From Methanoculleus sp. (lineage in GTDB: Archaea; Halobacteriota; Methanomicrobia; Methanomicrobiales; Methanomicrobiaceae): a stretch of 39,731 bases of DNA. Positions 1 to 39,731 of this stretch are shown here, piece after piece (position 1 is the stretch's first letter; the number at the start of each line of letters is the position of its first letter). The translations under genes and the position numbers were made by a program. Location of the stretch: positions 1 through 39,731 of the forward strand of contig DSDF01000069.1 of the NCBI GenBank assembly GCA_011048835.1, read 5' to 3'. The notes under the pieces are model-generated. The model did no database searches. It was not told the origin of the DNA and worked only from the letters and a program-made list of their open reading frames with translations.

Positions 1-2
1 CC

Positions 3-1403
3 GGGTTGCGTGGACTCATCGAGCGGGCGATCGTCGATGATCCCCCGCCGACGGTCCGGCAGGGCGGCGTGATCCGGGAAGGGTACGATGAAAGCCTCGA
101 CACGCTGCGCTCCACCGCAACCGGGGGCAGGTCGTGGATCGCCGAATTCCAGGCGAATGAACGTGAACGCACAGGGATCAAGTCCCTGAAAGTGGGGTAC
201 AACAAGGTCTTCGGCTACTATATCGAGGTGACAAAGCCGAACCTCCGCCTGGTGCCCCCGGAGTACCGGCGCAAGCAGACCACCGCAAACGGCGAACGCT
301 ACACCCTCCCCGTACTGCAGGAGAAGGAAGCGCTGATCGCCAATGCAGACGAGCGCCTCGGGGCACTCGAAGCCGAGCTCTACGAAAACCTGATCGAGAA
401 ACTGCGAACGTGGGTCCCCGACCTCCAGGCCACGGGGCGCGCCCTGGGAACAGTCGATGTCTTTGCCGGCCTTGCGGAGGTCGCCCAAAAGAACGGCTAC
501 ACCCGGCCAGAGATCACGGACGATGCCGTGCTCGTGATCCGGGAAGGGCGCCATCCCGTGGTGGAGCGGGGCCTTGCACACGGGTTCGTCCCCAACGACA
601 CGGTGCTGGACAGCCGCAATGACCAGATCCTGATCATCACCGGGGCCAATATGGCGGGGAAGTCGACGTATATGCGCGGCGTTGCGCTCATCTGCATCAT
701 GGCGCAGACGGGCAGCTTTGTCCCCGCGGATTTTGCCAGCGTGGGCATCGTGGACCGGGTGTTTACACGGGTGGGGGCGTTCGACGACCTCGCCAGCGGG
801 CAGAGCACGTTCATGGTGGAGATGCTGGAACTGGCCAACATCCTCAACAACGTCTCCCCGCGCAGCCTTGTCGTCCTCGACGAGATCGGGCGCGGCACGA
901 GTACGCTGGACGGGCTCTCCATCGCGAGAGCGGTCCTCGAGTACCTGCACGGTCGCGGCTCGGAAGGGGCCCGCACCCTGTTCGCGACCCACTTCCACGA
1001 GCTCATCGAGACGGAGAGCGAGCTCAAAAGGGTTAAAAACTACCACTTTGCGGTCAAAGACACCGGAAAGGAGGTTGTCTTCCTCAGGAAAATAATCCCG
1101 GGGGCGACCGACAGGAGCTACGGTATCCATGTGGCACGGCTCGCCGGCATCCCGGCCCGCGTGACCGCACGCGCGGAAGATCTGCTGAAAAAGAGCCTCG
1201 AAGAGGAATGCCGGCCGGTAGGTAAAAGATCCCCCCGCTATACGCAGATGCTGCTCATCGATTCGCCCGAGGTGCAGAGCGCCGACCATGCGCTCATCGA
1301 GGAGATCCGATCGCTGGATATCAATACCATGACCCCGGTCGATGCCCTCACCGCACTGCACGCACTGCAGCGAAAGGCGCACGGGAGGAACGATCAACCA
1401 TGA
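3..1403 (+). CDS. mutS: DNA mismatch repair protein MutS, C-terminal part (5' end outside window)
   Basis: MutS recognises mismatches and uses ATP to recruit MutL. The frame is open from the window edge, so only about 466 C-terminal residues are visible; the mismatch-binding and connector domains lie upstream. Visible are the end of the lever/clamp region and the ABC-type ATPase: Walker A GANMAGKST (about nt 639-668), the MutS-specific stretch around DDLASGQSTF, Walker B LVVLDEIGRGTST, the TLFATHFHEL switch, and a C-terminal helical dimerisation tail. The stop overlaps the mutL start (ATGA, 1400-1403), so the two genes are translationally coupled. MutS1/MutL are bacterial-type in archaea and patchily distributed, so ancient transfer is likely. 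Identity is certain; the true start is not in the window. Confidence 0.97.
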   Translation, partial: GLRGLIERAIVDDPPPTVRQGGVIREGYDESLDTLRSTATGGRSWIAEFQANERERTGIKSLKVGYNKVFGYYIEVTKPNLRLVPPEYRRKQTTANGERYTLPVLQEKEALIANADERLGALEAELYENLIEKLRTWVPDLQATGRALGTVDVFAGLAEVAQKNGYTRPEITDDAVLVIREGRHPVVERGLAHGFVPNDTVLDSRNDQILIITGANMAGKSTYMRGVALICIMAQTGSFVPADFASVGIVDRVFTRVGAFDDLASGQSTFMVEMLELANILNNVSPRSLVVLDEIGRGTSTLDGLSIARAVLEYLHGRGSEGARTLFATHFHELIETESELKRVKNYHFAVKDTGKEVVFLRKIIPGATDRSYGIHVARLAGIPARVTARAEDLLKKSLEEECRPVGKRSPRYTQMLLIDSPEVQSADHALIEEIRSLDINTMTPVDALTALHALQRKAHGRNDQP

Positions 1404-3199
1404 ACGCCGCACACCCGGACCCACGCATCCGGATCCTCGACGAGGAGACCGTCAACCAGATAGCCGCAGGCGAAGTGGTGGAACGCCCCGCGTCGGTGGT
1501 CAAAGAACTGGTGGAGAATGCCATCGATGCGGGGGCGGCAACGGTCCGCATCGAGATCATCTCGGGCGGCGGCGGCATCGAGCGCATGCGGATCGTCGAC
1601 GACGGCACGGGGATGAGCAGGGAGAATGTTCGCCTCGCGTTCCTGCGGCATGCGACCAGCAAACTGCGAGCAATCGACGACCTGCACCGCATCCGATCGA
1701 TGGGGTTCCGTGGCGAAGCGCTGGCGAGCATCGCCGCGGTCGCCCGGGTGGAGGTGGTGACCAAGCCTCGCGGGTCGGGAGCGGTTCCGGCCACGCGTCT
1801 GGTGATCAGCGGGGGCGAGATCGTCGAAGATGAGGAGACGGGTGCTCCCGACGGAACGAGCGTTGCGGTGGAGGATCTCTTCTTCAATACCCCCGCAAGG
1901 AAAAAATTCCTCAAGAGCACGCAGACCGAAGTGCGCCACATGTACGCGATCATGGAGCAGATCGCCCTCGCCCATCCCGATCTCTCATTCCGCCTGCTGC
2001 ACAACGGCAGGGAGCGGATCGCCACCCAGACAAAGGGCACGCTGCTCGACACCATCAGTACCCTCTACGGCAGCGATCTCGCCCGCGATCTCATTCCGGT
2101 CGATGGCAGGACGGCATACATGCAGGTAGAAGGGCTGATCGCCGCGCCCGCGCACACCCGCCCCAATACCGCCCAGATCCTCATATCCGTCAACCGCCGC
2201 CAGATCTCTTCCGCAACGCTCGCACGGGCGGTCAGGGAGGGGTACGGCACCCTGCTGCCGAAAGATCGTTTTCCGGTTGCATTCCTTTCCCTGACCATCG
2301 ATACCGGCCTCGTGGACGTCAATGTCCACCCGACGAAACGAGAGGTGCGGATCTCGAGAGAGGCGGATGTGGTCCGGGAAATTGCCTCGGTCATCCGGGA
2401 AACGCTCCGGTCCGCCCGCCTCATCCCGCAGGCATCCTCCCCTCCCGTGCCGGGGCACGCCCCCGTGCCGGAGAGCGGCTATACCCCGTCGGCGGGGGCA
2501 TGGCAGGTGGCGGCGCCGGTGCGCGCCTACCACCCGGTACACCGGGAGCAGAGCGCAACCGATACCCAGCTGCGGCTCACGGAAAACACGGCTGATGAGA
2601 CCGCCGAGACGGAGCAGCCCGGCATGGAGGTTATCGGGCAGCTCGATGCCGCCTACATCATGGTGACCTCTTCATCCGGCGACCACGAGGAACTGATACT
2701 CGTCGACCAGCACGCTGCCCATGAACGGGTGCTCTACGAGCAGGTGCGGGCAAAGCGGGAGCGGGGCGTGCGGTCCCAGGAGCTCCTGGTACCCGTGATC
2801 CTCACCCTCCGACCGAAAGAGGCCGCCGCGGTGCGGGAAGCATTGCCCCTCCTTCTTGCCGAGGGGTTCGTGCTCGAAGAGTTCGGCAGGGATTCCTTTG
2901 CGGTGCGTACCGTGCCGGTGGTGCTGGGCAAACAGGTCGAACCTGAGGTGATCGACGATATTATCGCCGACGTCATCGGTGACGAGCTGCGGTCTGCCGC
3001 AAACAAAAAAGAGGGGATTACCTGCATCATCGCCTGCAGGGGTGCGATCAAGGCGGGAGTGCACATGACCCGGGAGCAGATGGCACGCCTTCTTTCCCAG
3101 CTCTTCCGCACGGACAACCCCTCTACCTGCCCCCACGGCCGGCCCACCATGGTGTCCTTCCCACGGGAGCGGCTCGACGGGATGTTCCGGAGGACCTGA
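1400..3199 (+). CDS. mutL: DNA mismatch repair protein MutL (endonuclease-type)
   Basis: This 599-residue protein is the partner of MutS in mismatch repair. The N-terminal GHKL ATPase shows the family motifs in order: QIAAGEVVERPASVVKELVE, ENAIDAGA, DDGTGM, and the ATP lid RHATSKL followed by GFRGEAL. A variable linker (about residues 340-415) precedes the C-terminal dimerisation domain. That domain carries DQHAAHERVLYE near residue 436, matching the DQHA(X)2E(X)4E metal-dependent nicking motif, plus ACRGAIKAG and CPHGRP, which help form the metal site in nicking MutLs. This predicts an endonuclease-active MutL, as expected where no MutH exists. An SD GGGAGG at 1383-1388 lies 11 nt before the ATG, inside the end of mutS. 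Confidence 0.97.
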   Translation: MNAAHPDPRIRILDEETVNQIAAGEVVERPASVVKELVENAIDAGAATVRIEIISGGGGIERMRIVDDGTGMSRENVRLAFLRHATSKLRAIDDLHRIRSMGFRGEALASIAAVARVEVVTKPRGSGAVPATRLVISGGEIVEDEETGAPDGTSVAVEDLFFNTPARKKFLKSTQTEVRHMYAIMEQIALAHPDLSFRLLHNGRERIATQTKGTLLDTISTLYGSDLARDLIPVDGRTAYMQVEGLIAAPAHTRPNTAQILISVNRRQISSATLARAVREGYGTLLPKDRFPVAFLSLTIDTGLVDVNVHPTKREVRISREADVVREIASVIRETLRSARLIPQASSPPVPGHAPVPESGYTPSAGAWQVAAPVRAYHPVHREQSATDTQLRLTENTADETAETEQPGMEVIGQLDAAYIMVTSSSGDHEELILVDQHAAHERVLYEQVRAKRERGVRSQELLVPVILTLRPKEAAAVREALPLLLAEGFVLEEFGRDSFAVRTVPVVLGKQVEPEVIDDIIADVIGDELRSAANKKEGITCIIACRGAIKAGVHMTREQMARLLSQLFRTDNPSTCPHGRPTMVSFPRERLDGMFRRT

Positions 3200-3374
3200 T
3201 CACCCCTCCCGGCATGATTGCCTCCTTCACGCACCTCACGGACAGCGCGATGCCGGGCGCGGGGCCGAAGGGACCATACCGGCAATAACGCCCGCATACA
3301 TCCCACGGAAGTGCACGCGTGCGGCGGAAAGATTGATGAAGGATCAGCAACACTTCTGGCTATCGGTGAGTGTC

Positions 3375-3635
3375 ATGCCCATTCCGAGGAAAGATTTTGA
3401 CCAGGGAGCCACGCCGGCGGAGATCAAGTCGAGGATCATCGAAGTGCTTGCAAAAAACAAGGGATACGCCTACACGCTGGATGAGATCCGGGAGCTGGTC
3501 TTCGGGGATAACAGCGGGTCTGCCGAGTCGTGGAAGGGAGCGTGCTTTCTGCAGGATCTCATCAAGGAGGGCTATGTGGAGGAGAAGATCGTCGAGGTGG
3601 AAAACGGGCGGTGGGTATTCTATCACTGGAAATAA
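3375..3635 (+). CDS. Small winged-helix-like protein, function unknown
   Basis: This predicts an 86-residue protein. I chose ATG 3375 because GGTGAG (3365-3370) lies just upstream; an in-frame ATG at 3333 would add 14 residues with no SD. Residues 12-70 look like a compact helix-turn-helix: an AEIKSRIIEVLAKNKGYAY first helix, a TLDEIRELVFG segment, a CFLQDLIKEGYVEEKIV recognition-like helix, and a strand ending GRWVFYHWK. This is the usual organisation of small archaeal winged-helix regulators, with a C-terminal wing. The single Cys is not part of a metal site. It stands alone, 175 bp after mutL on the same strand. The DNA-binding role is inferred from the predicted fold only. Confidence 0.7.
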   Translation: MPIPRKDFDQGATPAEIKSRIIEVLAKNKGYAYTLDEIRELVFGDNSGSAESWKGACFLQDLIKEGYVEEKIVEVENGRWVFYHWK

Positions 3636-4244
3636 GGCCCGGAAATCCCAACGAGATCAGAATACGGATCCCCGGAACGCAGGCCGAAAGCCGTATCCAC
3701 CATACCCTCGTGCTCCTCATGCACGTGAACTACGCAGTCCCGCACTGAAAAATCTCCAGAACCGGAGCACTTGCATGCAATCGCCGCGGTGAAGGCAGGA
3801 ATCAGGCCGTTAAATTTTTCGGCGTCACGCCTCCGCAGGGCGCCCGTCTCGATGGTTGTCGACACCCAGCGTGATGCCCGACCTGATATAACCCCCGATT
3901 TCGTCATAAAACGCGTTGTTTCGGGCGCGCCTGCTCGTCGGGGTCACCGGTGCCGGGGTGATCTCGTTGGCGGGATCGAGGAGGACGCTGTCGCCTCCCG
4001 CTCCCAGGGGACCGGAGAGGGGCGTGAAGGGTTTCGGAGAGGAAGAAGGTCCCTGCGGGGAGGATGCCCCGCAATCCGGCTCCTCCAGGCGGCACCTGCT
4101 AGCAGTGCACCCCAGTTACGGGCGCGTTGAGCAGCAGATGTTCCGAAATCTCCTGCAGTACCCCACCGTGCATCCACCGGATCGCGGGAGGGGAGTGCAC
4201 GTCGCCGCCACCGTTCCGGGAGAGGGGGAACAATGCGGGTATGG
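3636..4244. other. About 600 bp without an intact gene; possible decayed minus-strand coding sequence
   Basis: No convincing intact gene, tRNA or repeat is visible. The minus strand carries coding-like fragments in different frames. One runs from about 4127 down to 3850, after an in-frame TAA and without a usable start codon, ends at a TGA and has mostly G/C third positions, like the neighbouring genes. A second fragment in another frame occupies about 3907-3623. A third, around 4240-4099, ends at a stop just upstream of the first. Together they look more like a frameshifted remnant than random sequence, but I recognise no family in them. Sequence comparison with relatives would decide. Confidence 0.3.
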
Positions 4245-4481
4245 CTACAGGAGATACATGCGCCGTTTGAGAGCCCCACCGACCATCCCGATCGCACCGA
4301 AAAGCAGGAGGCGTGCGAACCGGAAGAGGAGGGAAACCAACACCATCGATGCCACCATCATGCCGAGTGAGGCCCAGCTGCGGTGCCACAGGAGAGACGC
4401 AATGGTAAAAAGGGACAGTATGCGGAAGAGCGGGGCGAGGGGATTGATAGGGGATGTTAACACAAGGCCGATCAGGTTCAC
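4245..4481 (-). CDS. Small hydrophobic membrane protein, unknown function
   Basis: This is a predicted 78-residue protein with a GTG start at 4481. GGAG lies about 11 nt upstream, so the start is not firmly fixed. The sequence is strongly hydrophobic, with two or three likely membrane-spanning stretches: residues about 4-30 (interrupted by prolines), 33-52, and 55-70. It ends in a basic KRRMYLL tail, which suggests a cytoplasmic C terminus. No conserved catalytic residues or named family are recognised. It stands alone, about 100 bp from the next minus-strand gene upstream. The composition argues for a real product; it could otherwise be a fragment of a larger lost membrane protein. Confidence 0.5.
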   Translation of the reverse strand: MNLIGLVLTSPINPLAPLFRILSLFTIASLLWHRSWASLGMMVASMVLVSLLFRFARLLLFGAIGMVGGALKRRMYLL

Positions 4482-4579
4482 AGGATCACGACTCCATCAA
4501 CCCTGCCCTCCGGCAGGGTAATCCATGCTGAGTGGGCGGCAGGGAATAAAACGGTATCGCCACCGCAGCGCCGGACAGG

Positions 4580-5182
4580 CTATGCCCTGCAGCGGCAGAG
4601 GTCACGCGTGCCCCGCAGCACATAGAGCGTCTCGTCCTCCACCTGCCGTGCGGCGACGATGAAGACGAGAAAACCGTGACCGGCAAAGATATGCTGCACT
4701 TCCTCGAGCCCGGTCAGCGAGGAGGCGAGGAGCAGTATGCGGCCGCGGGGTGCGAGAACGCGGTCTACGCCAGCGATGAACCGTGCGATCACCTCCCGCC
4801 CGCTCTCCCCGCCGTCGAGGGCGTATTCAAGCCAATCGTTGAGTCGATCTTCCTCACACGTTGGCAGGTAGGGCGGATTGAAGAGAACCAGATCGAATTC
4901 GCCGCAGATTCCTGCGTACAGGTCGGTCCGCACCACCTCTACGCCGCGCATGGCGGCGGCAATCACCGCATGTGGGTTGATATCGGTCGCGATGACCGGA
5001 GCGATCTCTGCAATGCGCGCTGCAATCTCGCCGCTGCCGCACCCGACCTCGAGCACCCGATCAGCACAGGAGAGCTCGTGCAGCACCGCCTCCAGCAGCA
5101 GATAGGTGTCCTGTTCGGGAGAATACACCTGCTCGCACCGATAGCCATCGACCCTATTACCGGACCCGTCCTTTCCGTGCAT
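4580..5182 (-). CDS. HemK2/Mtq2-like class I SAM methyltransferase (release factor or protein glutamine methyltransferase)
   Basis: This 200-residue protein is a stand-alone class I methyltransferase. Motif I EVGCGSG is at residues 45-51, the acidic end of strand 2 is ATDINP, and the catalytic NPPY is at residues 102-105. NPPY together with the small size and no N-terminal helical domain is typical of the archaeal/eukaryal HemK2 (Mtq2, N6AMT1) branch. Members methylate the glutamine of the GGQ motif in aRF1/eRF1, usually with a Trm112-like partner. No Trm112 gene is seen in the window. An SD GGGAGGG sits 4 nt before the ATG. It follows the DUF2769 gene with a 90-bp gap. The family call is strong; the substrate is inferred. 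Confidence 0.82.
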   Translation of the reverse strand: MHGKDGSGNRVDGYRCEQVYSPEQDTYLLLEAVLHELSCADRVLEVGCGSGEIAARIAEIAPVIATDINPHAVIAAAMRGVEVVRTDLYAGICGEFDLVLFNPPYLPTCEEDRLNDWLEYALDGGESGREVIARFIAGVDRVLAPRGRILLLASSLTGLEEVQHIFAGHGFLVFIVAARQVEDETLYVLRGTRDLCRCRA

Positions 5183-5272
5183 GGATCCCTCCCTTTATGG
5201 GACTGCGGGATGAAGAATATCCCGGTTCCACCGGGGCAAAAGGGGCCGGCACCGGAAATAAAGTGGCAGCGC

Positions 5273-5596
5273 TTACCTCACCCAATGCTTGCGCACCTGC
5301 AGGGTTTCAAGCAGCATCTGCTGTTTCTCGGATCCGCGGGTGCAGTAGAAGGTGTTGTTCAGCCCGAGTTCAGCGGCAAGGGGGCAGGTAGGGCAGATAC
5401 ACTTTTTTTCCTCTGCAATGCACGCGCTCTTTCCCGTGCTGCAGAACGCAAGTTCGTTTTCTTCAGGATTGCATTCCTTGTAATTGGGACATTGGGGGCA
5501 GATGCACTGCTCTTCCCGCTTCCTGAGGATCATGAGCTTCTCTTCTGTCGAGAGATCGAGCGCCTCCATCATCTGCTGATATGCCTTAATATCCAT
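5273..5596 (-). CDS. Cys-rich DUF2769-type protein
   Basis: This 107-residue protein has about 12 cysteines arranged as an internal duplication. The first half has CICPQCPNYKEC followed by AFCSTGKSAC. The second has CICPTCPLAAEL followed by FYCTRG. Such CxCPxCP repeats are typical of the DUF2769 family of methanogens and suggest bound zinc or Fe-S clusters, though no function has been established for it. A helical N terminus (residues 1-28) precedes the repeats. It has its own promoter: an AT-rich TATA element at 5631-5643 and an SD GAGGTAT (5601-5607) six nt before the ATG. It probably leads the transcript that continues into the methyltransferase downstream. Confidence 0.8.
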   Translation of the reverse strand: MDIKAYQQMMEALDLSTEEKLMILRKREEQCICPQCPNYKECNPEENELAFCSTGKSACIAEEKKCICPTCPLAAELGLNNTFYCTRGSEKQQMLLETLQVRKHWVR

Positions 5597-5630
5597 ACGA
5601 ATACCTCATGTGCACAATAGCGACAGCCCC

Positions 5631-5643
5631 TATTTAAATTTTT
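5631..5643 (-). promoter_or_regulatory. TATA box for the DUF2769 gene
   Basis: The minus strand reads AAAAATTTAAATA here, an isolated AT-rich stretch in GC-rich surroundings. It lies about 40 nt before the ATG at 5596, leaving room for a transcription start near 5610 and a short leader with SD GAGGTAT. Spacing fits an archaeal TATA box 24-27 nt before the start site. Confidence 0.6.
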
Positions 5644-5690
5644 GTGCATCGGGTATGCGAAGGGGTAATCGCCACGCCGGGGGATCCGAT

Positions 5691-6458
5691 CTACGATACC
5701 GCATTCGCGATCCGGGCAAACGCTTCGAGAGGGAGCGCTTCGGGGCGGGCCTGCAGGATGTCCGCCGGAAGTACCTGCACCAGTATGTCCACCCGTTCGT
5801 CCCCCAGCAGGGTCCTGGAAGCCTTGAGCGCCTTGCGCACCGTTTTCCGGCGGTGCGAGAAGAGGGCCCGCACGACATCCGCATACAGGGTGCGGTCCTT
5901 GATGGGGTACGGGGGGTCGCGCGGCGTGATCTTCATCACCCACGACCGCACCTGCGGTTTGGGCCGAAACGCATTCGGCGAGAGCTCGAGAATCGGTTTT
6001 ACCCGAGCGTACGTCTGTACCATCACCGAGAGGCGCCCGCACTCTGGCGTTCCGGGGAGCGCGATCATCCGCTGCCCGAACTCCTTCTGGTACATCAGCA
6101 CTGCAGTCTCGAACCCGATATCAAGCAGCCGGAACGTGATCTTCGAGGACGCCGAGTAGGGGAGGTTCGCCACCACGAGGTCGAAGGGCGGCAGATCGCA
6201 TTGTACAGCATTGCCATGGATGAGCGTGAGCTGACCGGTGGCAAGCTCCGCGGAAAAGCGCACTGCGAGGTTCTCGCAGAGGGTGCGATCGAGTTCGACG
6301 GCAATGACCCGCGCGCCCTGTTCGAGCAGGGCGCAGGTCAAAACGCCCTCACCGGGACCGATCTCCAGCACGCGCCGGCCCCGCACATCGACCGCACCGA
6401 CAATCCTCGACACGGCATTTCTGTCGATGAGGAAGTGCTGGTCGTGCCTGGGTTTCAT
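5691..6458 (-). CDS. ksgA: 16S rRNA dimethyladenosine transferase KsgA/RsmA
   Basis: KsgA dimethylates two adjacent adenosines in helix 45 of 16S rRNA late in 30S assembly. This 255-residue protein matches the family length. The N terminus PRHDQHFLID is the conserved substrate-side loop, followed by SAM motif I GPGEG (34-38), the acidic AVELD end of strand 2, and catalytic NLPYS (98-102). The C-terminal half has the family PKPQVRSWV and FSHRRKTVRKAL segments. The ATG overlaps the stop of the DUF655 gene (6455-6458), an arrangement widely conserved in euryarchaea (rpl21e-rpoF-DUF655-ksgA). It appears to be the last gene of the long minus-strand cluster. No T-rich terminator is evident after its stop. 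Confidence 0.96.
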   Translation of the reverse strand: MKPRHDQHFLIDRNAVSRIVGAVDVRGRRVLEIGPGEGVLTCALLEQGARVIAVELDRTLCENLAVRFSAELATGQLTLIHGNAVQCDLPPFDLVVANLPYSASSKITFRLLDIGFETAVLMYQKEFGQRMIALPGTPECGRLSVMVQTYARVKPILELSPNAFRPKPQVRSWVMKITPRDPPYPIKDRTLYADVVRALFSHRRKTVRKALKASRTLLGDERVDILVQVLPADILQARPEALPLEAFARIANAVS

Positions 6459-7015
6459 TTTGAAGTAAAGAGGTGGTATTTAATGTGAGGATCTTCGAGT
6501 TCCTCCATGATCCTGTTGATGATCATCTTTTCAGGGTGCGGTATGGCCTTGATTCGCTCACTGATATCCGCGAAGCTCGTAAAGGGCGCCTTCTCCCGTT
6601 CTTCGAGGATCTCCCACATCAGTTTCTTGCCGATCCCGGGAAGGAGGTGCAGCATATGCAGTTTCGGGGTGACCGAAATGGCCTTGTTGAAGAACTCGAC
6701 GAAGCGGCCCTCATGCTCCCTGACGATACCCTCCACCGCAAAGGGCAGCTCGAGTTTTGCAGTGGGCGTGAGATCCTCGTACCCTATCCGGCGCTTCACC
6801 CGCTCGATTTTGTCCCGCTCCTTGTCGCCGATATAGACCATGTCATGGAGCTGGAGGTCATCTATTTTTGGCACCAGCTCGAGCAGCTTGAACTGGTCGA
6901 TGCCTACCGCCTGCAGGAGCGGTTCCCTCCTGAACTGGGGTCGCGGATCGTTTGCGTGCCCTCGCGGGAGTATATCGATCACTACCGCATAGATTTCCTT
7001 CTTCTCGGTCCTCAT
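6455..7015 (-). CDS. DUF655 family protein (predicted RNA/DNA-binding, helix-hairpin-helix)
   Basis: This 186-residue protein belongs to the archaeal DUF655 family, normally encoded between rpoF and ksgA, as here. The N-terminal 95 residues are a beta-rich, OB-like region (EIYAVVIDILPRG to the HDMVYIGDKERDKI segment). The C-terminal part has a helix-hairpin-helix LLPGIGKKLMWEILEER, a motif that contacts nucleic-acid backbone, and ends in a helical domain. No enzyme motif is seen. An SD GAGGGGG lies five nt before the ATG, in the short gap after rpoF. Its constant neighbourhood suggests a role in ribosome or RNA polymerase function, but this has not been shown and is inference here. Confidence 0.9.
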   Translation of the reverse strand: MRTEKKEIYAVVIDILPRGHANDPRPQFRREPLLQAVGIDQFKLLELVPKIDDLQLHDMVYIGDKERDKIERVKRRIGYEDLTPTAKLELPFAVEGIVREHEGRFVEFFNKAISVTPKLHMLHLLPGIGKKLMWEILEEREKAPFTSFADISERIKAIPHPEKMIINRIMEELEDPHIKYHLFTSK

Positions 7016-7025
7016 CCCAACCCCC

Positions 7026-7376
7026 TCAGAAATGGGCCATTACGAGGTCGATTATTTCGTCGAGTTCCTCACCCGAAAGGGTAAACCGTTCCTTTGCGTA
7101 GATGGCCCGAAGTTCATCACGCGTCCGGGGCATGACATTGGCGATGCGAAACGCAATGTCAGGCTTCATTTTTTCGAGCTTCACCAGCTCTTCTACAAGG
7201 TTTCGTGCCTTTTCTGCGCTGGTTTTTGCAAGAAGATTGGCATGCTCGATGCTCTTTCGAAGTTCATAGGACATCTCTTCGCCCTCGTCCAGGCGCCTCG
7301 CCTCAATCGAGAGCAAGGTTTCCCGGACCTCGGGAAGCGTTACCCTCTCTTCGCTACTGATACCCTTTACTCTCAT
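7026..7376 (-). CDS. rpoF: DNA-directed RNA polymerase subunit Rpo4 (F)
   Basis: Rpo4 forms the stalk of archaeal RNA polymerase with Rpo7 and helps open-complex formation and processivity. The 116-residue product begins MRVKGISSEE, the usual family start. A GTG three codons upstream (7385) is possible but not supported by the family start. The N-terminal part binds Rpo7, and the C-terminal HRDC-like helical domain contains RTRDELRAIYAKERF and a DEIIDLV end. No Cys or metal site is present, as expected. It lies between rpl21e (21-bp gap) and DUF655 (10-bp gap), within the transcription/translation cluster. Confidence 0.95.
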   Translation of the reverse strand: MRVKGISSEERVTLPEVRETLLSIEARRLDEGEEMSYELRKSIEHANLLAKTSAEKARNLVEELVKLEKMKPDIAFRIANVMPRTRDELRAIYAKERFTLSGEELDEIIDLVMAHF

Positions 7377-7397
7377 GCCAATCACAATCGTTGGGAG

Positions 7398-7691
7398 TTA
7401 GATTTTTTGTGGCTTTAGATGTTGCGATCGGGTAATGACCGTCTTTGTCGCATTGCCATCCCTGATCTCGACGAGCCAGGCGCGTCCCCGCTGCCCGACA
7501 ACCGTTCCCGTTTTTCCGTGGAAACGGCGGTGCGGCATGCCGACATGAACGCTCGGATCGATCACCAGATGGACCCGCTGCCCGACATCGAACTTCTGGA
7601 TGACCGTCGTTGCCGGTGCGATGCCTCGTTTCCGCAATGCTTTCTTGAACTTATACCGTGTCTTTTTTCGTGGACCGTTATGATGTGCCAT
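7398..7691 (-). CDS. rpl21e: 50S ribosomal protein L21e
   Basis: This is a 97-residue archaeal/eukaryal-type large-subunit protein. The sequence starts MAHHNGPRKKTRYKFKK and continues with the SH3-like barrel segments FDVGQRVHLVIDPSVHVG, RFHGKTGTVVGQRG and a C-terminal RSQHLKP, all typical of L21e. I chose ATG 7691 over an in-frame GTG two codons earlier; AGGTGA lies immediately upstream. The start lies inside the last 14 bases of pus10, so translation is probably coupled. High basic content fits rRNA binding. Confidence 0.96.
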   Translation of the reverse strand: MAHHNGPRKKTRYKFKKALRKRGIAPATTVIQKFDVGQRVHLVIDPSVHVGMPHRRFHGKTGTVVGQRGRAWLVEIRDGNATKTVITRSQHLKPQKI

Positions 7692-8961
7692 ATTCACCTG
7701 ACTCCGTCTTCATCTGTTGGGGCCGCGTTTCGGGGACGACCGCTTCTACCAACACCACATCGAGGCTCGTCACCCGTGCCGCAGCACCCAGGACGCCCGA
7801 GAGACTCGGCGTGGTTCTTCCGTCATCCCCCGAAATGAGCTCTTTGATATAGAGTCCCGCCTCGCCGAGGACTTCTATCAAAAATTTGCAGTCCTGGACT
7901 CCAACGCACTCTATTTCCTTGACGCGGCGCTTTCTCACCCTGTCCGATCGCCGGTGCGACACTCTCGCCGGGGTGCGCTGGTGTATTGTCACCCCTTCAA
8001 GGGTTTTCAGGGCGGTTTGCACCTCCTCTTTCGAGAAAGCACCATCGATTTCAACCAGAATGCTGTATTTTTTATACGCTTTTTCTGATTTAATAGTTTC
8101 CACTTCCCGGCGGTCGCTCCAGTGGTCGAACACGACCGCAACCCTTCCCCCGGCGCTCCGGTTGACGACATCCTCGAGCGGGGTGAGGTCGTGGCGGCGG
8201 GTGATTGGTGCCACCACCTCAATGACAAAGGGGCGCCCGGTGCCGAGCATCCGCGCATCGATATCCTCCCGTCCTGCGCCGTGCAGCACGGCATCATCGG
8301 CCGAAAAGATCTCGATAAGCGGGCGGCCGATAAGCTCCTCCACCGAGTCGGCATACATCCTGCCGGTAAAGCCGCACCGCTCGCACCCCTCTCCCCTGCA
8401 CACACGGCAGTGCCACCGGGTCTGGGGGATGCCCCGCTCGTACTTCCAGTACCGCCCGTAGATGAAGAGAGGGCTTACCTGCACCTCCACCTCGCCTGCG
8501 GCGAGATCGGCGATGGCGACCACATCGGGGTGCGTGAAATCCACCTCGTGTCCGGTGCGCGCGGAGACCCGTTTGCCCACCTCGCGGTTGAACTCGGCCT
8601 TCAGGGGTTCGGGGTGGGTAAGCGACAGATCGGTCCAGACCATCTCCTCGCTCTCGGCAATGAGGGGGGGCACCCTGCAGCCGATCAGCAGGGTGTCGAA
8701 TTCTATGCCCTCCAGGGCCTTCGCAACCCGGTCTGCCCATAGATCGAGCTCTGCAAAGAGCCCGTTGCAGATCCAGCACACCTCCTGTTCCGGTGCAAAG
8801 GCCACATCGCCGGCTATCGAGCCCGTAATGCGCAATGCTCGACCCCGTTCGTCGTTACCCAGGCCGTGCGACCGCTTCCCGAACATCCTGCCGAGGCAGT
8901 GATCGCATATCGGCCCGTATTCCAGGATTGATGCCACACGATCGAGAAGTTCCATCAGCAT
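7678..8961 (-). CDS. pus10: tRNA pseudouridine synthase Pus10 (positions 54/55)
   Basis: Archaeal Pus10 converts U54 and U55 of the tRNA T-loop to pseudouridine. The 427-residue product has an N-terminal zinc-binding THUMP-containing region with CDHC at about residues 19-22 and CWIC near residue 68, plus a second Cys pair (CRVC, CERCG) before the catalytic domain. The catalytic domain carries GREDIDARMLGTGRPF with the expected Asp, and the basic RVSHRRSDRVRKR loop. ATG 8961 overlaps the trmY stop; ATG 8955, two codons on, is equally possible and is better spaced from GGAGTGG (8963-8969). The open frame upstream of these starts is only the antisense side of other genes. Its position directly after trmY is functionally telling. 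Confidence 0.94.
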   Translation of the reverse strand: MLMELLDRVASILEYGPICDHCLGRMFGKRSHGLGNDERGRALRITGSIAGDVAFAPEQEVCWICNGLFAELDLWADRVAKALEGIEFDTLLIGCRVPPLIAESEEMVWTDLSLTHPEPLKAEFNREVGKRVSARTGHEVDFTHPDVVAIADLAAGEVEVQVSPLFIYGRYWKYERGIPQTRWHCRVCRGEGCERCGFTGRMYADSVEELIGRPLIEIFSADDAVLHGAGREDIDARMLGTGRPFVIEVVAPITRRHDLTPLEDVVNRSAGGRVAVVFDHWSDRREVETIKSEKAYKKYSILVEIDGAFSKEEVQTALKTLEGVTIHQRTPARVSHRRSDRVRKRRVKEIECVGVQDCKFLIEVLGEAGLYIKELISGDDGRTTPSLSGVLGAAARVTSLDVVLVEAVVPETRPQQMKTESGEYGTS

Positions 8962-9524
8962 CCACTCCGATCGATTTCGTTGAGTACCACCGTAATGGTA
9001 TGGTCGGCATGCAGTACCTTCGGGCCGACCGTGACGCGCGGAAGGTCTGCCACCAGTGCCGCCTCCTCCGCGGTGAAGTCCATATGATCGCTCAGCAGCC
9101 AGGCATCCGGCAGCGCCTCCAGCCCCCTGATATCCGCACCGCCCTCGTCGAGCAGCACGAACTCGTGGTCGCCGAGCAGCTCGGCAAGGCCACCCCGTCG
9201 CACGTACACGCCCTTCGTCGATTCGCGGAAGGTTGACCCGCACGAGATATTGAGCGCCTTTTGTATAAGCGAAGCGGCGCTGCGCTCGTCGGGACTGAGG
9301 TAGCGCAGCTCGTCTCCCCGAAAGAGGATCGTCTTCGGTGGGTCGGGCTCGCCGAGCAGGACGAGGGTGCATTCGACGTCCCGCCGGATATCGTGGGAGA
9401 GAAAAAAGGCCGAATTCACGCACCGGCACAGCACGTCCATGCGCCCCGCGCCGCCGGGCAGATCGTTGAGCGAAAAATCGCCGGTCGTCCGTGCCCGGTG
9501 GCCCACCACCGCAAACCGCAGCAT
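8955..9524 (-). CDS. trmY: tRNA (pseudouridine54-N1)-methyltransferase TrmY
   Basis: TrmY is a SPOUT-class methyltransferase that makes N1-methylpseudouridine at tRNA position 54, using the pseudouridine left by Pus10. The 189-residue product starts MLRFAVVGHRARTTGDF, a family hallmark, and contains LNDLPGGAGRMDVLCRC, a basic FRGDELRYLSPDERS segment and the C-terminal knot region around VLLDEGGADIRG and VTVGPKVLHADH. ATG 9524 follows GAGGT by three nt, right after the srp54 stop at 9532. It overlaps the next gene, pus10, by seven bases, so two successive enzymes of the same modification are made from one message. Confidence 0.94.
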   Translation of the reverse strand: MLRFAVVGHRARTTGDFSLNDLPGGAGRMDVLCRCVNSAFFLSHDIRRDVECTLVLLGEPDPPKTILFRGDELRYLSPDERSAASLIQKALNISCGSTFRESTKGVYVRRGGLAELLGDHEFVLLDEGGADIRGLEALPDAWLLSDHMDFTAEEAALVADLPRVTVGPKVLHADHTITVVLNEIDRSGC

Positions 9525-9531
9525 CGGACCT

Positions 9532-10854
9532 CTACATCCCACCGAACTTTTTCATCATGCGCTGCATGTTGAACTTGCCGCCCCCGCCCCCGCGGAAGAG
9601 CTTGAGCGCACGTTGCATGGTCTTGTAGTACTTGAGCAGTTCGCGCACCTCATCGGGGGAAGCGCCCGCACCCGCGGCGATGCGATGGACGCGCGACCCG
9701 CCGATCACCGAGGGGTTTTCCAGTTCGGTATCAGTCATCGAGTCCATGATGACGCGGTAGCGCTCCATCTTCTGCCCGGTCACGTCATACGCGTCCTGCG
9801 GGATGTCCATGCCGCCGAGAGGGAGCATGCTCATGACCTGTTTGAGAGGGCCCATTTTTTTGAGCGCTTCCATCTGCTTGTACATGTCGCGGAGGGTGAA
9901 CTTACCCTTCATGAGGGCGTTCATATCCACCTCATCCTCGCCGATCACCTCTTCCGCGCGCTCGACGAGCGCCCGCAGGTCGCCCATGCCGAGCAGGCGG
10001 GAGATGAAACCGTCGGGATCGAACCGCTCGATGTCGTCGATGGTCTCGCCGCTCCCGATAAACACGATGCCGCTTTGCGTCTCGGAGACCGCCGAGAGCG
10101 CGCCGCCGCCCTTGGCCGTCCCGTCCATCTTGGTGATGATCACGCCGTCGATGTCGATGGCATCGTGGAAGCGGCGCGCCTGGTCCCGCGCCTGCTGGCC
10201 CAGCGCGGCATCGATGACCAGCCAGCGGTGGGAGGCGCGGGTGAGCTCGTTGATCCGGACGATCTCGTCGATGAGGTCATCTTCAAGCGCGTGCCTGCCC
10301 TGCGTGTCGATAATGACAACCTCGGCATGTTTGAGCTCCCCCAGCCCGCGCCGGACGATAGCCACGGCGTCCTTTTCCCCGGGCTCGCCGTAGCAGGGAA
10401 CGTTGATCTTCGTGCACAGGGTGGATAACTGGGCGTACGCGCCGGGCCGAAAGACATCGGCACAGATCACGCCCACGCGAAGGCCTTTGCGCTGGAAATA
10501 GCGGGCGAGCTTGGCCGTGGTGGTGGTCTTCCCGCTTCCCTGCAGCCCCGCCATGAGGATGGTCTGCGGACCCAGCTGCACCTCCGCCCCGTGCCCCATG
10601 AGGTTGACCAGTTCCTGGTAGACGATGCGCAGCACGTGCTCGCGCACGCTCATCCCTTTCGGGGTTTCCTCCTCGAGTGCGCGCTGCTTGATCGCCTGTG
10701 ACAGCTGCATCACCAGCTTGACATTGACATCAGCCCCGATGAGGGCGCGCTGGAGATCCCGGACCAGATCATCGACCGCAGCCTTGTCGATGACCGTTTT
10801 GCCCGCCAGTTTCTTCAATGCGTCCTTGAGTCCGCTTCCCAGCCTATCGAGCAT
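9532..10854 (-). CDS. srp54: Signal recognition particle protein SRP54
   Basis: SRP54 binds signal sequences and 7S RNA and docks with FtsY. The 440-residue protein has the N domain (1-85), the G domain with G1 [16 protein letters not shown]2 region [13 protein letters not shown] and G4 [14 protein letters not shown], and the methionine-rich M domain, which ends [15 protein letters not shown]. The G3 motif reads DTQGR (residues 183-187, nt 10294-10308) where nearly all SRP GTPases have DTAGR; the codon is clearly CAG. The rest of the G domain is intact, so the protein is probably active. An SD GAGGAGG lies eight nt before the ATG, just after ftsY. Order ftsY-srp54-trmY on one strand implies co-expression of the particle and its receptor. 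Confidence 0.97.
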
Positions 10855-10857
10855 CCG

Positions 10858-11934
10858 TTATTCCTCCTCGCGCAGGAGTTCGTCCACCACATCTTCGGGC
10901 CGGAACGGGATGACATCGTCGTAACTCTGCCCCACGCCGAGAAACATGACCGGCTTTCCGATGGTATGGGCGATGGAGATAGCCGCCCCTCCCCGGGGAT
11001 CCATGTCCGCCTTGGTCAGCACCACTGCGTCGGTGCCCACCGCGTTGTTGAACTCTTCAGCGCGGATGACCGCGTCGTTGCCCGCCACCGCTTCGTCGAC
11101 ATAGACCACGAGGTCGGGGTTCATCACCCGGCGGATCTTTTCCAGCTGGTTCATGAGGTTGGCGCGGTTGTGGAACCTTCCTGCGGTGTCGGCGAGCACG
11201 ACGTCGACGCCGTGGGCGGTGGCGTACTGCACCGTGTCAAAGAGCACGGCGGACGGGTCGGCCCCCTCCTGGTGGCAGATTACCTTCACCCCGACACGAT
11301 CGGCATGCGTTTTCATCTGCTCGTTGGCGCCAGCCCTGAACGTGTCGCCCGACCCGATCACCACAGAATACCCCTGTTTCCGGAGATACTGTGCAATTTT
11401 CGCGATAGTGGTCGTCTTCCCCGTGCCGTTCACCCCGGTGAAGAGCACTTTAACGGGGCGTTCATGAGAATCGATATACCCGGTAAGGGAGAACCCTTCC
11501 CCGAGCACGGTGAGGAGCGCTCGTCTGAGTGTATCCATCACGAGGGTGTCCACCGATGCACCGATCTTTCGGTTCCTCCCCACGAGATCGGATCGCATAT
11601 GCTCGACGATGGCTTCCGCAACGGGCAGCGCCACGTCATTTTCGAGAAGCACGATCTCCAGTTCCTGCAGCGGTTCGGCGACATCCTTCTCGCCGAGCAT
11701 CACCTCACGCTCGGTGACCAGCACCCGGACGCGCTCGGTAAATGTCGATTTCTTCTTCGAGGCTTTTTCTTCGGGAGCCTGCGCCTCTTCCCCCATGCCC
11801 TTTTCCTCAAGCCCGGGGGCGGGTGCATCCCCGGCCGGAAGGGGGGCCTCGGGGGCAGCCTCAGCCGCGGACTCGATGGTGAGCCCGAGCTTCTCTTTGA
11901 CGCCGCGGAGTTTGTCTTTCAGTGAACCGAACAT
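10858..11934 (-). CDS. ftsY: SRP receptor FtsY
   Basis: FtsY is the membrane-associated receptor that delivers ribosome-SRP complexes to the Sec translocon. The 358-residue product has a short N-terminal amphipathic start (MFGSLKDKLRGVKEKLG), an acidic Ala/Pro/Glu-rich A region (about 20-65), an N domain of helices (65-150) and the G domain: G1 GVNGTGKTTT, GDTFRAGANEQ, G3 DTAGR and G4 TKAD. It keeps the canonical DTAGR, unlike srp54 next door. It starts four bases after the pfdA stop and ends four bases before srp54. Identity is certain. Confidence 0.97.
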   Translation of the reverse strand: MFGSLKDKLRGVKEKLGLTIESAAEAAPEAPLPAGDAPAPGLEEKGMGEEAQAPEEKASKKKSTFTERVRVLVTEREVMLGEKDVAEPLQELEIVLLENDVALPVAEAIVEHMRSDLVGRNRKIGASVDTLVMDTLRRALLTVLGEGFSLTGYIDSHERPVKVLFTGVNGTGKTTTIAKIAQYLRKQGYSVVIGSGDTFRAGANEQMKTHADRVGVKVICHQEGADPSAVLFDTVQYATAHGVDVVLADTAGRFHNRANLMNQLEKIRRVMNPDLVVYVDEAVAGNDAVIRAEEFNNAVGTDAVVLTKADMDPRGGAAISIAHTIGKPVMFLGVGQSYDDVIPFRPEDVVDELLREEE

Positions 11935-11937
11935 GAA

Positions 11938-12387
11938 TTATTGACCTTTCTGGGACGACCGGGCCTTCCTGTAGGTCATCTCGATCCGTTGTGCCACTTC
12001 GTTGGCCTGCGCGCGGATCTCATCGATATTGGCGGAGAGTTTCTTGATCATCGCTTCCATTTCCGTGGTGCGATCCTTGAGAAAATCGATCGCCTCGACA
12101 TTTTTGCGCTCAACAATGACGTCGGACCCGATATTGACCAGAACCTTGTCCGGATCGGTCACCTTCACCCGCAGGCTTGCCCCTCCGCCGAGCTGGAGCA
12201 GCACCACATCACTGCCATTCTCGCCCAGCTCTTTCAGCGTGTCGATGGCGGCGAACGATTCGAAGCGCCGCTGCTCGATCATCTGCAACTGCCGGGAAAG
12301 AATTTCTATCTGCTGGCCGAACTCGTTGAGATACTCCTGGAGCATCTCCATTTCGCGCCCCTGCACGGTTTCCACGTTATTCACCAT
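11938..12387 (-). CDS. pfdA: Prefoldin subunit alpha
   Basis: Prefoldin alpha dimerises within a hexamer (two alpha, four beta) that holds unfolded proteins for the chaperonin. The 149-residue product shows the family pattern: an N-terminal coiled coil (about 6-50, LQEYLNEFGQQIEILSRQLQ), the beta-hairpin core (VVLLQLGGGASLRVKV, KVLVNIGSDVIVER) and a C-terminal coiled coil running to residue 145. ATG 12387 was preferred to TTG codons at 12390 and 12393. The start lies within the last 11 bases of rpl18ae, so translation is probably coupled. The link of L18ae, prefoldin and ftsY is a conserved euryarchaeal order. Confidence 0.95.
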   Translation of the reverse strand: MVNNVETVQGREMEMLQEYLNEFGQQIEILSRQLQMIEQRRFESFAAIDTLKELGENGSDVVLLQLGGGASLRVKVTDPDKVLVNIGSDVIVERKNVEAIDFLKDRTTEMEAMIKKLSANIDEIRAQANEVAQRIEMTYRKARSSQKGQ

Positions 12388-12562
12388 CAACAAGGGTTAT
12401 ACCAGAAACGGTGATATAATTTCTCTTGAGCCGGTGTTTGCTCCCCAGATCCGCAAAAATTCGTTCCTGCGCCTGTTTTTCATTCGGGGCGCCGACTATC
12501 TTGCTGAAGGTCTTCCACTCGCCGCTGATTTTGAACGTTCCCGTCACTTCATACTGTGCCAT
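12377..12562 (-). CDS. rplX: 50S ribosomal protein L18ae (LX)
   Basis: This 61-residue protein corresponds to archaeal LX, the short form of eukaryal L18a (L20A). Features include FKISGEWKTFSKIVGAPNEK, the typical N-terminal motif, and the RIFADLGSKHRLKRNYI segment that contacts rRNA. The SD GGAGTGAT is formed by the last codons and stop of aif6, spaced five nt from the ATG, so ribosomes ending aif6 can restart here. The stop overlaps the beginning of pfdA. Its short length makes it easy to miss, but the match is clear. Confidence 0.92.
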   Translation of the reverse strand: MAQYEVTGTFKISGEWKTFSKIVGAPNEKQAQERIFADLGSKHRLKRNYITVSGITLVDGE

Positions 12563-12566
12563 ACCA

Positions 12567-13229
12567 TCACTCCAAAAATCCGAAAACTTCCTCTATTCTT
12601 CCCAGCTCGAACCCGCTCGTATACTGCCCCGCAAGGAACCCCCTGCTGTTGGCGACAAGGCCGGTGCCGATAAGCCCGCTCCCCATGTTCACCGAACCCG
12701 TTCCGATGGGAAGGTCGGACATTGCCTCGAGATGGGCGATCTCCTGAGCGGTCGCGCGGGCATGCACGAGCACCCCGCGATTCGTGCTCACCGCTGCCAT
12801 GCCGACAGTGGGGAGCCCACCGAGCGTGCTCATAAGCACCGGTACTTTACAAAATGAACCGATCTCCTCTGCCAGACTCTCGGGCATTCCCGGATGCACC
12901 ACCGCAAACATATCATTGACCAGGATCACGTTGCCTGCGGCATTCATGCTGCGCTCGAGCAGCATCACGTCACGATACTCCTCCAGCACCGCCCGCTCCT
13001 CGGGGGTGATGAGCCCGCTGACGACCAGCCCGTGCGAGTTCCCGGCAAGCAGCGACCCGACGATGGAACTTCCCTGCAGGGTGGTTGACACAATCTCGAC
13101 ATCGAGTTCGCCCCTCACCGCTGCAGTGAACGGTTCCGGTGCCGATGGCGGGATGACTGCGATATCCTCGAATACCCGTGAGAACACTCCGATGTGTGGA
13201 TCGCCGGCAAAATCGATCGTATCGGTCAT
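12567..13229 (-). CDS. eif6: Translation initiation factor aIF6
   Basis: aIF6 binds the large ribosomal subunit near L14 and L24 and prevents premature joining of subunits. The 220-residue product fits the family length and its five-fold alpha/beta propeller, with repeated segments such as [55 protein letters not shown] and [20 protein letters not shown]. It starts immediately after rpl31e (stop 13231) behind SD GAGGAG, and its final codons supply the SD for rpl18ae. The order rpl39e-rpl31e-aif6-rpl18ae is a conserved archaeal string, so co-regulation with 50S proteins is expected. Confidence 0.96.
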
Positions 13230-13230
13230 C

Positions 13231-13494
13231 TCACTCCTCGGCGAGCTCTGCCTGAACCTGCCCGTCTTCGAATTTCATGGCGCGTACGCGTATCTTCCTC
13301 GGGGGTTTTTCACTGCCCCGGTCCCACACCTTCTCGTTGATGCTGCGGTCAAGCTTGACATCCTCGCTCTTCATGTGCTTCACAAGAAATGCGCGGATAT
13401 CTTTGACTGCTTTGTTGCTCCGCTTCCACCGGGGAGCCCTTTTTGCGTCACGGAGAGGGATCACATAGATCTGTTCTTTCAATACATCGACCAT
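13231..13494 (-). CDS. rpl31e: 50S ribosomal protein L31e
   Basis: This 87-residue protein lies near the polypeptide exit tunnel. It shows the L31e core [29 protein letters not shown] and the [14 protein letters not shown] segment, with the C-terminal [15 protein letters not shown] strand. The start follows the rpl39e stop by four bases, with GAAGGTG in the end of rpl39e acting as SD. The stop is two bases before aif6. Confidence 0.96.
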
Positions 13495-13498
13495 GCGC

Positions 13499-13651
13499 TC
13501 ACACCTTCAGAGAACTGCGGCGCCAGTTGCGGCGGCGCGGATGGGAACTCACGTTTCTTTTCGTCCTGATCATCACCCAGGCCGGCACACGGCGGTTCTG
13601 CTCGCACGCTTTCGCCAGCCTGATTTTTCGACCTTTCGTCACTTTACTCAT
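13499..13651 (-). CDS. rpl39e: 50S ribosomal protein L39e
   Basis: This very short gene (50 residues) is easily overlooked. The minus strand reads [18 protein letters not shown], then [16 protein letters not shown] and ends SSLKV before TGA. It is highly basic with the conserved PAWV/RTKR segment of L39e, a protein threaded into the exit tunnel wall. SD GGTGA lies five nt before ATG 13651. It sits exactly where L39e occurs in other euryarchaea, just upstream of rpl31e, with a four-base gap. Confidence 0.95.
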
Positions 13652-13672
13652 TGTATTCACCAGATTTGATTG

Positions 13673-14263
13673 TTACCCGCAGACGACGTCCACGACAAGC
13701 GACTGTCGGTGGTGTGCGGGGAAGAGCGGTGCAGGGTCGCACCCGCGCTCGCGCAACGCCCCCCTGATCTCGTGCTCGTAATCGCCGTTCTCGATCTCCC
13801 CGGTCTCACCGAACCGGACCACCAGGTGCCGGTCGGCGAGGCGGTTGACCTCGGTGGTGCCGAACCCGAGCAGGGGGCGGACATAGCTGCACCCGAGACG
13901 CGCCTCAATGCTCTGCACCTCAGCGGCGGAGAGCATGGGGACACGGTCGTTGAGCCTTGTCCCGTCACCCACGACCGGGTACAGCGCGGCAAGGCGCGAT
14001 ATGGCATGGCGATGCACGAGGTTGATGCCATCGTTCGGGTAGCCGCATCCCACCACCAGATCACATGCCTCCTGCAGGAGTGCATCGCCGAGCACCCTCG
14101 TGACGTGGGGAAAGCCCAGTGCCTTCGCCGCGTCCTGTACGGCTGCAATGTCGCGCTCCGGGCGAAACACGAAGGTCGTGAGCTCGACCTCGTAGTCGCG
14201 GGAGAGCATGACCGCAGCGAGCGCACTGTCCTTGCCACCACTGAAGAGAATCCCGGCTTTCAT
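13673..14263 (-). CDS. PP-loop ATP pyrophosphatase-like protein (DUF7411-type)
   Basis: This 196-residue protein begins MKAGILFSGGKDSALAA. SGGKDS (8-13) is the PP-loop of N-type ATP pyrophosphatases, which adenylate a substrate before amidation or thiolation. A DLVVGCGYPNDGINLVHRHAI segment and a C-terminal Asp/Glu/His-rich part follow. There is no CxxC pair typical of 2-thiouridine synthetases and no glutaminase domain, so the substrate is unknown. It is a conserved archaeal gene in this ribosomal string. The start overlaps the preceding PDCD5-like gene (ATGA, 14260-14263). A role in RNA or protein modification is suggested by context only. Confidence 0.8.
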   Translation of the reverse strand: MKAGILFSGGKDSALAAVMLSRDYEVELTTFVFRPERDIAAVQDAAKALGFPHVTRVLGDALLQEACDLVVGCGYPNDGINLVHRHAISRLAALYPVVGDGTRLNDRVPMLSAAEVQSIEARLGCSYVRPLLGFGTTEVNRLADRHLVVRFGETGEIENGDYEHEIRGALRERGCDPAPLFPAHHRQSLVVDVVCG

Positions 14264-14598
14264 TTTCTTTTGATAGTGAAATCCCGTTTTCCAGGGGCTA
14301 TCTGCTGCAGGAGCGCCTTCAGTTGCTGGTCGGTGAGGCGCTCTCGTAGTCTTCCGCTCTGGGCAAGTACGACCAGCTGCTGTTCGATTGCCCGGGCAAA
14401 CTCTGGGCGCGTGAGTTTGATGGTGTTGAGGCGCTCGCGGGCCTGGGGGTCGAGGACCTGCTTCAATATCAGCTGGATCTGTGCGTCCATTTGTTTCTGG
14501 CGCTCGTACTCCTCTTCCATCGCTCCCTGTTCCGCCTGCTGACGCTGGAGCTGTTCAAGCCTTCGCCGACGAAGTTCTGCCAGCTCGTCATCGCCCAT
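14260..14598 (-). CDS. PDCD5/TFAR19-family DNA-binding protein
   Basis: This 112-residue, highly charged, mainly helical protein matches the archaeal PDCD5 family. It has an N-terminal Arg/Gln-rich helix (ELAELRRRRLEQLQRQQ), a three-helix core with VLDPQARERLNTIKLTRPEFA, and a basic C-terminal tail ending DFTIKRK. Archaeal members bind DNA weakly, and the eukaryal homologue binds the CCT chaperonin; the cellular role remains unclear. ATG 14598 has GAGTGAT five nt upstream; an in-frame GTG at 14607 is a less likely start. It is placed after rps19e, as in most euryarchaea. Confidence 0.93.
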   Translation of the reverse strand: MGDDELAELRRRRLEQLQRQQAEQGAMEEEYERQKQMDAQIQLILKQVLDPQARERLNTIKLTRPEFARAIEQQLVVLAQSGRLRERLTDQQLKALLQQIAPGKRDFTIKRK

Positions 14599-14612
14599 GA
14601 TTATCACTCATT

Positions 14613-15062
14613 TTAATATTTGGCAAGCTCGGGAACCGTTTCGGCCACGCTCGTTTTGAGATCGTTTGCGATCCGGTCGATAAACGAGCGGCCCTTCGGG
14701 GAGACCACCCTTCCCGTGCCTGCACGCTCAATAAGCCCGGCTTCCTCGAGCTGCTGGAGCGCCTTGCGGAGCACCGAACCACTCCCCCTCCGGAACTGGT
14801 AGGGATTGGATCCGCGGTCACGGTTCCCGCCATAGAATGTTCTCATACGCTGTACACCGACCGGCCCGTCGACATAGACGCGGCGCAGGATGGAGGCAGT
14901 ACGGATATACCACCAGTCCTCCTGATTCGGCGGGGCCTGTTTGTGAACCCCCGTCTTGGCAAACGATGCCCACTCCGGCGGCGTGATCGGCTCAAGTGCT
15001 TTGAGCTCCTCTGCCGTTTTTTGGATGAGCACGGCGGGGGGTATGTCAAATAGCGTTGTCAT
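14613..15062 (-). CDS. rps19e: 30S ribosomal protein S19e
   Basis: S19e is an archaeal/eukaryal small-subunit head protein needed for 30S maturation. The 149-residue product shows the winged-helix fold and family motifs: WASFAKTGVHKQAPP, DWWYIRTASILRRVY, GPVGVQRMRTFYGG and the C-terminal GRVVSPKGRSFIDRIA. SD GAGGATA lies about seven nt before the ATG. An 83-bp gap separates it from the YhbY-like gene upstream, and this gap contains AT-rich stretches (TACAAATATGTA at 15105-15116) that could serve as an internal promoter. Confidence 0.96.
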   Translation of the reverse strand: MTTLFDIPPAVLIQKTAEELKALEPITPPEWASFAKTGVHKQAPPNQEDWWYIRTASILRRVYVDGPVGVQRMRTFYGGNRDRGSNPYQFRRGSGSVLRKALQQLEEAGLIERAGTGRVVSPKGRSFIDRIANDLKTSVAETVPELAKY

Positions 15063-15145
15063 GTAGTATCCTCACTATCAATATGTCTAATAGCAGTCTT
15101 TACATATTTGTACAATGCCCTTTTAATTATTTCGAGCAGCCGCCC

Positions 15146-15382
15146 TCATGGTTTCGGGCTTCGCGCGCCGAGGATCATGGTCCGACCCCGTACCTGCACC
15201 AGGCGCGCTCCTGCACGCCGGGAGACATCCTCCGGGTCGATCTCGCAGCTCCTGAGCCACTTGATCTTCACTGCGGGGCGGGTTTTCAGCTGCATGCGGA
15301 TCTCGTCGACGATCGCGCCGGTGCACCCCTGCTTCCCTATCCAGACGGTGGGTTTCAGCGTGTGAAACGGCTCATTCCCCAT
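15146..15382 (-). CDS. YhbY/CRM-domain RNA-binding protein
   Basis: This 78-residue protein is a stand-alone CRM domain, the YhbY fold that binds ribosomal precursor RNA. The signature includes KPTVWIGKQGCTGAIVDEI with the GxxG-type loop, KIKWLRSCEIDPEDV and the final strand ARLVQVRGRTMILGAR. It overlaps the end of rnp4 by 11 bases (15372-15382), the ATG lying within the last codons of that gene, so coupling is likely. In bacteria YhbY associates with pre-50S particles. A similar role here is inferred. Confidence 0.9.
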   Translation of the reverse strand: MGNEPFHTLKPTVWIGKQGCTGAIVDEIRMQLKTRPAVKIKWLRSCEIDPEDVSRRAGARLVQVRGRTMILGARSPKP

Positions 15383-15695
15383 TATCCGGCTTCACCACCC
15401 GATAGCGCCGCTGGTACCCGCAGGCACGGCAGGTGACCACCACCTTCCCGCCATGGATCCGCACCCGTGCATTTTTTCCGAACACCAGATACGCATGGCA
15501 CCGCCGGCAATACCTCCGCCGCAGCGCCCTTGGAATCCTCACGCGCGTGCGTATCGCAATCGCTAATGCACGCTCCACGTAGCGGTCGCTCCACGCAGGG
15601 TGCTCTGCATGGACGCGTTCTGCTTCGGCAAAGAGCGTCTCGATGCGTTCCATCGCGATCTTCCGCCGGTTCGGGTGCTTTGATTTCGCTGCCAT
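15372..15695 (-). CDS. rnp4: Ribonuclease P protein component 4 (Rnp4/Rpr2)
   Basis: Rnp4 works with Rnp1 (L29p-paired) in archaeal RNase P to mature tRNA 5' ends. The 107-residue product has an N-terminal helical region and a zinc ribbon with CRRCHAYL and CRACGYQRRY, four Cys in two CxxC pairs, as in Rpr2/Rpp21. It is the first gene of the 10-kb minus-strand cluster, diverging from the radical SAM gene across 67 bp. A TATATTAT element at 15747-15754 is well placed to drive it. Confidence 0.94.
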   Translation of the reverse strand: MAAKSKHPNRRKIAMERIETLFAEAERVHAEHPAWSDRYVERALAIAIRTRVRIPRALRRRYCRRCHAYLVFGKNARVRIHGGKVVVTCRACGYQRRYRVVKPDNGE

Positions 15696-15744
15696 CTCTG
15701 TAGTCCGCCACCCCGGGTACGACTACAATGATTTTTCCTCCGGG

Positions 15745-15757
15745 ATAATATAGCACA
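15745..15757 (-). promoter_or_regulatory. Putative TATA box at the head of the rnp4-rps19e cluster
   Basis: On the minus strand the sequence reads GCTATATTATCCC. It is the only AT-rich element in the 67-bp gap between the divergent rnp4 and radical SAM genes. A start site about 26 nt downstream would fall near 15723, leaving a leader of about 28 nt before ATG 15695. For the opposite direction the same element is too close to ATG 15763. Confidence 0.5.
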
Positions 15758-15762
15758 GGGTA

Positions 15763-16764
15763 ATGCACTCATCCTACACCCATTGTGAACTCTGCGAATG
15801 GCGGTGCGGGGTCGACCGGCTCGCGGGCACGCGCGGGGTCTGCCGCGTCGGGCCCGCGGAGGTGGCGGCGATCAGCTGTTCGGAGACACTGCGCAGTATG
15901 TCGGTCACCCTGCTCGGGTGCTGCTACCGCTGCCTGCACTGCAACGCCTACCGCATCTCCCAGTATCCCGATCCCCTCTGGTGGTACGGCAGACGGCTTG
16001 ACGCCGCAGAACTCGTGGACGAGATTTCCCTTCATCTCGAGGCGCTGAAGGGAATCCCGGTGGACAAGATCAGCTTCACGGGGGGCGATCCGGCAATCCA
16101 CCTCCCCTTCATTGAAGAGGTCGCCGCCGTCGTCAGGGAGCGCGGTCTTTCGCTCGGTATCGGTATCGCCACGGGCGGATTTTCCACACCAGAAGCAATG
16201 GAGCGTATCGCCGCCATCTGCTCCAGCATCACGGTCGAGATCAAAGCCTTCGACGACTGCGTGCACCGCGCCCTCACCGGAGCGCCCGTACGACCCGTGC
16301 TCCGCAACGCCGCCTACCTTGCAGGATGCGCCCCTGAAAAGATCAGGGTCTATCGCACCGTCGCCATCCCCGGCATCACCGACCGCCAGATACCGGCGAT
16401 CGCCGCATATATCGCCGGTCTCGACCCCGATATCCCCTACCGCCTCATCGGCTTTCGCCCGAACTTCATCCTCTACTACCACCCCGGGCCCACTATGGAG
16501 GACATGGAGCGTCTTGCAAAAGAGTGCCGTGCACAGGGGCTCAACGACGTGGCATGGAGCGGCTACTACCCGGAATCCATGCCTCAGGGTATCGAGCAGA
16601 AGGCAGCGATGCTTTCGCCGCAGTATGCAGGATGCGAGGAGGCGGCACGTGCTGCGGCGTACGTCCAGAGCGCAGGATGCCCCACCCATCCGAGAGACTG
16701 CGGTGCGTGCCCCCTCCGGCACCGCTGCCCCGCCACCCTCAGGGAGCCCTGGAACCGCCGCTGA
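15763..16764 (+). CDS. Radical SAM protein with N- and C-terminal Cys clusters
   Basis: This 333-residue protein has three Cys clusters. Residues 8-27 hold C-x2-C-x3-C-x11-C (CELCEWRC then CRVG), resembling the N terminus of glycyl-radical-activase-like families. Residues 53-60 (CCYRCLHC) give the CX3CX2C that binds the radical SAM [4Fe-4S], followed by KISFTGGDPAIH, the GGD equivalent of the SAM-binding GGE. Residues 306-322 hold C-x6-C-x2-C-x5-C, an auxiliary-cluster-like arrangement. The reaction is unknown; the architecture suggests a multi-cluster enzyme acting on a protein or small metabolite. No neighbouring substrate is obvious. Its 3' end is four bp from the convergent purN stop. Confidence 0.8.
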   Translation: MHSSYTHCELCEWRCGVDRLAGTRGVCRVGPAEVAAISCSETLRSMSVTLLGCCYRCLHCNAYRISQYPDPLWWYGRRLDAAELVDEISLHLEALKGIPVDKISFTGGDPAIHLPFIEEVAAVVRERGLSLGIGIATGGFSTPEAMERIAAICSSITVEIKAFDDCVHRALTGAPVRPVLRNAAYLAGCAPEKIRVYRTVAIPGITDRQIPAIAAYIAGLDPDIPYRLIGFRPNFILYYHPGPTMEDMERLAKECRAQGLNDVAWSGYYPESMPQGIEQKAAMLSPQYAGCEEAARAAAYVQSAGCPTHPRDCGACPLRHRCPATLREPWNRR

Positions 16765-16768
16765 AATA

Positions 16769-17383
16769 TCATGGGGGCAGGATGTGGACGGCGCGCCCGC
16801 AGACCATGAGCCGTTCCTCGCAGAAGAGCTTCACCGCTTCGGGCAGGGCGAGGTGCTCCTCGATGAGGATGCGGCCGGCAAGCGAATCTTCATCATCCCC
16901 GTCGCAGACCGGTACCGGGCGCTGGATGATGATGGGACCGGTATCCATCCCTTCGTCCACGAAATGGACGGTGCAGCCCGATACCTTCACCCCGTAATCG
17001 ATCGCCTGCCGCTGTGCATGGAGGCCTGCAAAACTGGGAAGGAGGGCGGGGTGAATATTGATAATCCTCCCTTTGAAATGGGATACGATTCCCGCACCCA
17101 GGATGCGCATGTATCCGGCGAGCACAAAGAGATCCGCATTGCATCGGTCCATCGCTTCGAGCAGGGCGGCTTCATACTCGTCCTTGCCGGCGCACCCTGA
17201 GTAGTCCACCACAGTGACCGGGATACCGGCCTTTTTTGCCCGCGTAATGGCGTACGCCTGTGGATTGTCGGTGACCAGTCCCGCGCATCGTGCAGGGAGA
17301 GTTCCAGCCCCTATCGCATCGATGAGCGCCTGAAAATTGGACCCCCGTCCCGAAGCGAGAACTGCAATGCGTTTCATACCCAT
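16769..17383 (-). CDS. purN: Phosphoribosylglycinamide formyltransferase PurN
   Basis: PurN transfers a formyl group to GAR in purine synthesis. The 204-residue product matches the family, starting with RIAVLASGRGSNFQALIDAI (phosphoribosyl binding). The catalytic trio is visible as INIHPALLPSF (Asn and His) and DEGMDTGPII (Asp). Two in-frame ATG codons are possible, at 17383 and 17377. PurN uses 10-formyltetrahydrofolate in bacteria; many methanogens lack PurN and use formate-dependent PurT, so the cofactor (a folate or a methanopterin derivative) is of interest. It follows the CNNM-like gene by 20 bp, suggesting one transcript. Confidence 0.95.
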   Translation of the reverse strand: MGMKRIAVLASGRGSNFQALIDAIGAGTLPARCAGLVTDNPQAYAITRAKKAGIPVTVVDYSGCAGKDEYEAALLEAMDRCNADLFVLAGYMRILGAGIVSHFKGRIINIHPALLPSFAGLHAQRQAIDYGVKVSGCTVHFVDEGMDTGPIIIQRPVPVCDGDDEDSLAGRILIEEHLALPEAVKLFCEERLMVCGRAVHILPP

Positions 17384-17403
17384 TGATTCGGCACAGGGCC
17401 CAT

Positions 17404-18675
17404 TTAATCGTTATCCCGGGGGCTGCCTTCCTGCGGCAGTAGCAGCTTGACCTCGAGGATCCGTTTTCCCCGCATCTTCATGACCATGAGCCTGATGCCG
17501 GAATCGGGGATCACCACCACCTCTCCCCGTCGGGGGATGTGGCCGAGGCGGTCGATCAACAGCCCGCCGACGGTCTCGTAGCTCTCGTCGAGCGGCAGCG
17601 CAATATCGAGAGTTTCATTGAGACGGTCGACCCATGCGCGGGCATCGACGATATAGACACCCGGTTCCACTTCCTGCACGGGGGGGGCTTCCTCATCGAA
17701 TTCGTCCAAAATCTCCCCCACCAGCTCCTCAAGAATGTCCTCCACCGTGACGATCCCGGCGAATGTCCCGTACTCGTCCAGCACGATCGCCATGTGCAGT
17801 TTGCGGACCTGCAGCTCGTTGAGGAGTTCGTCGATGCGTTTGCTCTCCGGGACGAAGCACGGTTCATAGACCAGATCCTTAATCGAGGCCACCTTTCTCC
17901 CCGAATACAGGGCACCGAACACATCCTTTACATTGAGGATGCCGGTAATGTTATCCATCTGGTCATGGTAGACGGGAATGCGGGAGAAACCGGTTTCGTT
18001 GAAGGTATTGATGGATTCTTCAAGCGTCACCCCTTCTTCCATCATCACCACGTCGGCGCGAGGCGTCAATATTTCGCGGACGTTGGTGTCCGTGAAGCGG
18101 AAGACGCGGTACAGCATCTCGTGCTCGTCCTCCTCGATGGTGCCCGCCTCTTCACCCACATCGATCCACTGCTTGATCTCCTCCTCGGTGACCGCGGGTC
18201 TGGTAATCTCCGCGCGTATGGAGAAGAGCCGCTTTATCGCGTCATACAGCCAGAGAATGGGTGAAAACACGTAACAGAGGAAGAGGATCGGGCCCGCGGA
18301 GAAAAGAGCGAATTTCTCCGTGGAACGCGCGGCGTAGGTCTTCGGGCCGATTTCACCCAGCACCAGCATGATGAAGGTGACCACGCCGGTGGCGATGCCC
18401 ACCCCGATATCCCCATAGCGCTCGATCGCAATCGAGGTGGCAATCGCCGCCGCGGCGACATTCACGACATTGTTGCCGATGAGGATGGTGATGAGGAGGT
18501 GATCGGTATTCCGCTTCACCTTTTCGAGGGCAAGAGCCCCCCGGACTTTCTGGTCGATCAGGGTCCGGACCTTCGCCTCGTTGAGGGATATAAGCGCGAC
18601 CTCGGAGCCGGAAAAAAACGCAGAAAGCACGATGCACAAAGCAAACAATAGGAACCTCGCGCTTTCCGATATCAT
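17404..18675 (-). CDS. CNNM/HlyC-CorC family membrane protein (DUF21-CBS-CorC)
   Basis: This 423-residue protein has the standard layout of CNNM/CorC transporters: a DUF21 membrane domain (about 1-190, with a small-residue SAFFSGSEVALISLNEAKVR motif and three more hydrophobic segments), a cytoplasmic CBS pair (about 195-330, with ILTPRADVV, RIPVYHDQMDNITGILNVKD and MAIVLDEYGTFAGIVTVED) and a C-terminal CorC_HlyC domain. Family members export or regulate Mg2+ or Na+. ATG 18675 was taken; an in-frame GTG at 18684 is also possible. A TTTTATTAATC element near 18758-18768 could be its promoter. Confidence 0.9.
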   Translation of the reverse strand: MISESARFLLFALCIVLSAFFSGSEVALISLNEAKVRTLIDQKVRGALALEKVKRNTDHLLITILIGNNVVNVAAAAIATSIAIERYGDIGVGIATGVVTFIMLVLGEIGPKTYAARSTEKFALFSAGPILFLCYVFSPILWLYDAIKRLFSIRAEITRPAVTEEEIKQWIDVGEEAGTIEEDEHEMLYRVFRFTDTNVREILTPRADVVMMEEGVTLEESINTFNETGFSRIPVYHDQMDNITGILNVKDVFGALYSGRKVASIKDLVYEPCFVPESKRIDELLNELQVRKLHMAIVLDEYGTFAGIVTVEDILEELVGEILDEFDEEAPPVQEVEPGVYIVDARAWVDRLNETLDIALPLDESYETVGGLLIDRLGHIPRRGEVVVIPDSGIRLMVMKMRGKRILEVKLLLPQEGSPRDND

Positions 18676-18882
18676 CGCATCCACGCCGCAATCACGGCTC
18701 TATGCTCACCTTCGTTCATATGCGACAAATCTATCACAATATTGCGTAGAGGGATTAATAAAACCAGCGTTATTCTAGCACCGAGCAAACCTTCTTCCTA
18801 AAGCGAGTTCGCCCATCATTCAGTTCGGTGCGCCTTCTGTCATCCGGAGAGGATTCTGCCGCAGGTGCATTCCGATTCCATT

Positions 18883-19707
18883 TCATGCATCGTCCCAGCA
18901 GTCTCGCAAGAAAGCAACCTCACCCTCAAGCAGGGTGATCTTCTCTTCTGAGCACAGATCAGCAGGAAAATTCCGGTCTTCGATCTCGAGCGTGAGGCTC
19001 TCCGCGTGCTGCTGTTTCAGAAGGGCGAGGATCTCCGCAATGTCCTCGTTTCCCGCCACCGGGAGGTGCACGGCGTTTGATGCGACCGCACTGACGTGCA
19101 CGTTTGCGATGCGGCCCCCGCAGGTCGCGATGTAGGCGGCAACTTCCTTCACTGACTGTTTCAGTGCGTGGGCCACGTCAAGGGTAAACCAGAGCCATGG
19201 CTCCCGGTCGAGCAGTTCGCGCACGTCCAGCGGCGTGCAGAGAAGCGAATTCACCTTCCGCTCCATATTCTCCATTGCCACACGGACGGATCTGCCCTTC
19301 GAACTCCCGTGCAGTGCATCGATATAGTGCTCGAATCTTCGATAGTCCGCATCGCTCGGCACTCTCTTGGCAGTCCGCCGCCCCGGGTGCAGGGTGACCG
19401 TCCGTGCCCCCAGCGTCTCGGCGATATCCACGGCGCACAGGGCATATTGCACCGATATTGCGGCGATATGGGGATTGATAGAGCAGGGGTTGAGGTCGAG
19501 CACCGGCGCATGCACCGAGATGGGAGCAAGACGGGGATGGGCCCGTATGCACTCCATGATCTCGTCGAGGGGCATGTCCCGGACCCAGAAATGCGGGGTT
19601 TCGATCCAGAATTCGATGCCTGAAAGGCCCGCCTCCTCCACAAAATCGAAAATCAGGTCCGTGGGATATTCGTGAAAGAACATGCTCGAGACGGCGAACC
19701 GGACCAT
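18883..19707 (-). CDS. Sugar phosphate isomerase/epimerase-like TIM-barrel protein
   Basis: This 274-residue protein is an AP-endonuclease-2/xylose-isomerase-like TIM barrel. Recognisable strands carry HAPVLDLNP, TVTLHPGRR, VAMENME and WFTLDVAHA; His, Glu and Asp at their ends are the usual metal ligands. A late NVHVSA gives the expected His on strand 7. The substrate is unknown. I start at ATG 19707 rather than the very long open frame upstream, which is antisense to xseA. A strong purine SD (AGGAGGAGGGGG, 19723-19734) sits unusually far (about 15 nt) from this ATG, so an in-frame rare start (ATT, 19713) cannot be excluded. It diverges from xseA across 39 bp. Confidence 0.82.
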   Translation of the reverse strand: MVRFAVSSMFFHEYPTDLIFDFVEEAGLSGIEFWIETPHFWVRDMPLDEIMECIRAHPRLAPISVHAPVLDLNPCSINPHIAAISVQYALCAVDIAETLGARTVTLHPGRRTAKRVPSDADYRRFEHYIDALHGSSKGRSVRVAMENMERKVNSLLCTPLDVRELLDREPWLWFTLDVAHALKQSVKEVAAYIATCGGRIANVHVSAVASNAVHLPVAGNEDIAEILALLKQQHAESLTLEIEDRNFPADLCSEEKITLLEGEVAFLRDCWDDA

Positions 19708-19709
19708 GC

Positions 19710-19721
19710 TATCAATTGATA
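19710..19721. promoter_or_regulatory. Perfect 12-bp palindrome between divergent xseA and TIM-barrel genes
   Basis: TATCAATTGATA is its own reverse complement and lies in the 39-bp spacer. It is two bases before the minus-strand ATG and 26 bp before the xseA ATG. It could be a TATA-like element for a leaderless xseA message or an operator. Perfect 12-bp palindromes occur by chance about once per 4 kb, so position is the main argument. Confidence 0.35.
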
Positions 19722-19746
19722 TTCCCCCTCCTCCTACTTTGATGTG

Positions 19747-20994
19747 ATGGCGGGAGGAGGGGCCGGGCTTTTCGCAGATGAGGGCGGTGCGGAAATTGCC
19801 ACTGTCGCCGAGATCTCGCACCTCGTCCATCAGCTGCTCGACGATCCGCGCCTGCAGGCGATCTGGGTACAGGGAGAGGTGAGGGATTGTTCTTTTTCTG
19901 CAAAAGGCCACTGCTATTTTTCCCTCTCGGAGCTGCAGGCCGGCAGGACGTACGTGATCAACTGCGCCATGTGGCGCAGTTATGCCCGCGAGCTCTTCTT
20001 TGAGCCCCGGGACGGGATGCAGGTGCTCGTGTGGGGATCGGTGGAGGTTTATGAGCCCCAGGGCAGGTACCAGTTCATCGTCAGGGACATGGTCAGCGCA
20101 GGGGAGGGGGAAAAACATCTCCTCGTCCAGCGCTGGAAAGAGGAGCTTGCCCGCGAAGGCCTCTTTGAGGCGGCGCGAAAAAAGCCGCTCCCCCGCTTTC
20201 CTGAGAGGGTGGGCGTGGTCACCTCGGCAACGGGAGCCGCCCGGCGCGACATCGAACAGGTCATCGCCCGCCGGTTTCCGGTCGAGGTTGTACTCTGCCC
20301 TGCCGCAGTGCAGGGGGAGGGCGCCCCTGCAGAGATCGCCGCGGCCCTCGGGCGGATCGACGAACGGGTGGACGTTATCATCGTCGGGAGGGGCGGGGGG
20401 AGCTTTGAGGATCTCTTCGCGTTCAACCACCCGCAGGTGGTGCGGGCAATCGCCGCCTGTGTAACGCCGGTGGTAAGCGCGGTGGGCCACGAGACCGACC
20501 ACACCCTCGCCGACTATGCCGCAGACCTGCGGGCCCCCACCCCCTCTGCCGCCGCAGAGCTCGCGGTTCCCGATCGCATCGAACTTGCCGGCGATCTCGT
20601 GCGCCTGAGGCACCAGCTCCGATCCGGGCTCGTCGCCCGCGTGGAGGGGGGATGGGAAACGCTGGAAGGTCTGCGGCTTCGCCTGCAGCCGCGGCGGTTC
20701 CGGCGAAGGATCGATGAGGAGATGCAGCGGATCGTGGATCTCGATGAACGGCTGGCGAGGGCGGAAGGATCGCTTCTCGCGCGGCAACGCCTGCTCCTCG
20801 GCCAGCTCGCGACTTCGCTCGGCGCACTCAACCCCCATGCCTCCCTCGCCCGGGGCTACTGCATCGTGGAAAAGGACGGTGCGGTCATCTCGTCCGCAGG
20901 TGCGCTTGCACAGGGGGACCGCGTAACCCTTCGCATGGCCGACGGGATCGCATCGGCACGGATTGAAGAGGTAGATCATGACAGCAACCTATGA
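19747..20994 (+). CDS. xseA: Exonuclease VII large subunit XseA
   Basis: ExoVII degrades single-stranded DNA from both ends and acts in repair. The 415-residue protein has the N-terminal OB fold (IWVQGEVRDCSFSAKGHCYFSL), the catalytic core with VGVVTSATGAARRDI, IIVGRGGGSFEDLFAFN and VSAVGHETDHTLADYAADLR-type motifs, and a C-terminal helical region (about 275-360) ending in a beta segment. No SD precedes the start; ATG 19747 was taken over GTG 19744. The stop overlaps xseB by 17 bases. ExoVII is a bacterial system found in only some archaea, so an ancient acquisition is likely. Confidence 0.96.
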   Translation: MAGGGAGLFADEGGAEIATVAEISHLVHQLLDDPRLQAIWVQGEVRDCSFSAKGHCYFSLSELQAGRTYVINCAMWRSYARELFFEPRDGMQVLVWGSVEVYEPQGRYQFIVRDMVSAGEGEKHLLVQRWKEELAREGLFEAARKKPLPRFPERVGVVTSATGAARRDIEQVIARRFPVEVVLCPAAVQGEGAPAEIAAALGRIDERVDVIIVGRGGGSFEDLFAFNHPQVVRAIAACVTPVVSAVGHETDHTLADYAADLRAPTPSAAAELAVPDRIELAGDLVRLRHQLRSGLVARVEGGWETLEGLRLRLQPRRFRRRIDEEMQRIVDLDERLARAEGSLLARQRLLLGQLATSLGALNPHASLARGYCIVEKDGAVISSAGALAQGDRVTLRMADGIASARIEEVDHDSNL

Positions 20995-21160
20995 AGAACT
21001 GATCCTCGAGCTCAAGCAGATTGTATCCGCGATCGAAGAGGGAGATATCGGTCTCGACGAGAGCATACGGCTCTATGAGCGGGGATCAGAACTGGTGAAA
21101 CGGTGCGAGCAATTGCTCGAGGATGCGGAACTCAAGATCACCGAGCTGGGATACGAATAA
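20978..21160 (+). CDS. xseB: Exonuclease VII small subunit XseB
   Basis: This 60-residue, fully helical protein shows the XseB pattern: YEELILELKQIVSAIEEGDI, then LDESIRLYERGSELVKRCEQ, then LLEDAELKI. In bacteria several copies of XseB coat the coiled coil of XseA and are needed for activity. Its start lies 17 bases inside xseA, implying translational coupling and fixed stoichiometry. The 3' end overlaps the convergent DUF371 gene by 23 bases. Confidence 0.93.
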   Translation: MTATYEELILELKQIVSAIEEGDIGLDESIRLYERGSELVKRCEQLLEDAELKITELGYE

Positions 21161-21575
21161 CCGCCACCATCTCGACCGCCAGCTCCGCACCCTCCTGCAG
21201 CACCGCGATGAGATCGCGGGGCAGTGTCGCAGCCGCACGATCGGAGAAAATCCCCACTGTGCGCCCGCAGACAAAACCGCTTTTTCGCCACACCAGATCG
21301 GCGGGATGATCAAGGGTCATGCTCGCATGCCCGCACGAGCGGACGCAGACCGAACACTCCTCGGCGGTCAGGGTGGTGTACAGCACCGTGTGCCTGTCGG
21401 CGAGCGCATGCCGAAACTCCTCGGAGAGGTCGGCGGCGCCTTTGTCGGCGCAGACCCCGATGATGCAGTGGCCGGACGGCGACAGGTGTGCCTCGCGCGT
21501 CACCTCGAAGGTGGTGCGGTGAGACCCCGAGACATTCGGATGGCCCCTGCAGACCACCGATTCACGGACCTTCAT
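21138..21575 (-). CDS. DUF371 family protein
   Basis: This 145-residue protein belongs to an uncharacterised archaeal family (DUF371). I use ATG 21575 (MKVRESVVCRGHPNVSG), which matches the usual family start; the open frame continues 28 codons upstream without family-like sequence. Notable residues are the RGHPN motif, HRTTFEVTREAHLSPSGHCI, ADKGAADLSEEF, and four Cys (residues 9, 38, and a CSVC pair). Mixed alpha/beta composition, no membrane segments. The gene converges on xseB with a 23-base overlap and diverges from the zinc-ribbon gene at 21671. Function unknown. Confidence 0.85.
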   Translation of the reverse strand: MKVRESVVCRGHPNVSGSHRTTFEVTREAHLSPSGHCIIGVCADKGAADLSEEFRHALADRHTVLYTTLTAEECSVCVRSCGHASMTLDHPADLVWRKSGFVCGRTVGIFSDRAAATLPRDLIAVLQEGAELAVEMVAVIRIPAR

Positions 21576-21670
21576 CTGTAGTGAGATGAAGCGGACAATG
21601 TCCTTCAATGTTGTGAATGGCCCGGTCCGGGCGGCAGGGTATATGGCACCCCGGTGCATACCAGTATGCG

Positions 21671-22246
21671 ATGAATCTCCTTGTGCAGTGTCCGGTATGT
21701 GACGAAGAGCAGGAGCACCAAGTGCTCAAGGAAAACGGGAGCCTTCTGGTGAAGTGCACGGAGTGCGGCCATGTGCATCGCACGGAGCCCCCGCAGCGCC
21801 CGTCGGTCATCGAGGTCAGGGCGGTGGTGAGCAGGGAGACCGAATCAAAGATGTGCACCATCGAACTGCTCTCGGATGAGGAATGCAGCGAGGGAGACCT
21901 TCTCGTGGCGGACTGCGGCGACGAGGCCATGGGCGTCGAGGTGACCGGCATCGAGGTGGGCGATGGGCGGGTAGCACGGGCCCGGGCCGATGCGATCAGC
22001 ACCCTGTGGACGCGCCTTATCGATGAGGTGGTGGTCAGGGCGTCGGTGCACGATGGCAGGAAGACCATTCCGGTCTACGCACGGGCCGACGGCGAAGAGG
22101 AATTCTCCGTGGGAGAGGTGGTGGATTTCGACCGGGTCAGGTTCAGGATCACCCAGATTAAAATGCGGGAAGGTCAGGTATTACGAAAAGAGGGATGGAA
22201 AACCTTAGCCCGCAAAATCAAGAGGATATACGGGGTCCGTTTATAG
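21671..22246 (+). CDS. Zinc-ribbon protein (HVO_0476 family)
   Basis: This 191-residue protein has an N-terminal zinc ribbon (CPVCDEEQEHQV then CTECGHVHR; Cys near residues 7, 10, 29 and 32), followed by a beta-rich region with VIEVRAVVSRETES, DLLVADCGDEAMGVEVTGIE and a C-terminal basic segment (WKTLARKIKRIYGVRL). This layout matches the archaeal HVO_0476 family, whose role is unknown; nucleic-acid binding is a reasonable inference from the ribbon and basic tail. ATG 21671 was preferred to an upstream in-frame ATG at 21617. The 3' end overlaps the convergent thioredoxin-like gene by six bases. Confidence 0.85.
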   Translation: MNLLVQCPVCDEEQEHQVLKENGSLLVKCTECGHVHRTEPPQRPSVIEVRAVVSRETESKMCTIELLSDEECSEGDLLVADCGDEAMGVEVTGIEVGDGRVARARADAISTLWTRLIDEVVVRASVHDGRKTIPVYARADGEEEFSVGEVVDFDRVRFRITQIKMREGQVLRKEGWKTLARKIKRIYGVRL

Positions 22247-22501
22247 ATATTTCTTGATTGCGGATTCGAGTTCTTCCCGGTGAACGACTCCTTCAAACCG
22301 CTCTTTGACCTCATCGTCTTCGAGGATGACGATGGTCGGCGTGACGCGCAGGCCGAATGTCTTGATGTATTCAGGATTGTGTACCGCGTCGATCTCCTCG
22401 ATCTCGATGCCCAGAGACGTTTCGACCTCCTGGTTGATCGGTATCTGCTCTTCGCATCCCATGCACCCCTCCTGGTTAAAACAGATCACTTTCACAGCCA
22501 T
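22241..22501 (-). CDS. Thioredoxin-fold protein with CMGC active site
   Basis: This 86-residue protein has a small thioredoxin/glutaredoxin-like fold: strand VKVICFNQ, redox motif CMGC (residues 13-16), a second strand region EIEEIDAVHNPEYIKTFG, and the cis-proline stretch RVTPTIVILED. The atypical CMGC pair suggests a dithiol oxidoreductase for a specific partner. A TATA element 29-22 bp before the ATG and no SD indicate a leaderless message. It lies downstream of the membrane-anchored FKBP-like gene, on the same strand. Confidence 0.85.
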   Translation of the reverse strand: MAVKVICFNQEGCMGCEEQIPINQEVETSLGIEIEEIDAVHNPEYIKTFGLRVTPTIVILEDDEVKERFEGVVHREELESAIKKYL

Positions 22502-22522
22502 GGAAGAGAAATGGGGACAGGG

Positions 22523-22530
22523 ATATAAAA
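22523..22530 (-). promoter_or_regulatory. TATA box of the thioredoxin-like gene (probably leaderless)
   Basis: The minus strand has TTTTATAT, with its centre about 26 bp before ATG 22501 and a pyrimidine-rich, SD-free gap between. That spacing puts the expected transcription start on or next to the start codon. Confidence 0.6.
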
Positions 22531-22554
22531 TGCTATGCTTTCCCGTCCAGTCCG

Positions 22555-23247
22555 TTAATTGCCGATGTATTCGAGAGTGATTGAAGCGGTCGGATACCCG
22601 TACGCGACAGCGATCTCGTCGGTGGTTTTCTCGGCCACTTTGCCGTAGCGCACATAGATTTCAGGGGAGGCATTGTCCAGCGCGATGATGGGAGTCGTCG
22701 ACATTCCGAGCGGCACCCAGTCCCCCTGTTCCGCAGAGCTGAAATTGAAATTCGTGCCATAGCCCCCCACGATACCGTTGAATTCCTCGGCAGTCATTGC
22801 GGTCACCATCGTCTCCGCACCGTCAATCACGACCGATTTTTGTTGATTGACCCGCATCCCCTGCAGGGCGGCATTGATCTGCGCGAGCTCGCCGGACAGC
22901 ATAGTGTTGGACGCCCCCTCGGGGTACCGGAGCGTGATGGGGATAAAGGTCTCCTTATATTCCTCCCCGACCGTCATCACGAGCGGGTCCGAAAGCAGCG
23001 CGAGGTTGCCTTTTTCATACTCCGCCTGGAAGACCTGTACGTTAGAAGTGATAACAGGAACGCCTGTTGCGTCATAGAGCGTGTAGCCTACCTGGCAGAT
23101 CGACCCGGGCTGGGCAGTTTTGAAAAACGAGAAAAAGCCCATATTCAGCGTGAACCCAACCACGCAGATGACAAGAACACCAAGGATGGCCACCTTCGAA
23201 AGGCGGTCGGATACCCATTTGTTCTTCTGGTTCCCCTGTTTTTTCAT
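22555..23247 (-). CDS. Membrane-anchored FKBP-like protein, unknown function
   Basis: This 230-residue protein has a basic N terminus, one membrane segment (about residues 18-38, VAILGVLVICVVGFTLNMGF) and a soluble domain probably outside the membrane. The domain pattern VGYTLYDATGVPVITSNVQVF, LVMTVGEEY, and later INAALQGMRVNQQKSVVI resembles the FKBP/SlyD-type fold (strand, bulge, G-E-y, aL-x-GM-x-x-x-q). That match is my inference; catalytic aromatic residues are not clearly conserved, so isomerase activity is uncertain. A GGAGG stands about 11 nt before the ATG. It shares a 156-bp divergent spacer with hsp20. Confidence 0.6.
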   Translation of the reverse strand: MKKQGNQKNKWVSDRLSKVAILGVLVICVVGFTLNMGFFSFFKTAQPGSICQVGYTLYDATGVPVITSNVQVFQAEYEKGNLALLSDPLVMTVGEEYKETFIPITLRYPEGASNTMLSGELAQINAALQGMRVNQQKSVVIDGAETMVTAMTAEEFNGIVGGYGTNFNFSSAEQGDWVPLGMSTTPIIALDNASPEIYVRYGKVAEKTTDEIAVAYGYPTASITLEYIGN

Positions 23248-23340
23248 CCTACATATATCCTCCTTTCACCCTGATAAATGGTGATCACGGGGCACGAACA
23301 CCGGCTGCCCCCGTAGCAACATTGATAGGGTGACAACACT

Positions 23341-23355
23341 ACCTAAAGGTTAGGT
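23341..23355. promoter_or_regulatory. Dyad ACCTAA-AGG-TTAGGT upstream of hsp20 (candidate operator)
   Basis: Six-base arms, perfectly complementary, flank a 3-base spacer. It lies 49-63 bp before the hsp20 ATG. The CTAA/TTAG half-sites resemble the CTAAC-N5-GTTAG site reported for the heat-shock regulator HSR1 of Archaeoglobus, but with shorter spacing. A role in heat-shock control is inference. Confidence 0.45.
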
Positions 23356-23373
23356 CCACGGGTTTCCCCGTGG
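23356..23373 (+). promoter_or_regulatory. Hairpin in hsp20 upstream region
   Basis: CCACGGG-TTTC-CCCGTGG forms a perfect 7-bp stem with a 4-base loop, extendable by two G-C pairs across a bulged T. It stands about 20 bases before the SD GAGGTA, so it would be part of the hsp20 leader if transcription starts upstream of it. Confidence 0.45.
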
Positions 23374-23403
23374 CCATCGATGCAGAACATACGAGGTATA
23401 CAC

Positions 23404-23886
23404 ATGGCATGGAGACGCAGATATCCAATGCGCCCGTTGTGGGACGAATTCGACCAGATGATGGCTGAGATGGAGGACCGGTTCCAGCGGATGTTCCAGG
23501 GAGCTGGCCTTCCCACGCCCTCCGAAATGGGATCCCGGGTGCTTCCCGCCCTCAGGGGAGAATTCCGCGTGGATGTGCGGGAGCATGAAGATGAAGTGGT
23601 CGTGGTTGCCGATCTCCCCGGCGTGGAAAAGGAGGGCGTGCAGCTCAGGCTTGTCGACCCGAACCTCCTCCTCATCAAGACCGAGCGGCGCACGGAAACA
23701 GAGGAGACCGGCGAGAAAGAGGGGTATTACATGCGAGAGCGGCAGTACGGCTCGATGAGCCGCACGGTTGCGCTCCCCGTCGACGTCACCGAAGAGGCTT
23801 CGACCGCAAGTTTCAAGAACGGCGTGCTGGAAGTGCACCTCAAAAAACTGGTCAAAGAGGAGGGCACCCACATTCCCATCGAGTGA
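23404..23886 (+). CDS. Small heat-shock protein Hsp20
   Basis: This 160-residue holdase has a short N-terminal arm (1-55, Met/Arg-rich), an alpha-crystallin domain (about 56-148: EFRVDVREHEDEVVVVADLPGV through FKNGVLEVHLKK) and the C-terminal IPI motif (THIPIE) that docks oligomers. ATG 23404 has SD GAGGT at 23393-23397; an in-frame ATG at 23380 is disfavoured. Both a dyad and a hairpin lie upstream, and a hairpin with T-run terminator lies 35 bp downstream, so it appears to be a single-gene unit. It probably works with archaeal chaperonin and prefoldin to hold unfolded proteins. Confidence 0.96.
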   Translation: MAWRRRYPMRPLWDEFDQMMAEMEDRFQRMFQGAGLPTPSEMGSRVLPALRGEFRVDVREHEDEVVVVADLPGVEKEGVQLRLVDPNLLLIKTERRTETEETGEKEGYYMRERQYGSMSRTVALPVDVTEEASTASFKNGVLEVHLKKLVKEEGTHIPIE

Positions 23887-23920
23887 ACGCGCACACCCGC
23901 CGGTTCACGCACCCACCCGG

Positions 23921-23955
23921 CCCCGTATTACACGGGGATCTGTCTTTCGTTTTTT
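23921..23955 (+). terminator. Intrinsic-type terminator after hsp20
   Basis: CCCCGT-ATTAC-ACGGGG gives a 6-bp GC-rich stem with a 5-base loop, followed by a T-rich stretch ending in six Ts (23950-23955). It starts about 35 bp after the hsp20 stop. Confidence 0.6.
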
Positions 23956-24002
23956 CCCGGCATCGATTCATTGATGTGGAGGGAAGGGTAAACAATGTGC
24001 AG

Positions 24003-24788
24003 ATGGACAAGAAAAAGGTCAGGAATTATATGACCTACGACGTCGTCACCGTCGAGGCGAAAGGGACGGCGAAAGACGTCATTGAAACCATAAAAAAAAC
24101 CAACCATGATGGATTCCCCGTCGTCAGGGCCGGGGAGGTGGTTGGCTATGTCTCCGCGAGAGACCTGCTGTTCACCCATCCCGACACCCCGGTCGAGCGG
24201 ATCATGTCAAAACACCTTATCGTCGCCGACCCGGAAATGAGCATCAACGACGCGGCGAGGGTGATATTCAGGTCCGGTATCCAGAAACTGCCCGTCGTCG
24301 ACGAGGACAACAGGCTCATCGGGATCATCTCGAATGCCGACGTCATCAGGTCACAGATCGAGCATGTCTCTCCGGAAAAGGTTTTTAAATTCATAGAAAC
24401 CCTGAAAACACTGCACGGGGTCGAGCCCACGCTCAAGCGAGGGAGCGTGCCGATCGACGAACTCCTCCCCACCCAGTCAAAGATCTACGAGGACGAACTG
24501 GAAGGAAGAATCTACGAGATTAAAAAAGGGCTTGCCGAGCCGCTGATCGTCGTCAGGCAGCCAGGACGCCTCATCCTCGTCGACGGGCACCACCGGACCA
24601 TCGCGGCGAAGCGCCTTGCACTCAAGTACCTGGATGCATATATCATCGAGATCGCGGAGGACATAGAACTGGGCATGGAAAAAACAGCGCGGGCAATGAA
24701 CCTCACAACCCTGGACGATATCAAGGTCCTGGATTATGCCCGGCATCCACTCGTCGCCCTCACCCACCGCCTCGTGCGGCACGGCTAA
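24003..24788 (+). CDS. CBS-pair protein with ParB-like domain
   Basis: This 261-residue protein joins two CBS domains (about 8-120, with MTYDVVTVEAKGTAKD, GFPVVRAGEVVGYVSARD, MSKHLIVADPEMSIND and KLPVVDEDNRLIGIISNAD) to a ParB/sulfiredoxin-fold domain (about 145-255) containing VPIDELLPTQ, GLAEPLIVVRQPGRLILVDG and GHHRTIAAKRL. CBS pairs bind adenosyl ligands. The GHHR box also occurs in ParB-related ADP-dependent serine kinases, so a nucleotide-using enzyme is as likely as a partition protein; no ParA partner is near. ATG 24003 has GGAGGGAAGGG about 15 nt upstream; GTG 23997 is an alternative. The stop overlaps the convergent nucleotidyltransferase gene by four bases. Confidence 0.85.
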   Translation: MDKKKVRNYMTYDVVTVEAKGTAKDVIETIKKTNHDGFPVVRAGEVVGYVSARDLLFTHPDTPVERIMSKHLIVADPEMSINDAARVIFRSGIQKLPVVDEDNRLIGIISNADVIRSQIEHVSPEKVFKFIETLKTLHGVEPTLKRGSVPIDELLPTQSKIYEDELEGRIYEIKKGLAEPLIVVRQPGRLILVDGHHRTIAAKRLALKYLDAYIIEIAEDIELGMEKTARAMNLTTLDDIKVLDYARHPLVALTHRLVRHG

Positions 24789-25963
24789 GATCCGTTGCAC
24801 TGGGTTTCGAACTCTTCGTTGAGCAGGTGCTCCTTGACCACGGCATGGTCGGGAACGATCACTTCCGGCCAGACCCTTGTGCCTGCATGGATCACCACAT
24901 TGTTTTTGATCACCGCTCTGGGCCCGATCACGGTTTCGTTCTCGATGTTGCAAGCATCGCCTATCACCGCACCGTTGTCGATGATACTCCCGCTGATGGT
25001 CGTCGACCTCCCCACCGTGATGCCGCTATAGAGCGACGAGGAGAAGATCTTCGTGTCCGGCCCTATCACGCAGTGGTCCCCGATGCTCGTATAGGGACCG
25101 ATGAGAACATTTTCGTAGATCACGACTCCGGACCCGATGGACACCGGCCCGATGATCTGGGAATTCTCGCCAACCGTAATGGAGTGCCCGAGATCGACCG
25201 GACCGACCACATTCGCCCCCCTGACCGTCAGATCACCTTTGATACGCGTGTACTCCAGCTCGTTGAGCTCCCACTGTTCGGCCTGCCGGAGCGACCGGGG
25301 GCTGCCCACGTCGGTCCAGTTGCCCCGGGCGAGCCAGCCTCTCAGCACCTGCCCCTGGTTCATGAGCAGGGGGAAGAGGTTTTTGGCGAAATCATACTGC
25401 GTCTGCGGAGGGATATAGTCGAAAATATCGGGGTTGCAGACGTACATGCCCGTACTCGCAAGATTGGAGAAGATCTCTCCGGGCGACGGCTTTTCCTTGA
25501 ACCGCTTGATGTGATAGTTGACATCGATCTCGGCAATCCCGAACTCGCAGGGCTCGTCGATGGAGAGCAGGGCGATCGAGGCGATGGCATCGCTGCGCAG
25601 GTGATCCCGGAAAAATGCGAGGAGATCGATATCGGTCACGTGATCCCCTCCCACGACCAGAAACGGTGTGTCCCCCAGGTACTCCTGGGCGTTCTTCACG
25701 CTTCCGGCGGTGCCGAGCTTGATCGTTTCGGGCACATAGGTCACCTCCACCCCGAAGAGAGACCCGTCCCCCAGCGCCTCCTGCACCGCATTGCCCTTGT
25801 AGCCCACCGTCACGATCACTTCCGTGAACCCGAGGTGGGAGAGATGGGCAACGAGGTGCTGAATGGAAGGCTTGTTGACGATGGGGATGCATGCCTTGGG
25901 GCGCTCGAAGGTGAGAGGGCGCAGGCGGGTCCCCTCGCCCCCGCACATGATGCAGACTTTCAT
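24785..25963 (-). CDS. Sugar-phosphate nucleotidyltransferase with left-handed beta-helix domain
   Basis: This 392-residue protein has an N-terminal nucleotidyltransferase domain (CGGEGTRLRPLTFERPK at 7-23, and GGDHVTDIDL) and a C-terminal hexapeptide beta-helix (about 250-380, with many V/I-G repeats such as VGPVDLGHSITVGENSQIIG). It resembles archaeal NDP-sugar synthases of the GlmU/GCD1 type, which activate GlcNAc-1-P or glucose-1-P and may also carry acetyltransferase activity. Substrate cannot be fixed from sequence. It stands alone, diverging from the YkgJ-type gene. An AT-rich TATA-like stretch (25975-25995) and no SD suggest a short or absent leader. Confidence 0.88.
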   Translation of the reverse strand: MKVCIMCGGEGTRLRPLTFERPKACIPIVNKPSIQHLVAHLSHLGFTEVIVTVGYKGNAVQEALGDGSLFGVEVTYVPETIKLGTAGSVKNAQEYLGDTPFLVVGGDHVTDIDLLAFFRDHLRSDAIASIALLSIDEPCEFGIAEIDVNYHIKRFKEKPSPGEIFSNLASTGMYVCNPDIFDYIPPQTQYDFAKNLFPLLMNQGQVLRGWLARGNWTDVGSPRSLRQAEQWELNELEYTRIKGDLTVRGANVVGPVDLGHSITVGENSQIIGPVSIGSGVVIYENVLIGPYTSIGDHCVIGPDTKIFSSSLYSGITVGRSTTISGSIIDNGAVIGDACNIENETVIGPRAVIKNNVVIHAGTRVWPEVIVPDHAVVKEHLLNEEFETQCNGS

Positions 25964-26058
25964 GGATACTATGTGGATTTTTATCTATTTTTAGTGTATG
26001 GGGGGGCCGATTCTCTCAGACCAAAACATTATCGCCCGCTCCCGCAAGACTATAGATT

Positions 26059-26547
26059 ATGGTGGAATTCGTATGCACGTTATGCGGGCGTTGTTGCATG
26101 GGAATGGGAAAATACGTCAAAATCAAGGGCTCGATGGGACCAAACACATACATCAGCGTACACGAGCTGAGCAACGAGACCGTGTACGCCACCGTGGAGA
26201 AACCCTATCGCACCACCTTTGACCCTGACGAGCGGGACACACCGGAGGAGTGGTGCCCCTTCCTCGCGGAGGGAGAAGAGGAGGGGACCTATGTCTGCGT
26301 CATCCACGGCACCCGCCCCGGATTCTGCAGGGACTTCGTCTGCGCCAGCATGCGCATCTATACGCAGGACGGCGTGGAAGCAGGCAAGGTATCGGGGAAG
26401 GGAAGCCTGGTCTCCTCAGATGCGCAACTCAATACGCTCTGGAAAGAACAGATCAACCCGATCATTACCGGCACTGATGAGGCGTGGAAAACAAAGGCTA
26501 TCGAGGTGCTCGAACCGGAAGGTTACCGCATCGAGGTCTATGACTGA
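26059..26547 (+). CDS. YkgJ-type cysteine-cluster protein
   Basis: This 162-residue protein shows the YkgJ (CxxCxxCC) family pattern: CTLCGRCCMGMGKYVKI near the N terminus, then WCPFL, CVIHGTRPGFC and RDFVC. These eight or so Cys likely bind a metal or Fe-S cluster, but the family has no settled function. The C-terminal half is helical and lacks Cys. No SD is evident before ATG 26059. Its stop overlaps the start of a second small Cys-cluster gene by eight bases, so the two are probably made together. Confidence 0.88.
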   Translation: MVEFVCTLCGRCCMGMGKYVKIKGSMGPNTYISVHELSNETVYATVEKPYRTTFDPDERDTPEEWCPFLAEGEEEGTYVCVIHGTRPGFCRDFVCASMRIYTQDGVEAGKVSGKGSLVSSDAQLNTLWKEQINPIITGTDEAWKTKAIEVLEPEGYRIEVYD

Positions 26548-26806
26548 AGCACGGGCGAGGGAACTGCCTGTGGAACGGGGACATGTACAGTGCACCCCGG
26601 CGAGGCGTGAAGAGCTGGTGAAATGCCGGTTCTGCGTTCATTCAACTCATTTCATGGTGGAAGGGCGCTGGGTGGGCTCGCCCGCACGCGCCTACTGCCG
26701 GGTACAACGCTCCACGGAAGCGGTAGACCTTGATGCGGTCGCGATGGTTCGCTGCGACGATAGCGCCGGGGAAGGGTTCCGGAGTATCATGAGCATTATC
26801 AGCTGA
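26540..26806 (+). CDS. Small Cys-cluster protein, unknown
   Basis: This 88-residue protein has Cys at 18, 29, 32, 53 and 72. CRFC (29-32) plus C53 in ARAYCRVQ could bind zinc or an Fe-S cluster. I recognise no named family. The start is inside the last codons of the YkgJ-type gene (26540-26547), with GAGGT directly before it, so it is translationally coupled and likely a functional partner. The long overlapping open frame starting further upstream is the same reading frame running antisense-like through the YkgJ gene and is not real coding. The 3' end is 14 bp from the convergent RHH-like gene. Confidence 0.65.
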   Translation: MTEARARELPVERGHVQCTPARREELVKCRFCVHSTHFMVEGRWVGSPARAYCRVQRSTEAVDLDAVAMVRCDDSAGEGFRSIMSIIS

Positions 26807-26820
26807 CAGCCCTCCGGGCA

Positions 26821-27153
26821 CTACCAGAATTTCCACCATTTTTTCGACTGGAAAGGTACCACGCCTGCTTCCTCTTCCCGCTCACGCTCGACGGTATGGC
26901 GGATGCGCCGCAGCTCACGCTGCATCTCGACGAACTCCTCTTTCAGTTCATTGATGTTCTTGCGTATGATTTCAAATTCCTCAAAAGAGCGGCACTGTTC
27001 GATCTTGATGGAACCCCCCTCCGTGACATGGGTGATTCCCGCTTCGATCAACTCGAGAATTGCCTTGTCTCTCTTGATTGACCGACCGCTCGCATACTGG
27101 TCGATCATATCCACCAGTTCGGGATCGAGAGTGAAGGATAACCGCATGACCAT
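26821..27153 (-). CDS. Ribbon-helix-helix-like protein with coiled coil and Trp-rich tail
   Basis: This 110-residue protein starts MRLSFTLDPELVDMIDQYAS after a possible two-residue extension. A strand followed by two helices (about 3-45) fits a ribbon-helix-helix DNA-binding fold. A heptad-patterned coiled coil follows (about 60-95, IIRKNINELKEEFVEMQREL), and the end is SKKWWKFW, an unusual cluster of aromatic and basic residues. SD GAGGTG precedes ATG 27153 by four nt. It lies 33 bp downstream of cobyric acid synthase, probably on the same transcript. DNA binding and membrane or partner contact by the tail are inferences. Confidence 0.7.
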   Translation of the reverse strand: MVMRLSFTLDPELVDMIDQYASGRSIKRDKAILELIEAGITHVTEGGSIKIEQCRSFEEFEIIRKNINELKEEFVEMQRELRRIRHTVEREREEEAGVVPFQSKKWWKFW

Positions 27154-27186
27154 GGCACACCTCAGAAACGTACCCGACGTCCCTGC

Positions 27187-28662
27187 TTATACACTGGTAT
27201 CTCCCTCATGCTTGAAAAATGATACAATGTAGTCCATATCGCAGTGCTGTTCGTAATGGTCGGCGAGCGTGTCGTACGGAGAACGATCCTGCACGCCGCA
27301 GTCCCCGGCAGCATTGCAGGAGTACGCAAGCCCTTTTTTCCGGTAGAGATAGGAGAGCAATGCATCGATGGCGTTTTCGTTGACAAATAGGCCGTGCATA
27401 TAGGTCCCGAAGACAAGACCGTCCTCGGTGACTGCCCCTTCCCCGTCGAACGCCTGGCAGACGTCCTCTCCAAGCGTCTCTCCCATATGAATCTCGTAGC
27501 CTGCTACGCACCCCATTTCACTGAGGATGGGAGACACGGGGGCCGCCTCCCGTTCCACCTGAACCGTGGTCTTTTCGTAGGTGTCGAACCGGGTGGTGAC
27601 ATCGAGCAGGCCGAAACCCGGGAACCTGCCCGTCCCGCCCTCGATCCCCGTATCGATGATCTCTCTGCCGAGCATCTGGTAGCCGCCGCAGATGCCGATG
27701 ATGGGGATATGGCGCCGCCTTGCGCAGAAAAGCTCGTCGCTGGCACCAGAACGGCGCAGGACGGCGAGATCCTCGATTGTGTTCTTGGTTCCGGGAATGA
27801 TGATGCAGTCATACGCCTCAAGCGAGGATCCCGGATCCACGTAGTCCACCGCCACACGCTGTTCCAGCAGCTCGAAATCGGTGAAATTGGAGATCCGGGG
27901 CAGGCGGAGAATCGCGATGCGCACCGGGGCGTCCTTCCGGTGCTTGTCACCGATGGAGAGCGAATCCTCGCTGGGGAGCGGAATATCGGCAAAGGGGATG
28001 ACGCCTATCACGGGCACACCGCAGATCGCCTCGATCCGGGCGATGCCATCCTCGAACAGGGACGGGTCACCCCTGAACTTGTTGATGATGACCCCGGCGA
28101 CGAGCGGGCGCACATCGTCAGGCAACAACGCGATGGTCCCGAAGAGCTGGGCGAAAACCCCTCCCCGCTCGATATCCCCCACAAGGATAATCGGCAATGC
28201 CAGCCGCCGGGCAAGGAGGATATTGGCGATATCCCGGTCATAGAGATTCAGTTCTGCGGCGCCGCCCGCACCCTCGACGACCACCTGCCCGTACTGCTCC
28301 TCGAGACGGCGGAAGGCAGCGACCGCTTCCTCGAGCAGAAACTCCGTCTCACGGTAGTAATCCCCGATATACACGTCGCGATACGGCTTTCCGAGTAGCA
28401 CCACCTGCGAGGTGCGGTCCCCCTTTGGCTTGAGGAGCACGGGGTTCATGTCGGCATGCGGCCCGGTGCAGGCAGCATGCGCCTGCATCGCCTGTGCCAT
28501 CCCGATCTCCCGGCCGTCCGCGGTGACGTAGGAATTATTACTCATATTCTGGGATTTAAACGGAGCCACACCGATATTCCGGCGAACGAGGCTCCTGCAT
28601 ATCGCCGCTACCGTCACGCTCTTTCCGACGTGCGAAGCGGTTCCGAGCACCATCAGCGACAT
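27187..28662 (-). CDS. cbiP: Cobyric acid synthase CbiP/CobQ
   Basis: This enzyme amidates four carboxyl groups of adenosyl-cobyrinate diamide, a late step of B12 synthesis, using glutamine and ATP. The 491-residue product has the DethiobiotinSynthetase-like P-loop domain ([19 protein letters not shown]), the [11 protein letters not shown] and MAQAMQA motifs, and a C-terminal glutamine amidotransferase domain with nucleophile region [12 protein letters not shown] and a late YMHGLF with the catalytic His. No SD is seen; a TATA-like element about 30 bp upstream, shared with nrdJ on the other strand, suggests a leaderless message. The divergent neighbour is B12-dependent, so the two are linked by cofactor. 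Confidence 0.95.
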
Positions 28663-28687
28663 GAGAATACAAGAACTCTGCGGGATG

Positions 28688-28698
28688 ATTTAATAAAT
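28688..28698. promoter_or_regulatory. Symmetric TATA box shared by cbiP (-) and nrdJ (+)
   Basis: ATTTAATAAAT reads as a TATA box on both strands. Its centre (about 28693) is roughly 28 bp from the nrdJ ATG at 28721 and about 31 bp from the cbiP ATG at 28662. Both genes lack an SD, so one element could serve two near-leaderless divergent messages. Inferred from spacing; start sites are not known. Confidence 0.5.
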
Positions 28699-28720
28699 GG
28701 CAATGGTCTATCACCATATC

Positions 28721-30361
28721 ATGCACCTGTCTTCCACCAGCCGCCTTCTTTTACAGGACCGCTATCTTCTCGATGGCGAATCGCCGAAGGAACTCTGGTC
28801 GCGTGTGGCCGGTGCGGTAGATGGCACAAAGGCAAAGGATTTCATCTATCTGATGGAAAACCTCCTCTTCCTGCCCAATTCGCCCACCCTCATGAACGCG
28901 GGGACGCCGCTGGGGCAGCTTTCGGCCTGCTTTGTCCTTCCCGTCGAAGACTCCCTCGAACGCATTTTTCAAACGCTTACCCATATGGCCCTCACGCACA
29001 AGAGTGGAGGAGGTACCGGCTTTTCATTCAGCCGGATTCGCCCGCGGGGCGACGTGGTCGAGCGCACGAGCGGGATAGCCAGCGGGCCGCTCTCGTTTAT
29101 CAGGGTCTTTGATGCCGCAACGGCAGCGGTCAAGCAGGGAGGGAAACGGCGCGGGGCCAACATGGGCGTGCTCGCAAGCTCCCATCCCGATATCATGGAG
29201 TTCATCCGCGCAAAAACCGGCGGTGGGCTGACGAATTTCAACCTCTCCGTGGGGTATGATGCGCACTATTTCCAGTGCCTGAGCACGCGAACGCCGTATC
29301 CTCTCATAAATCCCCGTGACGGAGAGATCTGGGCCGAGATCGATCCGCAGGAGATCTGGCGGGCATGCGCAGAGGCAGCATGGGCATGCGGCGATCCGGG
29401 AGTGCTTTTTCTCGACGAGATTAACCGTAAAAACACCGTCCCGGGATGCGGGGTGATCGAGGCAACAAACCCCTGTGGGGAACAGCCGCTCTTCCCGTAC
29501 GAGAGCTGCAACCTCGGCAGCATCAACCTCTCGGCGTGCGTGAAGCACAACGACATCGATTGCGACTTGCTCACGTACGTCATCCGCACCGCCGTCGACT
29601 TCCTCGATGCGGTGATCGACGTCAACAGGTTTCCGGTGGCGGAAATCGCCGAGCAGACACGCGCGACACGAAAAATAGGGCTTGGTGTTATGGGGTTTGC
29701 CGAAATGCTCATCCTGCTCGGCATCCCCTACGCGTCGAAGGAAGCGATCGCTATTGCAGGGGAGGTGATGGGGCATGTCCATCGGGAAGCGCGCGCGCGT
29801 TCCGCAGAACTCGGGGAGTGGAGGGGTTCCTTTCCGGCCATCGACAGGAGCATCTTTTCAGGGCCGATGCGCAATGCCACGGTCACCACCATCGCCCCCA
29901 CCGGATCGCTGCATATCATTGCCGACACGTCGAGCGGCATCGAGCCGCTCTTCACGCTCGCCTACCACCGGACAATAGCCCACCGCACCGTCAACTCGGT
30001 CAACCGGCTTCTCACCGAACTGGCGGAAACGAGAGCGGATGGCAGTGCAATTCTCGAGGAGGTGAGAAAGGCCGGCAGCATCCAGCACCTGCCGCTCGAT
30101 GAGCATATCAGAGAACTGTTCAGGACCGCCGACGAGATTTCCCCTGAGCACCATGTGCGGATGCAGGCGGCGTTCCAGCAATATACCGACAACGCGGTCT
30201 CGAAAACAGTCAATATACCCGAATCGGTCACTGTAGAGGATGTCGAGAGTATCTTTTCCCGCGCGCGCACGCTGGGCTGCAAGGGAATCACCGTCTACCG
30301 GGAGAACAGCAAATCAGAGCAGGTAATCCACAGAGGGTGCGACGTATGCGCCGTAGAATGA
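28721..30361 (+). CDS. nrdJ: Adenosylcobalamin-dependent (class II) ribonucleotide reductase NrdJ
   Basis: NrdJ reduces ribonucleotides to deoxyribonucleotides via an adenosylcobalamin-generated thiyl radical. The 546-residue product has the N-terminal family start (LLLQDRYLL, WSRVA), LSACFVLPVEDS with the first redox Cys, HKSGGGTGFSFSRIRPRG, the NPCGE loop (nt 29468-29482; radical Cys plus Asn and Glu), APTGS and a C-terminal CDVC pair for re-reduction. No ATP-cone domain is present, so it is shorter than many class II enzymes. ATG 28721 fits the family start and the TATA spacing; ATG 28697 and 28703 lie within the TATA element and are less likely. B12 comes from a pathway whose gene cbiP diverges from it. 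Confidence 0.95.
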   Translation: MHLSSTSRLLLQDRYLLDGESPKELWSRVAGAVDGTKAKDFIYLMENLLFLPNSPTLMNAGTPLGQLSACFVLPVEDSLERIFQTLTHMALTHKSGGGTGFSFSRIRPRGDVVERTSGIASGPLSFIRVFDAATAAVKQGGKRRGANMGVLASSHPDIMEFIRAKTGGGLTNFNLSVGYDAHYFQCLSTRTPYPLINPRDGEIWAEIDPQEIWRACAEAAWACGDPGVLFLDEINRKNTVPGCGVIEATNPCGEQPLFPYESCNLGSINLSACVKHNDIDCDLLTYVIRTAVDFLDAVIDVNRFPVAEIAEQTRATRKIGLGVMGFAEMLILLGIPYASKEAIAIAGEVMGHVHREARARSAELGEWRGSFPAIDRSIFSGPMRNATVTTIAPTGSLHIIADTSSGIEPLFTLAYHRTIAHRTVNSVNRLLTELAETRADGSAILEEVRKAGSIQHLPLDEHIRELFRTADEISPEHHVRMQAAFQQYTDNAVSKTVNIPESVTVEDVESIFSRARTLGCKGITVYRENSKSEQVIHRGCDVCAVE

Positions 30362-30374
30362 AAGGCATGCCAAC

Positions 30375-30384
30375 AAATATATAA
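30375..30384 (+). promoter_or_regulatory. TATA box of aIF1
   Basis: AAATATATAA is the clearest TATA box in the window and sits 33-24 bp before ATG 30408, in the 46-bp gap after nrdJ. The predicted start falls at about 30405-30408, giving a very short or absent leader although AAGGT lies nearby. Confidence 0.7.
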
Positions 30385-30407
30385 GGAGAACTTGAAGGTA
30401 CTGAGTA

Positions 30408-30713
30408 ATGAACGGTGGTATCTGTCCAAAATGTGGACTGCCGAAAGAATTGTGTATCTGTGAAGAGGTTGCAAAGGAACAACAGCGCATCAACGTGCAC
30501 ATCAACAGAAGGCGGTATGGCAAAGAGGTCACTGTGATCGACGGACTTGACCCCTATGATATCGATCTCGAGGAACTCCAGAAGTTCCTGAAAGGCAAAC
30601 TTGCCTGCGGCGGGACGGTCAAGGGGCATTCCATCGAGCTCCAGGGCAACCATCGTGAGCGGGTGAAAAAGCTCCTCTCAGAAAAGGGATATAAACTGGA
30701 CAATATCTCCTGA
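30408..30713 (+). CDS. Translation initiation factor aIF1 (SUI1)
   Basis: aIF1 binds the 30S P-site and controls start-codon selection. The 101-residue product has an N-terminal zinc ribbon ([13 protein letters not shown], four Cys) as in archaeal aIF1, followed by the SUI1 fold: [33 protein letters not shown] and the C-terminal [20 protein letters not shown]. It has its own TATA box, and two T6 runs follow its stop, so it is probably expressed independently of nrdJ. Confidence 0.96.
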
Positions 30714-30718
30714 AATCC

Positions 30719-30746
30719 CGGTTTTTTCCGAGACCATCTTTTTTCG
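30719..30746 (+). terminator. Oligo-T terminator after aIF1
   Basis: Two runs of six Ts (30722-30727 and 30739-30744) follow the aIF1 stop. Tandem oligo-T tracts are the usual archaeal termination signal. The remaining sequence to 30878 contains no gene. Confidence 0.6.
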
Positions 30747-30878
30747 AACTACTTGAGAGCGTCGCGCCGCCTCCTCGCATGTTCACGATATCGACAGAAA
30801 GGGGCCGCGGACGCTCGATGAAGCTCATCATTCGCCTGCAGCGCCAGGGTTGTTGCGGTGAGTGGAAAAGAGAAGCCT

Positions 30879-31919
30879 TCAGATAAAGAACCTGAAGGCG
30901 ACCCAGGCGATGACCACCATGATGACCGAATATTTCAGTCCGGAAATGGCATTGCCTTCGCCCATCTGTCCTGCCACGAGCCCGGAAAAGAATCCCTGTA
31001 TCATTGCGGCATGGGAGAAGAGGCGGTTGTAGAAGAAGAGATCGATACGCCCGCCGAACTGTCCCGCACCCTGTCCGGTTTCTGCGACCGCCGCGCCGGC
31101 TTCGGCCATGGTAGCGAGGAACGTGCCGGTCATCACGGCGATCACGAACAGGAACACGAGGAACGAGACGATCACGATGATCACGTAGATCAGCATGTTG
31201 TTGCGCCGATCGGTATCGAGGGCGAGAAATTCGTATGCATCGTTTGCCGCAGCCCTGAGCACCTCACTGACATTGCCACCGGCCTTGCTGGCCTTGGATA
31301 TGAGGTCGACACTGCGTTCCGCAAGGTGAGTGTTGATGCGGCTGCCGAACCGGTACATCGCATCGACGAAGGGGACATTCCACGACATCTCGTTGTCGAG
31401 CTGCTTGATATATGGCGTCAGGGTGCCGTACTCTCCCTGGGCGACGATGGAGATGGCATTGGGGAGCGTCATACCGCTCTCGTTCATCCCGGCAACATCC
31501 CGGAAGAAGTTCGGAAGCGCCTGCTCGATACTCTTTCTCCGCCTGGATTCCTTGAAATCGAGTAGCGCGAGGGGAACGACGCCCACGAGAATCGCCAGCA
31601 GGAAAATATCGTCGAAAAGCGTCGAGGTAAACAGGATCTGAAGTCCGTATTGGGTCATCAAAAAGAAAAATCCAAGGACAAGAATCAGGAACGCAAGGGG
31701 TAGCGATGCGATAAGAACGTTGAGGGGGCGCTCGGTGAGCACCTCGACCGGATGTGCCTTCAGGCGGTTCACGCCGATGCGGTGCTTGCGCTGATACTCT
31801 ATCCTGTCGAGGATGTCTTTCTGTATCTTTTCAAACTCGTCCAGCTCGACCGCATTGAGATCGTCTTTGCGAAACCCGCTGCGGTTCAAGAAATCACCTA
31901 AAACTTTCCCTGACTTCAT
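30879..31919 (-). CDS. TadC/GspF-like membrane protein (second copy)
   Basis: This 346-residue protein is the second platform subunit of the secretion-type cluster. A soluble N-terminal part (1-75) is followed by a pair of hydrophobic segments (about 78-145), a T2SF cytoplasmic domain (about 150-270, with RRRKSIEQALPNFFRDVAGM and ISKASKAGGNVSEVLRAAA), then three membrane segments (about 270-346). The GspF/TadC family forms the inner-membrane platform that couples ATPase rotation to pilin handling. SD GGAGGTG lies four or five nt before the ATG, right after the first TadC gene. It is the last gene of the operon; no terminator is obvious before the convergent aIF1 region. Confidence 0.88.
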   Translation of the reverse strand: MKSGKVLGDFLNRSGFRKDDLNAVELDEFEKIQKDILDRIEYQRKHRIGVNRLKAHPVEVLTERPLNVLIASLPLAFLILVLGFFFLMTQYGLQILFTSTLFDDIFLLAILVGVVPLALLDFKESRRRKSIEQALPNFFRDVAGMNESGMTLPNAISIVAQGEYGTLTPYIKQLDNEMSWNVPFVDAMYRFGSRINTHLAERSVDLISKASKAGGNVSEVLRAAANDAYEFLALDTDRRNNMLIYVIIVIVSFLVFLFVIAVMTGTFLATMAEAGAAVAETGQGAGQFGGRIDLFFYNRLFSHAAMIQGFFSGLVAGQMGEGNAISGLKYSVIMVVIAWVAFRFFI

Positions 31920-31920
31920 C

Positions 31921-32847
31921 TTACACCTCCGGGGTCATGGAGCTGATCAGGATGATGAACATAATACTCCCCAGCGGCACGATGCCGTAGATCACCGCAT
32001 AGAGCAGCAACGGATCGCCGCCGGACGAACTGATGGTGGACATGATCGACTGAAGAATGATCAGAAAGAGGGTTCCCGCCACCAGCGCGGTCACGTAGGA
32101 TTCTGCGATCAGGCCAAGCGTTTCAAGAAATGTTTTCTGCATCTGGCGATTTTCCAGGGAATACTGCTCGGCTTTGGTCCTGAAATACTCGGTGAGATTG
32201 CTGCCGCTTGAGATGCTCGCCATCGCTCCCTGCAGGAAATCCTTCATCCGCAGGCTCGGCGTATAGGTACCTACGGATCGAAGGGCCTCGATGAGGTCTT
32301 TTCCAAAAATGTCGATTTCCCTGGAGACGTAGCGGGCTTCCGTGGCGCTCTCGCCGTAGATGCTGCTCTGCCCAAGCAGGCGGAACACCTCTGCAGGCGT
32401 GATGCCGGCGGTGGACATGGCGGTCACGTAGTTGATCGCATAGGGCAGCGTTGCATCGATATTCCTGCGGCGTTCACCTGCAAGAACACCCGGATATATT
32501 AAAAAAATGAAGTACGTGATCCCCCCGAACACAAGAAGCGAAAATATGGTGATACCCAGTGTTCCCAAAATGAGGCGGTAGTCGGAAAGCGCCACGATGC
32601 TTGCGGGGAGGGCTCCTTTGTAGCTGATCATCTCGGGGATGCGAAGGACCCAGCTGAGCAGGCCGATGACAAGGGCGAAGATCAGCCCGACGATCACCGA
32701 GGAGACGTAGGCGGTTGAGAGATATGCCTCGAACGGCGTTCTCATCCTCGCACCGAGCATATCATTGCGCAGGCTGACATAATCAGCCCGTTTCGCCTTC
32801 ATCCTTCGGCCGATCATGTTGAAGCAGAACCTCTCGTACCTATTCAT
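31921..32847 (-). CDS. TadC/GspF-like membrane protein (first copy)
   Basis: This 308-residue protein has two N-terminal membrane segments (about 40-70 and 90-125), a T2SF-type cytoplasmic domain (about 130-245, with RRRNIDATLPYAINYVTAMSTAG and a GSNLTEYFRTKAEQYS segment) and two C-terminal membrane segments. SD GAGGGGTGA, inside the end of the ATPase gene, lies five nt before ATG 32847, so I prefer this to the GTG at 32856. It overlaps the ATPase gene by eight bases. Two TadC-like subunits together with one ATPase is the arrangement of tad-type and archaeal pilus/secretion loci; no pilin gene is seen here. Confidence 0.88.
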   Translation of the reverse strand: MNRYERFCFNMIGRRMKAKRADYVSLRNDMLGARMRTPFEAYLSTAYVSSVIVGLIFALVIGLLSWVLRIPEMISYKGALPASIVALSDYRLILGTLGITIFSLLVFGGITYFIFLIYPGVLAGERRRNIDATLPYAINYVTAMSTAGITPAEVFRLLGQSSIYGESATEARYVSREIDIFGKDLIEALRSVGTYTPSLRMKDFLQGAMASISSGSNLTEYFRTKAEQYSLENRQMQKTFLETLGLIAESYVTALVAGTLFLIILQSIMSTISSSGGDPLLLYAVIYGIVPLGSIMFIILISSMTPEV

Positions 32848-35431
32848 ACAGGTCACCCCTCACGATTTCCATGACCGCCTCTGGATCACGGAAGTAGGAG
32901 ACCAGCACCTTTGCCACGTCCTTGAAATGCCTGAGTTTTTTCAATCGCATCCATTCAAGAATCTCCTGACGGCGCTTGAGCTCCTCTCTCATGCGGACCT
33001 CGCTCCAGCCTCGCTCTTCCATGATCTCCTCCAGGATGTACGATTTCCCGGAATAGCGGATTTCATCGGTTACAGGATACCACCGGAAGACTTCGTTGGT
33101 GATAAGTTCGTTGGTGCGCGGGTCGATGTCCAGGACCTCGATCAGCTGCTTGGTGCGCCTGATCCGCTGCCCGCCGATACGCGCCTGCACCTGCACCGAC
33201 ACGAGGTCAAGCGCATTGAGCATATTGCGCGGGACGTTTAACGGTGGGTTCTCGAGACGGTGGACGGCGCTTGCCACCGAATCCGCGTGCATGGTGGCGT
33301 AGGTGACGTGGCCGGTGCTCATCGCCTGGAAGAGCGTGAGGGCCTCGTGACCGCGGACCTCGCCGACCAGGATGTACTCGGGACGCTGCCGGAGGGCGGC
33401 CCTGAGCAGCTCATACATGTCGATGGAGCCCTTGCCGTCCGCATCGAACGATTCTCTTGTGATACTCGGGATCCAGTTGGGGTGGGGGAGTTTCAGCTCG
33501 CGGGTATCCTCCAGCGTGACGATCTTGGCCAGCGGCGGGATGAACAGGGAGATGGCGTTGAGGGAGGTCGTCTTGCCCGATGCCGTTCCTCCGCAGAAAA
33601 TGCAGGATTTGCCGTTTTCCACGGCGAGCCAGAGAAATGCGATGGAGAGCGGTGAGAAGGTCTGCCACTCGATGAGGTCCGTGGGCGTGATGGGCTCGTC
33701 CCTGAACTTGCGGATTGTGAAGGTCGAACCGTGAGCGGTGACCTCTGTTCCAAGCGTCATCTGGATACGCGACCCGTCGCTCATGGTCGCATCGAGCATC
33801 GGTTCTGCAATAGAGATATATTTCCCCGCACGCTGGGCCAGCTTGGTGACAAAGGAATCCAGCTCGACGGGGGAGGTATAGGTGGCGGTGGTCTGGACGG
33901 ATTCGTACCCCGTGTGATAGACAAAGATTGGGGTGTTGAGGCCGTCACACGAGATATCCTCGATGTACTTGTCGTGCATGATCGGGTCGATCCGGCCGTC
34001 GCCGAGGAATTGCTTTTCGATATTATAGAGGACCTTTTCCCGGGAGATCGGCGTGAGCTTGATGCCGTAATCGTGAATGATCTCGTCAACCGCGTCACGG
34101 AGGGCTTTTTGTGCCGTCTCGTAGGTGAGATCCTTGGTATTGACATCGAGCGTCTCAAAGAGCCGCATCTCGAGCTCTTCGAGGAGCTCCTGCTCGGCGA
34201 CATTCAGTTCGGGTTCGATGATCTGGTAGATATGCTCGTGCGTGCTGTTGTCATAGATGATGCGCACGTAGGCATACGGTTCATTGACCGGATAGAGCTC
34301 GACCTCTTCCTGCCCCTGCACCGCCTTCATGGTGAGGTCGACAAGAGGCCCGTGGATGCGCGGGTTGTAGTCTTCCGTCTTCTCCAGGACCGCCTTCACG
34401 AGACCGATCTTTTTTATGAAGCTGAACGAACCCGCATCTTTCTCAGCGCTCTCCTTTTCAGGGGAAATCTGTGAAATCTCGTCGACGTCGAAGGGGAGGG
34501 TGGGAAACCCGGGTTTCCAGATTTCATCGATCTCGGAGAGAACGGTTCCCATGTCAGTCAGGTCGAACGCACTCGAGCTGGTCCCCAGATGCAGGTCCTC
34601 CACTTCGAACGTCGCACCCTGGGGCAGGATCATGTCGGAAAAGTCGCCTATCTCGTCCACGTGCACGATGCTCCTCGGCCCCTCTTCACCTTCATCGGAC
34701 CATTTGGTCTTCCGGGCCTCGTTTTTGACCAGATCAGTGCGATCGGCGGGAACCGCCGCAGGCTGCGCGGGAGAATCATCACTGAGATCCACCGCCGGTA
34801 CACCGAACGAACCCTGCTTTTCCTGTGTGGCCTCCATCGAATTGTCATGCGTTTTCACGATGTCGTCGATAAGAGCACGGAACTCGTCAGCCGGCTCTTC
34901 TGCACTGGAAACGTCTTCCCCCTCGCGTGCTTCGTCCGAACCGCCGGTTCTGATGAGTGACTCGAGAGAATCGCCCGTGGATGCCCCAGAATCGGCCGTG
35001 GATCCCTCCTCTTCAAACTGCCGGATTTTATGAATAAGGCCGCTCAGTTTCTTGTGGGCATCCAGATCCTCGCCACCGGGGCCATGGTCTGATGCAGGGG
35101 GTGCACTGGCCTGATCTCCTGCTGGCTCGCTTTCCCCCGCTGTTCCATCGCCCTCATCAGCAGACGCGACCATGGAGGCGAGAGAATCGATCTCATCTGC
35201 CGCCTCCTCTGCCCCTTTCGTTTCGCCGGACTGCGAAAACGATGTATCGAACCTTTTGAGTCTATTCAAAAAGCCTCCGAACTCTGCTGAATCACATTCT
35301 GCCATACCTGCCGGCGTCTCACCCACACCAGGATCAGAACCGGGTTCTTCCACAGCTTGCTGCGAATTCCCCATTTTTATTCGCTTGATCACATCACTCA
35401 ATTTACTCTTGCCTTTGTCTTCGCCGGCCAT
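32840..35431 (-). CDS. Type II/IV secretion-type ATPase with long acidic N-terminal extension
   Basis: This 863-residue protein belongs to the TadA/GspE/FlaI ATPase superfamily. Residues about 1-330 are acidic, Ser/Ala/Glu-rich and probably disordered, with recurring short segments such as LSDVIKRIK (11-19), FGGFLNRLKRF (51-61), LSGLIHKIRQF (129-139) and FRALIDDIVK (184-193). The ATPase part includes Walker A GGTASGKTT (614-622), an Asp-box-like LEDTRELKLPHPN, LVGEVRGHEALTLFQ (Walker B) and ATMHADS. ATG 35431 has SD GGGGGAG seven nt upstream; the GTG at 35437 is too close to that SD. Secretion ATPases hexamerise and drive pilin or substrate movement. The long N-terminal tail is unusual and may bind partners. 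Confidence 0.92.
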   Translation of the reverse strand: MAGEDKGKSKLSDVIKRIKMGNSQQAVEEPGSDPGVGETPAGMAECDSAEFGGFLNRLKRFDTSFSQSGETKGAEEAADEIDSLASMVASADEGDGTAGESEPAGDQASAPPASDHGPGGEDLDAHKKLSGLIHKIRQFEEEGSTADSGASTGDSLESLIRTGGSDEAREGEDVSSAEEPADEFRALIDDIVKTHDNSMEATQEKQGSFGVPAVDLSDDSPAQPAAVPADRTDLVKNEARKTKWSDEGEEGPRSIVHVDEIGDFSDMILPQGATFEVEDLHLGTSSSAFDLTDMGTVLSEIDEIWKPGFPTLPFDVDEISQISPEKESAEKDAGSFSFIKKIGLVKAVLEKTEDYNPRIHGPLVDLTMKAVQGQEEVELYPVNEPYAYVRIIYDNSTHEHIYQIIEPELNVAEQELLEELEMRLFETLDVNTKDLTYETAQKALRDAVDEIIHDYGIKLTPISREKVLYNIEKQFLGDGRIDPIMHDKYIEDISCDGLNTPIFVYHTGYESVQTTATYTSPVELDSFVTKLAQRAGKYISIAEPMLDATMSDGSRIQMTLGTEVTAHGSTFTIRKFRDEPITPTDLIEWQTFSPLSIAFLWLAVENGKSCIFCGGTASGKTTSLNAISLFIPPLAKIVTLEDTRELKLPHPNWIPSITRESFDADGKGSIDMYELLRAALRQRPEYILVGEVRGHEALTLFQAMSTGHVTYATMHADSVASAVHRLENPPLNVPRNMLNALDLVSVQVQARIGGQRIRRTKQLIEVLDIDPRTNELITNEVFRWYPVTDEIRYSGKSYILEEIMEERGWSEVRMREELKRRQEILEWMRLKKLRHFKDVAKVLVSYFRDPEAVMEIVRGDLYE

Positions 35432-35433
35432 AG

Positions 35434-36054
35434 TCACGCTCCCCCTAAATCAATAACCGTCTCACCAAACCGTTCCCTGAAATCGAGCATAAAACGGTGC
35501 AGATTATGGGTTCTGTCAACCACCACACAATCATACGTCCCATTCTGGAGTTTAAAGCACACTTTGCCGTCTGTTGCGGTAATGTCGCTCGCAAGGACCT
35601 GGCGTCCTTTCCGAATTGTAACACGCATTCCCGATTGCAGCGTGCCTTCCCGCTTGATGATAATGCAGAGTTTTCCAAGAGAACTGTTTGAACCACCGAT
35701 GATAGGAAGATCTTCGGAAAGACGCTTTTTAAAGTGAATTTTGTCGTGGACCCTGCATCGTGCCGCAAGAGATTCACTGAACACATCCTCTGTCAGAAAC
35801 AACTTGAATATTTCATCGTGCTTCAACAGATACAGCGCCTTATTCCCGAACAGCACACCACTCTCCTCTATCAATGTCGCCCCTTCCGGTTCCCCCCTCA
35901 CAAAAACTACAATGGTATTTTTTGTTCCCTCTTCCGCAATCGCAAGACCGCTCTTTTGTGAGACGCGCATGTGCTCGATGAGATCTTCGAAGGCATAATT
36001 GCCTTCATATTTGGAATTGCTGATAACTTTGTCAAAGAGATCCGATATCTGCAT
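35434..36054 (-). CDS. PATAN/DUF4388-like protein with C-terminal beta domain, upstream of the secretion ATPase
   Basis: This 206-residue protein is not confidently assigned. The N-terminal half (about 10-105) has the pattern FEDLIEHMRVSQKSGLAI, a beta strand VVFVRGEPEGATL, a GNKALYLL helix and a later KLFLTEDVF strand, resembling PATAN/DUF4388-type domains that occur in bacterial response and GTPase pathways. The C-terminal part (about 130-206) is beta-rich and looks like a carboxypeptidase-regulatory/PEGA-like fold (GMRVTIRKGRQVLASDITAT, GTYDCVVVDRT). ATG 36054 was taken; TTG 36063 and GTG 36057 are alternatives without clear SD. It ends two bases before the ATPase ATG, so it leads this operon. 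Confidence 0.65.
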   Translation of the reverse strand: MQISDLFDKVISNSKYEGNYAFEDLIEHMRVSQKSGLAIAEEGTKNTIVVFVRGEPEGATLIEESGVLFGNKALYLLKHDEIFKLFLTEDVFSESLAARCRVHDKIHFKKRLSEDLPIIGGSNSSLGKLCIIIKREGTLQSGMRVTIRKGRQVLASDITATDGKVCFKLQNGTYDCVVVDRTHNLHRFMLDFRERFGETVIDLGGA

Positions 36055-36219
36055 CACGATCAACCCATACTGCCTGGTGTACTACCGAAGATGCGCGATA
36101 CCTTCACCGGCAGACCCCTGTACAATTGGCATCCATAGATTCTCTTAAGGTTCACTTGGGGGGCATACCATTTGAAATTTCCCTTTCTGCTCCAGGTCTG
36201 ATGCGGCAGCCGGATTATA

Positions 36220-36248
36220 GCAGATTCGTGGCCGATCCACAAATCTGC
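36220..36248 (-). promoter_or_regulatory. 12-bp-stem hairpin in the leader of the secretion operon
   Basis: GCAGATTTGTGG, loop ATCGG, CCACGAATCTGC on the minus strand. As minus-strand RNA all 12 positions can pair, one as a G-U wobble. As plus-strand RNA one C-A mismatch appears, so the structure suits a transcript running toward the secretion operon. Confidence 0.5.
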
Positions 36249-36313
36249 ACCCGGAAACGTGTGATAGCGCACGCGGCCGGGCCATCAGGTTATTAATGAA
36301 GATTGCCCCTTTG

Positions 36314-36346
36314 GATTATCATTGGATCATGACCTTGGTGATAATC
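36314..36346. promoter_or_regulatory. Inverted repeat GATTATCA-N17-TGATAATC
   Basis: Perfect 8-base arms with a 17-base spacer that itself contains TCATGA at its centre. It lies just upstream of a TATA-like stretch on the minus strand, a typical place for an activator or repressor site. Function inferred from position only. Confidence 0.4.
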
Positions 36347-36455
36347 AATCAGGACATATCCGTATATGAGGTTGATGGCTCCGCCGCGATCCATGGAACC
36401 GGCAGCGACGCACCATCGGGCACAAAGGTGTGCAGAGCACCAGATAGGCCGGCTA

Positions 36456-37115
36456 TCACTGAATGCCCTTGAGGGCGAGCCGGATCATGCCCAGGTGCGC
36501 TTCGGGCGTGGTATGTACAAAAAGAGAGAGATCGCGATAGGGAGCGATCAGGTACTTCCCTTTCGGGGTCTCGATGATCATCTGGTCCAGCGGACCGATT
36601 CCGAGATCTTCGGAGATCTTGTTTCCGGCCCTGAGCAGGTCCTCGGCGATCGCCGCCTCGTACTCGAAATCCCCGATGCCCACTGATTGGACGGGAAACC
36701 CTTCGAAGAATGCTGAGACAACGATTACCCCGCGTTGTTTGGCAATGCTGAGCAATGTTTCCTCGGTCACCAGCGTATCCGTATCTATCGTATCCCGGCG
36801 CGGGGATGAATCGGGTATCATCCAGCCCTGCGCTGCGCAATGATTGATCGCCTGGTTCATCTCATCGGCAGTATAGATCCTGATCTCGTATTCCAGGAGC
36901 GGCCGTTCCTGGATGTATTCAAGCGCCTCATTCCCTTTGAGATTGCGAAAATCGTCACTGAAATGTGCCCCGATTGGCGCCCCTTTATCCGCAAGGAGGT
37001 AGCCGACGCCTCCAAATCCGGATATCTTCGCTCCTATCGTCAGCTGAGCCCCGAACTCAAGCAATTCGCTCAGTGGGCACTGCATGTGCGCCAGGGATCT
37101 CCATTCGGGCAACAT
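36456..37115 (-). CDS. Two-domain roadblock/LC7 protein with PATAN-like N terminus
   Basis: This 219-residue protein has an N-terminal alpha/beta domain (about 10-105) with LSELLEFGAQLTIGAKIS, a DKGAPIGAHFSDD strand pair, KGNEALEYIQ and YEIRIYTADEM, similar in layout to the N-terminal domain of the protein encoded at 35434-36054. The C-terminal 100 residues form a roadblock/LC7 fold (GVIVVSAFFEGFPVQSVGI, then LDQMIIETPKGKYLIAPY and a final amphipathic helix). Roadblock proteins (MglB type) act as GTPase partners of small Ras-like proteins. No such GTPase gene is in the window. The ATG at 37115 is six bp from the stop of the next roadblock gene. An alternative ATG is at 37085. Confidence 0.78.
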   Translation of the reverse strand: MLPEWRSLAHMQCPLSELLEFGAQLTIGAKISGFGGVGYLLADKGAPIGAHFSDDFRNLKGNEALEYIQERPLLEYEIRIYTADEMNQAINHCAAQGWMIPDSSPRRDTIDTDTLVTEETLLSIAKQRGVIVVSAFFEGFPVQSVGIGDFEYEAAIAEDLLRAGNKISEDLGIGPLDQMIIETPKGKYLIAPYRDLSLFVHTTPEAHLGMIRLALKGIQ

Positions 37116-37120
37116 GGATA

Positions 37121-37468
37121 TTACAGTGCGGCGATAATGCGTTCCTTGTTTTTCTTCAGCTCGTATCTGATACGCCCGATATTAACGTCCTTGTCGCCAA
37201 CGATTGCGATCAGCTCGTCTTCTGAGAGGGGCGAAAGCAGGATGGGGCCGTGTTCCAGCTCGACCAGCATCTGGTGCATATCGCCCTTGCCGAGCTCGGC
37301 ACCCATTGCTTCCGAGGTCCCCATGCCGGTCGACGCCATTGCGCCCAGCGCTTCTGTGTCGATCTCTCCGGCCTCTACGCTTTCGATAACAAAGCCGTCC
37401 CGTCCCACGACAACGGCAGCGGATACGCCATCGAGTTTTAAAAACTCACTCAGGATTTGCTTGAGCAT
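37121..37468 (-). CDS. Single-domain roadblock/LC7 (MglB-like) protein
   Basis: This 115-residue protein is a bare roadblock/LC7 domain: LSEFLKLDGVSAAVVVGRDG, FVIESVEAGEIDTEA, a polar GMGTSEAMGAELGKGD loop, MLVELEHGPILLSPL, and a final IRYELKKNKERII helix. Such proteins dimerise and regulate small GTPases in bacteria and archaea. SD AGGTGA lies five nt before ATG 37468, the preferred start. It follows mvhA by 41 bp, but a TATCAA-type AT-rich stretch near 37495-37506 could give it a promoter of its own. Confidence 0.85.
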   Translation of the reverse strand: MLKQILSEFLKLDGVSAAVVVGRDGFVIESVEAGEIDTEALGAMASTGMGTSEAMGAELGKGDMHQMLVELEHGPILLSPLSEDELIAIVGDKDVNIGRIRYELKKNKERIIAAL

Positions 37469-37508
37469 TCCATTCACCTGGTTTTCAAAGCCTCTCTTGA
37501 TAAAGTAT

Positions 37509-38882
37509 TCAATCTTTCTTTTTACGAACGACCTTGATTTTCATCGGCATGCGTCCGATGGCATGCGTTGCACAGGAGATGCAGGGGTCATACGCGCGGA
37601 TCACCATCTCGATCCGGTTGGCCGCGTGTTCGGAAAGCGTGCCGTCCTGTACTACCTTGCGGGCAACATCCTCGACCCCGCGGTCCATGCCCCAGTTATT
37701 CTGGCAGGTTGCCACGATCAGGTTGCACCGCTGGATGAACCCGTCCTCGTCGACGGTGTAGTCGTGGATGAGCGTGCCTCTCGGGGCCTCGATGATCCCC
37801 ACCCCGCGAGTGCCTGCCACCCCGTCGACCCGGGCACGGACATCGGTGCCGGTGATGGCGGGGTCCGAGAGCAGCGCCACCGCACGCTCGCACGAGGCGA
37901 TGAACTCCACATAGCGGGCGATGTTGTAGGCGAGGGTCGTCTGGACAAAAGTTCCGAATGTTTCGCGATATTCGTCCAGTGCCGCATCGGCACCCTCCGT
38001 CCCCATCTCGCGGACAAGGTTCAAGCGGGCGAGCGGGCCGACCCGGTAGTACTGGCCGCTCTTTAAGCGGGCGAACTTGAGATACGACCACGACTCGGAG
38101 TACTCTTCGATGTAGTCGAGGTAATCCTCCCCGGCGAAGCTGCCGATGGCGTTCCCGTCGGTGTCAGCGACCTCCGCCCTGCCGTCCGTGATGCTGTAGC
38201 GCCCCTGGTCGGTCAGGCCAACAAACGCGGAATCCACTGCGCCAAAGGCCAGATCGGTTTCCCCGAGAATGCCGCGGGCCATCGACCACCCTTCCTGTGC
38301 GATCGAGAGCGCCCGCTGTGCCATCTCCAGCAGTTCAACGCGCTTTTGCTCTGCAAGGGGGGCAGAAATGCCCCCGGGGATCGCGGTCGAGGGGTGGATG
38401 GGTTTTCCGCCGATCGCCTCGGTGAGGCGCTGGCCGAATTTCCTTACCTCGATGGCCTTTTTCGCAAGGTCCGGATCCTTGTGCACGAGCCCAACGAGAT
38501 TGCGCCCCGCTGCCGGCGCCTCATGCCCGATGAGAAAGTCGGGCGCCGCGAGCATGAAGAAGTGCAGGGCATGGGAATGGACGAACTGCCCGTGCATCAT
38601 CAGCTCCCGCAGACGCCTGCCTGTCGCCGGCGGCTCGGCGCCGAATATCTGGTCGCAGGCTTTTGCTGAGGCAATGTGGTGAGCGGTCGGACAGATGCCG
38701 CAGATGCGCGGGGTGATCCGGGGGGCTTCCTCCACCGCAGCGCCGATGAGGAATTTCTCGAAGCCGCGCAGTTCGACGACGTTGAAATGGGCACTCTCCA
38801 CGCCCCCGGCATCATCGAGGGTGATGCGCACCTGGGCGTGCCCTTCGATCCTCGTCACGGGGTTGATGGTGATCTGGGTCAT
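37509..38882 (-). CDS. mvhA: F420-non-reducing hydrogenase large subunit MvhA
   Basis: MvhA holds the [NiFe] centre that splits H2. In methanogens, MvhADG works with heterodisulfide reductase, coupling ferredoxin and heterodisulfide reduction. The 457-residue protein has VTRIEGHA, the L1 motif RICGICPTAH (Cys61, Cys64) and the L2 motif DPCISCATH (Cys434, Cys437, His440). Seventeen residues follow His440, the expected C-terminal peptide removed by a maturation protease. No maturation gene is seen here. The start overlaps the mvhG stop (ATGA, 38879-38882). The N-terminal layout favours MvhA over FrhA. Roadblock genes, not further hydrogenase subunits, follow it. Confidence 0.92.
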   Translation of the reverse strand: MTQITINPVTRIEGHAQVRITLDDAGGVESAHFNVVELRGFEKFLIGAAVEEAPRITPRICGICPTAHHIASAKACDQIFGAEPPATGRRLRELMMHGQFVHSHALHFFMLAAPDFLIGHEAPAAGRNLVGLVHKDPDLAKKAIEVRKFGQRLTEAIGGKPIHPSTAIPGGISAPLAEQKRVELLEMAQRALSIAQEGWSMARGILGETDLAFGAVDSAFVGLTDQGRYSITDGRAEVADTDGNAIGSFAGEDYLDYIEEYSESWSYLKFARLKSGQYYRVGPLARLNLVREMGTEGADAALDEYRETFGTFVQTTLAYNIARYVEFIASCERAVALLSDPAITGTDVRARVDGVAGTRGVGIIEAPRGTLIHDYTVDEDGFIQRCNLIVATCQNNWGMDRGVEDVARKVVQDGTLSEHAANRIEMVIRAYDPCISCATHAIGRMPMKIKVVRKKKD

Positions 38883-39730
38883 CTGCTCCCCTCCTTGATC
38901 AGCTCACGGATTTTCGATATCTCCTTGTCTTCCATCACCTGGCTTCCCATGGTGAACGGGTACATCGTGTGGGCGACGTCGTAGAGCATCGCAGCAACCT
39001 CTTTTTCAGGGCGGTCGGTGAGATCGGAGATCCGCCGCACCGTCATATTGAAGATATCCCTGCACGGTTCCCGCAGGATGTCGAGCGAAGGGCCGTTGCA
39101 CCCATGGCAGGGGATATTCTTCGCGGGGCATGCCGCCCCGCACCCGCAGAACGTGACCGGGCCGAGGCAGAGGTAGCCCTGACCAAGCAGGCAGTAGTCC
39201 GGGTCAGGTTCCCCCTCGAAGCGGCGTTTCAGCGTCCAGTTCTCGATGGGGCCCATGGTACGGTTGCATTCGGAGCAGACCGATTTGCGGGAGAGGGAGA
39301 CGCGGTCGCCGGCCAGCATGGCAGGCAGGATCTGCCGCAGACGATTCTCCTTGGGCGGGCAGCCGGGAATGAAATAATCGATCTTCACCATATCGTCGAC
39401 CGCAAATGCACGGTAGAGGAACGGCGGCACATCGGAAGGGATGGTGCCGTCCGCAGGTGCGCTGTCCACCTCCCGGTAGACATAATTGAAGAGATCCTCT
39501 CTGCTGCTGAGCATGGAGAGCCCGGAAATACCCCCGTAGACTGCGCAGGTGCCGAGCGCCACAAGGATGTTCGCACGTGTCCGTATCGTTTTGAGGCGCT
39601 CCTTGTTTTCCGCGTTCCTGACCGCACCGGTCACAAAGGCGATGTCGATGCCTTCGGGGGGCTCTTTGACATCCATGATCACGGGGGAGTAGACGATTTC
39701 CGCTGTTTCGAGGACATCAAGGATCATCTC
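38879..39730 (-). CDS. mvhG: Hydrogenase small subunit MvhG, N terminus outside window
   Basis: This is the electron-transfer subunit carrying three Fe-S clusters. About 283 C-terminal residues are visible. They include VALGTCAVYGGISG, YFIPGCPPKENRLRQILPA, a SVCSECNRTMG stretch, and later LLGQGYLCLGPVTFCGCGA and CPAKNIPCHGCNGPS, which supply the Cys ligands of the distal clusters. The first cluster's N-terminal CxxC is beyond the window end, so the start is not visible; the frame is open to the edge. It overlaps mvhA by four bases. MvhD or heterodisulfide-reductase genes, if linked, lie outside the window. Confidence 0.92.
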   Translation of the reverse strand, partial: EMILDVLETAEIVYSPVIMDVKEPPEGIDIAFVTGAVRNAENKERLKTIRTRANILVALGTCAVYGGISGLSMLSSREDLFNYVYREVDSAPADGTIPSDVPPFLYRAFAVDDMVKIDYFIPGCPPKENRLRQILPAMLAGDRVSLSRKSVCSECNRTMGPIENWTLKRRFEGEPDPDYCLLGQGYLCLGPVTFCGCGAACPAKNIPCHGCNGPSLDILREPCRDIFNMTVRRISDLTDRPEKEVAAMLYDVAHTMYPFTMGSQVMEDKEISKIRELIKEGSR

Positions 39731-39731
39731 G

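Follow-up and report, generated by a model that had tools for sequence, protein, structure and literature searches.

The window analysed here, 39,731 nt in length, is the entire contig DSDF01000069.1 (G000:C12, hereafter C12) of the Methanoculleus sp. assembly GCA_011048835.1. On its minus strand, positions 30879-37468 hold six ORFs, all of which were intact in an ORF check and which encode two roadblock proteins (here termed Rob1 and Rob2), a PATAN-like protein (PTN), a PilB3-type ATPase and two TadC proteins. The preliminary description of this locus, as a pilus or secretion motor gene set lying beside roadblock and PATAN-like regulators, is borne out by these ORFs, by the domain matches of their products and by the preservation of their order in related genomes. 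An Rfam search of the window gave no match.

The putative motor comprises a PilB3-type secretion/pilus assembly ATPase of 865 aa (32840..35437, minus strand; T2SSE E 9e-34) and two membrane proteins. The ATPase matches to the PilB3 models are both weak, with PilB3_C scoring 29.3 bits and PilB3_N 26.7 bits, the latter just under the cut-off of 27 bits set for both models. Its N-terminus is an acidic extension of 337 aa (34427..35437, minus strand) bearing three LxxIIxKI-type helical motifs. The TadC/GspF-like proteins TadC1 (31921..32856, minus strand; T2SSF E 1.2e-13) and TadC2 (30879..31919, minus strand; T2SSF E 2e-16) correspond, respectively, to the first half (model positions 36-249 of 555) and the second half (positions 272-541 of 555) of ArlJ. 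Assigned from the PilB3 models alone, the ATPase is predicted to be of the euryarchaeal clade-2 type, the features of which are present here: a VirB11/PilB3-type ATPase, a two-gene TadC platform, a prepilin peptidase and PilA-like pilins in trans.

The preliminary description had seen no prepilin, prepilin peptidase or MglA-like GTPase beside the motor, and had proposed that the substrate and the GTPase might be encoded elsewhere. A genome-wide search placed every pilin and small-GTPase match of the genome on contigs other than C12, and hence neither type lies within the window; as proposed, three PilA-like pilins (PF07790) are encoded in trans on contigs C114 and C78, and an MglA-like GTPase with a GTPGQ motif on contig C54. 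The reported absence of a prepilin peptidase, on the other hand, does not hold, because the gene (PF06847 E 1.3e-22, PF01478 E 6e-8) was found on contig C21, with which the end of C12 at position 39731 shares 123 exact bases. This overlap falls within the gene for the VhuG/MvhG hydrogenase small subunit (38879..39731, minus strand; VhuG model E 2.5e-64), which is cut by the contig end and the 5' part of which, on C21, leads on to the prepilin peptidase. The absence of pilus parts from the window is therefore partly an artefact, since the window stops at a contig end, and a prepilin peptidase homologue lies close to the cluster at each of the 36 loci inspected in relatives. The PilB3 locus of Haloferax is likewise pilin-free, with its pilins in trans (PMC4858521).

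Rob1 (37121..37468, minus strand) is a single-domain roadblock/LC7 protein (PF03259 E 1.2e-17) of 115 aa from an ATG set by alignment, the alternative GTG at 37477 giving 118 aa. Its score with the MglB model is 25.8 bits, well short of the cut-off of 200, and alignment reveals a DG pair in its sequence. With regard to the two roadblock genes originally described, both products do carry the domain, and it is the identity of Rob2 (36456..37115, minus strand; 219 aa) that has to be refined, given that profile comparison at its N-terminus and roadblock matches in 18 of 18 orthologues define it as a hybrid of a PATAN/DUF4388-like N-terminus and a roadblock C-terminus. In profile-profile comparison the N-terminus of Rob2 aligned with the DUF4388-like family c23 (probability 95, E 2e-8), seven of the 11 members of which match DUF4388, and its C-terminus with Rob1 (probability 97.6). 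Direct DUF4388 matches among Rob2 orthologues are weak and limited to two of 18. The roadblock match of the window copy is weak (E 0.0026), and every one of the 18 aligned orthologues has the domain (best E 5.3e-9). AlphaFold models of PTN and Rob2, built from three near-identical sequences, had pLDDT values of 36 and 33, too low for the models to be of use. A 70-aa ORF in the gap between Rob2 and PTN (36060-36272) was considered and rejected as a gene; it has no Pfam match, and the gap contains indels in a congener.

PTN (35434..36054, minus strand) spans 206 aa from the aligned ATG and combines a putatively PATAN-like N-terminus with a carboxypeptidase-regulatory/Ig-like C-terminus. The N-terminus was related to PATAN-like/DUF4388-type profiles at a moderate probability of 70-80%, in profile-profile comparison only (unrelated pairs scored 1.0 and 0.1), and no direct Pfam/DUF4388 match was obtained for it, either in the window copy or among 35 members. 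CarboxypepD_reg was matched in nine of these 35, and against solved structures the PTN profile retrieved weak Ig-like chains alone (best E 0.0014). The profile searches suggested in the preliminary description did not return unrelated folds for the regulatory proteins, with the PATAN assignment of PTN standing at the probability just given. PTN is present in 54 of 60 relatives and in 160 of the 199 genomes of the class, while conservation of the leader 5' of its gene is limited to the genus. In the Methanospirillum-like genomes, which constitute one genus, PTN is fused to REC-PAS, and this fusion marks it as a signalling output. Recoding of internal stops, flagged in the PTN of one genus, was discarded; the ORF there has 203 aa and the match reaches the query end, from which we reason that the flagged stop is an ordinary gene end.

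The order of the cluster is kept in relatives, as the preliminary description had asked to be verified, with PTN in the 54 genomes mentioned above and Rob1 (69-99% identity) in 47 of 60. The recurrent arrangements are PTN-ATPase-TadC1-TadC2 and Rob1-Rob2-ATPase-TadC1-TadC2, and several lineages present MinD and PATAN genes between Rob2 and PTN. Where Rob1-Rob2 is apart from the motor, genes for PATAN, transmembrane (TM) roadblock and MinD proteins lie nearby, and after rearrangement the pair stays beside either the motor or MinD. Methanospirillum-like and f6 genomes retain PTN and the motor in the absence of Rob1, and the roadblock proteins are thus not essential for the motor.

The constant companion of Rob1 is an ATPase of the archaeal MinD family (TIGR01969 E 1.3e-98), eight copies of which display a deviant Walker A motif (KGGTGKTT) and an amphipathic C-terminal tail. 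Rob1 and MinD are found together in 47 genomes and are both missing from 10, Rob1 never occurring alone, and they are jointly absent from about three lineages; the Fisher values for this co-occurrence take no account of shared ancestry. Of the 47 genomes, 31 have MinD no more than 5 kb from Rob1 and 33 have PTN no more than 6.5 kb away, with 44 having one or both. Judging from this co-occurrence and linkage, archaeal MinD is the likelier NTPase partner of the roadblock proteins, rather than MglA, and the use of a different partner, offered in the preliminary description as an alternative, is the better fit. A bacterial-style polarity system, in which Rob1 and Rob2 would act as GAP/GEF-type regulators of the MglA-like GTPase on C54 and this in turn would control the pilus motor, seems unlikely to us. 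It draws support from the GTPGQ motif of that GTPase, reported for MglA groups 2-5, from the DG pair of Rob1, which is that described for the MglB proteins of the same groups (PMC4316618), and from the presence of an MglA-like GTPase in 39 of the 47 Rob1 genomes. Against it, the GTPase is missing from the other eight, four of which are single-contig genomes, and none of the 23 stretches inspected around MglA, 20 of them short and three longer, gave a roadblock gene next to it.

Directly upstream of Rob1 lies the gene for the VhuA/MvhA hydrogenase large subunit (37509..38882, minus strand; VhuA model E 1e-123), a linked neighbour whose belonging to the pilus system is uncertain. In 37 of the 40 VhuA-bearing genomes, and in two genomic settings, Rob1 follows VhuA by no more than 106 bp, an equally tight linkage that counts against the reading favoured below. 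It could be argued on these grounds, and from the fact that one genome (G013) lacks both VhuA and Rob1, that Rob1 and Rob2 serve the Vhu/Mvh hydrogenase, for instance in assembly or redox-dependent regulation, and that their adjacency to the motor is secondary. We regard this as decidedly doubtful, given that Rob1-Rob2 still adjoins the ATPase in six f5 genomes without VhuA and that the co-occurrence of Rob1 is constant with MinD and not with VhuA. Finally, the region as a whole, including the housekeeping genes HisI, LeuRS, CobQ and SUI1, is syntenic throughout the order, but the notion of an ordinary pilus motor whose regulators are inherited neighbours with no specific pilus role is very improbable in view of the persistence of Rob1-Rob2 with the motor or MinD despite rearrangement, the joint absence of Rob1 and MinD in about three lineages and the PTN-REC-PAS fusion in one genus.

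The reading that we favour, with a probability of roughly 0.55, is that of a euryarchaeal clade-2 (PilB3-type) pilus motor with pilins in trans and a regulatory kit of its own, in which MinD is the partner. The structure is most likely an adhesion pilus, and the fact that its motor genes travel, here and in most relatives, with a roadblock, PATAN-like and MinD-type kit suggests that it may be positioned or switched via a MinD ATPase. The ATPase would drive the split TadC platform, with PilA-like pilins supplied by other loci and processed by the prepilin peptidase encoded just upstream on the adjoining contig. MinD, with its conserved amphipathic C-terminus, might mark or license the site at which the motor assembles or works, joined in doing so by the membrane-anchored roadblock-like protein, Rob1/Rob2 and the PATAN-like proteins, with the roadblock proteins acting as adaptors or activators of MinD, as MglB does for MglA. 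PTN and Rob2 would relay two-component signals and act on the motor, with the helical motifs of the acidic ATPase extension as a possible docking site. More tentatively, and as a possibility that we would not put at even odds, the MinD-roadblock-PATAN module could correspond, in archaea, to the MglA-MglB polarity switch and govern the place and time of action of a type IV pilus motor, with two-component input arriving via PATAN-like proteins and a MinD/ParA-type ATPase replacing the Ras-like GTPase.

Roadblock is an ancient domain, common to eukaryotes too, and in bacteria the positioning and switching of pili proceed through a Ras-like GTPase. If the roadblock proteins do act on MinD, the NTPase range of the domain would go beyond Ras-like GTPases. 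The placement and switching of archaeal adhesion pili are poorly understood, and the MinD-roadblock-PATAN kit, which is conserved in a large part of the Methanomicrobiales and has a PilB3-type motor linked to it, provides a concrete candidate for these processes.

Among known systems, the PilB3-PilC3 pili of Haloferax volcanii and the euryarchaeal clade-2 pili share with this locus a PilB3-type ATPase and pilins in trans; many clade-2 loci also have two tadC genes, FleN/MinD is to be expected in them, and roadblock proteins have already been noted in archaeal type IV pilus loci (PMC4858521). The text of that census makes no mention of PATAN/DUF4388, whereas the locus reported here encodes both PTN and a PATAN-like/roadblock hybrid. 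The MglA-MglB(-RomY/RomR) system of Myxococcus (PMC9481161, PMC4316618) is similar in that a roadblock protein is tied to the control of pili, with input from a response regulator close at hand, but here the GTPase gene lies apart and is often missing, and the constant companion is a MinD ATPase. In a similar vein, MinD2 and MinD4 of Haloferax are archaeal MinD-family ATPases that have been shown to affect the placement of archaella, which are machines related to type IV pili, and of chemosensory arrays (PMC11588486); they belong to another order, whereas the MinD described here is linked, at the genomic level, to roadblock genes, PATAN genes and a pilus motor. PATAN/DUF4388 proteins resemble the N-terminus of Rob2 and PTN, both of which align with family c23, and differ in that PTN has an Ig-like and Rob2 a roadblock C-terminus. 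The motor type has already been catalogued, as has the occurrence of roadblock and MinD proteins at the pilus loci of archaea (PMC4858521), and it is the PATAN/roadblock/MinD module that appears to be new.

All six genes lie intact on the minus strand at the positions assigned to them in the preliminary description. Three encode an ATPase (32840-35437), in which Pfam detects T2SSE and, more weakly, PilB3_N and PilB3_C, and the membrane proteins TadC1 (31921-32856) and TadC2 (30879-31919), T2SSF/TadC proteins of which TadC1 aligns with the first half of ArlJ and TadC2 with the second. Their identity as a pilus motor is fairly secure (probability of about 0.8), and the cluster combines this known kind of motor with an uncommon regulatory kit. 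Rob1 (37121-37468; alignment supports ATG 37468 as start codon) consists of one roadblock domain only (PF03259, E 1.2e-17). Rob2 (36456-37115) is predicted to be a hybrid with a PATAN-like N-terminus and a roadblock C-terminus: the latter domain is present in 18/18 aligned orthologues and matches the Rob1 profile with probability 97.6, and the N-terminus matches protein family c23, of which 7/11 members hit DUF4388/PATAN, with probability 95 (E 2e-8). PTN (35434-36054; ATG 36054 likewise supported by alignment) has no Pfam match itself, and its N-terminus matches c23 with probability 70 (E 4e-5) and Rob2 with probability 80, two unrelated profile pairs scoring 1.0 and 0.1. On these scores, the label PATAN-like may be given to PTN with moderate confidence and to Rob2 with better. 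The PTN C-terminus resembles carboxypeptidase-regulatory/Ig-like domains in 9/35 members, and AlphaFold models of PTN and Rob2 were too poor to use. The stretch directly before PTN (36055-36220) is 86-95% identical in three congeners, conservation not being detected outside the genus.

PTN is found in 54/60 related genomes and in 160/199 genomes of the class (32/37 genera). Among 36 loci in which gene order was read, most of them 20 kb long, the commonest arrangement is PTN-ATPase-TadC1-TadC2; family f5 instead has Rob1-Rob2-ATPase-TadC1-TadC2, and PTN is found some kb off. The reported absence of a prepilin peptidase holds for the window and fails for the locus, since the window is a whole contig, C12, whose end, at 39731 within vhuG, shares 123 exact bases with contig C21, where the peptidase is encoded (PF06847, E 1e-22; PF01478, E 6e-8). 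Peptidase homologues occur in 36/36 loci, mostly divergent from PTN. C21 also encodes HisI, the PIN-KH ATPase PINA, a HAMP protein and a diverged second pair, Rob1'/Rob2'; this pair, the HAMP membrane protein and a 74-aa protein lie between the hydrogenase genes and the peptidase (L074:16527-18774). The arrangement is present in two congeners too, and genome G015 has the pair and the HAMP protein.

In several lineages the gap between Rob2 and PTN contains a c23 PATAN protein and a MinD-family ATPase, to which f5 adds a V4R protein and a roadblock-like protein (c31) that has no Pfam match and whose N-terminal membrane segment was read off its sequence. The window's own genome carries such a kit on contig C15, where a REC-MetOD2 response regulator adjoins a roadblock gene, divergent from genes for a double-PATAN protein, a c31-type protein and MinD. 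TIGR01969 (E 1e-98) places the latter in the archaeal MinD family, and the motif KGGTGKTT occurs in 8/8 copies checked, as does an amphipathic C-terminus. In the Methanospirillum-like genus g30, PTN follows REC and PAS domains in a single fused protein, which suggests that it serves as a signalling output. These fusions, with PTN as C-terminal part, lie apart from the ATPase gene (L150:8976-10427, L151:8616-10067, L152:8587-10044). A weak PTN-like stretch (27-31% identity) also occurs inside a large protein (L075:7641-9830 on contig C37; L076:7825-10014); the copy in genome G002 has PAS domains and matches HisKA weakly.

MinD is a plausible, still tentative, candidate for a direct partner of the roadblock proteins. 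Of 60 genomes, 47 have both Rob1 and MinD and 10 have neither, these co-absences being spread over about three separate lineages; MinD occurs without Rob1 in 3/60 (two of them fragmented assemblies) and Rob1 without MinD in 0/60, the associated Fisher values being descriptive only, as they ignore shared ancestry. In 31/47 genomes Rob1 has MinD within 5 kb, in 33/47 it has PTN within 6.5 kb, and in 44/47 it has one or both; where Rob1-Rob2 is remote from the motor, it is mostly near PATAN, a c31-type protein and MinD. A link between Rob1 and the VhuA hydrogenase is kept as a rival, for Rob1 directly follows vhuA, with a gap of at most 106 bp, in 37/40 VhuA-bearing genomes and in two different genomic settings; yet f5 lacks VhuA and retains Rob1-Rob2 beside the ATPase. 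Examples of the adjacency are window 37121-38882, L119:10460-13126 and L128:8538-11177. As for an MglA-like partner, the genome has a single such small GTPase (GTPGQ motif; contig C54, L095:849-1388), MglA was not found in eight Rob1-bearing genomes, four of them single-contig, and 20 short and three longer stretches yielded no roadblock match beside MglA. The GTPase gene on C54 is itself unlinked to roadblock genes, and a ParA-like gene is close to it.

The ATPase bears an acidic extension (34427-35437) with three copies of a helical LxxIIxKI-type motif, a possible docking site. The pattern was taken from the window itself, which makes its p value post hoc for that sequence; it was found again in other genera at a rate unmatched by shuffles. 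Long extensions correlate with Rob1: they span 189-591 aa in Rob1-bearing genomes versus 80-95 aa in three loci of g30, where Rob1 was not found in 8/8 genomes searched. The correlation is imperfect, given the long extension of Rob1-less G013 and an f6 genome with 282 aa.

No description of a PATAN-roadblock-MinD module was found in the open-access literature. A 2016 census (PMC4858521) records clade-2 motors that have a pair of tadC genes and whose pilins are supplied in trans; it anticipates a FleN/MinD ATPase and mentions that roadblock proteins occur in T4P loci. In Haloferax, the positions of archaella and chemosensory arrays are influenced by MinD2 and MinD4 (PMC11588486). Besides two secretion ATPases and PINA, the genome encodes, on contigs C114 and C78, three PilA-like pilins whose N-termini match PF07790; such pilins in trans are consistent with Haloferax PilB3, for which pilins in trans have been reported (PMC4858521).
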